DNA of 52,599 nt from Streptomyces coryli (GTDB lineage: Bacteria; Actinomycetota; Actinomycetes; Streptomycetales; Streptomycetaceae), in the NCBI RefSeq assembly GCF_011044975.1, contig NZ_JAAKZV010000026.1:1-52599 (forward strand), read 5' to 3'. The notes beneath the pieces are model-generated. The model was not told the DNA's origin, made no database searches, and worked only from the letters and a program-made list of their open reading frames with translations. The translations under genes and the position numbers were made by a program. This document shows, piece by piece, positions 1 to 52,599 of the stretch (position 1 is its first letter; each line of letters opens with the position of its first letter).

Positions 1-11
1 GGGGAAAGAGG

Positions 12-1166
12 TCAGCGCAGGCCCGTGGGGCGGCGCAGTGCCGCCTGGATCAGTTTGTCGACCAGTTCCGGGTACGAGACGCCGCTCGCCTCCCACATGC
101 GCGGGTACATCGAGATCGGCGTGAAGCCCGGCATCGTGTTGATCTCGTTGATCACGAACTCACCCTCGTCCGTGAGGAAGAAGTCCGCCCGCACCAAGCC
201 CTCACACGACGCCGCCTCGAAGGCCGCCACCGCCAGCTCCTGGACCTTCGCCGTCTCCTCGGCCGAGATCGGCGCCGGCACGACACCCGACGCCGAATCG
301 ATGTACTTGGCCTCGAAGTCGTAGAAGTCGTGCGACTGCACCGGCGGGATCCAGGCCGGAAGGCTGGCTCGCGGGCCGTCCTCGAACTCCAGCACCCCGC
401 ACTCGATCTCGCGGCCGGTGAGCAGTGACTCGACGATGATCTTCGGGTCGTGGCGGCGCGCCTCGGCGATCGCCTCGTCCAGGCCCGCCAGGTCATCGAC
501 CTTCGTAATGCCGAAGGACGACCCGGCCCGGGCCGGCTTCACGAAGACCGGCCAGCCGTGGTCACCGGCGAAGTCCACGATCTTCTTACGGGCCGCCGCC
601 TGGTCGTTGTCCCATTCGCGCGGGCGGACCACCACGTACGGCCCGACGGGCAGGCCGAACGAGATGAAGACCCGCTTCATGTACTCCTTGTCCATGCCGA
701 CCGACGAGGCCAGCACGCCGGAGCCGACATACGGCACCCCGGCGAGGTCGAGCATGCCCTGGAGGGTGCCGTCCTCGCCGTACGGGCCGTGCAGCATCGG
801 GAAGACGACGTCGACCTCGCCGAGCGCCTTCGGCACCTGGCCGGGCTCCGCATAGACGACGTCGCGGCTCTCGCCGCCGCCGACCGGCAGCACCACGGAG
901 CCGGTGTCGGACTCGACGAGCTGCTCCACCTGCGGCACCTGGCGGTCGGCGATCGCCATCCGCTCCGGGTCGTCGGCGGTCAGCGCCCAGCGGCCGTCGG
1001 CGGTGATGCCGATCGGCAGCACCTCGTACTTGCTGCGGTCGATGGCCCGCATCACGGCGCCGGCGGTGACCACCGAAATGCCGTGCTCGGAGCTGCGGCC
1101 GCCGAAAACGACGGCGACGCGGGGCTTGCGGCCGTGCTGGCCGGTGGTGGTGTTGTCGCTGCTCAT
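12..1166 (-). CDS. ddl: D-alanine--D-alanine ligase
   Basis: ATP-grasp ligase that joins two D-Ala for peptidoglycan pentapeptide in the cytoplasm. The 384-aa protein starts with the Ddl N-terminal motif VAVVFGGRSSEHGIS. It has the ATP-grasp segment VFVKPARAGSSFGITKV, the substrate-loop region FEAKYIDSASGVVPAPI, and the Mg-binding end FVINEINTMPGFT. The YxFEAKY..PAPI loop is the D-Ala-D-Ala type, not the VanA-type D-Ala-D-Lac version. It is the last gene of a leftward group with the plsC-like gene and gpsA, separated from gpsA by a 166-bp inverted-repeat element. The ATG at 1166 gives the usual family length. Confidence 0.96.
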   Translation of the reverse strand: MSSDNTTTGQHGRKPRVAVVFGGRSSEHGISVVTAGAVMRAIDRSKYEVLPIGITADGRWALTADDPERMAIADRQVPQVEQLVESDTGSVVLPVGGGESRDVVYAEPGQVPKALGEVDVVFPMLHGPYGEDGTLQGMLDLAGVPYVGSGVLASSVGMDKEYMKRVFISFGLPVGPYVVVRPREWDNDQAAARKKIVDFAGDHGWPVFVKPARAGSSFGITKVDDLAGLDEAIAEARRHDPKIIVESLLTGREIECGVLEFEDGPRASLPAWIPPVQSHDFYDFEAKYIDSASGVVPAPISAEETAKVQELAVAAFEAASCEGLVRADFFLTDEGEFVINEINTMPGFTPISMYPRMWEASGVSYPELVDKLIQAALRRPTGLR

Positions 1167-1191
1167 CGCCGGAAACCCTACCTGTTCGAAG

Positions 1192-1357
1192 CAGGGCCTG
1201 TCTGGAGGCTCCCGTCGTCGCGCGCAGCGCGGCGCAGCGGCGTCCGGTGCGTGCGCTGTCGCCGGTCATGTGGCGGAGCCACCTGTCCGGGGGCGGCGTG
1301 CGGCGAGGGTGCGTGCCGGGCGTCGGGGCGCAGACGGGAGCCTCCAGACAGGCCCTG
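1192..1357. mobile_element. 166-bp MITE-like element with 25-bp perfect terminal inverted repeats
   Basis: Bases 1192-1216 (CAGGGCCTGTCTGGAGG..) are the exact reverse complement of 1333-1357, 25 of 25, enclosing 116 bp with no convincing gene. The interior has its own short palindrome, GTGGC and GCCAC around GGA near 1270. No clear target-site duplication is visible. Size, perfect termini and lack of coding capacity fit a non-autonomous (MITE-like) or other dispersed Streptomyces repeat. It lies between gpsA and ddl, so it may separate or modulate their co-transcription. Mobility is inferred. Confidence 0.6.
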
Positions 1358-1363
1358 GGTGAG

Positions 1364-2365
1364 TCAGTGCCCCTCGGCCTTGGCGCTGCGCGACATCAGG
1401 TCCTTCAGGGCGACGAGCGGGGGCTTTCCGTCGTGGACGATCGACACGACGGTCTCGGTGATCGGCATGTCGACGCCGTTGCGGCGGGCGAGATCCAGCA
1501 CCGATTCGCAGGACTTGACGCCCTCCGCGGTCTGCTTGGTGGCGGCGATGGTCTCGGCGAGGCTCATGCCGCGGCCGAGGTTCGTGCCGAAGGTGTGATT
1601 GCGCGAGAGTGGCGAGGAGCACGTGGCGACCAGGTCGCCCATGCCGGCGAGGCCGGCGAAGGTGCGCGGGTCGGCGCCGAGCGCCACGCCGAGGCGGGCG
1701 GTCTCGGCGAGGCCGCGGGTGATCAGCGACGCCTTGGTGTTGTCGCCGAGGCCCATGCCGTCGGCGATGCCGACGGCCAGCCCGATGACGTTCTTCACCG
1801 CGCCGCCGAGCTCGCAGCCGACCACATCGGTGTTCGTGTACGGGCGGAAGTACGGGGTGTGGCAGGCCGCCTGGAGGCGCTTGGCGACCGCCTCGTCCGG
1901 GCAGGCCACGACGGAGGCGGCGGGCTGCCTGGCGGCGATCTCGCGGGCGAGGTTCGGCCCGGTGAGGACCGCGACCCGCTCCTGCGGGACCTTGGCGACC
2001 TCCCCGATGACCTCGCTCATCCGCTTGGCGGTGCCGAGCTCGATGCCCTTCATCAGGCTCACCAGGACGGTGTCAGGGGCCAGTACGGGCGCCCACTGCG
2101 CGAGATTGCCGCGCAGCGTCTGCGACGGGACGGCGAGCACGGTGAACTCGGCGCCGGCGGCGGCCTCGACCGGGTCGGTCGTGGCGCTGACCGCCTCGGG
2201 CAGGACGGTGTCCGGGAGGTAGTCCGGGTTGGTGTGGCCGGTGTTGATGGCCTCGACCAGCTCCGGGCGGCGGCCCCACAGGCGCACCTCGCACCCGGCA
2301 TCGGCGAGCACCAGCGCGAAGGCGGTGCCCCAGGATCCAGTGCCGAATACCGCGACTCGCGTCAC
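1364..2365 (-). CDS. gpsA: Glycerol-3-phosphate dehydrogenase [NAD(P)+]
   Basis: Reduces dihydroxyacetone phosphate to sn-glycerol-3-phosphate, the backbone of membrane phospholipids. The 333-aa protein opens with the Rossmann signature [14 protein letters not shown] (residues 4-17). It carries LVSLMKGIE and GPNLAREIA, typical of the family, then [14 protein letters not shown] with the catalytic Lys, and [14 protein letters not shown] near the C-terminus. The GTG start at 2365 overlaps the stop of the upstream acyltransferase (GTGA), so the two are translationally coupled and supply consecutive steps of phospholipid synthesis. Confidence 0.96.
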
Positions 2366-3111
2366 TGCTTCTCCTTGTCGGCCTCAGCGGTCTTACGGCG
2401 CTGCGCCGCGCGGACGGCCCGCGGGTCGTACCGCTCGGCCGGGGCCTTCTCGCCGCGCAACTCCTCCAGGAGCGCCGTGATGGCGTCCATGATGACGTCG
2501 GTCGCTTCCTTGAGGACGTCCGGGGTGGGGTCCTTGCCGTAGAAGCGGGAGAGGTCGACGGGCGGTCCGGCGAGGACCTGGAAGGTCTTGCGCGGGAAGA
2601 ACTTCGGCTTTCCGTACGGCGGCAGCGCGTGGTTGGCGCCCCACTGGGCGACCGGGATGACCGGGCAGCGGGTCTCCAGCGCGACGCGGGCGGCGCCGGT
2701 CTTGCCGGTCATCGGCCACAGGTTGGGATCGCGGGTGAGGGTGGCCTCCGGATAGAAGGCGACGCATTCGCCCTTCTCGATCGCGGCGACGGCGCCGCGG
2801 AAGGCGGCCGCGGCATTGCCCGATTCGCGGTAGACCGGGATCTGTCCGGAGCCGCGCATGAAGCGGCCTGCGATGCCCTTTTTGAAGAGACTGTCCTTCG
2901 CGAGGAATCGCGGGACCCGTCCGGTGTTGTACTGCCAGTGGGCGTACGAGAACGTGTCGAGGTACGAATTGTGGTTGATCGCGGTGATGAATCCGCCGTC
3001 GGCCGGGATGTGCTCCATGCCGCGCCAGTCCCGCTTGAACAGGACCAGGAGCGGCGGCTTCGCGATCGCCGCAGCGAACCGGTACCAGAATCCGATCTTG
3101 CGCCGGGACAC
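2362..3111 (-). CDS. Lysophospholipid acyltransferase family protein (PlsC-like 1-acyl-G3P acyltransferase)
   Basis: Probably acylates lysophosphatidic acid on the cytoplasmic face of the membrane. The 249-aa protein has the acyltransferase motifs in order: NHNSYLD (an NHxxxxD block, about residues 46-52), [23 protein letters not shown] (the EGT-like block, here PEAT) and [14 protein letters not shown]. It begins with a basic, hydrophobic stretch. It is the first gene of the leftward run into gpsA and is divergent from cofC across about 146 bp that must hold both promoters. Substrate specificity is inferred from the family and the gpsA linkage. Confidence 0.9.
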
Positions 3112-3257
3112 CCGTCATCCCTCCTAGTCCTAGATCTGTCGTGAACACCGTACGCCTATACGAGAAGCCTGCCCTCCTGGTCAGGGCGATAGGAGTGGAG
3201 AATGCCGGGTGATCCGGGCGGGAGACGAGGGGGCGCGGTGGGTACGGGTGGGTGCTG

Positions 3258-3917
3258 ATGGGTGCTGAGACGGGCGTGGTGGCGTGGAGCCTGGTGGTTC
3301 CGCTCAAGCGGCTGGGACAGGCGAAGACCCGGCTGGCGGGAGCGGCCGGCGACGAGGTCCGGCCCGCGCTGGCGCTGGCCTTCGCGCTGGACACCGTGGC
3401 CGCGGCGCTGGCCTGCGATGCCGTACGCGATGTGACGGTTGTCACCGACGATCCGCTGGCCGGTGAGCGGCTGGCGGCGCTGGGTGCCGCTGTCGCGGCC
3501 GACGCCGAGGGCGGCGGGCTGAACGCGGCGCTGGTGCAGGGCGCGGCGTTCGTACGGGCACGGCGCGCCGACGCGGCGGTGGCGGCGCTCAACGCCGATC
3601 TCCCGGCGCTGCGGGCGGCGGAGCTCGCGGTGGTGCTGCGGGCGGCGTCAGGGGCGTTCGGGCGGGCGTTTCTCGCCGATGCGGAGGGCGTCGGGACGAC
3701 GCTGCTGGCGGCGGGGCCCGGGGTCGCCCTCAACCCGGCTTTCGGCGGGCCCTCGCGGGCCCGGCACCGGGCGTCCGGGGCACGGGAGATCGTGGTCGCC
3801 GGGGTCGATTCGGTGCGCCGGGATGTGGATACGGCGGCGGATCTGCGGGCCGCGCTGGCGCTCGGGGTGGGGCCTTACACCTCAGCGGCCGCGGCCGAGT
3901 TGCGGGTGGCTCGGTAA
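3258..3917 (+). CDS. cofC: 2-phospho-L-lactate / phosphoenolpyruvate guanylyltransferase (CofC/FbiD)
   Basis: Makes the guanylylated phospho-acid precursor used to build coenzyme F420. The 219-aa protein has the family opening WSLVVPLKRLGQAKTRLAG, a nucleotidyltransferase fold, then VTVVTDDPLAGERLAALG and LNADLPALRAAELA, and ends with the family's DVDTAADLRAAL segment. An in-frame GTG at 3252 would add two residues; ATG at 3258 is preferred, though the ribosome-binding site is weak in either case. A small OB-fold-like gene follows after 9 bp. In mycobacteria the enzyme (FbiD) uses phosphoenolpyruvate, and the same is likely here. Confidence 0.9.
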   Translation: MGAETGVVAWSLVVPLKRLGQAKTRLAGAAGDEVRPALALAFALDTVAAALACDAVRDVTVVTDDPLAGERLAALGAAVAADAEGGGLNAALVQGAAFVRARRADAAVAALNADLPALRAAELAVVLRAASGAFGRAFLADAEGVGTTLLAAGPGVALNPAFGGPSRARHRASGAREIVVAGVDSVRRDVDTAADLRAALALGVGPYTSAAAAELRVAR

Positions 3918-3926
3918 CCTGCTCGC

Positions 3927-4130
3927 ATGCAGGCGACGGCGTACACCTATGACGCGGACAGCAGGAGCGGCAGTGTGCTGCTCGACGACGGCACGCCGTT
4001 GCCGTTCGACGCGGCGGCATTCGATGCGGGGGGCCTGCGGTTGCTGCGGGTTGGGCAGCGGGTCCGGATCGAGGTGTCCGGGGAGGGCGACGAACGGCGG
4101 GTCACGTTCGTAACGCTGCAGACCTTCTGA
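3927..4130 (+). CDS. Small OB-fold / cold-shock-like protein of unknown function
   Basis: A 67-residue protein. The pattern SGSVLLDDGTPLPFDAAAF..LRLLRVGQRVRIEV resembles the beta-strand layout of cold-shock/S1 OB folds, but the aromatic RNA-binding motifs (GFGFI, VFVH) are absent, so nucleic-acid binding is not assured. It starts 9 bp after the cofC stop and is probably co-transcribed. No good Shine-Dalgarno is visible. The last codons (Leu-Gln-Thr-Phe-stop) form the first unit of a tandem 17-bp repeat that continues downstream. Confidence 0.7.
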   Translation: MQATAYTYDADSRSGSVLLDDGTPLPFDAAAFDAGGLRLLRVGQRVRIEVSGEGDERRVTFVTLQTF

Positions 4131-4200
4131 GCCTGCAGACCTTCTGAGCCTGCAGACCTTCTGAGCCTGCAGACCTTCTGACCCTGCACACCTGCTGAGG
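4116..4200. repeat. Tandem repeat of a 17-bp unit (five copies, last degenerate)
   Basis: The unit CTGCAGACCTTCTGAGC occurs exactly at 4116, 4133 and 4150, with one mismatch at 4167 and degenerate at 4184. It begins inside the last codons of the preceding gene, and its own TGA is that gene's stop. As 17 is not a multiple of 3, the copies cannot extend one reading frame in register; each carries CTTCTGA, so stop codons appear in more than one frame. Confidence 0.9.
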
Positions 4201-4208
4201 AAACGGCC

Positions 4209-4241
4209 GCGGGCCGGTACCCCCGAAGGGGCCCGGCCCGC
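4209..4241. terminator. Bidirectional hairpin terminator between the cofC operon and hupS
   Basis: The arms GCGGGCCGG (4209-4217) and CCGGCCCGC (4233-4241) are perfectly complementary, with an inner CCCC/GGGG pairing around GAA. The hairpin sits between two convergent genes. There is no U-tract, as usual in Streptomyces. Confidence 0.75.
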
Positions 4242-4268
4242 TGTGCGGTGAGCGTTGCGAATCGCGCG

Positions 4269-4973
4269 TCAGCGCTTCTTCGCGGTGGCCTTCTTGGCCG
4301 TGGTCTTGCGAGTCGTGGCCTTCTTGGCGGGAGCCTTCTTCGCCGTGGCCTTCTTCGCAGGAGCCTTCTTGGCCGCCGTCTTCTTGGCGGTGGTCTTCTT
4401 GGCGGGGGCCTTCTTGGCCGTGGCCTTCTTGGCGGTGGTCTTCTTCGCCGTCGCCTTCTTGGCCGTGGTCTTCTTGGCCGTCGCCTTCTTGGCAGTCGTC
4501 TTCTTGGCTGCCGACTTCTTGGCGGTGGTCTTCTTCGCCGTGGCCTTCTTGGCGGTGGTCTTCTTCGCCGCCGACTTCTTGGCCGCCGTCTTCTTGGCGG
4601 TGGCCTTCTTGGTGGCGGACTTCGTGGTCGACTTGCCGCCGGAGAGGCTGCCCTTCGGGGCCTTCTTCACCGCGGTCTCGCCCGTCTTCGGGAGCTTCTT
4701 CGCGCCGCTGACCAGGTCCTTGAAGCCCTGGCCGGCACGGAAGCGCGGCACCGAGGTCTTCTTGACCCGGACCCGCTCGCCGGTCTGCGGGTTGCGGGCG
4801 TAGCGGGCGGGACGGTCCACCTTCTCGAAGGAACCGAAGCCGGTGACCGAAACCCGGTCGCCGTTGCAGACGGCCCGGACGATGCCGTCCAGCACCGCGT
4901 CCACGGCCTCCTCGGCCTGTGCCCGGCCACCGAGCTTGTCAGCGATCGCATCTACGAGCTGTGCCTTGTTCAC
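4269..4973 (-). CDS. hupS: HU-family nucleoid protein with lysine-rich C-terminal tail (HupS)
   Basis: DNA-bending, nucleoid-compacting protein. Residues 1-93 are a complete HU domain ([15 protein letters not shown], then [26 protein letters not shown], a DNA-binding arm with the conserved RNPQTG, and [11 protein letters not shown]). Residues 119-233 are 23 pentads of the type xxAKK ([15 protein letters not shown]), histone-H1-like, ending in Arg. This is the long-tailed HupS type of Streptomyces, known to act in spore nucleoid maturation; the short HupA lacks the tail. The GTG start at 4973 follows GGGGAAGAC. The gene is monocistronic between a terminator and an AT-rich promoter region. Confidence 0.95.
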
Positions 4974-5045
4974 GTCTTCCCCTTCGGAGACTTAACTGGA
5001 ACTGGAACGAGATTGTTCAAGCCTTTTCGCACGTTAGGCAGATAT

Positions 5046-5069
5046 ATACCGGCAAATCAAACGCGAAAC
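5046..5069 (-). promoter_or_regulatory. Candidate stress-sigma (SigB/SigH-like) promoter of hupS
   Basis: Read leftward, GTTT (5066-5069) is followed after 14 bp by CGGTAT (5046-5051). This matches the GNNT-N14-16-GGGTAY pattern of Streptomyces SigB/SigH-type promoters at all but one defined base. It lies 73 bp upstream of the hupS GTG in an AT-rich stretch (4974-5105) that contains no gene. A match of this length can arise by chance. Confidence 0.4.
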
Positions 5070-5105
5070 GGTCTAATCACCCTCGTGTCGCAACCGACTC
5101 AACCC

Positions 5106-5318
5106 TCAGGAGCGTGCGTCGAGCTCCGCGATGAGCCGTTCCAGGCGCCGGGCCGCAGCGGCGAGATCGTGCTTCGCGGCGGCGGTGATGACCAGCAACT
5201 GCCTAGTCAGCGCGGTCCGTTCACTCTCCGGTGCGTCCAGAGTCCGCACGCGGCTGTGCGCCTCCTTGAGTCGTGCGGCGACGGTCTCGTACAGCTCGAG
5301 TTGGCCGTCGCTTTCCAT
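5106..5318 (-). CDS. Conserved small hypothetical protein, helical
   Basis: A 70-residue protein read from ATG 5318 ([23 protein letters not shown]..). An upstream in-frame extension lacks a ribosome-binding site and has unlike composition. The whole sequence is predicted as two long amphipathic helices with heptad-like Leu/Ala spacing and no membrane segment. It sits alone between hupS and the leuCD terminator. I recognise no domain. Confidence 0.6.
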
Positions 5319-5386
5319 GCGCCGATTGTGCCATCTGGGGTGAGTTGTCGCCTGTTGGGGGCACAACGACGCGCCGCACACACGAC

Positions 5387-5418
5387 GGCGCCCCCTGCCT
5401 CGTGAGGCAGGGGGCGCC
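5387..5418. terminator. Strong hairpin terminator downstream of leuCD
   Basis: A perfect 15-bp stem: 5387-5401 (GGCGCCCCCTGCCTC) pairs with 5404-5418, with only GT between the arms, so the real loop is about 4 nt. It lies 39 bp past the leuD stop. Confidence 0.9.
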
Positions 5419-5456
5419 GGGCCCGAAATCGGGGCGTACTTGGGGAAAACCGCCGG

Positions 5457-6050
5457 TCAGGCCTGCAATGTCCGCGGCTTGAAGGCCGGCCGGGAGGCCT
5501 CGTAAGCGGCGATGTCGGGCTCGTTCCTGAGCGTGATGGAGATGTCGTCCAGGCCGTTGAGAAGTCGCCAGCGGGCGTTCTCGTCCAAATCGAAGTCGGC
5601 CGTTACGCCTTCCGCGCGTACCTGGCGGTCCTCCAAGTCGACCGTAATCTCGGCGGTCGGGTCCGCCTCGGTCAGCTCCCAGAGGCGATCCACCACCGTC
5701 TGGTCGATGACGACCGTGAGCAGCCCGTTCTTCAGCGAGTTGCCGCGGAAGATGTCGGCGAAGCGGGAGGAGATGACCGTCTTGAAGCCGAAGTTCTGCA
5801 GCGCCCAGACGGCGTGCTCGCGGGAGGATCCGGTCCCGAAGTCGGGTCCGGCCACCAGGACCGAGGCTCCCTGCCGTTCGGGCTTGTTCAGCACGAACTC
5901 CGGGTCCTTGCGCCAGGCCTCGAAGAGGCCGTCCTCGAAGCCGTCCCTGGTGACCTTCTTCAGCCAGTGGGCGGGGATGATCTGGTCGGTGTCGACGTTG
6001 CTGCGCCGCAGCGGGACGGCCCGGCCGGTGTGCTTGGTGAATGCTTCCAT
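5457..6050 (-). CDS. leuD: 3-isopropylmalate dehydratase small subunit
   Basis: Swivel-domain subunit of isopropylmalate isomerase, leucine biosynthesis. The 197-aa protein starts [27 protein letters not shown]. It has the substrate-binding [17 protein letters not shown] motif (about residues 68-84) and [19 protein letters not shown]. The length is the family norm. ATG 6050 lies 5 bp after the leuC stop, so the two subunits are one translational unit that forms the LeuCD heterodimer. Confidence 0.97.
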
Positions 6051-6055
6051 GGCTC

Positions 6056-7480
6056 TCAGACTCCAGCCAGTTCAGTTACGTCGGTCAGGTCAGCCGGGGA
6101 GGCCAGGTGCCCGGTCACGGCCGTCGCGGCGGCCACCTGCGGGGAGACGAGGTGGGTGCGGCCGCCCTTGCCCTGCCTGCCCTCGAAGTTGCGGTTGGAG
6201 GTGGAGGCGGAGCGCTCGCCGGGGGCCAGCTGGTCGGGGTTCATGCCCAGACACATGGAACAGCCCGCGTGCCGCCACTCGGCGCCCGCGGCCGTGAACA
6301 CCTTGTCCAGACCCTCTTCCACGGCCTGCAGCGCGACCCGTACGGAGCCGGGAACCACCAGCATCCGTACGCCGTCGGCCACCTGACGGCCGTCGATGAC
6401 GGCGGCGGCGTTGCGCAGGTCCTCGATGCGGCCGTTGGTGCAGGAGCCGACGAAGACCGTGTCCACCTTGATGTCGCGCAGCTTCTGCCCTGCCGTGAGA
6501 CCCATGTACTCCAGGGCCTTTTCGGCGGCCAGCTTCTCCGACGCGTCTTCGTACGACGCCGGGTCGGGGACCGCGGACGACAGCGGCGCGCCCTGGCCGG
6601 GGTTGGTGCCCCAGGTGACGAACGGGGCCAGCTCGGCGCCCTCGATGACGACTTCCTTGTCGAAGACGGCGTCGTCGTCCGTCTTCAGGGTCTTCCAGTA
6701 CGCCACCGCGGCGTCCCAGTCGGCGCCTTCGGGGGCGTGCGCGCGGCCCTGGATGTAGTTGAACGTGGTCTCATCCGGGGCGATCATCCCGGCGCGGGCG
6801 CCCGCCTCGATGGACATATTGCAGATCGTCATCCGGGATTCCATCGACAGCTTCTCGATGGCCTCGCCGCGGTACTCGATGACGTAACCCTGGCCGCCGC
6901 CGGTGCCGATCTTCGCGATGATGGCGAGGATCAGGTCCTTGGCGGTGACGCCCTCGGGCAGCTCGCCGTTGACGGTCACGGCCATCGTCTTGAACGCGCC
7001 CATCGGCAGCGTCTGGGTGGCGAGAACGTGCTCGACCTGGCTGGTGCCGATGCCGAACGCCAGCGCGCCGAAGGCACCGTGCGTGGAGGTGTGGCTGTCG
7101 CCGCAGACGACGGTGGTGCCGGGCTGGGTCAGTCCCAGCTGCGGTCCCACGACGTGGACCACGCCCTGCTCGACGTCCCCGAGCGGGTGCAGCCGCACCC
7201 CGAACTCCGCGCAGTTCTTGCGCAGCGTCTCCAACTGCGTGCGCGAGACCGGGTCGGCGATCGGCTTGTCGATGTCGAGGGTGGGGGTGTTGTGGTCCTC
7301 GGTGGCGATGGTGAGATCGGTCCTGCGCACCGGGCGGCCGGCCTTGCGGAGGCCGTCGAAGGCCTGCGGGCTGGTCACCTCGTGCAGCAGATGGAGGTCG
7401 ATGAAGAGAAGGTCCGGCTCGCCTTCGGCGTGCCTGACGACGTGGTCGTCCCAGACCTTCTGCGCGAGTGTCCGTCCCAT
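6056..7480 (-). CDS. leuC: 3-isopropylmalate dehydratase large subunit
   Basis: Catalytic [4Fe-4S] subunit of isopropylmalate isomerase. Reading from ATG 7480 ([15 protein letters not shown]) gives 474 aa. An in-frame ATG at 7492 would add MGNA, but its GAGGA lies directly against the codon, so 7480 is preferred. The cluster cysteines are in [14 protein letters not shown] and [13 protein letters not shown] (CxxC). [27 protein letters not shown] is the aconitase-family block. The gene is divergent from ndgR; regulation of leuCD by NdgR (AreB in S. clavuligerus) is established in other Streptomyces. Confidence 0.97.
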
Positions 7481-7569
7481 CGCGTTACCCATTCCTCGAT
7501 TGCGTGCGTGTGCCGCCGTCCGTTCCCCACGTACCGGACGGTGGATGCCGTGCGATACAGAGTGGCGCG

Positions 7570-7622
7570 TTCCACGGAAATTTGAACTTGCGTTTCACAG
7601 TGTGAGACGCGAGTATCGTTGC
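7570..7622 (+). promoter_or_regulatory. ndgR promoter with overlapping palindromic operator candidate
   Basis: TTGCGT (7588-7593), 17 bp, then GAGTAT (7611-7616) would start transcription at or next to the ndgR ATG (7623), consistent with the lack of a ribosome-binding site. The arms GCGTTTCACA (7590-7599) and TGTGAGACGC (7601-7610) form an inverted repeat around one base with a single mismatch, covering the whole spacer. A second small palindrome, TTCC-AC-GGAA, is at 7570-7579. Autoregulation and control of divergent leuCD by NdgR are the likely uses. Confidence 0.55.
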
Positions 7623-8339
7623 ATGGACAACTCTAGCGGCGTCGGCGTTCTCGACAAGGCGGCCGTGGTGCTCAGCGCTCTGGAGTCCGGTCCGGCCACC
7701 CTGGCCGGGCTGGTCTCGGCCACCGGCCTTGCGCGCCCCACGGCCCACAGGCTCGCGGTGGCTCTCGAGCACCACCGCATGGTGGCCCGCGATATGCAGG
7801 GCCGTTTCATCCTGGGCCCGCGGCTCAGCGAGCTCGCGGCGGCCGCGGGTGAGGACCGGCTGCTCGCCACGGCGGGGCCGGTGCTCACGCATCTGCGGGA
7901 TGTTACGGGCGAGAGCGCCCAGCTGTATCGCCGGCAGGGCGATATGCGCATCTGTGTGGCGGCGGCGGAGCGGCTTTCCGGCCTTCGGGATACGGTCCCG
8001 GTCGGCTCCACGCTGCCCATGAAGGCCGGCTCCGCGGCCCAGATCCTGCTCGCCTGGGAGGAGCCGGAGCGGCTGCACCGCGGGCTGCAGGGCGCGCGCT
8101 TCACCGCCACCGCGCTGTCGGGCGTGCGGCGGCGCGGCTGGGCGCAGTCGGTCGGCGAGCGCGAGCCGGGCGTCGCCTCGGTGTCGGCGCCGGTACGCGG
8201 CCCGTCGAACCGGGTGGTGGCGTCGGTCTCGGTCTCCGGACCGATCGAGCGCCTCACCCGGCACCCGGGCCGGATGCACGCCCAGGCGGTCATCGACGCC
8301 GCCGGGCGGCTCTCGGAGGCGCTGCGCAGGAGCTCTTGA
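7623..8339 (+). CDS. ndgR: IclR-family regulator NdgR (AreB type)
   Basis: Regulator of leucine and other amino-acid biosynthesis and of nitrogen-source-dependent growth. The 238-aa protein has a winged HTH at residues 10-65 (GVLDKAAVVLSALESGPATLAGLVSATGLARPTAHRLAVALE), then an IclR effector domain (VPVGSTLPMKAGSAAQILLAW.., ending with ERLTRHPGRMHAQAVIDAAGRLSEAL). ATG 7623 gives the typical NdgR start MDNSSGVGVLDKA. The identification is supported by divergence from leuCD. Its TGA forms the first bases of a hairpin terminator. Confidence 0.95.
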   Translation: MDNSSGVGVLDKAAVVLSALESGPATLAGLVSATGLARPTAHRLAVALEHHRMVARDMQGRFILGPRLSELAAAAGEDRLLATAGPVLTHLRDVTGESAQLYRRQGDMRICVAAAERLSGLRDTVPVGSTLPMKAGSAAQILLAWEEPERLHRGLQGARFTATALSGVRRRGWAQSVGEREPGVASVSAPVRGPSNRVVASVSVSGPIERLTRHPGRMHAQAVIDAAGRLSEALRRSS

Positions 8340-8365
8340 CGGCGCCCGCCGGGCGGACGCCGTCA
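8337..8365. terminator. Hairpin terminator between convergent ndgR and murA
   Basis: TGACGGCG (8337-8344) pairs with CGCCGTCA (8358-8365). After one mismatch the stem continues as CCGC/GCGG. It includes the ndgR stop codon. Confidence 0.75.
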
Positions 8366-8430
8366 ACTCCGGTACGGCGCAGGCGATACGAGCCGCTGCC
8401 GCCGGCGCCACGGCCCAAGTGCCTTGGGGA

Positions 8431-9744
8431 TCAGACCTCGCGACTGCGCAGATTGAGCCCCAGCTTCTGGAACTGCTCGACCGGCCGGTGGTAGCCCCGC
8501 TCGATGTGGTGGACGCCGCGCAGGGTGGAGGGGCCCTCGGCGGCGGCTCCGGCCAGGACGGCGGAGAAGCCCGCCCGGATGTCGGGCATGGTGACGTCGC
8601 CGCCGCGCAGCTTCGACACCCCGCGGACGACGGCGGAGTGTGCCGCGCCCGTGTCGTGGTAGCGGCAGGCCGGGCCGCCGAGGCAGGTGTCGTAGACCTC
8701 TATTTCGGCGCCCATGCTCTGCAGCGCGGGCACGTACGCGAGCCGGTTCTCGTAGACCGTCTCGTGCAGCACCGACATCCCGGACGCCTGGGTGAAGAGC
8801 ACCATCAGCGGGGTCTGCCAGTCGGTCGCGAAGCCGGGGTGGGTGTCGGTCTGGACCGCCGCCGAGCGCAGGCCGTTCGGGGCGGAGGCCATGATCCAGT
8901 CGTCGGTGATCTGGAACTCGGCGCCCATCCTGGCGAGGGTGGTGATCGGCGTCACCAGGCGGTCCTGCGGGCAGCCGTGGACGCGCACCTCTCCCCCGGT
9001 GACCAGCCCGGCCACCAGATACGAGAACGCCTCGATGCGGTCGCCGCCGAGCCGGGTCTGCGCGCCGTGCAGCCGCTCGACGCCCTCGACCACGATGCGG
9101 CGCTCGGGACTGAAGGAGATGCCGGCGCCCATCCGCTGCAGGAACAGGGCGAGTTCGACGATCTCGGGCTCGGTCGCGGCGTTGCGGATCACGGTGCGGC
9201 CCTTGGCCCGTACGGCGGTCAGCAGCACCGTCTCGGTAGCCCCGACGCTCGGGTACGGGAGGTCGATCCGGGTGCCGCGCAGCTCCTTCGCGCGGGCGTG
9301 GATGCCGTCCTCGGCGATGTCCACCTCGGCGCCGAAGGCGCGCAGCGCGTCGACGTGGAAGTCGACCGGGCGGCGGCCGATCGGATCGCCGCCGACCAGC
9401 GGGACGAAGGCCTCCCCTGCGAGGTGGAGGAGCGGGCCGAGCATCAGGATCGGGATGCGGTTCAGGCCGGTGAAGGCCTTGGCCACCCCGGCGTTGGCGA
9501 CCGGGCCCGGCACCACGGTGATCTCGCTGTCGTCGCGCTCCACCCGCATGCCGATGTGCTCCAGCATCGCGGCGGTGAGACCGGCCTCGCCGACGTCGGG
9601 GGCATTGCGGATGACGCTCGGCCCGTCGCCGAGCATCGCGGCCACCATGTGCTTGCTGACCGCGTTCTTGGCGCCGCGCACAGTGACGTCCCCGCGCAGC
9701 GGTCCGGAGGGCTCGATCTCCCACAGCTTCTCGGTAGTCGTCAT
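8431..9744 (-). CDS. murA: UDP-N-acetylglucosamine 1-carboxyvinyltransferase (MurA, Cys-to-Asp type)
   Basis: First committed step of peptidoglycan synthesis: transfers enolpyruvyl from PEP to UDP-GlcNAc. The 437-aa protein has GAKNAVSKHM (Lys26-Asn27, substrate binding), PSVGATETVLLTAVRAKG, REPEI-like TEPEIVELALFLQRMGA, and DIRAGFSAVLAGAAAEG with the late Arg. The active-site loop reads VGGDPIGRRPVD, with Asp120 where E. coli MurA has Cys115. Asp there is known from Mycobacterium tuberculosis and gives intrinsic fosfomycin insensitivity. The gene stands alone, convergent with ndgR. Confidence 0.95.
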   Translation of the reverse strand: MTTTEKLWEIEPSGPLRGDVTVRGAKNAVSKHMVAAMLGDGPSVIRNAPDVGEAGLTAAMLEHIGMRVERDDSEITVVPGPVANAGVAKAFTGLNRIPILMLGPLLHLAGEAFVPLVGGDPIGRRPVDFHVDALRAFGAEVDIAEDGIHARAKELRGTRIDLPYPSVGATETVLLTAVRAKGRTVIRNAATEPEIVELALFLQRMGAGISFSPERRIVVEGVERLHGAQTRLGGDRIEAFSYLVAGLVTGGEVRVHGCPQDRLVTPITTLARMGAEFQITDDWIMASAPNGLRSAAVQTDTHPGFATDWQTPLMVLFTQASGMSVLHETVYENRLAYVPALQSMGAEIEVYDTCLGGPACRYHDTGAAHSAVVRGVSKLRGGDVTMPDIRAGFSAVLAGAAAEGPSTLRGVHHIERGYHRPVEQFQKLGLNLRSREV

Positions 9745-9798
9745 CCGAGCAGCCTACGGACCGCTTCGCGGGCGGCGGTCAGCGGCCCGCCGACCGCA

Positions 9799-10557
9799 TC
9801 AGGACTCCGGCGGTCGCCTGCGGTTCTGCCAGGCCGCGTAGGCCACGAAGAGGCCGAGCACCGAGACGGCGCCGACCAGGCCGCCCACCGCCGCGCCCGC
9901 CGCGCCGGCCAGGCCCTCGCCCGCGTCGCCCTCGGAGAGGCCCTCGTACAGGCCGAGGGCGAGCACCAGCGCCGCGATCACGCCCACCGCCGCGTACAGC
10001 CGCCAGGTCACGAAGTACTTCCGGCCCGGGGCCGGCGGCACCGCGGCGAGCTGGGCCGCCGGGCCCTCACTGGCCGCGCGCGGGCGCTTGAAGTACGCGT
10101 ACGTCGCCCACACCCCGCACCCCTCCCAGCCGTCCGGCGCCAGCCGCGCCGCCAGCTGCGGGCGGTCGCCGAGCACCAACTCCCTGCGGTACTCCCAGCG
10201 TTGCGGCTGCTCGGCGTCGCGGCGGCTGATGAAGCGGCCCAGCGGATCGACCCGGTGCAGCTCCCAGCCCTGCTCGCCGTACTCGTTCAGCAGCCGCTCG
10301 TCGGCCGAGGCGCCGGCGGACCAGCGCCACTCCTCGGCGCCCGCGGGCGGCCCGGCAGCGGCGTCGCCCTCACCGGCGAGCTGTGCCGCGAACTCGTCCA
10401 CCGGGCCGAACTCCTCCTCCGGCTCCGCCCCGGTCTCCTCCAGATACGCCGTGAGGTCGGCGACGGTCGCGGCCCGGCGCTCCGCCGGCATGCCGCGCTC
10501 CTCCAACCCGTCGCCGAGCGCGTCCAGATACCGCTCCGTTCCCCGTCCGCCGGTCAT
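9799..10557 (-). CDS. HAAS/DUF1700-like membrane protein paired with PadR
   Basis: A 252-aa protein from ATG 10557. Residues 1-55 (RYLDALGDGLEERGMPAERRAATVADLTAYLEETG..DEFAAQLAGE) resemble the HAAS/DUF1700 domain commonly encoded beside PadR regulators. The middle (ERLLNEYGEQGWELHRVDPLGRFISRR..) is DUF2812-like, with a second related stretch ending DGWEGCGVWATYAYFKRP. Two C-terminal membrane helices follow (YFVTWRLYAAVGVIAALVLALG; GLVGAVSVLGLFVAYAAW). Its ATG overlaps the PadR stop (ATGA). It probably transmits a membrane signal or modulates PadR output; the mechanism is unknown. Confidence 0.8.
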   Translation of the reverse strand: MTGGRGTERYLDALGDGLEERGMPAERRAATVADLTAYLEETGAEPEEEFGPVDEFAAQLAGEGDAAAGPPAGAEEWRWSAGASADERLLNEYGEQGWELHRVDPLGRFISRRDAEQPQRWEYRRELVLGDRPQLAARLAPDGWEGCGVWATYAYFKRPRAASEGPAAQLAAVPPAPGRKYFVTWRLYAAVGVIAALVLALGLYEGLSEGDAGEGLAGAAGAAVGGLVGAVSVLGLFVAYAAWQNRRRPPES

Positions 10558-10892
10558 CGGACTCCCCCCTTGTTCAGCATCGCGCGTACGGATTCGTCGA
10601 AGGCCAGCCACAGCCGCCCCTGCTCGCCGAGGACCTCCCGCCCGGCGTCCGTCAGCCGGTAGTAGCGCCGCCCGGGACCGCGTTCGGTCGCGCGGAACTC
10701 CGCGGCCAGCAGGCCCGCTTCCTCCAGCCGGTTGAGCACCGGATAGAGCGTGCCCCCCTTGATCTGGCCGAGCCCGGCCCCGTCGAGCCGCTTGGCGATC
10801 TCGTATCCGTAGCTCTCGCCCTCGGTCAGCGCGGCGAGCACCAGCAGGTCGAGTACGCCCTTGAGCCAGCTGGCCCGGCGGTCCGCGGTCAC
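10554..10892 (-). CDS. PadR-family transcriptional regulator
   Basis: A 112-aa winged-helix regulator: WLKGVLDLLVLAALTEGESYGYEIAKRLDGAGLGQIKGGTLYPVLNRLEEAGLLAAE. The GTLYP and LxxLExxGL signatures are classic PadR-s1. The GTG start at 10892 overlaps the stop of the upstream membrane-protein gene (GTGA), and its stop overlaps the next ATG (ATGA), so all three genes form one coupled operon. It probably represses this operon from ACCTAGT repeats around the promoter at 11680-11714. Confidence 0.92.
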   Translation of the reverse strand: MTADRRASWLKGVLDLLVLAALTEGESYGYEIAKRLDGAGLGQIKGGTLYPVLNRLEEAGLLAAEFRATERGPGRRYYRLTDAGREVLGEQGRLWLAFDESVRAMLNKGGVR

Positions 10893-11629
10893 ACGGTCTC
10901 CGGATTCGGGTGCGGATGCGTTACGGGCGCGAGCGCCAGCAGGTCCCTGGCGGTGAGGGCGAGCGAGGCGAGGGCCACCACCAGCAGGCTGCCGGTGACC
11001 AGATACAGGGCCGTGAGGCCGACGGCCACGAAGGCGAACAGCGGGATCCGCGACGCCCCTTGGTAGAGCCCGGCCAGCGAGAGGACGACAACGGAGAGGG
11101 CGGCGGCCAGATGGATGCTGCCGGTGAGATCGGCGAAGAGGGCGATGAGCAGCCCCCGGTAGACGAGGCTGCCGCAGACCCCGTCGACGACCGCGACCGC
11201 CAGCGCGAGCCGGCGCTCGGCAGGCGTGCGCGGCAGCATCGGCTCGACGTCCGCGAGGCCCGGCACGTTGCGCCCCTCCGCCGCGAGCTTCCGCACCTGC
11301 ACCGTGCCGAGCACGATCGCCACGCAGAAGCATCCGACGACGGCGACGCCCGCGAAGGACCACTTCGGCGCCACCAGACCCGCATCCGCTGCGCTCACCC
11401 CCGGCGAGAGCAGCAGGGCGGCGCCCGCCAGCGCCCCCAGGGCGACCCAGGCGGCGATGAGCTGCGTGTAGTAGCGGGTCAGCGCGCCGGCGTCGTGCTC
11501 GCGGCGGCGCTTGAGGTCCGCGTACATACGGCGGCCGAGCCACGGGTCGAGCACGGCCAGATATGCGGCGATCACCAGGGCCAGGACCAGGCCGGCCCCG
11601 GAGAAGTCCGGTGCTATGTCGAGCTGCAT
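10889..11629 (-). CDS. CPBP-type (Abi) membrane protein lacking catalytic residues
   Basis: A 246-aa polytopic membrane protein, first gene of the PadR operon. Helix pattern and the block VVDGVCGSLVYRGLLIALF..VVLSLAGLYQG match CPBP intramembrane proteases. The normal EExxxR motif reads G153-S154-L-V-Y-R158, so both glutamates are gone, and the second-motif His (FGLAHLYQG) is Gly187. The Arg, YRG and LYQG framework remains. It is therefore probably an inactive relative acting as a membrane scaffold or sensor. ATG 11629 follows GGGGGA. Confidence 0.8.
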   Translation of the reverse strand: MQLDIAPDFSGAGLVLALVIAAYLAVLDPWLGRRMYADLKRRREHDAGALTRYYTQLIAAWVALGALAGAALLLSPGVSAADAGLVAPKWSFAGVAVVGCFCVAIVLGTVQVRKLAAEGRNVPGLADVEPMLPRTPAERRLALAVAVVDGVCGSLVYRGLLIALFADLTGSIHLAAALSVVVLSLAGLYQGASRIPLFAFVAVGLTALYLVTGSLLVVALASLALTARDLLALAPVTHPHPNPETV

Positions 11630-11679
11630 GTGCGGTCCCCCATCGCTTTCCGGTGCCGGATTCCGCCGGCGCTGACTAG

Positions 11680-11714
11680 ACCGTAGAGCGACCTAGTTAG
11701 GAATGCAACCTAGT
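11680..11714 (-). promoter_or_regulatory. Promoter and ACCTAGT operator repeats of the PadR operon
   Basis: Leftward, TTGCAT (11703-11708) and TACGGT (11680-11685) are separated by 17 bp, a good housekeeping promoter with a leader of about 45 nt. The heptamer ACCTAGT occurs at 11691-11697 and 11708-11714 (17-bp period), inside the spacer and against the -35 box. That is a natural place for PadR repression. Confidence 0.6.
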
Positions 11715-11799
11715 CGGTGACACCACCCTACGGGGATGCGGACCCCCGGGGTCGGTGCGGTAGCTTGCGGGACGACCACCTGCGTACCCCGGAGCCCCC

Positions 11800-12591
11800 G
11801 TGACCGATCCCCAGCCGCCCGAGAGCGAGAGCACCCCGCCGCCGCCCGGCGAGGAGGACGCGACGCAGGTCATCCCGCCGGTGCCGCCGCCGCACGAGAC
11901 CCCGCCGCAGGAGTCCACGGCGGTGATGCCGCCCATCGCCGCCGAGCCACCGCCCCCGCCGCGGCCCCGCGCCCCAGAGCGCCGCGTTCCGGTACGGGCC
12001 TGGGTCGCCGTCGCCGCGATCGCCGCCTGCGCGATGGCGGGGCTCGGCATCGGGGCGATCATGACCGCCGGCGACTCCGACCCGGCGCCGGCCGACGCGA
12101 AGCCGACGAGCAGCAGCTCCGAGGACGCGAGCCCCTCCCCCGACAGCCCGTCGCCCTCCGCCTCGCCGACCGGCCCCTCGCCGGTGCTCGGCGGCCCGTA
12201 TCTGCTGGTCAACGCGGACACCGGCGCCGCGGCCGACGTACGCGGCGCCTCGGTGGACGACGGGGCGCCGGTGATCGCGTTCAACCGCGCCGGCACCCCG
12301 AATCAGCGCCTGACCCTCATCGACGTGGGGAACGGCATGGTGCAGATCAAGGTCGAGCACTCCGGCAAGTGCCTGCAGTCCGACCCGGCCACCCCCGACG
12401 CCCCCGTACAGCAGCTGCCCTGCGCGGACAGCGACGTCCAGAAGTGGCGGCTCACCCCCGACGGGGACGCCTACACGCTCTCCGTCGCCAACGGTGAGAC
12501 GGCCCTCGGCACCGGCCCTCCCGACGCCGACGGCCTGACGCCGCTGCAGCTCCAGCAGCCGGGGCAGCGCTGGACCTTCGCTACGCCGTGA
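11800..12591 (+). CDS. Membrane-anchored ricin-type beta-trefoil lectin protein
   Basis: A 263-aa protein. The N-terminus (1-65) is a Pro/Glu-rich cytoplasmic segment. One membrane helix follows (about 67-90, VRAWVAVAAIAACAMAGLGIGAIM), then a Ser/Pro linker, then a RICIN-like domain from about residue 127 (GGPYLLVNADTGAAADVRG..NQRLTLIDVGNGMVQIKVEHSGKCLQSDPATPDAPVQQLPCADSDVQKWRL..). The GKCL...C pair and QKW/QRW motifs are the QxW-type repeat features. It probably binds carbohydrate outside the cell. The start is GTG at 11800. It is convergent with the TetR gene, 12 bp apart. Confidence 0.8.
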   Translation: MTDPQPPESESTPPPPGEEDATQVIPPVPPPHETPPQESTAVMPPIAAEPPPPPRPRAPERRVPVRAWVAVAAIAACAMAGLGIGAIMTAGDSDPAPADAKPTSSSSEDASPSPDSPSPSASPTGPSPVLGGPYLLVNADTGAAADVRGASVDDGAPVIAFNRAGTPNQRLTLIDVGNGMVQIKVEHSGKCLQSDPATPDAPVQQLPCADSDVQKWRLTPDGDAYTLSVANGETALGTGPPDADGLTPLQLQQPGQRWTFATP

Positions 12592-12603
12592 GCCCGGCCG
12601 GGA

Positions 12604-13296
12604 TCACGCCGTGATACCCGCCAGGATGAGGTCGACCCCGGCCAGGAACTGCTCCCGGTCGTCGTGGTCGCGCACCTGGTCCGCGACGGCCCGGGTGAAC
12701 GGGTAGTCCGCGGGATCCAGCCCCTGCCACGCCGCCGCCACCGCGCCGAGCACCTCGGCGCGGTCCGCGTCGGGCCCGAGCGTGCGGGCGTACGCGACGT
12801 TCGCGGCGTGCTGCCCGGCGGCGCCCAGGACGTAATGCATCAGCGCCGAGGCCGCCACGAACCAGCCGCTCTCCGGCACCCCCAGCTCACGCACCTGCTG
12901 CCCGAAGCGCTCCAGGATCCGCGGCGGCACCGGCCGCTCGGGCCCGCGGGAGAGCTGCCCGGCGAGCTGCGCGGCCAGCCACGGGTGCCGCTCGATCGCG
13001 CCGAACAGGCCGAGCGCGACCGCCCGGACCCCCTCCTGCGGTGAGGCCGGCCGCCCGGCGGGCTCGCGCGCCAGCGCGGCGGCGACGACGTCGTCGGTCG
13101 CGGCGTCGAGCAGCTCGCCCTTGTTCGCCACATGCCAGTAGATCGCCCCCGGCCCGGTGGCCAGCCGCTCGGTCAGCGCCCGGAACGTCAGCCCGCCCTC
13201 ACCCGCCGCGTCGAGCAGCTCGACGGCAGCCTCGATGATCCGCTCCCGGGAGAGCGCGTCCGTACGCCGCTGCGCCTTGCGCGTCCTTGCTGTCAC
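12604..13296 (-). CDS. TetR-family repressor of the adjacent FAD monooxygenase
   Basis: A 230-aa regulator. The N-terminal HTH (SRERIIEAAVELLDAAGEGGLTFRALTERLATGPGAIYWHVANKGELLDAATD) is of the TetR class (AIYWHVANKGELL), followed by a TetR_C-like ligand domain. The GTG at 13296 is chosen because coding composition and the TetR homology begin there; the frame stays open upstream across the monooxygenase gene but is not coding. Divergent from the monooxygenase with two palindromes between them, it is probably an autoregulated, ligand-responsive repressor. Confidence 0.9.
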   Translation of the reverse strand: MTARTRKAQRRTDALSRERIIEAAVELLDAAGEGGLTFRALTERLATGPGAIYWHVANKGELLDAATDDVVAAALAREPAGRPASPQEGVRAVALGLFGAIERHPWLAAQLAGQLSRGPERPVPPRILERFGQQVRELGVPESGWFVAASALMHYVLGAAGQHAANVAYARTLGPDADRAEVLGAVAAAWQGLDPADYPFTRAVADQVRDHDDREQFLAGVDLILAGITA

Positions 13297-13315
13297 GCCA
13301 CCATTTTGACATTTC

Positions 13316-13356
13316 TGGAACGGTGTTCCAACCTGAATCACTGGAACGACATTCCA
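13316..13356. promoter_or_regulatory. Two palindromic operators in the tetR/monooxygenase intergenic region
   Basis: TGGAACGGTGTTCCA (13316-13330) is a perfect 6-3-6 palindrome. TGGAACGACATTCCA (13342-13356) is the same with one mismatch. Centres are 26 bp apart. They lie in the 78-bp gap between divergent start codons, as expected for dual repression by the TetR protein. Confidence 0.8.
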
Positions 13357-13374
13357 GACATCCAGGAGCACACC

Positions 13375-14493
13375 ATGAACACCCACGTCACGATCATTGG
13401 CGCCGGCCTCGGCGGCCTCACCCTCGCCCGCGTCCTGCACCTCAATGGCATCCCCGCCACGGTCTACGAGGCGGAGGCCTCGCCCGCCGCCCGCGCCCAG
13501 GGCGGGATGCTCGACATACACGAGGAGAACGGCCAGCCGGCGCTCCGGGCGGCGGGCCTGATGGACGAGTTCCGCGGCCTCGTCCTGGAGGGCCGCGAGG
13601 CGACCCGGGTCCTCGCCGCTGACGGCACCGTCCAGCACGAGGACGACAGCGAGCGCGGCCGCCCGGAGGTGCAGCGCGGGGAGCTGCGGCAGCTGCTGCT
13701 CGACTCGCTCCCGGCCGGCAGGGTCCAGTGGGGACGCAAGGTCAGCAGTGTCCGTGCCCATGGCGGCGGGCGGCACGAGGTGATCTTCGCCGACGGCACC
13801 ACCGAGGTCACCGACCTGCTGGTCGGCGCGGACGGCGCCTGGTCCCGGGTCCGCCCGCTGCTCTCCGACGCCACCCCCGCCTACACCGGCACGTCCTTCG
13901 TCGAGACCTGGCTGCACGACGGCGACGCCCGGCACCCGGCGGCCGCGAAGGCGGTCGGCGGCGGGTCGCTCTTCGCCCTCGCGCCCGGGAAGGGCATCCA
14001 GGCGCACCGGGAGAGCGGCGGCACGCTCCACACGTATGTGGCGCTGTCCAGGCCGCAGGAGTGGTTCGCGGCCATCGACTTCACCGACGCCGCCGCGGCC
14101 GCCGCGCGGGTCGCCGCGGAGTTCGAAGGCTGGGCGCCGGAGCTCACCGCGCTGATCACCGACGCCGACGCCGGGCCGGTGTTGCGCACCCTCAACGCCC
14201 TGCCCACCGGGCACCACTGGGACCGGGTACCGGGCGTGACCCTGCTCGGCGACGCCGCCCACCTCTCGATCCCGAACGGCGAGGGCGCCAACCTGGCCAT
14301 GCTCGACGGCGCCGAACTCGGCACCGCGCTCGCCGCGCACCCGGACGACATCGAGGCCGCCCTCACCGCCTACGAGCAGGCCATGTTCCCCCGCAGCGAG
14401 GCCGCCGCCACCGACGGCGCCGAGCTGCACGAGCTGCTCTTCGGCGACAACGCGCCCTGGGGCCTGATCGACATGTTCAACGGCGCGGCGTAA
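13375..14493 (+). CDS. FAD-dependent monooxygenase (TetX-like family)
   Basis: A flavoprotein hydroxylase of 372 aa. The N-terminal Rossmann motif is VTIIGAGLGGLTLARVLHLNGIPATVYEAE (GxGxxG..E). LLVGADGAWSRVRPLL is the GD/DG motif, and LLGDAAHLSIPNGEGANLAMLDGAELG is the second FAD motif (GDAAH, with PNGEG in place of the common PxxGxG). Layout and residues are like TetX and related tetracycline/aromatic hydroxylases, but the substrate cannot be read. AGGAG precedes ATG 13375. It is controlled by the divergent TetR, so it probably responds to a small-molecule substrate. Confidence 0.92.
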   Translation: MNTHVTIIGAGLGGLTLARVLHLNGIPATVYEAEASPAARAQGGMLDIHEENGQPALRAAGLMDEFRGLVLEGREATRVLAADGTVQHEDDSERGRPEVQRGELRQLLLDSLPAGRVQWGRKVSSVRAHGGGRHEVIFADGTTEVTDLLVGADGAWSRVRPLLSDATPAYTGTSFVETWLHDGDARHPAAAKAVGGGSLFALAPGKGIQAHRESGGTLHTYVALSRPQEWFAAIDFTDAAAAAARVAAEFEGWAPELTALITDADAGPVLRTLNALPTGHHWDRVPGVTLLGDAAHLSIPNGEGANLAMLDGAELGTALAAHPDDIEAALTAYEQAMFPRSEAAATDGAELHELLFGDNAPWGLIDMFNGAA

Positions 14494-14600
14494 TCCCGGT
14501 ACTCCCGCGGGCGTACCGCCGAGCTCCTCCTCCGGATCGATGCCGGACATACCCCTCGGGGGCATGCTGGCAGATGCACCCGACAGGCAGGAGCCGCAGC

Positions 14601-15248
14601 ATGCTGCTGATCGAAGTCTTCGCGCCGCAAGGCGTCTTGAGCGGCCGCGAGCGGGAAGCGCTGGGCCGCCGCATCGTCGACGTCCTCCTGGTCGAGGACG
14701 AGTCCCACGCCCCCGAGATCCTCGACGCCCAGCGCGCCCTCACCCAGGTTCTCATCCACGAGCCGGCCGCCTGGGTGCTCGGCGGCCGGCCGCCGGCCGA
14801 CCCCGCCGATCCGCCGCGCTATCTGGTACGGGTCACCGCGCCGGCATCGTGGCGCAAGGAGCTGAGCGGCTACGCCATCGAGAAGATCACCGAGGCGCTG
14901 GCCGAGACGGAGTGGACGGCCGGCCGGGATCCGGAGCGGGTACGCCGCGAACCGCACGCGACCGTGCTCGTCGACGGCATCACCGAGGGGGGCATCGGAC
15001 TCCAGGGCAAGGCGATGAGCACGATGGAACTGATGGAGCTCATGAGCCGCCCGTACCGCGACGCCACCGCCGCCCGCCCTGCGCCAGACCTCCCGCCGGA
15101 CACGGTGATCGACCCGATCTGCGGCATGCGCGTGGAGCTGGACGACGCCGCGATCACCCTGGTCCACGACGGCGTGACCTACGGCTTCTGCCACGGCCTC
15201 TGCCGCCGCGCCTTCGCGGACGAGCACGGGGGGCCGCTCGGGCAGTAG
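14601..15248 (+). CDS. Tautomerase-like protein fused to a YHS metal-binding domain
   Basis: A 215-aa protein. Residues 1-145 (LLIEVFAPQGVLSGREREALGRRIVDVLL..) have the tautomerase/MIF-superfamily strand-helix pattern. After an initiator Met the next residue is Leu, so the catalytic Pro1 of true tautomerases is absent. Residues 168-205 are a YHS domain (VIDPICGMRVELDDAAITLVHDGVTYGFCHGLCRRAF) with Cys174, Cys197 and Cys201, which bind metal in relatives. GGAG precedes ATG 14601. It lies 107 bp after the monooxygenase. Function unknown. Confidence 0.75.
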   Translation: MLLIEVFAPQGVLSGREREALGRRIVDVLLVEDESHAPEILDAQRALTQVLIHEPAAWVLGGRPPADPADPPRYLVRVTAPASWRKELSGYAIEKITEALAETEWTAGRDPERVRREPHATVLVDGITEGGIGLQGKAMSTMELMELMSRPYRDATAARPAPDLPPDTVIDPICGMRVELDDAAITLVHDGVTYGFCHGLCRRAFADEHGGPLGQ

Positions 15249-15428
15249 CCGGTATCCGGTCCCCGGCGACCTATGTCCGGTTTGCGCTACGAAGTTGCCG
15301 CGCTCCGTGTCGCGGCGCCCAAGTCGTGGGCGGGACAGGCGACTCTGGAGGCTCGACAGGGCTGCGACGGACGCGCGGACGTACCCGCGCCATCCGGACA
15401 TCCATCGCGTGTGCCGGATATCGTGCTT

Positions 15429-15510
15429 TTGTTGAATGTGTAACAAGTAGCTACTCTGAGAGCACTTGTACACCGTAGGTGAACAGCCGCCTCCGATGTG
15501 ACAAGTGCAC
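15429..15510 (+). promoter_or_regulatory. Promoter and ACAAGT repeats upstream of the AraC gene
   Basis: TTGTTG (15429-15434), 17 bp, TACTCT (15452-15457) is a good promoter. A perfect 10-bp palindrome AGTAGCTACT (15446-15455) overlaps the -10. ACAAGT occurs at 15443 and 15501, and inverted (ACTTGT) at 15464. Nothing else is recognisable in 15249-15554. Confidence 0.5.
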
Positions 15511-15554
15511 TGTGGCGCACGGCGCGTCACCTGCCGAGAAGCCATGGGGGCCAG

Positions 15555-16562
15555 GTGAACGGGGACTTACAGACACCGATCTCGCGCCTGTCGGTGCGTA
15601 CCGCCGACCGGGACGAGGCCAAGGCCATCGCCGTCGACGCGTTCGGCGTCAGCCGGTTCGAACTCCCCGCGGGAGCCGAGGACTTCACGGCCGGCTTCGA
15701 CATCATGCGGCTGGGCCGGATGACCGTGGGCTGTCTGGCCTTCTCGTCGCCGGTCGGCATCGCGTTCGCCGGCGACGACCACTACCGGGTCAGCGCGGCG
15801 CTGTCCGGCTCGGTGACGTGGTGCCGCGACGGGGGCGAGGAAGGTGTCGCCGACGAGCGGCAGGCGGCGACGTTCAACCCCGGCGAGGAGTTCACGCTCC
15901 GGACCCCGGCGGCCGCGTCGCTGATCCTGGTCTTCCAGATCTCCGGCGATACGTTCCGCCGTCACCTGGAGTCCCTCCTCAGCCGCCCGCTCACCCAGCC
16001 GCTGGAGCTGGAGCGCACCCTGGACACCGGCGCAGGACCGGGCGGCAGCTGGTCACGGCTGGCCACGCTGCTGGTGCAGGAGCTCGCCCACCCGGAGAGC
16101 CTGATCCCGCACAAGGTGATGGGGAAGACCACCGAGGACCTGCTGCTCACCGGCCTGCTGATGGCCGCAGGGCACCGCTACGGCGAGGAGCTGCTCCGGC
16201 CCACCGCACCGCTGCGCCCGGCCACGGTCAAGCGCGCGCTCGACGCCATCCACGCGGACCCGTCCCGCCCGCTCACCACGACCGAGCTCGCGGACATCTC
16301 CCGGGTGAGCGCCCGCCGGCTGCAGGAGTCCTTCCGGCATTACGTGGGCATGACCCCGCAGTCGTATCTCCGCCAGGTCCGGCTGGACCGGGTACACGAG
16401 GATCTGGTCGCGGGAAATCCGTGGGAGCAGAGCGTGAGCGAGATCGCGCAGCACTGGGGATTTACGCATATGGGCAGGTTCGCGGCCGTATACAAGGACC
16501 GATTCGGCGAGAGCCCTTCGCAGACGCTCGCGGTGGAAGAACCGCATCGCGTGGCCTGCTGA
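15555..16562 (+). CDS. AraC-family transcriptional regulator with cupin-like sensor domain
   Basis: A 335-aa protein from GTG 15555 (VNGDLQTPISRL). An in-frame GTG at 15498 would add 19 atypical residues. Residues 10-180 form an AraC-binding-like cupin domain (DHYRVSAALSGSVTWCRDGGEEG..ATFNPGEEFTLRTPAAASLILVFQIS). Residues 225-325 hold two HTHs (RPLTTTELADISRVSARRLQESFRHYVGMTPQSYLRQVRLDRVHEDL and SVSEIAQHWGFTHMGRFAAVYKDRFGESPSQTL). A strong terminator follows, so it is monocistronic and probably autoregulated. Its target genes are not evident. Confidence 0.9.
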   Translation: MNGDLQTPISRLSVRTADRDEAKAIAVDAFGVSRFELPAGAEDFTAGFDIMRLGRMTVGCLAFSSPVGIAFAGDDHYRVSAALSGSVTWCRDGGEEGVADERQAATFNPGEEFTLRTPAAASLILVFQISGDTFRRHLESLLSRPLTQPLELERTLDTGAGPGGSWSRLATLLVQELAHPESLIPHKVMGKTTEDLLLTGLLMAAGHRYGEELLRPTAPLRPATVKRALDAIHADPSRPLTTTELADISRVSARRLQESFRHYVGMTPQSYLRQVRLDRVHEDLVAGNPWEQSVSEIAQHWGFTHMGRFAAVYKDRFGESPSQTLAVEEPHRVAC

Positions 16563-16586
16563 AAAAATAGCCCGGAAACAGCAGAA

Positions 16587-16621
16587 CAATAGCCCCCCTG
16601 CGCGTCGCAGGGGGGCTATTG
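16587..16621. terminator. Strong rho-independent-type terminator after the AraC gene
   Basis: A perfect 16-bp stem (16587-16602 with 16606-16621) with loop CGT. The left arm begins CAATAGCCCCCCTGCG. It lies 24 bp past the stop and is preceded by an A-rich run, so it can act in both directions. Confidence 0.9.
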
Positions 16622-16953
16622 CTTGCGATCCAGCCGCGTCCGTTCCGGCGAAACTCAACGGGACCGCAATCAGGGAGAGGGACCGCCGTGGCGTTGACCG
16701 CTCGCCGGTCCCACCAGCAACGTTAGGGAAGTCCGCGCCTGTACCAGCTTTTCGACACGACACCGGGACAGGAATCTCAAGGCGTTGCGTTTTCCGGACA
16801 AAGCCCTACGGACTACGGACAGAAATCCCTTATCCGACGCCCATTATCCGGCATGCGCGAAATGCGCCACACCTACGGCTCAGCAACCCCCGCATAAAGG
16901 AGATCGTTGACAGTAGGAACGACTTCACCGATCCCCAGAAAGGGATTAAGCAC
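16622..16953. other. Intergenic region upstream of a small secreted protein gene
   Basis: No gene is visible in these 332 bp. It holds a direct repeat TTATCCG (near 16830 and 16844) and TTGACA at 16907-16912 without a convincing -10. The Shine-Dalgarno AAAGGG lies about 8 nt before the ATG at 16954. Confidence 0.4.
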
Positions 16954-17283
16954 ATGCGCAAGCCCCTGGCACGCACCGCCGCTGTTCTCGCCGTCGCCGG
17001 CTTTTCCGTCCTGGGCGGCGCTGCCGCCGCTTCCGCCGACGACCACGACAACTTCGCGACGGCGCACGACATCGACGTCCTCCGCGACGCTTCGATCCTG
17101 AACAACTCGCTGAACGTCACCGACTCGGTGAACAACCTGGCGCAGGGCTCCAGCGACCTGGTCGACGTCCTCACGGTCAACCCGGTCGTGACCGACGCCG
17201 TGGACGTGACGGACTCCGTGAACCCGTCGGACACCGCCGACCTCAACGAGAGCCCGGTGGGCGTCACCGGCTCCTACAAGTAG
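16954..17283 (+). CDS. Small secreted protein with repeated VTDSVN motif
   Basis: A 109-aa protein with a clear Sec signal peptide (RKPLARTAAVLAVAGFSVLGGAAAASA, cleavage after Ala28). The mature 81-aa chain is acidic, rich in Asp/Val/Asn/Ser, lacks Cys, and carries a near-repeat SLNVTDSVNN (52-61) and AVDVTDSVNP (82-91). The alternating small/hydrophobic pattern suggests beta structure. Composition recalls small secreted Streptomyces surface proteins, but it is not a chaplin or rodlin I can recognise. A very strong terminator follows at once, typical of an abundantly expressed single gene. Confidence 0.8.
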   Translation: MRKPLARTAAVLAVAGFSVLGGAAAASADDHDNFATAHDIDVLRDASILNNSLNVTDSVNNLAQGSSDLVDVLTVNPVVTDAVDVTDSVNPSDTADLNESPVGVTGSYK

Positions 17284-17292
17284 GACAGCCTT

Positions 17293-17341
17293 CACGCGTC
17301 CGCCCCGGACACCGCAACTGCGGTGCCGGGGCGGACGCGTG
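17293..17341. terminator. Very strong bidirectional terminator between two secreted-protein genes
   Basis: A 16-bp perfect outer stem (17293-17308 with 17326-17341) encloses an inner 7-bp stem (CACCGCA/TGCGGTG, 17310-17325) with one bulged base. It serves the rightward gene ending at 17283 and the leftward gene ending at 17358. Confidence 0.92.
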
Positions 17342-17357
17342 GGCGGACCCGGCCGGC

Positions 17358-17843
17358 TCACTCCGGCTCGGTGAACTCCTTCTTCGCCAGCCAGCGCATC
17401 GCGCCGAGCGTGCGGTTGCAGGAGTCGGTCCGGTCCGGCTTGCAGCGGAAACGGATCGCGTCCCGCTCCCGGCCTTCGACCGTGTGCCCGACGACGCTCA
17501 GGTCGAAGTGCCGGTTGGTGGCGGCGGCGACATACCGGCCGCGGCAGACGGTGGCCGGCCAGCAGTGGAACACCTTCCGCTTGTCGGTGAAGCTGAGCTG
17601 GGTGTTCATGTTCCGCAGCGTCTTGTTGCAGTCCGCGGCCTTGCCCTTGGCGCAGACGTAGACGTAGCGGTCACCCCGGTCGTCGGGGGTCACATTGATG
17701 TTCGGATTGGTCAGCACGGCCGCGGTACGGGCCTCGCAATTGCCGATCGGGCGGCACTCGATCCGCTCGTCCGCGACCGCGGGCGCGGACGCCGCCGCGA
17801 GCAGCAGGGCGGCGAGGCCGGTGATCAGTGTTCTGGTACGCAT
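17358..17843 (-). CDS. Secreted eight-cysteine protein with an internal duplication
   Basis: A 161-aa protein from ATG 17843 (MRTRTLITGLAALLLAAASAPAVADE, a signal peptide cleaved near Ala24). An upstream in-frame start at 17891 would put 16 residues in front of the signal, so it is not preferred. The mature chain has exactly eight Cys in two equal sets: C30-x5-C36..C64-x7-C72 and C94-x5-C100..C134-x7-C142. Each second pair is followed by N(K/R)TL. This implies an ancestral module of about 65 residues duplicated in tandem, stabilised by disulfides outside the cell. No known family recognised. Confidence 0.8.
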   Translation of the reverse strand: MRTRTLITGLAALLLAAASAPAVADERIECRPIGNCEARTAAVLTNPNINVTPDDRGDRYVYVCAKGKAADCNKTLRNMNTQLSFTDKRKVFHCWPATVCRGRYVAAATNRHFDLSVVGHTVEGRERDAIRFRCKPDRTDSCNRTLGAMRWLAKKEFTEPE

Positions 17844-17909
17844 GACTGGGCTGTAGCCGCTGACGCTCGACGGCAATCGAAATTGCCGCATAGTACCCCT
17901 TTTGCCGCA

Positions 17910-19214
17910 CTAGTGCAGCTCGGTCCCCCGGGTCTCCGGCAGCCCCAGCAGCGTCACGTACGCCAGCGCGTAGCCCGCCGCCGCGAAGACCAGCGCGCCG
18001 CCGACGCCCCAGCTGTCGGAGAGGAAGCCGACGAGGGTCGGGAAGACCGCGCCGACGCCGCGGCCGGTGTTGTACGTGAAGCCCTGGCCGGTGCCGCGGA
18101 CCTCGGTCGGGTAGAGCTCGGCGAGGAAGGAACCGAAGCTGGAGAAGATCGCGGACATGCAGAAGCCGAGCGGGAAGCCGAGGAGCAGCGAGACCTCGTC
18201 CCAGTCGGCGGGGACCTGGGAGTAGGCGAGCACGCAGGCCGCCGAGAGCACGGCGAAGGTCTGGATGGTCGTGCGGCGGCCGAGGCGGTCGGCGAGGTGG
18301 GCGCCGGTCACGTAGCCGGTGAAGGCGCCGACGATCTGGACCACCAGGAAGCCGCCGACGCCGGTGACCGCCAACCCGCGTTCGTCGCTGAGGTACTTGG
18401 GGATCCAGGTGGCCAGGGTGTAGTAGCCGCCCTGGACGCCGGTGGAGAGCAGGGCGGCCAGCAGGGTCGTGCGCAGCAGCCCGCCCCGGAAGATCGTGAC
18501 GAACGGGAGTGTCTGGCGCCTGTCCCGCAGCCGGGCGGTCGCGGCCGGCGCGTCCTTGACGCTGCGGCGCAGGTAGAGCACGAGCAGCGCGGGCAGCGCG
18601 CCGGTGAAGAACAGCACCCGCCAGGCCAGGTCGTCGCCTGCCAGGTGGAAGACGATGGTGTACGCCAGGACGGCGAGGCCCCAGCCCACCGCCCAGGCCG
18701 ACTGGATCCAGCCCAGCGTGCGCCCGCGCTGCCCGCTCGAGGCGTACTCGGCCACCAGGACCGCGCCGACCGCCCACTCGCCGCCGAAGCCGAGGCCCTG
18801 CAGCGCACGGAAGACCAGCAGCGTCTCGAAGTTGGGCGCGAAGCCGCAGGCGACGGTGAAGACCGCGTAGATGCCGATCGTCCACATCAGCGCCTTGACC
18901 CGGCCGACCCGGTCGGCGAAGACGCCGGCCAGCGCGCCGCCCAGCGCGGAGACGACGAGGGTCGTCGTCGCCAGCAGCCCGGTGTGGCCGTTGTCGAGCG
19001 CGAAGTAGCTGCCGATCGCCGCCAGGCCGAGCGGCAGGACGTAGAAGTCGTACGAGTCCAGGCCGTAGCCCCCGTACGCGCCGAAGAAGGCGCGCCGGCC
19101 GTCGGGGGACAGTTCGCGGTACCAGCCGAATCGCGGCTCCGCCGCCGTCCCCGGCGGCGCGCTGCGGTCCGTGGCGGCGGCGGACTTCTCCGGTGAGGGG
19201 GGAGTCATGCCCAT
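17910..19214 (-). CDS. MFS transporter, sugar/aromatic-acid porter type
   Basis: A 434-aa permease with 12 predicted membrane helices. It has the MFS loop 2-3 signature FADRVGRVKAL, RALQGLGFGGEWAVGAVLVAEY in helix 5 (typical of metabolite:H+ symporters), a repeat ADRLGRRTTIQ after helix 8, and LAELYPTEVRGTGQGFTYNTGR in helix 11. The substrate is not deducible. ATG codons at 19214 and 19208 both lie inside a perfect inverted repeat (19204-19236) that also covers the likely Shine-Dalgarno. It lies downstream of the KimA-like gene, same strand. Confidence 0.9.
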   Translation of the reverse strand: MGMTPPSPEKSAAATDRSAPPGTAAEPRFGWYRELSPDGRRAFFGAYGGYGLDSYDFYVLPLGLAAIGSYFALDNGHTGLLATTTLVVSALGGALAGVFADRVGRVKALMWTIGIYAVFTVACGFAPNFETLLVFRALQGLGFGGEWAVGAVLVAEYASSGQRGRTLGWIQSAWAVGWGLAVLAYTIVFHLAGDDLAWRVLFFTGALPALLVLYLRRSVKDAPAATARLRDRRQTLPFVTIFRGGLLRTTLLAALLSTGVQGGYYTLATWIPKYLSDERGLAVTGVGGFLVVQIVGAFTGYVTGAHLADRLGRRTTIQTFAVLSAACVLAYSQVPADWDEVSLLLGFPLGFCMSAIFSSFGSFLAELYPTEVRGTGQGFTYNTGRGVGAVFPTLVGFLSDSWGVGGALVFAAAGYALAYVTLLGLPETRGTELH

Positions 19215-19236
19215 GGCCGTACCCCATGGGCATGAC
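19204..19236 (-). promoter_or_regulatory. Perfect 13-bp inverted repeat covering the MFS start codons
   Basis: GTCATGCCCATGG (19204-19216) is the exact reverse complement of 19224-19236, loop 7 nt. In the leftward mRNA it would pair the ribosome-binding region and both possible ATGs. It may be a translational switch, an operator, or a terminator for the upstream transporter gene (stop at 19246). Confidence 0.6.
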
Positions 19237-19245
19237 AGAAAATCC

Positions 19246-21105
19246 CTATTCCGGCGGCAGCCGGAAGCGCAGCCGGCACACCACCGCGTCGCTGCTCTTG
19301 CGGACCGCGTGGGCGACGACCGAGCCGCGCTGGTTGTGCAGGAGGCGCTGCCAGACGTGCGGCGGCTCGACCTCCGGGATCAGGACCGTGACCCGCAGCG
19401 CCGGGTCGCCCGCCGACAGGTGGCGGGCGTAGGCCGCGATCGGACGGCCCACCGCCCGGGTGGCGGAGGGGAGTTCGACGAGGTCGACGCCCGGGGACCA
19501 GAGCTCCCAGTCGCGGCGCAGCGCCTGGGCGGCGAGGCGGTCGGGCTCCTCGTCGTGGGTGACCGTCACCGCCAGCACCTCGTCGCCGAGCGAGCCGGCC
19601 GCCGTCAGCGCCTCGCTGGTCAGGCGGGAGAGGCCGGCGACCGGGACCAGGACCAGGGAGCGGTCGCGGTGCGGGCAGTCGGGGATGCGGCCGAGGCCGA
19701 GGCCCCTGCCGATCCGGTCGTACGCGGCGTGGACCCGGCCGAAGGCGAGGACCAGCAGCGGCAGGGCGAGCACGATCAGCCAGGCGCCGGCGGTGAATTT
19801 GGTCGCCGTCACGACCACCGCCGAGACGCCGGTCAGCAGCGCGCCGAAGCCGTTGAGCGCCGCCTTCGCGCGCCATCGCGGGCCGCGCTCGGCGCGCCAG
19901 TGCACCACCATCCCGACCTGGCAGATGGTGAAGCCGACGAAGACGCCGATCGCGAAGAGCGGGACGAGGGTGTTCACGTCGCCGCCGGAGAAGAGCAGCA
20001 GCGCCGCCGAGACGGCCGCGAGGGCGAGCACGCCGTGGCGGTGGACCTGGCGGTCGGCCTTCAGGGCGAAGGCGTGCGGGAGGTAGTTGTCGCGGGCGAG
20101 CAGGCTCATCAGGACCGGGAGGCCGCCGAAGGAGGTGTTCGCCGCCAGCGCCAGCAGCACGACGGTGGCGAACTGCACCACGTAGAAGCCCCAGTTATGG
20201 CCGAGGGAGGCGTCCGCGAGCTGGGCCAGGACGGTCACGCCCTCGACCGGCTGCAGGTGGAAGCGGCCGATCAGCACCGACAGGCCGATCAGCATGACGC
20301 CGAGCAGCGCTCCCAGGGCGACCTCGGTGCGCTGGGCGCGCTTCGGCGCCGGGGAGCGGAAGGACGGCACGGCGTTGGCGACCGCTTCGACGCCGGTAAG
20401 CGCCGAGCAGCCGGAGGCGAATGCTTTCAGCAGCAGCAGCGCGCCGACCGTGGTGGCGTCGTCGCCCAGCGCGGAGGCGTGTCCGGCGGCGGAGGCCTCG
20501 GATACGGGGCCGTCGCGGAAGAGGCCCACGGTGATCAGCGTCAGGATCGAGCCGACGAAGACCGCCGTCGGCAGCAGGAACGCCTTCGCGCTGTCCACGA
20601 TCCCGCGCAGGTTCACCGCGGTGACGAGCACCAGCACGCCCAGGCACAGCCAGACCCGGTCCCCGTAGAGGGCGGGGAAGGCGGAGGTCAGCGCGGCGAC
20701 GCCGGCGGTGACGGAGACGGCGACGTTGAGGACGTAATCGAGGATCAGCGAGGCGGCGGCCACCAGGGAGGTGCGCCGGCCGAGATGCGCCCTGGCGACG
20801 CCGTACGAGCCGCCGCCGCCCGGGAAAGCGGCGATGACCTGCCGGTACGAGGCCACCAGCACCGCCAGCAGGCCGGCGATGGCGAGCGTCACCGGGAGGG
20901 TGAAGCCGAGTCCGTGGGCGCCCGCGGCGGCGAGGACGAGGACGATGGCCTCGGGGCCGTACGCGATCGACGCCATCGCGTCGAGGGAGAGGGCGGCGAG
21001 GCCCTGCAGGGAGGTGAGCCGGTGCCGCTGCTGGTCGCGAGGGCCGGTATCCGGAGGCTCCTCGGCCAGGGCGGGGGCCGGCTCGTCGGTCACTGATGAA
21101 TGCAT
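19246..21105 (-). CDS. KimA-like potassium transporter (APC superfamily)
   Basis: A 619-aa permease resembling the H+-coupled K+ importer KimA (YdaO) of Bacillus subtilis along its length as I remember it. LSLDAMASIAYGPEAIVLVL corresponds to SSDALSSVAYGTEQI, SYRQVIAAFPGGGGSYGVARAHLG to SYRQIIYAYPQGGGAY, and LLLKAFASGCSALTGVEAVANAVPSF is nearly the same as KimA. The K+-site residues Asp42, Tyr49, Asp123, Tyr124 and Ser131 are kept. About 12 membrane helices are followed by a cytoplasmic domain (about 475-619). ATG 21105 is chosen by homology; no clear ribosome-binding site. Loss of c-di-AMP or other control cannot be judged from sequence. Confidence 0.85.
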   Translation of the reverse strand: MHSSVTDEPAPALAEEPPDTGPRDQQRHRLTSLQGLAALSLDAMASIAYGPEAIVLVLAAAGAHGLGFTLPVTLAIAGLLAVLVASYRQVIAAFPGGGGSYGVARAHLGRRTSLVAAASLILDYVLNVAVSVTAGVAALTSAFPALYGDRVWLCLGVLVLVTAVNLRGIVDSAKAFLLPTAVFVGSILTLITVGLFRDGPVSEASAAGHASALGDDATTVGALLLLKAFASGCSALTGVEAVANAVPSFRSPAPKRAQRTEVALGALLGVMLIGLSVLIGRFHLQPVEGVTVLAQLADASLGHNWGFYVVQFATVVLLALAANTSFGGLPVLMSLLARDNYLPHAFALKADRQVHRHGVLALAAVSAALLLFSGGDVNTLVPLFAIGVFVGFTICQVGMVVHWRAERGPRWRAKAALNGFGALLTGVSAVVVTATKFTAGAWLIVLALPLLVLAFGRVHAAYDRIGRGLGLGRIPDCPHRDRSLVLVPVAGLSRLTSEALTAAGSLGDEVLAVTVTHDEEPDRLAAQALRRDWELWSPGVDLVELPSATRAVGRPIAAYARHLSAGDPALRVTVLIPEVEPPHVWQRLLHNQRGSVVAHAVRKSSDAVVCRLRFRLPPE

Positions 21106-21179
21106 GTCTGCAGCGTTCAACCGGCAAGGGCGGCAGGCCAGATGCCTTGGCGCGGTCCTGACGCCAGCGACCGGAATCT

Positions 21180-21710
21180 TCACGGCTCGCTGACGGCCCG
21201 GCTGAGGATCGCCGAGCCGAGACCCGCGTCGATGGCGGCGGCGATCTCCCGCACGGCGGCGTCGTCGCAGCGTCCTGGCCGCAGCGTGCCGGTCCTGAGC
21301 GAGTGGCGGATGCCGCTCTCCACGTGCTGCCACACCAGGGGGAAGTCGACAAGCATCGTCACGTCGGCGTCGAGGGTGCGGCCGTCGCTGTCGCGCAGCA
21401 CCAGCAGCGGGGTGGGCCCGCGCCCGCGGCGGACCAGGATCAGTTGGTCGGTGCGTACGGACCGGGTGCGGAGCAGGCCGCGTACGGTCAGCCAACCCGC
21501 GCCGCACCGCGCCAGGTCCGGGAACAGCACGGCGAACACCAGCGCCCCCAGGGCCAGCCAGCACACCGCCCGGGGGCCGCTCGCCGAGCCCCGGTCGAGG
21601 TCGAGCAGCAGCAGAAGGCCGCTGAAGGCGGCGCCGCTCGCCAGTGCCGCGCATATCGAGAGGCCGGTCCTGCCGCACGCCGCGGTGGTTGCCTGAAGGC
21701 GAGAGCTCAT
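21180..21710 (-). CDS. Membrane protein of unknown function with PH-like tail
   Basis: A 176-aa protein. Two hydrophobic helices (about 16-37 and 48-67) precede a basic, beta-rich cytoplasmic region (WLTVRGLLRTRSVRTDQLILVRRGRGPTPLLVLRDSDGRTLDADVTMLVD) that looks like the bacterial PH-domain small membrane proteins of actinobacteria, then a helical C-terminus. It lies upstream of the KimA-like gene on the same strand, 74 bp away. Function unknown. Confidence 0.65.
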   Translation of the reverse strand: MSSRLQATTAACGRTGLSICAALASGAAFSGLLLLLDLDRGSASGPRAVCWLALGALVFAVLFPDLARCGAGWLTVRGLLRTRSVRTDQLILVRRGRGPTPLLVLRDSDGRTLDADVTMLVDFPLVWQHVESGIRHSLRTGTLRPGRCDDAAVREIAAAIDAGLGSAILSRAVSEP

Positions 21711-21820
21711 GGCCGGGAAGCTAATGACGGGACGGCGCCGTGCCCAGCTGATTGACGGTCCGCTGACGGGCTTGAGACGGCTCTCTTACGGGCCGCGGGG
21801 CGCGCCCCTGCGCTTCCGGG

Positions 21821-21852
21821 CCCGGGCGCCGGCGGAGAGCACGGCGCCCGGG
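21821..21852. terminator. Hairpin terminator downstream of the GNAT-AraC operon
   Basis: CCCGGGCGCCG (21821-21831) pairs perfectly with 21842-21852, loop 10 nt. It lies in the 217-bp gap 21711-21927, where I see no gene. Confidence 0.6.
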
Positions 21853-21927
21853 ACCGCCCCGTGCCGAGGACGCTATCGGCGGGCCGGTGCCCCGGTCTTG
21901 GAAAAAATTGACCTGTCGGCAAAGTAC

Positions 21928-22791
21928 CTATCGCGCCTGGCGTGCCTGCGCCCCCTCGGCCCAGCGGGCGGCCGCCACCTGCCCCGGGGTGGTCTCGCCC
22001 AACGCCCGGAAATCGCGGTTCAGATGGGCCTGGTCGTAGAACCCGCAGGCCGCCGCCACCGCACCTGGTTCCGCCCCCTCACGGGTCAGCAGCCCCACCG
22101 CGCGGTGGAAGCGCAGCACCCGCGCCGCCGTCTTCGGCGCCAGGCCGATCTGCTGGGTGAAGCGGCGCACCAGATGGCCCTGGCTCCAGCCGACCTCGTC
22201 CGCGAGCCGGGTGACGGGCAGCGCACCGCCCGCTCCGGCCAGCAGCCGCCAGGCGTGGTGCACCTCGGGCGCGGCCTCGGGGCCGTCGGCGAGCCGGGCC
22301 AGCAGCGCGGCGTCGAGCAGGTCGAAGCGGGCCGCCCAGTCGGGGGTGGTGGCCAGGCGCTCCACCAGGAAGCGGGTGTCGCGCCCGAAGATCTCGTCCA
22401 GTTCCACGACCCGGTTGGTCAACTCCCGCAGCGGCAGCGCGAACAGCCGGTACGCGCCCACCGGCGTCAGCTCCACCCGGATCGCCTCCTGGCCGCCGGG
22501 ATGGGCCAGCACCCGCGGCCCGTCCTCCAGGCCCGCGACCAGCGATCCGACGGCCGTCGCCCCCGCCTCCCCCGGCCGGCGCACCCGGGCGAACGGCTGC
22601 CCCAGATTGATCACCACGGCGACCCGCCCGTTGGGCACCACCCGCACCTGATACGGCACCGGGCGCCCCCGCTCCCAGTAGCCGGCGTAACTGTGCACGT
22701 ATCCCCGCAACCCGGCCGGCCAGGGCCGGGTCACCCGCCACCTGGACTCGCCGAGCGGGGTGAACCACAGTCCCGTAGCACGTGCCGTCAC
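21928..22791 (-). CDS. AraC-family transcriptional regulator
   Basis: A 287-aa regulator. The N-terminal half (YVHSYAGYWERGRPVPYQVRVVPNGRVAVVINLGQPF..) is the sensor found in actinobacterial AraC proteins with a 'PDGCVDLI'-like core. The C-terminal HTH pair is LPVTRLADEVGWSQGHLVRRFTQQIGLAPKTAARVLRFHRAV and GAVAAACGFYDQAHLNRDFRALGETTPGQ. The GTG start at 22791 overlaps the stop of the acetyltransferase gene (GTGA), so the two are coupled. Target and effector unknown. Confidence 0.92.
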   Translation of the reverse strand: MTARATGLWFTPLGESRWRVTRPWPAGLRGYVHSYAGYWERGRPVPYQVRVVPNGRVAVVINLGQPFARVRRPGEAGATAVGSLVAGLEDGPRVLAHPGGQEAIRVELTPVGAYRLFALPLRELTNRVVELDEIFGRDTRFLVERLATTPDWAARFDLLDAALLARLADGPEAAPEVHHAWRLLAGAGGALPVTRLADEVGWSQGHLVRRFTQQIGLAPKTAARVLRFHRAVGLLTREGAEPGAVAAACGFYDQAHLNRDFRALGETTPGQVAAARWAEGAQARQAR

Positions 22792-23624
22792 GCGGGAAAT
22801 TCAAGCATGACGCTCCCGTCCGGGGTCGCGGTCCGACCACTTTGCACCGGGCGGGGCACGTCGCCGGACAGGCCTCGCGCACGCCCGGTCGCGTAGTGGT
22901 CGTATTCGTCGTGCAGCCGGAAGCCGGTGTACCAGGCGAGCAGGCGGCTGGGCCGGTTGTCGCGGCCGCAGGTCCAGGTCGCGGTGGCGCCGCGCCCTGC
23001 GATGTCCCGGCAGAGGGCGGTGACGCAGGCCTTGGCCAGGCCGCGGCGGCGGTCGGCGGGTGCGGTGTAGCAGGCGACGTCCTCGTACGCGCTGCCGCGG
23101 AAGTAGGTGCAGGCGACGGCGAGGACCGCGCCCTTGCGCACGGCGGCGTGGGCGAACCCGGAGCCGGCGAGGCCGGCCGGGCCGCCCCAGCTCTCGCTCA
23201 CCCAGCCCGCGTCAGGGCCCAGCGCGGCGACGGCGTCCGCGTCGGCGGCGGTCAGCCGGCGCACGGTGATGCCGCGCGGCGAGCGGGCCTGCGGCTCCGC
23301 GACCTGGTGGAGATACGTCATCCGCTCGCTCGGCACCACCCGGTCGAAGGCGCTGCCGAGCAGCGGCAGGAAGCGGGCCGGCGCGTGCACGTGGTGACCG
23401 GCGAAGGGCGCCAGTCCGGCCGGGTCGAGCGCGGCCGGGTCGCCGCGCAGCAGCAGATGGCCGGCGCACGCCACGGCCATGGCCCGCGGCTCCTCGGCGT
23501 CGTCGGCCCACCACTGGCCCGCGCCGCCGGCCGCCACATGCTCGGCCAGCACGCCGACGCCCGGCGCGGCCGGCGGCAGCCGCCGGGCGAGCGCCGGGAT
23601 CCGGTCCGGAGCGATTTCGATCAT
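22788..23624 (-). CDS. GNAT-family N-acetyltransferase
   Basis: A 278-aa protein. The C-terminal half is a GNAT domain: ITVRRLTAADADAVAALGP, then a core strand AVRKGAVLAVACTYFRGSAYEDVACYTAPADRRRGLAKACVTALCRDIAGRG, in which DRRRGLAKA is the acetyl-CoA-binding (R/Q)xxGxG/A-type motif A, and NRPSRLLAWYTGFRLHDEY is motif B. The N-terminal half is a second, degenerate acetyltransferase-like region. It is the first gene of a two-gene unit with the AraC regulator. Substrate unknown. Confidence 0.88.
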   Translation of the reverse strand: MIEIAPDRIPALARRLPPAAPGVGVLAEHVAAGGAGQWWADDAEEPRAMAVACAGHLLLRGDPAALDPAGLAPFAGHHVHAPARFLPLLGSAFDRVVPSERMTYLHQVAEPQARSPRGITVRRLTAADADAVAALGPDAGWVSESWGGPAGLAGSGFAHAAVRKGAVLAVACTYFRGSAYEDVACYTAPADRRRGLAKACVTALCRDIAGRGATATWTCGRDNRPSRLLAWYTGFRLHDEYDHYATGRARGLSGDVPRPVQSGRTATPDGSVMLEFPA

Positions 23625-23655
23625 CGGTCTCCTCCGCGATGCACCTCGGCTACGG

Positions 23656-23686
23656 GCCGGGGCGGGCCACTCGGGCCCGCCCCGGC
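23656..23686. terminator. Hairpin terminator downstream of the SDR gene
   Basis: A perfect 13-bp stem (23656-23668, GCCGGGGCGGGCC, with 23674-23686), loop 5 nt, 40 bp past the SDR stop. Confidence 0.85.
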
Positions 23687-23726
23687 ATCGGGTGCCCAGT
23701 CCCTCCGGGTCGGAAAGGTACGGGAT

Positions 23727-24548
23727 TCAGGCGGCGTTGGCGCCGACCAGCAGGCCGGCGAGCTTGTTGAGCCGCCTGACCGTGCGCTCCTCGGCCGCCG
23801 CCGGCGCCGGGTCGACGCGCTCGCCGCGGTCGTAGTACGCGCCGTTGACGATCTCGGTCGCCGGGTCGCAGAGGCGGACGACGTGGGCCGCGCCCTCGGC
23901 CGGGGTGACGCCCTTGAGGCCGTACAGCGGGAGCAGCCCGGTCTCGCAGATCCCCGGGTGCACGGAGACGGCGGTGACCCGCGGGTCGGCGGCGAACACC
24001 GTCAGCGCGAGCTGCGACTGGGCGTACGCGGCCAGCCGGGAGTAGCGCCGGGCCCGGTTGGGGTCGGACCACTGGATGGACGCGGTGCGGTGCAGCGAGG
24101 AGGAGACATTGACGACGCGGCCGCCCGGGTCGGTGGTGAGGGCCGGCTCCAGCAGATTCGTCAGCAGGTAGTGGGCGAGGAAGTTGACCTGGAAGGCGAC
24201 CTCGTTGCCGTCCGCGGTGACGGTGTGGCGCTCGGGGGCCGCCATGCCGGCGTTGTTGACCAGGACGTCGAGCCGCGGATGCGCGGCGGCGACCCGCGCC
24301 GCCATCGCCTCGACCTCCTCGAGCCGCGCGAAGTCGGCGGCGAAGGGGCACAGCCGGGCGCCGTCGATACCGGTGACGGCGACGAGGCGGTCGGCGGCGG
24401 CCCGCGCCTCCTGCGGGGTGCGGCCGTGCAGCAGCACGGTGGCGCCGCGCTCGGCGAGCAGCCGCGCGGTCTCGTGGCCGATGCCGGAGGTGGCGCCGGT
24501 GACCAGGACGTGGCGGCCGGCGAGAGACGAGGACTCGGGTGTGGGCAT
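23727..24548 (-). CDS. Short-chain dehydrogenase/reductase family protein, catalytic Lys replaced by Gln
   Basis: A 273-aa SDR. The Rossmann glycine motif is TGATSGIG (17-24), NNAG is at 98-101, and the catalytic Ser region is RVVNVSSSLHR (about 149-151). The active-site motif reads Y175-A-Q-S-Q179, where YxxxK is expected, as if from AYAQSKLA. The layout is like the retinol-dehydrogenase/WWOX-type SDRs. The substrate is unknown, and activity is uncertain without the Lys. ATG 24548 is chosen by homology (SLAGRHVLVTGATSG). Monocistronic, ending at the terminator at 23656. Confidence 0.88.
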   Translation of the reverse strand: MPTPESSSLAGRHVLVTGATSGIGHETARLLAERGATVLLHGRTPQEARAAADRLVAVTGIDGARLCPFAADFARLEEVEAMAARVAAAHPRLDVLVNNAGMAAPERHTVTADGNEVAFQVNFLAHYLLTNLLEPALTTDPGGRVVNVSSSLHRTASIQWSDPNRARRYSRLAAYAQSQLALTVFAADPRVTAVSVHPGICETGLLPLYGLKGVTPAEGAAHVVRLCDPATEIVNGAYYDRGERVDPAPAAAEERTVRRLNKLAGLLVGANAA

Positions 24549-24858
24549 GTTCGCTTTCCATGGGTGGATGGGTGGATGGGTCCGGGATGGATCACCCATG
24601 GAACGGCCGCCCGCAGGCCCCCGCAAGACATCCGCGCCGGTATTGACGCCCCTCGGGCGGTCCCATGACGCCGCCCTGACAGGCACGGCAGTTGTGTGCC
24701 CTATGTCACTCGTCGCGGCTTTTCTCAGCGCCCCGCGTTAGGGATCCGTCAAAGCCGGTCGGTCGGCCGTAAGGGAGCTGTCAACGGCGATCACTTCCAG
24801 CCAGAAGCGCGGTTTCCTCGACTCGTCAGACCAACCCGACCCACCCAGGGAGCATGCG
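24549..24858. promoter_or_regulatory. Divergent regulatory region between the SDR gene and the kdp operon
   Basis: No gene in these 310 bp. Near the SDR end, CCATGGGT (24558-24565) and ACCCATGG (24594-24601) form an inverted repeat enclosing a GGGTGGAT-type tandem. Toward kdp, CCGTCAA (24746-24752) recurs as CTGTCAA (24778-24784), 32 bp or about three helical turns apart, a possible response-regulator site. AGGGAG at about 24847-24852 is the ribosome-binding site of the first kdp ORF. Confidence 0.4.
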
Positions 24859-24942
24859 ATGGCCGACGTGGCCTTCGTCGTCGTCACGATCGCGATCTTC
24901 GCGCTGGTGGCCCTTGTCGCAAAGGGGGTGGCGAAGCTGTGA
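24859..24942 (+). CDS. 27-residue membrane peptide upstream of kdpF
   Basis: ATG 24859 to TGA 24942 encodes [20 protein letters not shown] and seven further residues (AKGVAKL). It is a single hydrophobic helix with a short acidic outer and basic inner end. AGGGAG stands 6-7 nt upstream, and its stop overlaps the kdpF GTG (CTGTGACC), so translation of kdpF is coupled to it. It is KdpF-like in size and form but a separate peptide. It may be a second small subunit of the Kdp complex or a leader peptide. Confidence 0.65.
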
Positions 24943-25028
24943 CCGCCGAGAACATTGTCGGCCTGATCGTGGCCGTCGCCCTCCTTGGTTACCTCGTCCT
25001 CGCCCTCGTCTATCCGGAGAGGTTCTAG
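24939..25028 (+). CDS. kdpF: Potassium-transporting ATPase subunit KdpF
   Basis: A 29-aa single-helix peptide ([20 protein letters not shown] then LALVYPERF) with the KdpF C-terminal YLxxALxxPExF signature. It stabilises the KdpABC complex in the membrane. The GTG start overlaps the stop of the preceding 27-codon ORF, and kdpA begins 9 bp after its stop. Confidence 0.88.
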
Positions 25029-25037
25029 GTCAGCGAT

Positions 25038-26698
25038 ATGAGTCCCGTCCTCGCCGGCGTGCTCCAGCTGCTGGCGCTCATCGGCGCGCTGGCCCTGGCG
25101 TACCGCCCCCTCGGCGACTACATGGCCAGGGTCTACTCCTCGACCGAGCACCTGCGGGTCGAGAAGTGGATATACAAGGCCATCGGCGCCAACCCCGACA
25201 CCGAGATGCGCTGGCCCGCCTACCTGCGCGGCGTCCTCGGCTTCTCGCTGATCAGCGTGCTCTTTCTGTACGGGCTGCAGCGGCTGCAGGGCAGCCTGCC
25301 CGGCTCGCTCGGGTTCGCCTCGATCGACCCGGACCAGGCGTTCAACACCGCCGCGTCCTTCGTCTCCAACACCAACTGGCAGTCCTACTACGGCGAGCAG
25401 GCCATGGGCCACGTCGTGCAGACCGGCGGCCTGGCGGTGCAGAACTTCGTCTCGGCGGCCGTCGGCATCGCGGTCGCGGTCGCGCTGGTGCGCGGCTTCG
25501 CCCGGTCCCGTACCGGCGAGCTCGGCAACTTCTGGTCCGACCTGGTGCGCGGCGTCGTCCGCATCCTGGTCCCGATCGCCGTCGTCGGCGCGATCGTCCT
25601 GGTCGCCTGCGGTGCCATCCAGAACTTCGCCGGCATCCACGAGGTCGGCCAGTTCGCGGGCGGCAGTCAGCAGTGGAACGGCGGCGCCGTCGCCTCCCAG
25701 GAGGTCATCAAGGAGCTGGGCACCAACGGCGGCGGCTACTTCAACGCCAACTCCGCCCACCCCTTCGAGAACCCCAACGGCTTCTCGAACCTCTTCGAGA
25801 TCTTCCTGATCCTGCTCATTCCGTTCGCGCTGACCAGGACCTTCGGCCGCATGGTCGGCAGCGTCCGGCAGGGCTACGCGATCCTCGCCACGATGGCCAC
25901 CATCTGGCTGGGCTTCATCGCCCTGATGATGTGGACCGAGTTCCACCACGGCGGCCCGGCGTACGACATGGCCGGCGGGGCCATGGAGGGCAAGGAGACC
26001 CGCTTCGGGATCGGCGCCTCGGCGATCTTCTCGATCTCCACGACGCTCACCTCGACCGGCGCGGTGAACTCCTTCCATTCCTCCAACACCGCCTTCGGCG
26101 GCGGGCTGAACTTGCTGGGCATGATGCTCGGCGAGATCGCGCCCGGCGGCGTTGGCTCCGGCCTGTACGGCATGCTGATCATGGCCATCATCGCGGTCTT
26201 CATCGCGGGCCTGATGGTCGGCCGTACGCCCGAATACCTGGGGAAGAAGATCGGCACCCGCGAGATCAAGCTCGCGGCCTGCTACATCCTCGTCACCCCG
26301 ACGCTGGTGCTCGGCTTCACCGCCGCGGCCATGGCGCTGGACACTCCGGCGAACTCCATGACCAACAGCGGGGCGCACGGCTTCTCCGAGATCCTCTACG
26401 CGTACACCTCGGGCGCCAACAACAACGGCTCCGCCTTCGCCGGCCTGAACGCCGATACCCAGTGGTTCAACAGCACCATCGGCATCGCCATGCTGCTGGG
26501 CCGCTTCCTGCCGATGGTGTTCGTCCTGGCGCTGGCCGGCTCGCTCGCCGGGCAGCAGCCGGTCCCGGCCACCGCCGGCACCCTCCGGACCGAGAAGCCG
26601 CTGTTCACGGGGCTGCTCGTCGGAGCAATCATGATCATCACCGGACTGACGTACTTCCCCGCTCTTGCGCTCGGCCCGCTTGCCGAAGGGCTCGCCTC

Positions 26699-26702
<4 letters not shown>
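25038..26702 (+). CDS. kdpA: Potassium-transporting ATPase potassium-binding subunit KdpA
   Basis: K+-channel-like subunit of the high-affinity Kdp pump; 554 aa, ten membrane helices. It has the KdpA selectivity-loop motifs [18 protein letters not shown] (about 111-128), [22 protein letters not shown] (about 228-249), [14 protein letters not shown] and [12 protein letters not shown], each corresponding to one of the four P-loops. The stop overlaps the kdpB start (ATGA). Expression is expected under K+ limitation through KdpE. Confidence 0.97.
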
Positions 26703-28816
<2,114 letters not shown>

Positions 28817-28821
28817 TCCCC

Positions 28822-29457
28822 ATGAACAACTCCGTAGCGAACACCACCCGCCTGCTCTGGGCCGGACTCCGCGCCTTGCTGGTCCTCACCGTGCTGACCG
28901 GCGTGATCTACCCGCTGGCCGTCACCGGCGTCGCCCAGGCCGCGTTCAACGACAAGGCCAACGGCTCCGAGATCAAGGACCACGAGGGCAAGGTCGTCGG
29001 CTCGAAGCTGATCGGCCAGACCTACAAGGGCCTCCAGTGGTTCCAGCCGCGCCCGTCCAACGGCCTCGGCGAGAACAGCGTCAACACCCAGTACCAGCTG
29101 ATCCTCTCCGGCGCGACCAACCTGTCGGGCGACAACAAGGAGCTGATCAAGTCGGTGAAGGACGCCAAGGCCGCGGTGATCAAGGACAATTCGACGCCCG
29201 GCCACCAGGTCAAGCCGTCCGACGTCCCCGCCGACGCGGTCACCTCCTCCGGCTCAGGCCTCGACCCGCACATCTCCCCCGAGTACGCGGAGCTGCAGGT
29301 CCACCGGGTGGCCGCGAAGAACCACCTCCCGGTGGGCGAGGTCGAGAAGCTCGTCCACGAGCACACCGACGGCCGCATCCTCGGCTTCATGGGCGAGCCG
29401 CGGGTGAACGTCCTCGAGCTCAACATCGATCTCAAGGAACTCGCCGCGAAGGGGTGA
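28822..29457 (+). CDS. kdpC: Potassium-transporting ATPase subunit KdpC
   Basis: A 211-aa accessory subunit with one N-terminal membrane helix (LLWAGLRALLVLTVLTGVIYPLAVTGVAQ) and a large extracytoplasmic domain. It has the family motifs GSKLIGQTYKGLQWFQPRPS, VTSSGSGLDPHISPEYAELQVHRVA and GEPRVNVLELNIDL. It lies 5 bp after kdpB; the stop overlaps a GTG that could start kdpE. Confidence 0.97.
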   Translation: MNNSVANTTRLLWAGLRALLVLTVLTGVIYPLAVTGVAQAAFNDKANGSEIKDHEGKVVGSKLIGQTYKGLQWFQPRPSNGLGENSVNTQYQLILSGATNLSGDNKELIKSVKDAKAAVIKDNSTPGHQVKPSDVPADAVTSSGSGLDPHISPEYAELQVHRVAAKNHLPVGEVEKLVHEHTDGRILGFMGEPRVNVLELNIDLKELAAKG

Positions 29458-29459
29458 CG

Positions 29460-30143
29460 ATGACCCGGGTGCTGGTGGTCGAGGACGACGCCCACCTCGT
29501 ACGGACCCTCGTGCTGAATCTGCAGGCGCGGAACTACGGCGTGGACGCCGCACCGGACGGCGCCACCGCCCTCCGCCTCGCCGCCGCCCGGCAGCCGGAC
29601 GTCATCGTGGTCGATCTCGGCCTGCCCGACATGGACGGGCAGGCCGTGATCCGCGGGCTGCGGGGCTGGACCGGGGTGCCGATCCTGGTGCTCTCCGCCC
29701 GCCGGGCGCCCGAGGAGAAGGTCGCGGCCCTGGACGCGGGCGCGGACGACTACCTCACCAAGCCGTTCAGCATGGACGAGTTCTACGCCCGGCTGCGGGC
29801 GGCGGTGCGGCGGACGCAGCACCCGGCGCCGTCCGGGGCGCCGGCAGTGGTCAGGACGGCCGAGTTCACCGTCGACCTCTCGGCCAAGAAGATCAAGCGA
29901 AAGGGCCGGGACGTCCACCTGACCCCGACCGAATGGCACCTGCTGGAGATCCTGGTCTGCAACGCGGGCCGCCTGGTCTCCCAGAAGCATCTGCTGCAGG
30001 AGGTCTGGGGCGCCACCCGCGACCACCGGACCAACTACCTCCGGGTCTACATGGCGCAGCTGCGCCGCAAGCTGGAGCCGGACCCGTCCCACCCCCGGCA
30101 CCTCGTCACGGAGCCGGGGATGGGCTATCGCTTCGAGGGCTGA
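29460..30143 (+). CDS. kdpE: OmpR-family response regulator KdpE
   Basis: A 227-aa regulator: receiver domain with acidic pocket Glu8-Asp9-Asp10 (VVEDDAH), phospho-Asp52 (VIVVDLGLPDMDG), switch Ser and Lys (VLSARR, DYLTKPF). The winged-helix output domain (HLTPTEWHLLEILVCNAGRLVSQKHLLQEVWG..NYLRVYMAQLRRKLEPD) is of the KdpE type. An in-frame GTG at 29454, overlapping the kdpC stop, is the alternative start. A KdpD sensor kinase gene would be expected next to it but is absent from the window. Confidence 0.93.
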   Translation: MTRVLVVEDDAHLVRTLVLNLQARNYGVDAAPDGATALRLAAARQPDVIVVDLGLPDMDGQAVIRGLRGWTGVPILVLSARRAPEEKVAALDAGADDYLTKPFSMDEFYARLRAAVRRTQHPAPSGAPAVVRTAEFTVDLSAKKIKRKGRDVHLTPTEWHLLEILVCNAGRLVSQKHLLQEVWGATRDHRTNYLRVYMAQLRRKLEPDPSHPRHLVTEPGMGYRFEG

Positions 30144-30211
30144 CACCTGCTGACACGGGCTGAAATGCCGTTGAAAGGCCGCTGAGCGGCGCGCCTCGCA
30201 GACTCCGGGGC

Positions 30212-31180
30212 ATGACGAATCCGAACCGCACACCCGCCATCGCGGCCACCGGGCTGCGCAAGGCCTACGGGGACAAGCTGGTCCTCGACGGCATCGACAT
30301 CCACGTGCCGACGGGCACGGTCTACTCCCTCCTCGGGCCGAACGGCGCCGGCAAAACCACCGCCGTGAAGATCCTCTCCACCCTCATCACGGGCGACGCC
30401 GGTGACATCCGCATCGCCGGACACGACCTCGCCGCCGATCCGCAGGCGGTACGGGCCGCGATCGGTGTCACCGGCCAGTTCTCCGCCGTCGACGGGCTGA
30501 TCACCGGCGAGGAGAACATGCTCCTGATGGCCGACCTGCACCACCTCTCCAAGGCCGAGGGCCGGCGCACCGCCGCCGAGCTGCTGGAACGCTTCGACCT
30601 GGTGGAGGCGGCGAAGAAGCCCGCGCAGTCGTACTCGGGCGGCATGAAGCGCCGGCTGGACATCGCCATGACCCTGGTCGGCAATCCGCGGATCATCTTC
30701 CTCGACGAGCCGACGACGGGTCTTGACCCGCGGTCGCGGCACAACATGTGGGGGATCATCCGCGAGTTGGTGTCCGACGGCGTGACCGTCTTCCTCACCA
30801 CCCAGTACCTGGAGGAGGCCGACGAGCTCGCGGACCGTATCGCCGTGCTGAACGACGGGAAGATCGCGGCCGAAGGCACCGCCGACGAGCTGAAGCGGCT
30901 CATCCCCGGCGGCCACGTCCGCCTCCGCTTCCAGGACCCCGACGCGTATCAGAGCGCCGCCGGCGCACTCCGCGACATCACCCGGGACGACGAGTCCCTC
31001 ACCCTGCAGATCCCCAGCGACGGCAGCCAGCGCGAGCTGCGCTCCATCCTCGACTGGCTGGACTCGGCGGACATCGAGGCCGACGAGCTGACCGTGCACA
31101 CCCCCGACCTCGACGACGTCTTCTTCGCCCTCACCAGCGGCAGCACCGTCCCCAACCAGCCCAAGGAGGCTGTCCGATGA
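30212..31180 (+). CDS. DrrA-type ABC transporter ATP-binding protein
   Basis: A 322-aa nucleotide-binding protein of the daunorubicin-resistance (DrrA) class: Walker A GPNGAGKTTA (about 43-52), the family VTGQFSAVDGLITGEENM, signature YSGGMKRRLDIA, Walker B IIFLDEPTTGLDPRSR and switch His region VFLTTQYLEEADELAD. A C-terminal extension of about 90 aa is typical of DrrA. AAGGAGG at its end serves the permease gene, whose ATG overlaps its stop. It probably exports a hydrophobic drug or lipid. Confidence 0.94.
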   Translation: MTNPNRTPAIAATGLRKAYGDKLVLDGIDIHVPTGTVYSLLGPNGAGKTTAVKILSTLITGDAGDIRIAGHDLAADPQAVRAAIGVTGQFSAVDGLITGEENMLLMADLHHLSKAEGRRTAAELLERFDLVEAAKKPAQSYSGGMKRRLDIAMTLVGNPRIIFLDEPTTGLDPRSRHNMWGIIRELVSDGVTVFLTTQYLEEADELADRIAVLNDGKIAAEGTADELKRLIPGGHVRLRFQDPDAYQSAAGALRDITRDDESLTLQIPSDGSQRELRSILDWLDSADIEADELTVHTPDLDDVFFALTSGSTVPNQPKEAVR

Positions 31181-31965
31181 GCTCCCTCGCCCTCGCGGTC
31201 CGCGACTCCCACACCATGCTGCGGCGCAATCTGCTGCACGTGCGCCGCTATCCGGCGCTGACCCTCAACGTGCTGCTGACGCCGATCGTCCTCCTCCTGC
31301 TCTTCGTCTACATCTTCGGCGACGCGATGAGCGCCGGCATCGGCGGCGGCGACCGCTCCGACTACATCGCCTATCTGGTGCCGGGCATCCTGCTGATGAC
31401 CATCGGCGGCACCACCGTCGGGACCTCGGTGTCGGTGGCGATGGACATGACCGAGGGCATCATCGCCCGGTTCCGTACGATGGCGATCCACCGGCAGTCG
31501 GTGCTGATCGGGCGCGTCGTCGGCTGTGTGCTGCAGTGCCTCGCCAGCGTGGTGCTGGTGGGCGCCGTCGCCGTGGCCATCGGGTTCCGGGCCACGGATG
31601 CCAACGCGGTGGAGTGGCTGGCCGCTTTCGGGCTGCTGCTGCTCGTCGCCTTCGCGCTCACCTGGATCGCAGTCGGGATGGGCATGGTCAGCCCGAACGC
31701 CGAGGCGGCCAGCAACAACGCGCTGCCGCTGATCATGCTGCCGTTCATCTCCAGCGCCTTCGTGCCGGTCGACTCGATGCCGGGCTGGTTCCAGCCGATC
31801 GCCGAGTACCAGCCCTTCACCCCTGCCATCGAGACCCTGCGCGGCCTGCTGCTGGGCAGCGAGATCGGCCACAACGGGTGGCTCGCCGCCGCCTGGTGCC
31901 TGGGGCTGACCGTGCTCGGCTTCTTCTGGTCGAAGGCGCTGTTCAACCGGGACCCGGGCAACTGA
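31177..31965 (+). CDS. DrrB-type ABC-2 permease
   Basis: A 262-aa membrane partner of the preceding ATPase, with six membrane helices. It has the N-terminal MLRRNLLHVRRYPALTLNVLLTPIVLLLLFVYIFG typical of DrrB, then YLVPGILLMTIGGTTVGTSVSVAMDMTEGIIARFRTMAIHR and LPLIMLPFISSAFVPVDSMPGWFQPIAEYQPFTPAIETLRGLLLG, the ABC-2 signature. It ends 4 bp before the convergent SARP-type gene. Confidence 0.94.
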   Translation: MSSLALAVRDSHTMLRRNLLHVRRYPALTLNVLLTPIVLLLLFVYIFGDAMSAGIGGGDRSDYIAYLVPGILLMTIGGTTVGTSVSVAMDMTEGIIARFRTMAIHRQSVLIGRVVGCVLQCLASVVLVGAVAVAIGFRATDANAVEWLAAFGLLLLVAFALTWIAVGMGMVSPNAEAASNNALPLIMLPFISSAFVPVDSMPGWFQPIAEYQPFTPAIETLRGLLLGSEIGHNGWLAAAWCLGLTVLGFFWSKALFNRDPGN

Positions 31966-31969
31966 GGGC

Positions 31970-34900
31970 CTACAGGAGTGCGAGCGCCGCCGCCCGCAGC
32001 TCCTCCCGCCCGAGGGCGGCGTACTCCGACACCGCGTCGGCGTACGCCGCCCCGTCGGCCTTCTCCGCCGCCTCCCGGGCCCGCTCGGCGGACATCGTCG
32101 GCTGGAACTCCCGCAGCACATGCAGCCGTTCGGCCAGCGCCAGCAGCCGCACCGCCGAGGTGTCGCCCGCCGCGAGCCCGGCCAGGCCGAGCGCCAGCAG
32201 CGTGGTGCCGTACACCGCGATCTCCCCGACCGGGCGGGAGCTGTCCGGCAGCAGCGCGCGCAGCTGCTGCCGCAGCTCCGCCACCAGATCGGCGACCAGA
32301 TCCAGCCGCCCCGCACAAGCATGCGCGGCCACCGCGGCGGCCTTGATCTGCATCGCCCACGGGTCCGCATACGGGTCCACGGCCTCCGGCGCCTGGTGCT
32401 CGCGCAGCCGCCGCACCGCCGTCCGCCACCGCTTGAGCCCGACCTCGGTGAGACCGCGGGCCAGGGCGATCTCCGCCCGCAGCGGCAGATCGGGGGCGAA
32501 GACCGAGGTGTAGTCGGCCGGCTGGACGCGCTCCGCCCGCGCCAGCCACTCCTCGGCCTCGTCGAGCTCACCGCGCTGCAGGCAGGCCAGCGCAAGACCC
32601 CAGCGCAGGCCCATGGGGTCCGACAGGTCGCCCTGCTGCTCCGCCACCTCCAGCGCCGCCAGCAAGTGCCGGTACGCCTCCTCCCCCAGCCCGATGTGCA
32701 TCGCCAGCTCGCTGATCCGCGCGTGGCTGAGCATCTGCAGGGTGGGGTTGGGTACGGCGTCGACCACCGTCAGCATGCGGCGGGCGGAGGCCAGGGCGCG
32801 CTCGGGCTCGTGCTCGTACTCCCAGAGATAGCCGGCCACGCACTCGGCGACGCCCGCCAGCAGCCGCGCGTCGCTGGCGCACAGCTCGCGCAGCGCCTCG
32901 TAGCCGGGCGGCCGCAGCTCCGGTACGGCGCACAGCACGATGCTGAGGGACCGCAGCAGGGTGTCGGGCTGCGCGGGCGGCAGCCGCCGCAGGATGGCGA
33001 GATGGCGCAGCTGGCGCGGGCCGTACCCCATGAACAGGGCGGCGGTGCAGAGGGCGGAGAGGCTGCGCAGCGGCTCGGTGTCCGCGGGGGCGGGGCGGTA
33101 GTGCGACAGCGGCGGCGCGGTGTCGGCGGCGAGTGCTACGAGCCGGTGGAAGCTCGCGGAGTCCGTGGCCCAGACGCCGGCGAGCACCGCGCCGGCCGCC
33201 GCCGTGGTGGCGTGGTCCTCGCGGGCGAGGGAGTGCCGCAGGGCGAGAACGAGGTTGTCCTGCTCGGCGCGCAGCCGCGCCCAGTGCCGCAGCGGGTCCG
33301 GGCCGAACAGCACATCGTGGTCGGCCCGCCCCACCTCCCGCGCCCAGGCGAGGAACCGCACGGTCACCGCCTCGTCCTCACCGGCCGCCGCGCGCCGGGC
33401 GGCGCTGAACTCGCGCACCGTCTCCAGCATGTGGAAGCGGACCCCGGCCGCGGCGTCGGCCGCCTTCAGCAGCGACTGGTCGACGAGCTGCTCCAGCAGG
33501 AACAGCGCGTCGCCGCCCTCCCCCAGCAGCACCTCCGCCGCCTCCTCGGTGAAGCCGCCGGGGAAGACGGACAGCGCCCGCAGCGCCGCCCGCGCGTCCT
33601 CCTCGAGGAGATTCCAGCTCCACTCCACGACCGCGTGCAGGGTGCGGTGCCGCTCGGGCACATCGCGGTTCCCGCCGCGCAGCAGCTTGAAGCGGTCCCG
33701 CAGCCGCCGCGAGATCTCCGGTACGGACAGCACCCGCACCCGCGCCGCCGCCAGCTCGACGGCGAGCGGCAGCCCGTCGAGATGCCGGCACAGCTCCGCC
33801 ACCGCGTCCGGGGGCAGCTCGACGCCGGGGCGGGCGGCCCGCGCCCGCTGCTCGAAGAGCTCGACCGAGGTCGCCAGGCTCAGCTCCGGCAGCTGGTACA
33901 CCGCCTCCGAACTCAGCCCCAGCGGCGCCCTGCTGGTGACCAGCACCCGCAGCCCCTTGGCCAGCGACACCAGCACCCGGACCAGGTCGGAGGCGCCCTC
34001 GACGACCTGCTCGCAGTTGTCCAGCACCAGCAGTGCGGGTCCGTTGCCGAGAGCGGCGGCGATGGCGGCGGGCGCGCCCCCTGCCCCGCTCCCGTACGGG
34101 CCGACGCCACCGCGCGGCGTCTCCCCGCCGCCCAGCGCCGACGCCACCTCGCCGGCCACGTCCTCGTCCGCGCCGACGCCCGCCAGCGACACGAAGTGCA
34201 CCACCCGCTGCTCGGCCTCCCGGCTGACGGCGTACGCGAGCCGCGTCTTGCCGAGGCCGCCGGGCCCGACGATCGAGGTCACCCGCGAGGAGCGCAGCAG
34301 CCGGGCCACCGCGGCGAGGTCGTCCGCGCGGCCCAGCAGCGGGTTGGGGTCGTGCGGCACCCCGTAGCGGATGACGGGTGCCTCGTCCTGCAGCAACTCC
34401 TGGTGTACGGCGGCCAGTTCCCGGCCCGGGTCGGCGCCGAGCTCGTCGCGGAGATCGCGCCGGTACGCGTCGTACCGGGCGAGCGCCGCCGCCGGACCTG
34501 CGGTGCCGGCCTCGGCGCGCAGCAGCTCGGCGAGCAGCTCCTCGTCGCGCGGGTGCGCCGCGGCCGCCTCGCTGAGCGGCTCGGCGGCCTCCGCGTGCCG
34601 CCCCAGCCGCGCGAGCGCGAGCGCCCGCGCCCGTACGAGCGCCGCATACACCGGCGCCCGCTCGGCCCGCAGCTCCGCGACGGGGTCGCCGGGCGCGGGG
34701 TCTGCATCAGGAACGCCCTCCCAGAACCCGAGCCCCTCCTCCGCGCTCGCCAGCGCGGCGGCATGATCCCCGGCCCGCCCGTGGCGCGCGCTCTCCTCGG
34801 CACACCGCAGCACCAGGGAGCTGTCGACCTGCTCCGCACTCAGCGCCAGCCGATACCCGGTCGGCGTGCTCACCACCACATCCGCCCCGAGCTGCGCCCG

Positions 34901-35101
34901 CGCCCGCGACACCAGAATCCGCAGCGCATTGGCCGGATTCGCGGGCAGCTCCCCCTGCCACAGCCCTTCCACCAGCCGCCCACTGCTGCACCCGCCCCGC
35001 AACTCCCCGGCGAGCAACGCCAGCAGCCCCCGCAGCCGCGGCGCGGTGATCTCCCGCCCGCGGTAGGCCACTCGGGACAGCAGGGTCAGGTCGGCGGTCA
35101 T
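31970..35101 (-). CDS. AfsR/SARP-type regulator (HTH-BTAD-NB-ARC-TPR-like)
   Basis: A 1043-aa regulator. Residues 1-92 are an OmpR-like winged helix (ITAPRLRGLLALLAGELRGGCSSGRLVEGLWQGELPANPANALRILVSRARAQLG), and 97-245 the bacterial transcriptional activation domain. An NB-ARC/STAND ATPase follows with Walker A GPGGLGKTR (277-285), Walker B ALLVLDNCEQVVEG and a LELSLATSVELFEQRA segment. The C-terminal third is helical, TPR-like. AfsR-class proteins switch on secondary-metabolite genes. It may control the neighbouring DrrAB exporter, but that is conjecture. ATG 35101 begins directly in the domain, slightly shorter than usual. Confidence 0.92.
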   Translation of the reverse strand: MTADLTLLSRVAYRGREITAPRLRGLLALLAGELRGGCSSGRLVEGLWQGELPANPANALRILVSRARAQLGADVVVSTPTGYRLALSAEQVDSSLVLRCAEESARHGRAGDHAAALASAEEGLGFWEGVPDADPAPGDPVAELRAERAPVYAALVRARALALARLGRHAEAAEPLSEAAAAHPRDEELLAELLRAEAGTAGPAAALARYDAYRRDLRDELGADPGRELAAVHQELLQDEAPVIRYGVPHDPNPLLGRADDLAAVARLLRSSRVTSIVGPGGLGKTRLAYAVSREAEQRVVHFVSLAGVGADEDVAGEVASALGGGETPRGGVGPYGSGAGGAPAAIAAALGNGPALLVLDNCEQVVEGASDLVRVLVSLAKGLRVLVTSRAPLGLSSEAVYQLPELSLATSVELFEQRARAARPGVELPPDAVAELCRHLDGLPLAVELAAARVRVLSVPEISRRLRDRFKLLRGGNRDVPERHRTLHAVVEWSWNLLEEDARAALRALSVFPGGFTEEAAEVLLGEGGDALFLLEQLVDQSLLKAADAAAGVRFHMLETVREFSAARRAAAGEDEAVTVRFLAWAREVGRADHDVLFGPDPLRHWARLRAEQDNLVLALRHSLAREDHATTAAAGAVLAGVWATDSASFHRLVALAADTAPPLSHYRPAPADTEPLRSLSALCTAALFMGYGPRQLRHLAILRRLPPAQPDTLLRSLSIVLCAVPELRPPGYEALRELCASDARLLAGVAECVAGYLWEYEHEPERALASARRMLTVVDAVPNPTLQMLSHARISELAMHIGLGEEAYRHLLAALEVAEQQGDLSDPMGLRWGLALACLQRGELDEAEEWLARAERVQPADYTSVFAPDLPLRAEIALARGLTEVGLKRWRTAVRRLREHQAPEAVDPYADPWAMQIKAAAVAAHACAGRLDLVADLVAELRQQLRALLPDSSRPVGEIAVYGTTLLALGLAGLAAGDTSAVRLLALAERLHVLREFQPTMSAERAREAAEKADGAAYADAVSEYAALGREELRAAALALL

Positions 35102-35188
35102 CGGGAGTCCTTCATGGGAGGCACCCCCTGATTCAACTGGGGGAGGACGTCACTCGGTCAGGCTATCGATCGCGGGGCCGCGAAGCGC

Positions 35189-35232
35189 GTAAAGATTCCC
35201 TTGACAGTCGGTCGCGTAAAGGGAACCTTTAC
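35189..35232 (+). promoter_or_regulatory. Paired operators upstream of the HTH-DUF3887 gene
   Basis: GTAAAGG-GAA-CCTTTAC (35216-35232) is a perfect 7-3-7 palindrome ending 4 bp before the ATG. GTAAAGA-TTC-CCTTGAC (35189-35205) has the same architecture with two mismatches, 27 bp away centre to centre, and contains TTGACA (35201-35206) as a possible -35. Likely target of the HTH protein itself. Confidence 0.7.
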
Positions 35233-35236
35233 AGAT

Positions 35237-35839
35237 ATGAGCGGTCCACGTACGGACATCACGGCCCTGGCCGCGGAGATCGCGGCGCTCGCCCGCCGCC
35301 TCTCCGGCCCAACCCACGCCGAGCTGACCGGCGTTGAGATCGCCCGCGATCTGGACGTCCTGGCGGACACCGCACTGCGCGCCGCCGTCGGCCGGGCCCG
35401 CGCCGCCGGGCACACCTGGCAGGAGATCGGCGATCTCCTCGGCGTCAGCCGCCAGGCCGCCTTCCAGCGCTTCGGCCGCCCCATCGACCCACGGACAGGA
35501 GAACTCATGAGCAAAGCCGCGCTCCCCGGCGCCGCCAACCGCGCGACCGAGCTGTTCATCGACTGGATCGAGGGCCGGCACGACGCAATAGTCACCCGCT
35601 TCGACGCCACGATGACGGCGCAGCTCCCGCCGGCCGGCCTCGCCGCCGCCTGGGCCGAGGTCATCGGCATGGCCGGAGCGTACGAGCGGATGGGCGAGCC
35701 GCGGGTCCGGCAGCTGGGCGACCATACGGTGGTGGACATCCCGCTGGAATTCGAGGCGGGCCCGATGAAGGGCCGCGCCACCTTCAGCAAGGAGGGCGAG
35801 GTCAGCGGGCTGTTCGTGCTCAGCCCCGATACGCCCTGA
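35237..35839 (+). CDS. HTH-DUF3887 protein
   Basis: A 200-aa protein from ATG 35237. Residues 1-80 include an HTH of the sigma-region-4 kind ([35 protein letters not shown]). Residues 90-200 ([78 protein letters not shown]) are a DUF3887 domain, an NTF2-like fold. Such fusions look like one-component regulators with a small-molecule pocket. Strong palindromes just upstream suggest autoregulation. It is convergent with the TetR gene at 35853. Confidence 0.85.
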
Positions 35840-35852
35840 GCGCGGCCGCCCG

Positions 35853-36461
35853 TCAGCGCGGGGACGCGCCGCGGAGGAAGGTGTCCACGATGTGTTCCGT
35901 CAGGTCCTCTTCCAAGGGGGCGTTGATGGAGGCCCGGTAGTACAGCGGACCGACCAGCATGTCGATGAGCAGATCCAGGTCGGCACCCAGCTCGGGACGG
36001 ATCTCGCCGGCGTCGATGCCGCGCCGCAGGATGCGGGCGAAGGCCTCGCGGCGCGGGGTGATCGACTTATCGCGGAAGTACTGCCACAGCTCGGAGTTGC
36101 TGTGCAGCGTCGTCAGCATGTTCCGCATCACGGCGGACGTGTGCTTGGCCAGGCTGCGTTTCCGCGTCGCCTCCACGACCACCAGCAGGTCCTCGCGCAG
36201 CGACGTCCCGGCCGGCTCGGGCAGCGGGTCCTCGACCGTGTCCAGCACGTGCGCCATCAGGGCTTCCTTGGTCGGCCAGCGCCGGTAGAGGGTGGCCCGG
36301 GTGACGCCGGCCTCGCGGGCGATGGCCACCATCGAGAGATCCGCGAAGCCGACGCCTTCGGCGAGCAGCCGCAGGACGGTGTCGACGACCGCGCCGTCGA
36401 CCGCCGCGTTGCGCGGGCGGCCGCGCGGTGCGTCGGCCGTACGGCCGGGAGCGTCCGTCAC
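35853..36461 (-). CDS. TetR-family repressor of the DHA2 efflux pump
   Basis: A 202-aa regulator: HTH at 22-68 (VDTVLRLLAEGVGFADLSMVAIAREAGVTRATLYRRWPTKEALMAHVL) and a TetR_C_16-like domain (VMRNMLTTLHSNSELWQYFRDKSITPRREAFARILRRGIDAGEI). It starts 19 bp after the MFS stop and is co-transcribed with the pump, so a repressor acting at the operator at 38062-38098 would control both pump and itself. Confidence 0.93.
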   Translation of the reverse strand: MTDAPGRTADAPRGRPRNAAVDGAVVDTVLRLLAEGVGFADLSMVAIAREAGVTRATLYRRWPTKEALMAHVLDTVEDPLPEPAGTSLREDLLVVVEATRKRSLAKHTSAVMRNMLTTLHSNSELWQYFRDKSITPRREAFARILRRGIDAGEIRPELGADLDLLIDMLVGPLYYRASINAPLEEDLTEHIVDTFLRGASPR

Positions 36462-36480
36462 TGCTGGGCACCTGCCTTGG

Positions 36481-38061
36481 TCACCGTTGGGCCTCCGCCT
36501 CCCGCGGCTGCGGGCTGCCGGCGCCGGCCGCCTCGGTCTCCCGCTGCGGTGTCGGCCTGCCCGCCATCGTCACCAGCACGATAACCGCTCCGAACACGCT
36601 GGCCGCGGCCGCCGTAATCGCGGCGAGGTGCATGGCGTGGATGAACGCGTCGTTGGCCGGGCCCACCATTGCCCGCCCCTCGTCGCCGAGCCGCGCGGCC
36701 GCGCTCAGCGTGGCCTGGATCGACTCGCCCGCGCTGTGCCGGGTCTCCGCGGGCAGGGCGTCGAACTGGCCCTCCACTCCCCTGCGGTACGCGGCCGACA
36801 GCAGCGAGCCGAGCACGGCGATGCCGATCGCCCCGCCCACCTGGCGGAAGACATTGTTGATCGCCGAGCCCGCCCCCGCCTGCTCCCGCGGCAGCGAGTT
36901 CATGATCATGACGGTGGCGGGCGGGAAGACATGCGCGAGCCCCGCCCCCATCAGCGCGAAGAGCGCCGCCAGCACCCAGATCGGCGTCGACCGGCCGAGC
37001 AGCAGGAACCCGGCGAAGGCGGCGGCGTTGACCAGCAGGCCCGCGGCACAGACGGCACGCGGCCCGTACCGGGCGACGACGTGCCGCGCCCGCGGCGCGA
37101 AATACATCTGCGCGGCCGCCAGCGGCAGCATCAGCAGCCCCGTCTCCAGAGCGCTGTAGCCGCGTACGGACTGGGTGTAGAAGACCATGAAGAAGGCCAC
37201 TCCCATCAGCGCGAACGAGCACACGCCGATGGCGGCGACGGCCCCGGTGAAGCGGCGGTCCCTGAAGTACCCGACGTCGAAGGCGGGATGGTCCGTACGC
37301 CGCTCCCACAGCACGAAGCCCGCCAGCACGGCGAGCCCGCCGAGCCCGGTGCCCCAGACCTCGGGCCTGCCGAAGTCCCCGAGCTGCCCGCCCTTGATAA
37401 CGCCGAAGACCAGCAGTGTCATCCCGGCTATCGACAGCAGCACGCCGACCGGATCGAGCCGCCCGGCCCGCTCGTCCCTGGACTCCGGCACGAGCACCAC
37501 CATGGCGATCAGGGCGACGATCACGATCGGCACGTTCACGAGGAAGATCGAGCCCCACCAGAAGTGCTCGAGCAGCGCCCCGCCGGCGATCGGCCCGGCG
37601 GCGACGGCGAGGCCGACCACGCCGGTCCAGATGCCGATCGCCCGGGGCTGCTCCTCGGGCTCGAAGACCTGCGCGATGATCGCCAGCGTGGCGGGCGGGG
37701 TGAAGGCGCTGCCGATGCCCATCAGGCCGCGGTACGTGATGAGTTCGGCGGGCGAGCCGGCGTAGGCGCACAGCGCGGAGGCCACGCCGAAGAGCGCCAT
37801 GCCGAACAGCAGCGCCTTCTTGCGCCCCAGCCGGTCACCGAGCACACCGCCGGTGAGCAGCAGCCCGGCGAACACCAGCGTGTACGAGTTCACCGCCCAC
37901 TCCAGCTCGCTCTGGCTCGCGCCGAGGCCGGTGGGGGACGGCTGGGCGAGGGTCTGCATCGCCACGTTGAGGATGGAGTTGTCGAGGACGGTGACCAGCA
38001 CGCTGAGCAGCAGGACGGCGAGGATCGCCCAGCGGCGGCGGTGGATGTGATCCGGAGTCAT
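36481..38061 (-). CDS. MFS multidrug efflux transporter, DHA2 (EmrB/QacA) family
   Basis: A 526-aa pump with 14 membrane helices. It has motif D1 [14 protein letters not shown] (helix 1), motif [37 protein letters not shown] (motif B) and [35 protein letters not shown] (motif C, antiporter signature). It probably exports drugs or an endogenous metabolite with H+. ATG 38061 lies directly against a 15-bp inverted repeat and has no Shine-Dalgarno; an in-frame start at 38079 would lie inside the operator. Confidence 0.95.
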
Positions 38062-38098
38062 GGCTTTACGATACAGCACAGCCCTGTATCGTAAAGCC
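38062..38098 (-). promoter_or_regulatory. TetR operator overlapping a probable leaderless promoter
   Basis: GGCTTTACGATACAG (38062-38076) is the exact reverse complement of 38084-38098, spacer 7. Leftward, TATCGT ends 6 nt before the ATG, so transcription would start at the A of the start codon. CTTTAC, 17 bp upstream, is a poor -35 lying in the other operator arm. Repressor binding would fully occlude the polymerase. Confidence 0.7.
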
Positions 38099-38106
38099 GA
38101 CGACGC

Positions 38107-38841
38107 TCAGCCCCGCTCGCGCAGATACGCCTCCAGCTCCGCCGCCCCCGCCAGCATCGCCCGCCCGCGCTCGGCCAGCCGGTCCCGCCAGTCGCTCATC
38201 GCCGCCTCCAGCGGCTGCAGCCCGCCGGCCGTCCGCACCTGCTCGAGCAGCGGGGCGATCTGCGCCAGCAGGTAACCACCGCGCCGGAGTTGGTGGGTCA
38301 TCCGGGCGTCGCGCACGGCACCCTCGTCGTACACGCGATATCCGGTGCGCGGGTCGCGCCGCGGACGCACCAGATCCGCGGCCTCCCATTTGCGCAGCGT
38401 CGCGGGGCGGATGCCGAGCTGATCTGCCAGCGGGCCAATGAACATGCCGCCGGACGGCGCCGGCTCCTCGGGACGCGCGCCGCCCTCCGCCGGGTCCAGA
38501 TCGCGCAGCGCCCGCTCCACGGCCTGCAGCGTCCGCCGGTCCTCGAGGAGTTGGGCGTGGCTGAGGTCGATGATGCGGAACGCGTCGTCGACCGCGCCCT
38601 CGTTCACCTCGCGCATGATCGACGTCGCGGTCGCGTGGCCGTGCCCGGGCACGAGGGCGAGGAACGCGCGCAGGGCCTGCGCGTGCAGCGGCGTATAGGT
38701 GCGGTAGCCGTGGGCGGTGCGACCGGCGGCCGGGAGGATGCCGGCCTCCTCGTAATTCCTGATCGCCTGCGTGGACAGACCGTGCTCACGCGCGAGATCT
38801 ACGGGACGGAGCCGCACCCTGGTTTGAAGGTTTCGTGCCAT
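38107..38841 (-). CDS. TioE-like MerR-family regulator with two HTH domains
   Basis: A 244-aa protein from ATG 38841. It has two MerR-type winged helices: residues 10-60 (RPVDLAREHGLSTQAIRNYEEAGILPAAGRTAHGYRTYTPLHAQALRAF) and 150-200 (FIGPLADQLGIRPATLRKWEAADLVRPRRDPRTGYRVYDEGAVRDARMTHQL), joined by a helical linker. This double arrangement is the TioE type, named from the thiocoraline cluster and often found beside resistance genes. It is divergent from an erythromycin-esterase-like gene across 58 bp. Confidence 0.9.
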   Translation of the reverse strand: MARNLQTRVRLRPVDLAREHGLSTQAIRNYEEAGILPAAGRTAHGYRTYTPLHAQALRAFLALVPGHGHATATSIMREVNEGAVDDAFRIIDLSHAQLLEDRRTLQAVERALRDLDPAEGGARPEEPAPSGGMFIGPLADQLGIRPATLRKWEAADLVRPRRDPRTGYRVYDEGAVRDARMTHQLRRGGYLLAQIAPLLEQVRTAGGLQPLEAAMSDWRDRLAERGRAMLAGAAELEAYLRERG

Positions 38842-38899
38842 GGCAGAGAGGATATCCGGGAAAAGTTTCAACCGAAGGTTCAACGATATCGTTTATGGC
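38842..38899. promoter_or_regulatory. TioE/esterase divergent promoter region
   Basis: In 58 bp it has GATATC twice (38851-38856, 38885-38890) flanking a direct repeat GTTTCAACC (38865) and GGTTCAAC (38877). This is the likely binding site of the double-HTH MerR protein. The -10/-35 boxes cannot be assigned with confidence. Confidence 0.45.
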
Positions 38900-39814
38900 A
38901 TGGATACGGACATCGGCCGGCCGCGGCTGCTTGCCCTGGGCGAGCCCGCGCACGGCGACGACACGCTGCTCAAGATGCGCAACGAACTCTTCCGGCGGCG
39001 CGTCGAGGAGGAGGACTACCGGACGATCGCGCTCGAGACCGACTGCCTGCGGGGCCTGATCGTCGACGACTACGTCGCCCTGGGCACGGGCACCCTCGAC
39101 GAGGCCATGGAGCACGGATTCAGCCACGGCTGGGGCGAGTTCGCGGGCAACCGCGAACTCGTGCGCTGGATGCGCGCCCACAACGACGCCCGCCCCGCGG
39201 CCGAGCGGCTCCGCTTCGCCGGCTTCGACGGCCCGCTGGAGATCACCCACGCCGCGAGCCCCCGCCACGCCATGACCGCGCTGCACGACTACCTGTCGGC
39301 CCGGGTGGACCCGGCCCTGCTCCCCTGCACCACGGAAACCCTCGACGCCCTGCTCGGCACCGACGACCGCTGGACCAACCCGGCAGCGATGCGGGCGCCG
39401 GATCAGTCCGTCGGCCGCTCGGCCGACGCCTCTCAACTACGCCTGATAGTCGAGGACTTGGTGGCCCTGCTGGACACGCACGCACCGCACCTGGCCCCCG
39501 CACGCGAATCCTGGCACCAGGCCCGCCTCTACGCCCGCACCGCCACCGGCCTGCTGAGCTACCACTACTGGATGGCGGACACCTCACCAGCCCGCATGAC
39601 ACGCCTGGTCGGCCAGCGCGACCGAATGATGGCCGCCAACCTCCTGGCCCTCGCCAACCGCACCCCGACCCTGGCCAACGCCCACAACGCCCACCTCCAG
39701 CACAACCGCAGCACCATGCACATGGACGGCACCCCGGTGCAGTGGTGGAGCGCCGGCGCCCTCGTCAGCACCCACCTGGGCCCCGATTACGCCTTCTTCT
39801 CCACGCAGGACTAG
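38900..39814 (+). CDS. Erythromycin-esterase-family protein
   Basis: A 304-aa protein from ATG 38900; an in-frame ATG at 38840 overlaps the divergent regulator start and is less likely. The N-terminus LLALGEPAHGDDTLLKMRNELFRRRVEEEDYRTIALETDC carries the Ere-family E15/H18 (GExxHG) and the later catalytic-region Glu (ALETDC). FAGFDGPLE and ANAHNAHLQ are further conserved blocks. It is shorter than macrolide esterases EreA/EreB (about 400 aa). Family members hydrolyse macrolide rings, but many have unknown substrates. Its stop overlaps the next, convergent gene by 4 bp (CTAG). Confidence 0.88.
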   Translation: MDTDIGRPRLLALGEPAHGDDTLLKMRNELFRRRVEEEDYRTIALETDCLRGLIVDDYVALGTGTLDEAMEHGFSHGWGEFAGNRELVRWMRAHNDARPAAERLRFAGFDGPLEITHAASPRHAMTALHDYLSARVDPALLPCTTETLDALLGTDDRWTNPAAMRAPDQSVGRSADASQLRLIVEDLVALLDTHAPHLAPARESWHQARLYARTATGLLSYHYWMADTSPARMTRLVGQRDRMMAANLLALANRTPTLANAHNAHLQHNRSTMHMDGTPVQWWSAGALVSTHLGPDYAFFSTQD

Positions 39815-40065
39815 CGCAGCCCGGCCAGGCGCCGCACCGCGGCAAGTCCGTCCTCGGTGCCGGGCCAGTGCCGGGCGAGGGCGCCGGGACCCGCGGCCCG
39901 TACGACCGAGCGCAGCACCAAGGCCACGACGATGGCGTCATCGGCGTACCCGGGGACCGGGATGAAGTCCCGGACCAGGTCGATCGGCATGGCCAGGTAC
40001 CCCAGCAGCCAGGCCAGCAGCAGCCCGCAGAGCACGGCGAGCAGGACGGTCGGCCAGGCGTTCAT
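39811..40065 (-). CDS. DUF1232 (YkvA-like) membrane protein
   Basis: An 84-aa protein: membrane helix WPTVLLAVLCGLLLAWLLGYLAM, then the DUF1232 core PIDLVRDFIPVPGYADDAIVVALVLRSVVR, whose PxDLxxDFIPVxGxxDD is the family signature. Function unknown. It shares a CTAG with the convergent esterase stop. Confidence 0.85.
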   Translation of the reverse strand: MNAWPTVLLAVLCGLLLAWLLGYLAMPIDLVRDFIPVPGYADDAIVVALVLRSVVRAAGPGALARHWPGTEDGLAAVRRLAGLR

Positions 40066-40089
40066 GTGCCCTCCGGCGGCCGGGCCGCT

Positions 40090-40719
40090 TCAGTGGCCGC
40101 GGGCGATCCACTCCGCCAGTTGCGGAGCCTCGGCGCCGATGGTGGTTGAGTCGCCGTGGCCGGTGTGGACGGTCGTGTCCGGCGGGAGGGTGAGCAGGCG
40201 GTCGCGGATGGAGTCGATGATCGTCGGGAAGTCGGAGAAGGAGCGGCCGGTGGCTCCCGGGCCGCCGTTGAAGAGGGTGTCTCCGGTGAATACGGCGCCT
40301 AGCGCCGGCGCGTACAGGCACACGGCCCCCGGGGCATGCCCCGGAGTGTGCAGGACGGTCAGGTCCACGCCCGCCACCGTCAGCACCTCGCCGTCCGTCA
40401 GGTTCCCTTCGGGCGCGCGGTCGGGATGCGTCTGCTTCCACAGCGGGAGGTCGGCCGGATGCAGCAGGATCGGCGCGCCGGTACGGGCGGCCAGCTCAGG
40501 GGCGGCGTCGATGTGGTCGTTGTGGGCGTGCGTGCAGACGACGGCCGCCAGCCGCCGGTCGCCCAGCGCGTCGGCGATGGCGCCGGCGTCGTGGGCCGCG
40601 TCGATGACGACGGCTTCGGTGTCGTCGCCGACGATCCAGACGTTGTTGTCGACGTCCCAGGTGCCGCCGTCGAGGGAGAAGGTGCCGGAGGTGACGAGGT
40701 GCTCGATGCGGGCGGCCAT
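40090..40719 (-). CDS. MBL-fold hydrolase, probably S-formylmycothiol hydrolase type
   Basis: A 209-aa metallo-beta-lactamase-fold enzyme. The zinc motif is C-T-H64-A-H66-N-D68-H69 (HxHxDH), with further metal residues in HTPGHAPGAVCLY and VFTGDTLFNGGPG, and a C-terminal HTGHGDSTTIGAE. The fold is that of glyoxalase II. Its ATG overlaps by one base the stop of the mycothiol-dependent dehydrogenase (TGATG); this linkage is what suggests hydrolysis of the S-formylmycothiol product. Confidence 0.92.
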   Translation of the reverse strand: MAARIEHLVTSGTFSLDGGTWDVDNNVWIVGDDTEAVVIDAAHDAGAIADALGDRRLAAVVCTHAHNDHIDAAPELAARTGAPILLHPADLPLWKQTHPDRAPEGNLTDGEVLTVAGVDLTVLHTPGHAPGAVCLYAPALGAVFTGDTLFNGGPGATGRSFSDFPTIIDSIRDRLLTLPPDTTVHTGHGDSTTIGAEAPQLAEWIARGH

Positions 40720-41807
40720 CAGAACACCACCACCGAACGCAGCACGTCACCGCGGTGCATCCGCTCGAAGGCCTTCTCGACCTCGTCGAGGGCGATGGTC
40801 TCGGTGACGAAGGACTCCAGGTCGAGGCGCCCCTGCAGATGCAGGTCGATCAGCATCGGGAAGTCCCGCGACGGCAGACAGTCCCCGTACCACGAGGACT
40901 TGAGCGCACCGCCGCGCCCGAAGACGTCCAGAAGCGGCAGCTCCAGCTTCATCTCCGGGGTCGGCACGCCGACGAGCACGACCGTGCCGGCGAGGTCACG
41001 GGCGTAGAAGGCCTGCTGGTACGTCTCGGGGCGGCCGACCGCCTCGATGACCACGTCGGCGCCGAAGCCGTCGGTCAGCTCCTGGATCGCCGTGACCGGG
41101 TCCATGAGCGTGGAGTTGACCGTGTGGGTGGCGCCCATGCGCGCGGCGGTCTCCAGCTTGGCGTCGTCGATGTCCACGGCGATGATCCGCCGGGCCCCGG
41201 CCAGCTGGGCACCGGCGATGGCCGCGTCGCCCACGCCGCCGCAGCCGATGACGGCGACGCTGTCGCCGCGGGTCACGCCGCCGGTGTTGATCGCGGCGCC
41301 GATGCCCGCCATGACGCCGCAGCCGAGCAGGCCCGCGACGGCGGGCGCGACGGCCGGGTCGACCTTGGTGCACTGCCCGGCCGCGACCAGGGTCTTCTCC
41401 GCGAAGGCGCCGATGCCCAGCGCCGGGGACAGCTCCTGGCCGGTGCCGGCGAGGGTCATCTTCTGCTGGGCGTTATGGGTGTCGAAGCAGTACCAGGGCC
41501 GCCCGCGCTTGCAGGCGCGGCACTGGCCGCACACCGCACGCCAGTTGAGGATCACGAAGTCGCCGGGGGCGACATCGCTCACCCCCTCCCCCACCGTCTC
41601 GACGATGCCCGCGGCCTCGTGGCCCAGCAGGAAGGGGAAGTCGTCGTTGATGCCGCCCTGCTTGTAGTGCAGATCGGTGTGGCATACGCCGCACGCCTGG
41701 ATCCGCACCACCGCCTCGCCGGGACCTGGGTCCGGGATGACGACGGTCTCGACGCGCACGGGTTCGTTCTTGCCCGGTGCGATGACACCGCGTACTTCCT
41801 GAGCCAT
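40719..41807 (-). CDS. S-(hydroxymethyl)mycothiol dehydrogenase
   Basis: Oxidises the formaldehyde-mycothiol adduct with NAD, the actinobacterial counterpart of glutathione-dependent formaldehyde dehydrogenase. It is a 362-aa zinc alcohol dehydrogenase: catalytic zinc Cys42 ([11 protein letters not shown]), GHE at 62-64, structural zinc Cys93-Cys96-Cys99-Cys107, NAD motif [10 protein letters not shown]. It carries the mycothiol-class features [17 protein letters not shown] and [19 protein letters not shown]. It is translationally coupled to the MBL hydrolase, forming a two-step detoxification unit. Confidence 0.95.
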
Positions 41808-41886
41808 GGATGCAGCCTGCTTCCTGAACGAGTGGTTTGCCGGAGATTATCTCCCCGGCAGCACGTCCGCGTTCATGCACCGGCTG

Positions 41887-42936
41887 TCACCAGCTGATTC
41901 CGGCGGCCACCGGCCGGTGGTCGCTGCCGGTGGCCGGCAGCACCCACGAGCTCTTCGGCTCCACACCCCTGACCAGGATCTGGTCGATCCGGGCCATCGG
42001 GGCCTTCGCCGGCCAGGTGAAGCCGAAGCCGTTCCCGGCCGCCTCCTGGGCGGAGTGCAGCTGCGCGGTGAGCCCGGCGAACGTGCGGTCGTCCAGGGTG
42101 CCATTCAGATCGCCGAGCAGCACCACCCGCTCGCTCTTGTCGGCGGCGATGGCCGCGCTGAGCGCCTGCACATTCCGGTCCCGGCCGCCCGTCGAAAAGC
42201 CGTCCCGGGGATTCACCCGCACCGACCCCAGGTGGGCCACGTACACCGTCAGCGACCCCTGATCGGTGGCCACGGTGGTGCGCAGCGCCCGCTGGCCGAC
42301 CATCCGCGCCGCCTCCGACTTGGTGTCGGCCAGCGGCCCCACGTCCTGCGCGATGTCGACCGCCTCGGTGCCCGACAGCGGCAGCTTGCTCCACACGCCG
42401 ACCGTGCCCAGCACGGCATGGTGCGGATAGGCCTTCGCCAGCGCCTTCTCGTACGTGCCCCGGGCCGCCTCGCTCACCTCCTGCAGCGCCAGCACCTGAG
42501 CGCCGGAGGCGGCCAGGTCGCGGGCGGTCCCTGCCGGGTCGGAGTTCTCGGCGGCGACGTTGTGGCTGACCACGGTGAGATCGGCACCCGACTGGGACTT
42601 GTCGCTGAGCAGCCCGCCGAAGAGGCCGGCCCACACGACGGCCGGCAGCAGCAGGGCCACCACGGCGGCAGCCGAGCGGCGCCAGATCCCGGCGGCCAGC
42701 AGCACCGGGATGCACAGCCCGAACCAGGGCAGGAAGGTCTCCACCAGGCTGCCGAGGTTCCCGATCCGGTTCGGGATCTTCGCGTGCAGCAGCAGGAAAA
42801 GGCCGAGCAGCACCGCCAGCCCCGCGAGCACGAGGCCGCGCTTCCAGGGCCCGGCCTCCGGGCGCCCGGCGGTGTCCTGACCGGCCGGAGCCGTATCCAC
42901 CCCCGCCATCGTTCGTTCCTGGGTACTACCGATCAT
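41887..42936 (-). CDS. vanJ: VanJ-like membrane phosphatase of the endonuclease/exonuclease/phosphatase superfamily
   Basis: A 349-aa protein. Three membrane helices (about 33-51, 64-84, 88-110) precede an EEP domain with Asn126 (VVSHNV), Glu153 (LALQEVSE), the LLGDLNGTLDD block and the S338-D339-H340 triplet (TGSDHRP). This is the build of VanJ of S. coelicolor and StaP, which give teicoplanin resistance and are thought to dephosphorylate undecaprenyl pyrophosphate outside the membrane. Its ATG overlaps the vanY stop (TAATG). The name rests on architecture plus the vanRS/vanY context. Confidence 0.82.
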   Translation of the reverse strand: MIGSTQERTMAGVDTAPAGQDTAGRPEAGPWKRGLVLAGLAVLLGLFLLLHAKIPNRIGNLGSLVETFLPWFGLCIPVLLAAGIWRRSAAAVVALLLPAVVWAGLFGGLLSDKSQSGADLTVVSHNVAAENSDPAGTARDLAASGAQVLALQEVSEAARGTYEKALAKAYPHHAVLGTVGVWSKLPLSGTEAVDIAQDVGPLADTKSEAARMVGQRALRTTVATDQGSLTVYVAHLGSVRVNPRDGFSTGGRDRNVQALSAAIAADKSERVVLLGDLNGTLDDRTFAGLTAQLHSAQEAAGNGFGFTWPAKAPMARIDQILVRGVEPKSSWVLPATGSDHRPVAAGISW

Positions 42937-43583
42937 TACTGCATCCTCGGGTCCTGGGTGGGGTCGGCATACATGCGCGGGCAGCCGTGGTCGACCGCCT
43001 CGGTGCGCAGCTCGTAATGCCAGGGTTCGTTCCGGTAGATCTGGCACAGCCCGTACGCCGTGCCGTGTTGCGACAGCCACGCGGTCGCGTTGGAGTCGCC
43101 GACGTCGATCGCGTCCCCGGATACGTGCGGCGAGGTGTCCGCCGTCGCGACCCAGCGGGCGGCTTCCGCCTCCGAGCCGTACTTCGAGACCGCGTCCCGC
43201 AGCAGCCGGTCCTGGTACTCAGGGGAGCGCCAGCCGCTGTTCACGTAGAACTTGACGCCGTCGTCGGCCGCAGCCCTGGCCGCCGTGCGCAGGGCCTGGA
43301 GCAGATCGGAGTCGATCTTGGCCACGCCGGGATACCCGTCATCGAACACGGTCACGCCGTCCGGGACGGCACCGTCGGGGTCGCCGACCGCCTCGGGGCG
43401 GTGCCGCGGATTCATGGGCGGCGGGGCGGCCGAGGAACGCGATGCGTCCGCCGAAGGCGACGAGGCCGTCGCGGACGGGGCCGACGGGACGTCCGACGCG
43501 TCCGGCGAGGACAAGGCCTCCGGCGCCTGGCAGCCCACGGCCGCGACGAGCACCGCTATGACGGCTATCGGGGTACGGATCAT
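42936..43583 (-). CDS. vanY: VanY-type D-Ala-D-Ala carboxypeptidase lipoprotein (M15B)
   Basis: A 215-aa predicted lipoprotein: the signal ends AAVGC with Cys18, then a Ser/Pro/Ala-rich linker to about residue 80. The M15B peptidase domain has YVNSGWRSPEYQ, zinc ligands His153 and Asp160 (SPHVSGDAIDVG) and His189 with catalytic Glu186 (NEPWHYE). It removes the terminal D-Ala from pentapeptide, which lowers glycopeptide targets. It is divergent from vanR and coupled to vanJ. No Shine-Dalgarno is visible before ATG 43583. Confidence 0.88.
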   Translation of the reverse strand: MIRTPIAVIAVLVAAVGCQAPEALSSPDASDVPSAPSATASSPSADASRSSAAPPPMNPRHRPEAVGDPDGAVPDGVTVFDDGYPGVAKIDSDLLQALRTAARAAADDGVKFYVNSGWRSPEYQDRLLRDAVSKYGSEAEAARWVATADTSPHVSGDAIDVGDSNATAWLSQHGTAYGLCQIYRNEPWHYELRTEAVDHGCPRMYADPTQDPRMQ

Positions 43584-43615
43584 GCCATCAGTCAAGGCAG
43601 CGTGGTGTTGCCGGA

Positions 43616-43670
43616 CCGTATGCGGTTTTCGATATGCCGACGATATGCGCCGACTCGTAGCATCTAGGAC
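43616..43670 (+). promoter_or_regulatory. vanR promoter region with VanR-box-like direct repeats
   Basis: CGATATGC occurs at 43630 and 43641, an 11-bp period typical of OmpR-family sites, with a related CCGTATGC at 43616. TAGCAT (43658-43663) is a good -10 placed so that transcription starts at or just before ATG 43671, with no -35 match, as expected for an activator-dependent and perhaps leaderless promoter. The 87-bp gap also serves divergent vanY. Confidence 0.55.
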
Positions 43671-44363
43671 ATGCGGGTCTTGATTGTCGAGGACGAACCC
43701 TTCCAGGCGGACGCCATCCGCGATGGCCTCCGCCTGGAGGCGATCGCCTCCGACATCGCGGGCGACGGCGACACCGCGCTGGAGCTGCTGAGCATCAACA
43801 CGTACGACATCGCCGTCCTGGACCGCGACATCCCCGGCCCGTCCGGCGACGAGATCGCCAAGCGCATCGTGGCTTCCGGCAGTGGCATGCCGATCCTCAT
43901 GCTCACGGCGGCGGACCGGCTCGACGACAAGGCCTCGGGCTTCGAGCTCGGCGCCGACGACTATCTGACCAAGCCGTTCGAGCTGCAGGAGCTGGTGCTC
44001 CGGCTCCGGGCGCTCAACCGCAGGCGCGCCCACAACAGGCCCCCGGTGTGGGAGATCGCGGGTCTGCGTCTTGACCCGTTCCGCAGGGAGGTCTACCGGG
44101 ACGGCCGCTACGTCGCGCTGACCAGGAAGCAGTTCGCGGTGCTCGAGGTGCTCGTCGCCGCCGAAGGGGGCGTCGTCAGCGCCGAGGAGCTGCTGGAGCG
44201 GGCGTGGGACGAGAACGCCGACCCGTTCACCAACGCCGTGCGCATCACGGTCTCGGCGCTGCGCAAGCGGCTCGGCGAACCCTGGGTCATCACCACCGTG
44301 GCGGGTGTCGGCTACCGCATCGAGGCACCGCGGACCGACGAAGGGGAAGAGGGCCATGCATAG
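43671..44363 (+). CDS. vanR: VanR-type response regulator
   Basis: A 230-aa OmpR-family regulator. The receiver domain has Glu7-Asp8 (VEDEP), phospho-Asp51 (IAVLDRDIPGPSGDEIA), MLTAADRLDDKASGFELGADDYLTKPFE. The winged helix is YVALTRKQFAVLEVLVAAEGGVVSAEELLERAWDENADPFTNAVRITVSALRKRLG. From memory it closely matches VanR of S. coelicolor along its length, including the LDRDIPGPSGDE segment. It overlaps vanS by 8 bp. Confidence 0.92.
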   Translation: MRVLIVEDEPFQADAIRDGLRLEAIASDIAGDGDTALELLSINTYDIAVLDRDIPGPSGDEIAKRIVASGSGMPILMLTAADRLDDKASGFELGADDYLTKPFELQELVLRLRALNRRRAHNRPPVWEIAGLRLDPFRREVYRDGRYVALTRKQFAVLEVLVAAEGGVVSAEELLERAWDENADPFTNAVRITVSALRKRLGEPWVITTVAGVGYRIEAPRTDEGEEGHA

Positions 44364-45432
44364 AGAGCACGGACTGAGCGTCCGCCTCAAGCTCACCCTG
44401 AGCTACGCCGGCTTCCTCATGGTCGCCGGTGCCTTGCTGCTCGCCGCCATCGGATTCTTCCTCGTGCAACAAGAGTGGCTGCGGACCAACGAATCGGGGA
44501 AATGGCAACAAGGCCCGGGGGTCGCCTTCGTGCGCGGTTTCGCCCCGCTGGCGGCCTGGGTCATGGTGTTCCTCCTGATCTTCGGCCTGCTGGGCGGATG
44601 GCTGCTCGCCGGCCGCATGCTCGCTCCGCTCGACCGCATCACCCACGCCACGCGCATGGCCGCGACCGGATCGCTCTCGCACCGCGTCCGGCTGCCGGGC
44701 CCGCAGGACGAATTCCGCGAACTCGCCGACGCCTTCGACATGATGCTCGCCCGGCTCGAAGCCCACGTCGCCGAACAGCGGAGATTCGCGGCCAACGCCT
44801 CCCACGAGCTGCGCACCCCGCTGTCGATCTCCAAGACCCTCCTCGACGTGGCCCGCACCGACCCGTACCACGACACCGGCGAGATCATCGACCGCCTCCA
44901 CACGGTCAACACCCGGGCGATCGACCTCACCGAGGCCCTCCTCCTGCTCAGCCGCGCCGAGCAGCGATCCTTCGCCCGGGAACCCGTGGACCTCTCCCTC
45001 CTGGCGGAGGAAGCCACCGAAACCCTCCTCCCCCTCGCGGAGAAGCACGACGTCGCCATCGAGACCTCCGGCGACATCACGCCCACGACCGGCTCGCCCG
45101 CGCTGCTGCTGCAGCTGACCACGAACCTCGTGCACAACGCGATCGTCCACAACCGGCCAGGCCAGGGCACGGTGTGGGTCCGTACGGGCAGCCGCCCCGG
45201 GACCGCGGTCCTCACCGTCGAGAACACCGGCGAGTACATCTCCCCCGAGCGGGCCTCGACCTTCACCGAACCGTTCCAGCGCGGCTCCGAGCGCATCCAC
45301 GCCGACCAGGCGGGCGTCGGCCTCGGCCTGGCCATCGTGAAGACCATCACCCACGCCCACGACGGCACCCTCACCCTCACCCCGCGCCCCGACGGCGGGC
45401 TCCGCGTCACGGTGGAGCTGCCGGCGGACTAG
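44356..45432 (+). CDS. vanS: VanS-type sensor histidine kinase
   Basis: A 358-aa kinase. TM1 is about residues 15-37, an extracytoplasmic loop of only about 26 residues spans 38-63, and TM2 is about 64-87. HAMP follows (RMLAPLDRITHATRMAATG), then phospho-His150 (FAANASHELRTPLSIS), the N-box NLVHNAIVHN and GVGLGLAIVK. The kinase core is VanS-like as I recall the S. coelicolor protein, and the short sensor loop is where ligand specificity differs between VanS proteins. ATG 44356 lies within the vanR end, after GAGG. It overlaps the convergent aldolase-family gene by 4 bp. Confidence 0.9.
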   Translation: MHREHGLSVRLKLTLSYAGFLMVAGALLLAAIGFFLVQQEWLRTNESGKWQQGPGVAFVRGFAPLAAWVMVFLLIFGLLGGWLLAGRMLAPLDRITHATRMAATGSLSHRVRLPGPQDEFRELADAFDMMLARLEAHVAEQRRFAANASHELRTPLSISKTLLDVARTDPYHDTGEIIDRLHTVNTRAIDLTEALLLLSRAEQRSFAREPVDLSLLAEEATETLLPLAEKHDVAIETSGDITPTTGSPALLLQLTTNLVHNAIVHNRPGQGTVWVRTGSRPGTAVLTVENTGEYISPERASTFTEPFQRGSERIHADQAGVGLGLAIVKTITHAHDGTLTLTPRPDGGLRVTVELPAD

Positions 45433-46352
45433 AAGAGCTCCGGCACCAGCTCGTGCGCGTCGCGGCGGGCGGGGAGCACGGCCTCCTCCGGCGCCGGGGT
45501 GGCGGGCCAGCGGGTGCGTACGCCGGTGTCGGCCCAACCGCCCACGGCGGCCAGGAACTTGTCGAGCGCCGGATTCGACAGCCCGCGCGCCTGGAGCGGT
45601 GCGATATGCCGGCGGAAGAGCTCGGCGATCCGGCTCTCCATGTCGAGCGCCGCGGCCGGGTCGCGCAGCATGGTCTCGTACCAGCGGACAGAGCCGGCCG
45701 GAGCGAGCGCGGCGACGTTGGAGTAGCTGCCGTGCGCGCCGCGGGCGATGCCGGTGGCCAGCAGATGGCCCGGCACGAAGACGGAGCAGCGTGCGGTGTG
45801 CGCGCGCATCTGCTCGTACCACGCCGCGTCGCCGCCGGCGGTCTTCAGTCCGACGAGCGCCGGCACCTCGTCCAGCAGCCGGCCGAGCAGCGCGGGTGAC
45901 ACCGTTGTCTTGGCGTGCGGCGGGTTGTAGAGCACCAGCGGCACCGGGTCCGCGGCCGCCGCCACCCGGGCGAGGAAGGCCACGGCCTCGTCGTCGGCGA
46001 GCGGCAGCCAGTCCGGCAGGATCACCTGCAGCGCCCCAGGCGCCAGCTCCCTGGCCCGGCGCACCCGCGCCAGCGCGGTCTGCGCCACCGGATGCGAGGC
46101 CCCGATCTGGAACGGCAGCCCGGCGGCCGTGCAGCGCTCGGCGAGCAGCTCGTTGATCCGGTCGAACTCCCCCTCGTCGAGGGTGTGGAATTCCCCGGCC
46201 GTGCCATGCGCGTATATCCCGTGCAGCCCCGAGCCCAGCAGCACGTCCAGCTGCTCCTCCAGCCGCCCCCAGTCGATAGCGTCACCGTCATCGAGGGGCA
46301 GCAGCAGCGTCCCCCACACACCGGCGATGTCCTGCGCAGTCAGTGGTTTCAT
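45429..46352 (-). CDS. DapA/NAL-family aldolase (dihydrodipicolinate synthase-like)
   Basis: A 307-aa class I aldolase: GTAGEF at 50-55 (canonical GTTGE), Tyr142 (LYNPP) and Schiff-base Lys170 (LVGLKTAGGD). The Ala at the second Thr of the GTTGE motif and the sequence ending differ from true DapA, so it is more likely a lyase for another 2-keto acid or sugar-acid substrate. It stands alone with convergent vanS on the left. Confidence 0.85.
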   Translation of the reverse strand: MKPLTAQDIAGVWGTLLLPLDDGDAIDWGRLEEQLDVLLGSGLHGIYAHGTAGEFHTLDEGEFDRINELLAERCTAAGLPFQIGASHPVAQTALARVRRARELAPGALQVILPDWLPLADDEAVAFLARVAAAADPVPLVLYNPPHAKTTVSPALLGRLLDEVPALVGLKTAGGDAAWYEQMRAHTARCSVFVPGHLLATGIARGAHGSYSNVAALAPAGSVRWYETMLRDPAAALDMESRIAELFRRHIAPLQARGLSNPALDKFLAAVGGWADTGVRTRWPATPAPEEAVLPARRDAHELVPELF

Positions 46353-46402
46353 GCCCAGGAGGGTACGAGCCGGTCACCCGCCCCTCGCCCGTGGGTACGG
46401 CG

Positions 46403-46432
46403 AAGGCCCGCCTCCGCGGGGAGACGGGCCTT
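46403..46432. terminator. Terminator of the tRNA operon
   Basis: AAGGCCCG (46403-46410) pairs with CGGGCCTT (46425-46432), with inner CTCC/GGAG pairing. It lies 16 bp past the last tRNA-Glu in the leftward direction. Confidence 0.8.
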
Positions 46433-46448
46433 GACCTCACGTTTTCTG

Positions 46449-46521
46449 TACCCCCGACCGGATTCGAACCGGCGCTACCGCCTTGAGAGGGCGGCGTGCT
46501 AGGCCGCTACACAACGGGGGC
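46449..46521 (-). tRNA. tRNA-Glu (CUC), copy 2
   Basis: A 73-nt cloverleaf on the minus strand: acceptor GCCCCCG with CGGGGGU, anticodon loop CUCUCAA between CCGCC and GGCGG (anticodon CUC), T-loop GGTTCGAATCC. CCA is not encoded. Identical to the copy at 46588. Confidence 0.97.
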
Positions 46522-46587
46522 CTTGGTGATCCCTGACGTCGTCGCCTCCGGGCGCGACCCGGATGGAGACGGAAAGCAAAGGATCTG

Positions 46588-46660
46588 TACCCCCGACCGG
46601 ATTCGAACCGGCGCTACCGCCTTGAGAGGGCGGCGTGCTAGGCCGCTACACAACGGGGGC
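46588..46660 (-). tRNA. tRNA-Glu (CUC), copy 1
   Basis: 73 nt, identical in sequence to the tRNA at 46449-46521 (period 139 bp), anticodon CUC. Probably co-transcribed with tRNA-Gln and the second copy. Reads GAG, the main Glu codon in this GC-rich genome. Confidence 0.97.
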
Positions 46661-46682
46661 CTTGATCTCCAGAAGAGATCTG

Positions 46683-46754
46683 CTGGGCTACCAGGACTCG
46701 AACCTAGACTAAGTGAACCAGAATCACTCGTGCTGCCAATTACACCATAGCCCA
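46683..46754 (-). tRNA. tRNA-Gln (CUG)
   Basis: 72-nt cloverleaf: acceptor TGGGCTA with TAGCCCA, anticodon loop TTCTGGT between AGTGA and TCACT (anticodon CUG), T-arm GGTTCGAGTCC. First tRNA in the leftward operon. Confidence 0.96.
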
Positions 46755-46836
46755 CCAAAACTCAACCCCTCGCGGGGCCTCAGTTTGGGTGTCCGCCTCG
46801 CGTTTCGGCCTCTCGGCCCGCTCGGCGACAGACAGA

Positions 46837-46865
46837 ACATTACCTGATGGGGGAGCCTGCTCCAA
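46837..46865 (-). promoter_or_regulatory. Promoter of the tRNA-Gln-Glu-Glu operon
   Basis: Leftward, TTGGAG (46860-46865), 17 bp, TAATGT (46837-46842). The leader to tRNA-Gln (46755-46830) contains a hairpin of CCCC/GGGG flanked by CCAAAACT and AGTTTGG. Good match to the housekeeping consensus. Confidence 0.75.
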
Positions 46866-46875
46866 AACCGGTTAT

Positions 46876-46903
46876 CCCCGGGCCCGCTCCGGCAGGCCCG
46901 GGG
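46876..46903. terminator. Terminator of gltX
   Basis: CCCCGGGCC (46876-46884) pairs perfectly with GGCCCGGGG (46895-46903), 7 bp past the gltX stop and immediately upstream of the tRNA promoter. Confidence 0.8.
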
Positions 46904-46910
46904 GACGGCG

Positions 46911-48404
46911 TCAGGACAGGCGCGCCAGGGCCGCGTCCACCCGCGCCAGGGTGCGCTCGCGCCCCAGCACCTCGAGGGACTCGAAGAGCGGCAGACCGAC
47001 CGTACGGCCGGTGACCGCCACCCGGACCGGCGCCTGCGCCTTGCCGAGCTTCAGCCCGTGCTCCTCGCCGGCGGCCAGGACGGCCTCCTTGAGCGGCTCC
47101 GCGGTCCACGACGAGGTGGCCGCCAGCTTCTCCCGGGCCGTACGGAGCAGGTCCGCCGCGCCCGGCTTCATGGCCTTGTCCCAGGACTTCTCGTCGGAGA
47201 CCGGCTCGTCGAGGAAGAGGAAGTCCACGTTCGCCGTGATGTCCGACAGGACCGTCAGGCGGGTCTGGGCGAGGGGCGCCAGCGCCTGCCACGCCGCCGC
47301 GTCGAAGGCCTCCGGCTTCCAGAGCGCGTGCGGGGCCTTCAGCCAGGGCTCGCAGGCCGCCGTGAAGTCCTCGACCGACAGCATCCGGATGTGGTCGGCG
47401 TTGATCGCCTCGGCCTTCTTGAGGTCGAAGCGGGCCGGGTTCGCGTTCACGTCGGCCAGGTCGAACTTCTCCACCATCTGGTCGAGCGTGAAGACGTCCT
47501 CGTCGGGCGAGAAGGACCAGCCGAGGAGGGAGAGGTAGTTCAGCAGGCCCTCGGGGAGGAAGCCGCGCTCCCGGTAGAGGTTCAGGGACGCCTGCGGGTC
47601 GCGCTTGGAGAGCTTCTTGTTGCCCTCGCCCATGACGTACGGGAGGTGGCCGAAGGAGGGCACCGAGCCGTCCGTGACGCCGATCTCGCCCAGCGCGCGG
47701 TACAGCGCGATCTGGCGCGGGGTGGAGGAGAGCAGGTCCTCGCCGCGGAGGATGTGGGTGATCTCCATCAGGGCGTCATCGACCGGGTTGACCAGCGTGT
47801 ACAGCGGGGCGCCGTTCGCGCGGACGAGCCCAAAGTCGGTGACGTTCTCCGGCGCGAAGGACAGCTCGCCGCGGACCAGGTCCGTGAAGGTGATCGTCTC
47901 GTCCGGCATCCGGAAGCGGACGATCGAGGACCGGCCCTCGGCCTCGTACGCCGCCTTCTGCTCGTCCGTGAGGTCGCGGCACTTGCCGTCGTAGCCGGAC
48001 GGCTTGCCCGCCTTACGGGCCTCCTCGCGGCGGACCTCGAGCTCCTCCGCCGTGCAGTAGCAGCGGTACGCGTGGCCGCCCTCCAGCAGCTTCGCCGCCA
48101 CGTCCGCGTAGAGGTCCATCCGCTCGGACTGCCGGTACGGGGCGTGCGGGCCGCCCACCTCCGGGCCCTCGTCCCAGGTCAGGCCCAGCCAGCGCAGCGA
48201 GTCCAGCAGCTGCTCGTACGACTCCTGGGAGTCGCGGGCGGCGTCGGTGTCCTCGATGCGGAAGACATAGGTTCCGCCGTTGTGGCGGGCGTAGGCCCAG
48301 TTGAAGAGGGCGGTGCGGACCAGGCCCACGTGCGGGTTGCCGGTCGGCGAGGGGCAGAAACGTACGCGGACGTTCTTGGGAGCTGCTTCAGATGCGCTAG
48401 CCAC
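46911..48404 (-). CDS. gltX: Glutamyl-tRNA synthetase
   Basis: Charges tRNA-Glu (and, in actinobacteria without GlnRS, tRNA-Gln before amidation). The 497-aa class I synthetase has the HIGH-like motif FCPSPTGNPHVGLVRTALFNW (17-37), the zinc-like region CYCTAEELEVRREEARKAG, and the KMSKS-like KKLSKRDPQ (about 255). Its N-terminus overlaps the FAH stop by 8 bp. It lies next to the genes for tRNA-Gln and two tRNA-Glu, a sensible functional grouping. Confidence 0.97.
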   Translation of the reverse strand: MASASEAAPKNVRVRFCPSPTGNPHVGLVRTALFNWAYARHNGGTYVFRIEDTDAARDSQESYEQLLDSLRWLGLTWDEGPEVGGPHAPYRQSERMDLYADVAAKLLEGGHAYRCYCTAEELEVRREEARKAGKPSGYDGKCRDLTDEQKAAYEAEGRSSIVRFRMPDETITFTDLVRGELSFAPENVTDFGLVRANGAPLYTLVNPVDDALMEITHILRGEDLLSSTPRQIALYRALGEIGVTDGSVPSFGHLPYVMGEGNKKLSKRDPQASLNLYRERGFLPEGLLNYLSLLGWSFSPDEDVFTLDQMVEKFDLADVNANPARFDLKKAEAINADHIRMLSVEDFTAACEPWLKAPHALWKPEAFDAAAWQALAPLAQTRLTVLSDITANVDFLFLDEPVSDEKSWDKAMKPGAADLLRTAREKLAATSSWTAEPLKEAVLAAGEEHGLKLGKAQAPVRVAVTGRTVGLPLFESLEVLGRERTLARVDAALARLS

Positions 48405-49170
48405 GCTTGATCACCTTGTTGGTGAGAGTGCCGATTCGTTCGATGGTGACGGCGACCTCGTCGCCGGCGTTCAGGGGGCCGACGCCCGCGGGGGTGCCGG
48501 TGAGGATGACGTCGCCCGGGAGCAGGGTCATGGCCTCGGTGATGTGCGCGATCAGCGCGGGGATGCCGCGGACCATGTCCGAGGTGGAGCCGAGCTGGCG
48601 CTGTTCGCCGTTGACCGTGCACTGGATGCCGATGCCGGCGGCGATGTCGTCGAGGGAGATGTCCGTCTCGACCCAGGGACCGAGCGGGCAGGAGGAGTCG
48701 AAGCCCTTGGCCCTGGCCCACTGCTTCTCGCGCTGCTGGACGTCGCGGGCGGTGAGGTCGTTGGCGCAGGCGTAACCGAGGATGACGTCGGCGGCGCGCT
48801 CGATGGGCACCTCGCGGCACATCCGGCCGATGACGACGGCGAGCTCGGCCTCGTACTGCAGGTCCTGGGAGAAGGACGGGTAGGTGATCTGGTCCTGCGG
48901 GCCGATCACCGAGGTGGACGGCTTGAAGAAGGTGATCGGCGCGTCCGGGACCTCGTTGCCGAGCTCGGCGGCGTGCTCGGCGTAATTGCGGCCGACCGCG
49001 ATGACCTTGTTCGGCAGTACGGGCGGCAGCAGCCGCGCCTGTGCCAGCGGAATCTTCGTGCCGCTGCGCTCGATCTCGCCGAAGGGGTGGCCCTTGATGA
49101 CGTCGAGCTGGTCGCCTTCGAGTACGCCGAAGCCGACGGTGCCGTCGATGGAGAACCTTGCGATGCGCAA
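48397..49170 (-). CDS. Fumarylacetoacetate hydrolase family protein
   Basis: A 257-aa FAH-fold enzyme; metal ligands Glu107, Glu109 (YEAELAVVIG) and Asp138 (ACANDLTARDVQ); GRNYAEHAAELG and FFKPSTSVIGP are the catalytic-lid and substrate segments; LTGTPAGVGPLNAGDEVAVTIE closes the fold. It is of the acylpyruvate-hydrolase/oxaloacetate-decarboxylase-like FahD class, so the substrate is probably a short 2-keto acid. Co-transcribed with gltX (8-bp overlap). Confidence 0.92.
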   Translation of the reverse strand: MRIARFSIDGTVGFGVLEGDQLDVIKGHPFGEIERSGTKIPLAQARLLPPVLPNKVIAVGRNYAEHAAELGNEVPDAPITFFKPSTSVIGPQDQITYPSFSQDLQYEAELAVVIGRMCREVPIERAADVILGYACANDLTARDVQQREKQWARAKGFDSSCPLGPWVETDISLDDIAAGIGIQCTVNGEQRQLGSTSDMVRGIPALIAHITEAMTLLPGDVILTGTPAGVGPLNAGDEVAVTIERIGTLTNKVIKRG

Positions 49171-49261
49171 GACGGTGCCCTTGCTTGCCCGGGGATGTGG
49201 TCACCACAGGCTATCGCCGGGAAGGGGCCGGGGGCGCGTCGGTTCCGGCGGGGCCGGCCGC

Positions 49262-49456
49262 TCAGCGGCCGGGGACCTCCATCAGGACGGTACGGCGCGG
49301 GTTGGCCGTGTTCGCCGGGAGGGCGGTGTCATGCTCGGGCTGCTCGGGAATCTCGGTCTCGAGTGCGTCCGCGTCCTTGACGTGCGCAAGGGTGGTGCGA
49401 CGCGGGTTGGCTATATTCCGGAACATCATCGTGTGCTTCAAGGCGCGCTCTTTCAC
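49262..49456 (-). CDS. Small protein with duplicated NPRRT motif
   Basis: Up to 64 residues from GTG 49456. ATG at 49429 or 49426 (giving 55 or 54 residues) is possible; no start has a clear Shine-Dalgarno. The motif NIANPRRTTL (14-23) recurs as NTANPRRTVL (49-58), 35 residues later, joined by an acidic linker (DADALETEIPEQPEHD). No signal peptide or membrane helix. Function unknown. It lies between the gltX-FAH operon and the conservon. Confidence 0.65.
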   Translation of the reverse strand: MKERALKHTMMFRNIANPRRTTLAHVKDADALETEIPEQPEHDTALPANTANPRRTVLMEVPGR

Positions 49457-49997
49457 TTGACGCTTTCACTGTGCATGTAAAGCCTCAGGCTAGACGTCGC
49501 GGTTCCCCGCCACTCGGCACATCACCCGTCCCAGTCATGTGAGTTTCCTCACGAAGCCCGTGACAAATACCCCGAAATCGCGAGCGACCATGATCATCAA
49601 AACCGGGCATACCCTGCTCTAAAGCCAGCTAACGCCCCTGAGGGGCGCTTACGGGACACCATGCGCCCCTGTGCAGCTCGTGGAGAAATGTCCCTTATCT
49701 CAACCCTACTTTTACACCCCGGGTAATGACGCAGGCACTATAGGTCACCGGCATCACACTGTTACCCCCGGGCCTTGTTGGAGATCCGGCACTGTGCTGG
49801 AATTCCACGGACCGTCGCAGGGCTGCAGCTACTCGAATCGGGCGCAATGGGGCGCCACTTCAAGACAGCTGAACTGGGGAGAACTGCGCCGGGCAGGTAA
49901 GGACACCGCCAGCGGGGCCTCGGTTCCCGCACGACTCGACACCGTCCCGGGCGCGCTCACGCGCCGCCGGGGGCCAGGTCCAGAGGTTGCGACGCTA
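49457..49997. other. Long regulatory region upstream of the conservon
   Basis: No gene with good codon usage in these 541 bp. TTGTTG (49775-49780), 17 bp, TGGAAT (49798-49803) is a promoter candidate, giving a leader of about 190 nt. CGCCCC/GGGGCG (49633-49647) is a weak hairpin. A 17-codon ATG ORF (49847-49900) lies in the leader, in a different frame from the kinase. The kinase frame itself is open upstream to at least 49794 but with poor codon bias. Confidence 0.45.
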
Positions 49998-52599
49998 GTG
50001 CAGGGACGTTTCAAGAGGGATGGCATGGGGTCTCCCCAGGCCCGCCAGGGACTTGGGGACGCTTCGGGCGAACAGGGGCGCGGCATGACCGGCCGCGGCT
50101 CCGCGCAGCAGCCTGCCCAGGGACCCGGGCAGGCCGCGGACAGCACCCGCCGTGATGCCCCGCGCCTGCCGGCGCCCGAGGCCGGCGCGATAGCGCCGCA
50201 GGGCAAGGCCGCCAAGGCGAAGCAGCCGCCGGGCCCTGGCCCGCGAATAGCCATGCGCAACTGGCGCATTTCCACCCGTCTGGTGTCCCTGCTCGCGCTG
50301 CCGGTCGTCGCCGCGACCACGCTGGGCGCGTTCCGTATCGAGGACTCCTGGCGGGACATTCAGCAGCAGGACAACATGAAGCTGCTGACGGAGCTGACCC
50401 AGCAGGCCACCACGCTGGCCGCGCAGATCCAGGAGGAGCGGGACGAGTCCGCGGGGCTCATCGTCCGCGACGGCAACGCCTCCGACCCGGACGTGAAGTA
50501 CTCGCGCAAGCTCACCGACACCGCGCTGCAGCGGTTCCGCGAGGCCACGGACGAGATCGACGCCACCGACGACTCCTCCCTCAAGGGCGTCAACTCGACC
50601 CTGAAGCGGATCGTCGTCCAGCTGAACGAGCTGTCGGACATCCGGAAGAACGCGTACCAGAACAACGAGTACGACTCCCAGACGGTCAAGGCCTACGGCG
50701 ACCTCGTCGACTCCCTCCTCTCGCTGTCGCAGGACATGGCGCAGGCCACCAGCAACAGCGACATGATTCAGGCCACCCGCGCCCTGGCGGTCTTCTCCTC
50801 CGCCAAGGAGAACGCCTCCATCCAGCGGGCGATCATCGCCGCGGCGCTGGCGCAGAAGCCCGCCGACCTGAGTGAGGCCGACCGCCTCGAGGCGCTCTCC
50901 GCGCAGCGGGCCGAGGACAACGACCTCGACCAGTTCGAGCAGCTGTATGCCGGCGAGTCCAGTGCCACCGACCTCACGGCGGCGATGGACAAGGACACCT
51001 CCATCCAGCAGGCCGACCGGTACGCCCGGGACATCCTCAAGGACGCCGGCGGCCTGAAGCGCACCGAGCTGAAGTCGTACAAGGACTGGTCCGACCTGGA
51101 CTCGGTCAAGCTCGAGCGGATGGGCAAGATCGAGCAGACCCTGCTCCAGGAGATGGAGCAGAAGTCCCGCCAGCTCCGTAACGACGCCGAGCGCGACGCC
51201 ATCATCAACGGTGCGCTGATCATCCTCGTCCTCGGCGTCTCGCTGGCCGGCGCGTTCATCGTCGCCCGCTCCATGGTCCGCTCGCTGCGCCGGCTGCAGG
51301 ACACCGCCGAGACGGTCTCCAACAAGCGCCTGCCCGAGCTCGTGAAGCAGCTCTCCGAGGCCGACCCGGAGGACGTCGACACCTCCGTGGAGTCCGTCGG
51401 CGTGCACAGCAAGGACGAGATCGGCAAGGTCGCCCAGGCCTTCGACGAGGTGCACCGCGAGGCGGTCCGGCTGGCCGCCGAGCAGGCGCTGCTGCGAGGG
51501 AACGTGAACGCGATGTTCACCAACCTCTCCCGCCGCTCCCAGGGCCTCATCCAGCGCCAGCTCTCGCTCATCTCCGAGCTCGAGTCGCGCGAGGCCGACC
51601 CGGACCAGCTGGCGTCGCTGTTCAAGCTCGACCACCTCGCCACCCGCATGCGCCGTAACGGCGAGAACCTGCTCGTCCTCGCCGGTGAAGAGCCCGGCCG
51701 CCGCTGGACCCGCCCGGTCCCGCTGGTCGACGTGCTCCGCGCCGCCGCGTCCGAGGTGGAGCAGTACGAGCGCATCGAGCTCTCGGCCGTGCCCGCGACC
51801 CAGGTCGCAGGCCGCGTCGTCAACGACCTCGTGCACCTCCTCGCCGAGCTGCTGGAGAACGCGACATCGTTCTCGTCGCCGCAGACCAAGGTGAAGGTCA
51901 CCGGCCACGCGCTGCCCGACGGCCGCGTCCTGGTCGAGATCCACGACACCGGCATCGGCCTCTCCCCCGAGGACCTCGCCGCCATTAACGAGCGGCTCGC
52001 CTCGCCGCCCACCGTGGACGTCTCGGTGTCCCGGCGGATGGGTCTGTTCGTGGTCGGCCGCCTGTCGCTGCGGCACGGCATCCGCATCCAGCTGCGCCCG
52101 TCGGACTCCGGCGGCACCACCGCGCTGGTCATGCTGCCGGTGGACGTCACCCAGTCCGGCACCTCCGGCCCCGCCAAGGGCGGCCAGGCCGGCCAGGGCG
52201 GCGACAAGCCGGGCGCCGGCAAGGGCGGTCCCACCAACCGCCTCGGCGCGGTCCCGCCGCGCGGTCAGCTCGGCCAGGGCAGCGGCCCGGCCGGCAACCG
52301 CCGCCCGGCCCTGCCCGCCCGCGGCGACAGCTCGGGCCCCGGCGGTACGGGTCCCGGCGGCCCCGGCAAGACCGGCCCCGGCGGTCCCGCGGGCCCCGGC
52401 GGCGGTCAGCAGCGCAGCGGCCTGCCGACCCGCCCGGTCGGCGGCAGCGGCCAGGCCCCGGGCACGCCCGACCAGCCGTCTTCCAGCCCGGCCCCGTTCG
52501 CGCCGCAGGCTTCCCGCGACCAAGGCCAGGGCCAGGGCCAGGGCCCGATCACACCCCCGCACGGCACCCCGGTCTTCACCCCGCCGCACGGCACCCCGG
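49998..52599 (+). CDS. cvnA: Conservon sensor histidine kinase CvnA (partial, runs off the right end)
   Basis: At least 867 codons, open to the window end. Starts: GTG 49998 (VQGRFKRDG, with GAGG upstream) is preferred; ATG 50025 is the alternative. TM1 is about residues 90-112. A helical extracytoplasmic NIT-like sensor spans about 115-395, TM2 about 398-420 (IINGALIILVLGVSLAGAFIVA), then HAMP. A phospho-His-like FKLDHLATRMRR follows, then HATPase motifs LAELLENATSFSSPQ and EIHDTGIGLS (600-710) and a Gly/Pro/Gln-rich tail. Such kinases open a cvnABCD operon, with CvnB roadblock, CvnC DUF742 and CvnD GTPase expected beyond the window. Confidence 0.9.
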   Translation, partial: MQGRFKRDGMGSPQARQGLGDASGEQGRGMTGRGSAQQPAQGPGQAADSTRRDAPRLPAPEAGAIAPQGKAAKAKQPPGPGPRIAMRNWRISTRLVSLLALPVVAATTLGAFRIEDSWRDIQQQDNMKLLTELTQQATTLAAQIQEERDESAGLIVRDGNASDPDVKYSRKLTDTALQRFREATDEIDATDDSSLKGVNSTLKRIVVQLNELSDIRKNAYQNNEYDSQTVKAYGDLVDSLLSLSQDMAQATSNSDMIQATRALAVFSSAKENASIQRAIIAAALAQKPADLSEADRLEALSAQRAEDNDLDQFEQLYAGESSATDLTAAMDKDTSIQQADRYARDILKDAGGLKRTELKSYKDWSDLDSVKLERMGKIEQTLLQEMEQKSRQLRNDAERDAIINGALIILVLGVSLAGAFIVARSMVRSLRRLQDTAETVSNKRLPELVKQLSEADPEDVDTSVESVGVHSKDEIGKVAQAFDEVHREAVRLAAEQALLRGNVNAMFTNLSRRSQGLIQRQLSLISELESREADPDQLASLFKLDHLATRMRRNGENLLVLAGEEPGRRWTRPVPLVDVLRAAASEVEQYERIELSAVPATQVAGRVVNDLVHLLAELLENATSFSSPQTKVKVTGHALPDGRVLVEIHDTGIGLSPEDLAAINERLASPPTVDVSVSRRMGLFVVGRLSLRHGIRIQLRPSDSGGTTALVMLPVDVTQSGTSGPAKGGQAGQGGDKPGAGKGGPTNRLGAVPPRGQLGQGSGPAGNRRPALPARGDSSGPGGTGPGGPGKTGPGGPAGPGGGQQRSGLPTRPVGGSGQAPGTPDQPSSSPAPFAPQASRDQGQGQGQGPITPPHGTPVFTPPHGTP

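Follow-up and report, generated by a model that had tools for sequence, protein, structure and literature searches.

A vanY-vanJ Operon Divergent from vanRS in Streptomyces coryli: A Probable Glycopeptide-Response Module with a Single Putative VanR Operator

Results

Organization of the vanYJ-vanRS Locus

The stretch of Streptomyces coryli DNA that was analyzed (52,599 nucleotides, hereafter the window) contains four genes of the van type at positions 41887–45432. Based on the open reading frame calls, vanY (42936–43583, 215 aa) and vanJ (41887–42936, 349 aa) are located on the reverse strand and are divergent from vanR (43671–44363, 230 aa) and vanS (44356–45432, 358 aa) on the forward strand over a single promoter region of 87 bp (43584–43670). 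The vanY stop codon and the vanJ start codon have one base in common (TAATG) and vanS overlaps vanR by 8 nt. This coupled and divergent layout, which the initial annotation had described, was confirmed from the sequence of the window, and its four family assignments are supported by domains that all score over the Pfam cut-offs.

The VanY protein carries an N-terminal signal or anchor, a PF02557 domain (47.7 bits) and two intact zinc motifs (SPHVSGDAID and EPWH) that correspond to the M15B motifs SxHxxGxAxD and ExWH. Both motifs are present in 96 of 99 VanY sequences, and the window VanY weakly matches three D-Ala-D-Ala carboxypeptidase sequences (E 7e-5 to 2e-4). The protein had been called a lipoprotein and does contain an AVGC box, but a lipobox-like cysteine occurs at this place in only five relatives (L035, L038, L042, L056 and, by eye, L022; in one alignment of 18 relatives, three sequences were too short to judge) and the lipobox is therefore not a conserved trait.

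VanJ contains an EEP domain (PF03372, 81.8 bits) that probably follows three N-terminal membrane helices. On the NCBIfam vanJ equivalog model it scores 513 bits, below the cut-off of 700 (for comparison: 718 in the vanJKHAX locus L154, 507 in L156, which has vanYJ and vanHAX, and 402 in the core Streptomyces copy L149). A phylogenetic analysis of the EEP proteins, from which nine duplicate loci and then sequences shorter than 250 aa were left out (95 reduced to 84), places the protein within a van-linked VanJ clade, apart from the core Streptomyces paralogue and among vanJKHAX-linked and vanYJ-linked sequences that are interleaved. This was a quick tree with SH-aLRT support only and mostly weak inner branches (16 of 80 starred), and the +HAX label in it was assigned manually and unevenly (vanA is unlinked in L158, and also in L122 of genome G089, which is nevertheless labelled YJ). 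The seven EEP catalytic positions and D318 are invariant in all 47 sequences compared. The position in the tree agrees with the VanJ-like assignment, and an unrelated nuclease is ruled out by the van-linked clade and by the location of its Streptomyces members beside VanR, VanS or VanY (29 of 29, see below).

The VanRS-Type Two-Component System

VanR consists of response regulator and Trans_reg_C domains and VanS of HAMP, HisKA and HATPase domains. The best NCBIfam matches are vanR-O (449 bits) and VanS-O (441 bits); their strict cut-offs (505 and 720 bits) were not reached, and the pair is therefore labelled VanRS-type rather than VanRS-O. Both proteins are kin to vanHAX-linked VanR and VanS. 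VanR is mostly 84–94% identical to its relatives and 89–90% identical to the VanR of the vanJKHAX loci L154 and L155, and VanS belongs to a clade of nine sequences together with L154–L158 (SH-aLRT 100). Five of the other eight members (L154–L158) are from genomes with vanA; the remaining three (L007, L023 and L032) carry vanYJ, with VanA matches of 41% at most. The tree, built quickly with SH-aLRT support only after duplicates and sequences shorter than 300 aa were left out (86 reduced to 73), has mostly weak inner branches (11 of 69 starred). The phylogenies of the EEP protein and of the two-component system are thus both compatible with the earlier reading as VanJ and VanRS.

The sensor loop of the window VanS (QQEWLRTNESGKWQQGPGVAFVRGF) matches the published vancomycin-binding peptide of Streptomyces coelicolor at 12 of 25 positions. 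When the loops were compared, the nine sequences of the clade scored 62–111 and the other 64 scored 31 or less, and the loops of most other vanYJ loci are strongly unlike that of the window.

A Putative VanR Operator

A putative VanR operator (GTATGCGGTTTTCGATATGCCGACGATATG) is located within the divergent promoter region at positions 43618–43647 of the forward strand. It is the only such site in the window and none was found in 100 shuffles. A site of this kind precedes vanR in each of the 98 vanY- or vanJ-linked regions compared, the window included (102 response-regulator matches, 99 with enough upstream sequence, and 98 after removal of L151, which is not a VanR), a set that contains some loci paired from one genome and 88 distinct sequences. 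Allowing three mismatches, the operator pattern recovers 97 of the 98 primary sites and all 33 secondary sites. The window operator resembles the sites before vanH in full clusters, and L154 carries extra copies before vanK and vanH. Among vanRS loci that lack vanJ or vanA, the operator is located before vanZ, not directly upstream of vanR, in 10 out of 12.

A genome-wide search of 15 of the 44 vanYJ genomes described below identified a single site, at the van locus, in 13 (backward-pattern control, 0 of 15). In these 13 genomes, VanR therefore seems to regulate only vanRS and vanYJ. The other two contain a second operator-like site, one before a vanRS remnant and the other unexplained. These arrangements suggest that in actinobacteria several interchangeable outputs (vanZ, vanJ, vanYJ and vanJKHAX) are driven by one and the same VanR operator, in which case the presence of VanRS does not imply D-Ala-D-Lac resistance.

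D-Ala-D-Lac Genes and Ligase Type

The reported lack of D-Ala-D-Lac machinery holds within the window, where no vanHAX cluster was found and vanK, vanH and vanX gave no convincing match in 52.6 kb. Queries with VanK and VanX from a vanJKHAX locus gave no match in the window. VanH gave three short matches of 22, 97 and 51 residues (E 0.002 to 0.64), and the 22-residue match is an in-frame reading of the operator DNA. VanA matched only the housekeeping Ddl, at 38%, which is encoded outside the module (12–1166, reverse strand). As annotated before, Ddl is of the D-Ala-D-Ala type (468.6 bits on the subfamily model, cut-off 262); its score on the D-Ala-D-Lac ligase model (241 bits, cut-off 550) rules it out as a second VanA. 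A search with gltX among 394 genomes of the family of genome G008 found no near relative of the genome of the window (best identity 85%).

Distribution of the vanYJ Arrangement

Of 236 confirmed relatives of the window VanY, the 80 best were compared. Excluding the window itself, vanJ is located directly behind vanY in 44 of the 80 loci, which is hence a share of close VanY relatives and not of all actinobacteria, and the full vanRS/vanYJ set is present in 37. In 43 of the 44 vanYJ loci there is a 4-nt overlap between the end of vanY and the start of vanJ (in L040 the codon is present but out of frame). This recurrence rules out a unique or chance arrangement. The initial annotation treated the arrangement as unusual, a view that has to be abandoned: the two-enzyme version occurs commonly in related actinobacteria from soil, and vanRS-vanY triads had already been described (PMC8698665).

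A VanA-type ligase (73% identity or more) was identified in five of the 44 vanYJ genomes, including the source of the query, and the remaining 39 contain only Ddl-like matches (46% or less). Weaker VanX-family matches (PF01427) exceed the Pfam cut-off in all 26 vanYJ genomes searched and are tentatively taken as other M15 peptidases. Among 121 Streptomyces genomes drawn separately, 29 encode a van-class VanJ, always beside VanR, VanS or VanY (29 of 29). A VanY sequence lies beside VanJ in 15 of these (three partial or divergent), 11 of which show no VanA. vanY is dispensable in places, since the copy next to vanJ is disrupted or divergent in L098, L099 and L101 and no VanY match exists at 14 of the 29 van-class VanJ loci.

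Discussion

A Probable Glycopeptide-Response Module

The best explanation, to which we assign a probability of about two in three, is that the locus is an inducible two-gene module for glycopeptide response or tolerance. Judging by its short outside loop, VanS probably senses a vancomycin-type glycopeptide and would then phosphorylate VanR, which may act at the one shared operator to activate vanRS together with the vanY-vanJ operon. VanY is predicted to cleave the last D-Ala off pentapeptide precursors on the outer side of the membrane, so that the D-Ala-D-Ala target would be lost without D-Ala-D-Lac synthesis. VanJ, with a predicted outward phosphatase-type domain, may add protection, probably against teicoplanin-like lipoglycopeptides, and is proposed to act on some phosphorylated envelope lipid. 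The initial annotation had suggested a minimal glycopeptide response without precursor rebuilding. The first part gains from a VanRS-type switch whose own locus is the sole detected output in 13 of 15 vanYJ genomes, and the second from the usual lack of a VanA-type ligase (39 of 44 vanYJ genomes; 11 of the 15 Streptomyces genomes with VanY beside VanJ). According to the available parts of the respective papers, the divergent vanR-vanJ promoter of S. coelicolor is induced by vancomycin (PMC4790382, PMC6001138), and in Amycolatopsis balhimycina from which vanHAX was deleted, VnlRS influences the expression of VanY (PMC7148328).

A tentative proposal from the initial annotation, compatible with this module, is that VanJ hydrolyses undecaprenyl pyrophosphate outside the membrane, so that carrier lipid would be returned during the sequestration of lipid II. 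The invariant metal-binding and catalytic residues are in its favor, as are positively charged residues ahead of helix 1 and in the segment joining helices 2 and 3, which suggest an outward C-terminal EEP domain, a modest prediction because the first VanJ loop also contains K and R. However, EEP proteins act on many phosphoesters and a sequence search found no solved relative of VanJ. Furthermore, VanJ confers teicoplanin resistance in a manner that the available text of PMC4790382 and PMC6001138 calls unknown.

It is rather unlikely that the locus arose by reduction of a complete vanJKHAX or vanYJ-KHAX cluster, or that vanHAX survives elsewhere in the genome with vanYJ as a mere accessory. 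The grouping of the window VanS with L154–L158, all from vanA genomes, and the interleaved VanJ sequences would fit such a history, and vanA is indeed distant from vanYJ in G089 and G144. Against it, neither a second operator nor any vanK, vanH or vanX was found in the window, the clade-mates L007, L023 and L032 have vanYJ with VanA matches not above 41%, and most vanYJ genomes lack a VanA-type ligase.

Still less likely, the module acts mainly in remodelling of the cell wall in general (during development or in response to other antibiotics that target lipid II) rather than in a glycopeptide response. The discussion of PMC8698665 doubts glycopeptide resistance as the original role of van-like genes because producers are rare, whereas van-like genes are common. 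The divergent VanS loops of most other vanYJ loci suggest diverse inputs, and VanJ-like proteins occur genus-wide in Streptomyces. The loop of the window, however, is of the vancomycin-binding S. coelicolor type and its operator resembles those before vanH.

Beyond the two-gene glycopeptide-response module lies a speculative extension that we consider improbable as a whole: a stand-alone single-operator VanR regulon, with VanY and an outward VanJ as its whole output, that would form a second full strategy of glycopeptide tolerance by coupling precursor trimming with lipid-carrier turnover. In this scenario, VanJ would have arisen by duplication and recruitment of an envelope enzyme from the Streptomyces core, and lineages would have exchanged sensor loops without a change in output.

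Comparison with Known Systems

VanYn of Nonomuraea (dbv7) shares the zinc carboxypeptidase motif SxHxxGxAxD and, according to the available text of PMC4790382, confers resistance without vanHAX. In contrast, the window VanY scores 65.2 bits on the NCBIfam VanY-N model (cut-off 250), and dbv6/dbv22 are not VanRS orthologues in the available account (PMC7148328). The actinobacterial vanRSY triads (PMC8698665) and VnlRS-VanY of Amycolatopsis (PMC7148328), as far as described there, also place VanY beside a VanRS pair without vanHAX, but in the window vanJ overlaps vanY, and vanJ is called rare in two orders (PMC8698665, available part). With vanRS-vanY triads and VanJ already known, the vanYJ operon without vanHAX is new at most as a variant.

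Another close parallel is vanRS-vanJKHAX of S. coelicolor, which shares the divergent vanR/vanJ arrangement (PMC6001138, available part), the VanS loop type (PMC7109055) and the VanJ clade. Two vanJKHAX loci of the same plan, L154 and L155, carry the operator. The window differs in that vanY is located between the promoter and vanJ, and in that vanK, vanH, vanA and vanX were not found in it. The core Streptomyces paralogue of VanJ belongs to the same family and shares the catalytic residues (56–64% identity among the matches listed) but forms a separate clade (16 sequences, SH-aLRT 99) in another gene neighborhood. The role of VanJ can now be approached through its natural partner VanY and through this genus-wide core paralogue.

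Organization of the vanYJ-vanRS locus

The ORF vanJ (41887-42936, minus strand), encoding an EEP-domain membrane protein, lies right behind vanY (42936-43583, minus strand; D,D-carboxypeptidase type), and a divergent gap of 87 bp separates vanY from the response regulator ORF vanR (43671-44363, plus strand) and the sensor kinase ORF vanS (44356-45432, plus strand). The domain assignments of all four products were clear in a domain profile search, and the top NCBIfam matches (vanR-O, VanS-O, and vanJ) all scored below their strict cut-offs. The zinc motifs of VanY (SPHVSGDAID and EPWH) are intact. VanJ retains N126, E153, H235, D276, N278, D339, and H340, which we take from the EEP superfamily to have catalytic or metal-binding roles, together with D318; all are invariant in 47 aligned rows, 10 of which are core paralogues (the genus-wide Streptomyces VanJ relatives). 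VanJ hydropathy displays four peaks, the last three overlapping, and we interpret the N-terminal membrane part as a total of three helices. An outward-facing EEP domain is suggested by the positive residues that precede helix 1 and lie between helices 2 and 3, although the first loop carries K and R too.

The initial annotation described a locus without vanHAX machinery and a Ddl of the D-Ala-D-Ala type, and both statements were borne out within the window. VanK and VanX of the vanJKHAX locus L154 had no match across the 52.6 kb, VanH gave three short weak pieces and nothing more, and the sole match of VanA was Ddl, a D-Ala-D-Ala ligase by family score. The neighbors on the left (a zinc alcohol dehydrogenase and a metallo-beta-lactamase-fold protein) and on the right (a DHDPS-family protein) are not van genes. 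The window also encodes an erythromycin-esterase-family protein (38840-39811, plus strand; PF05139, 154 bits, far under the EreB cut-off) and a tRNA cluster (Glu, Glu, Gln; 46448-46754, minus strand) adjoining a gltX-like ORF named by eye.

Distribution of vanYJ and VanJ

A scan of representative genomes identified 236 VanY relatives. Among the best 80 of the 236 loci (window excluded), vanJ adjoins vanY in 44, VanR occurs in 69, VanS in 65, and all of these in 37, and the vanYJ junction is an in-frame 4-nt overlap in 43 of 44 loci. Among the hosts are Streptomyces, Actinomadura, Microbispora, Nonomuraea, Herbidospora, Micromonospora, Arthrobacter, and a Pseudonocardia MAG. A VanA-type ligase (at least 71%) flanks vanY in 10 of these best 80 loci, just one of which carries vanJ. 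Counting L034, with vanH at the edge of the locus, linked vanHAX genes occur in 2 of 44 vanJ loci versus 9 of 36 others (Fisher p 0.01, a post hoc test on flanks of unequal length). At the whole-genome level, VanA (at least 73%) is present in 5 of the 44 vanYJ genomes. A search of 26 of the 44 for VanX (PF01427) gave a match over the Pfam cut-off in every genome, but a strong one (E below 1e-40) in only four, three of them adjoining VanA; the weaker matches are tentatively taken for other M15 peptidases. At a site separate from its vanYJ locus, G001 (L084) carries a VanX-family gene that follows a MurF-like ORF (by eye); another Ddl-like match (37%) lies immediately adjacent. Two vanRS-vanY loci (L044 and L054) lie in MAGs labelled Dehalococcoidia, which may reflect either transfer or mis-binning.

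All of 121 evenly drawn Streptomyces genomes contain a VanJ-like match. Van-class VanJ (E 2.3e-126 or better; next match 3.1e-115) was found in 29, in each case adjoining VanR, VanS, or VanY, and at least 28 of these (G051 being the exception among the matches listed) have another match in the core score range; the remaining 92 have core-class matches only, by score. The core paralogue is a candidate for the housekeeping gene from which VanJ descends. In the 15 core loci retrieved (L139-L153), its neighbors are mostly a TetR-like regulator, MFS genes, and a panB-like gene (names by eye). Census totals were 67 genomes for VanR, 13 for VanA (6 of the 29 with van-class VanJ), and 15 for VanY. In Streptomycetales, passages of PMC8698665 already report more VanR-like genes (414) than vanY (126) or vanHAX (92-94).

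A putative VanR operator

Upstream of vanR, loci linked to vanY or vanJ have in common a block with the core GTATNNNNTTTNCGATANGCNGNCGATANG. It can be aligned in 98 of 98 regions (88 distinct, window included), and we infer that this putative operator binds VanR. Further copies precede vanK and vanH in vanJKHAX loci (sites 5511 and 4220 in L154, where the vanK ORF starts at 5477 and the vanH start is not fixed). The window contains exactly one site (0 in 100 shuffles). A search of 15 vanYJ genomes gave 17 occurrences of the pattern, with a single site at the van locus in 13 genomes, and none of the backward pattern. Of the two extra sites, one (L175, from position 1500, G024) precedes a short fused vanR/vanS remnant; near the other (L174:1501, G014) no van gene was recognized by eye.

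Of the 121 Streptomyces genomes, 31 have VanR without van-class VanJ or VanA, and 12 VanR loci were fetched from these. In 10 of the 12 (L180 and L182-L190) an operator-like site precedes a vanZ-like gene, identified through a match to either of two copies verified against PF04892. Two of these ten sites score under the weakest training site, and vanR of these loci has a weak operator-like site at best. Of the other two loci, L179 has an operator-like site directly before vanR, and the site in L181 is weak. The vanZ-vanRS arrangement, already reported in PMC8698665, thus appears to be an additional output of the same switch.

Phylogeny and the VanS sensor loop

The 84-row EEP tree separates the 16 core copies and the van-linked copies into sister clades (SH-aLRT 99 each), which accords with the initial reading of the EEP protein as VanJ-like. 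Rows of the vanYJ, vanJ-alone, and vanJKHAX kinds are mixed with one another (15 changes of the vanYJ label, at least 4 forced by supported branches), so vanY and KHAX were apparently gained or lost on more than one occasion. In the VanS tree (73 rows) the window belongs to a nine-row clade (SH-aLRT 100) with vanJKHAX- and vanYJ-linked rows; the genomes behind five of the eight other rows carry vanA. A loop similar to the S. coelicolor VanS peptide that binds vancomycin is common to all nine rows. The sequence of that peptide is given in an excerpt of PMC7109055; the window is identical to it at 12 of 25 positions, and the nine rows score 62-111, with at most 31 in the other 64 rows. The loop is different in most other vanYJ loci, so different inputs seem to feed into the same vanYJ output.

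A model for the module and comparison with known systems

VanS would sense a glycopeptide, VanR would activate from one operator, VanY would trim the precursor, and VanJ would act outside the membrane. This model as a whole has a probability of roughly two in three, slightly lowered because the VanS clade is rich in VanA and because some loci have vanJ without vanY. Recycling of undecaprenyl pyrophosphate by the module, as initially proposed, is a guess.

No description of a conserved vanYJ operon without vanHAX was found in the portions of open-licence full text covered, and the figures or supplements of PMC8698665 may show one. Passages on Nonomuraea describe VanY-based resistance via tetrapeptide precursors and L,D-transpeptidase cross-links (PMC4790382), and S. 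coelicolor VanJ is assigned a role in resistance to teicoplanin, not vancomycin, in excerpts of PMC4790382 and PMC6001138. In the pekiskomycin cluster, vanY and vanJ are mentioned together, plus vanHAX and vanRS (PMC7325946, in part).
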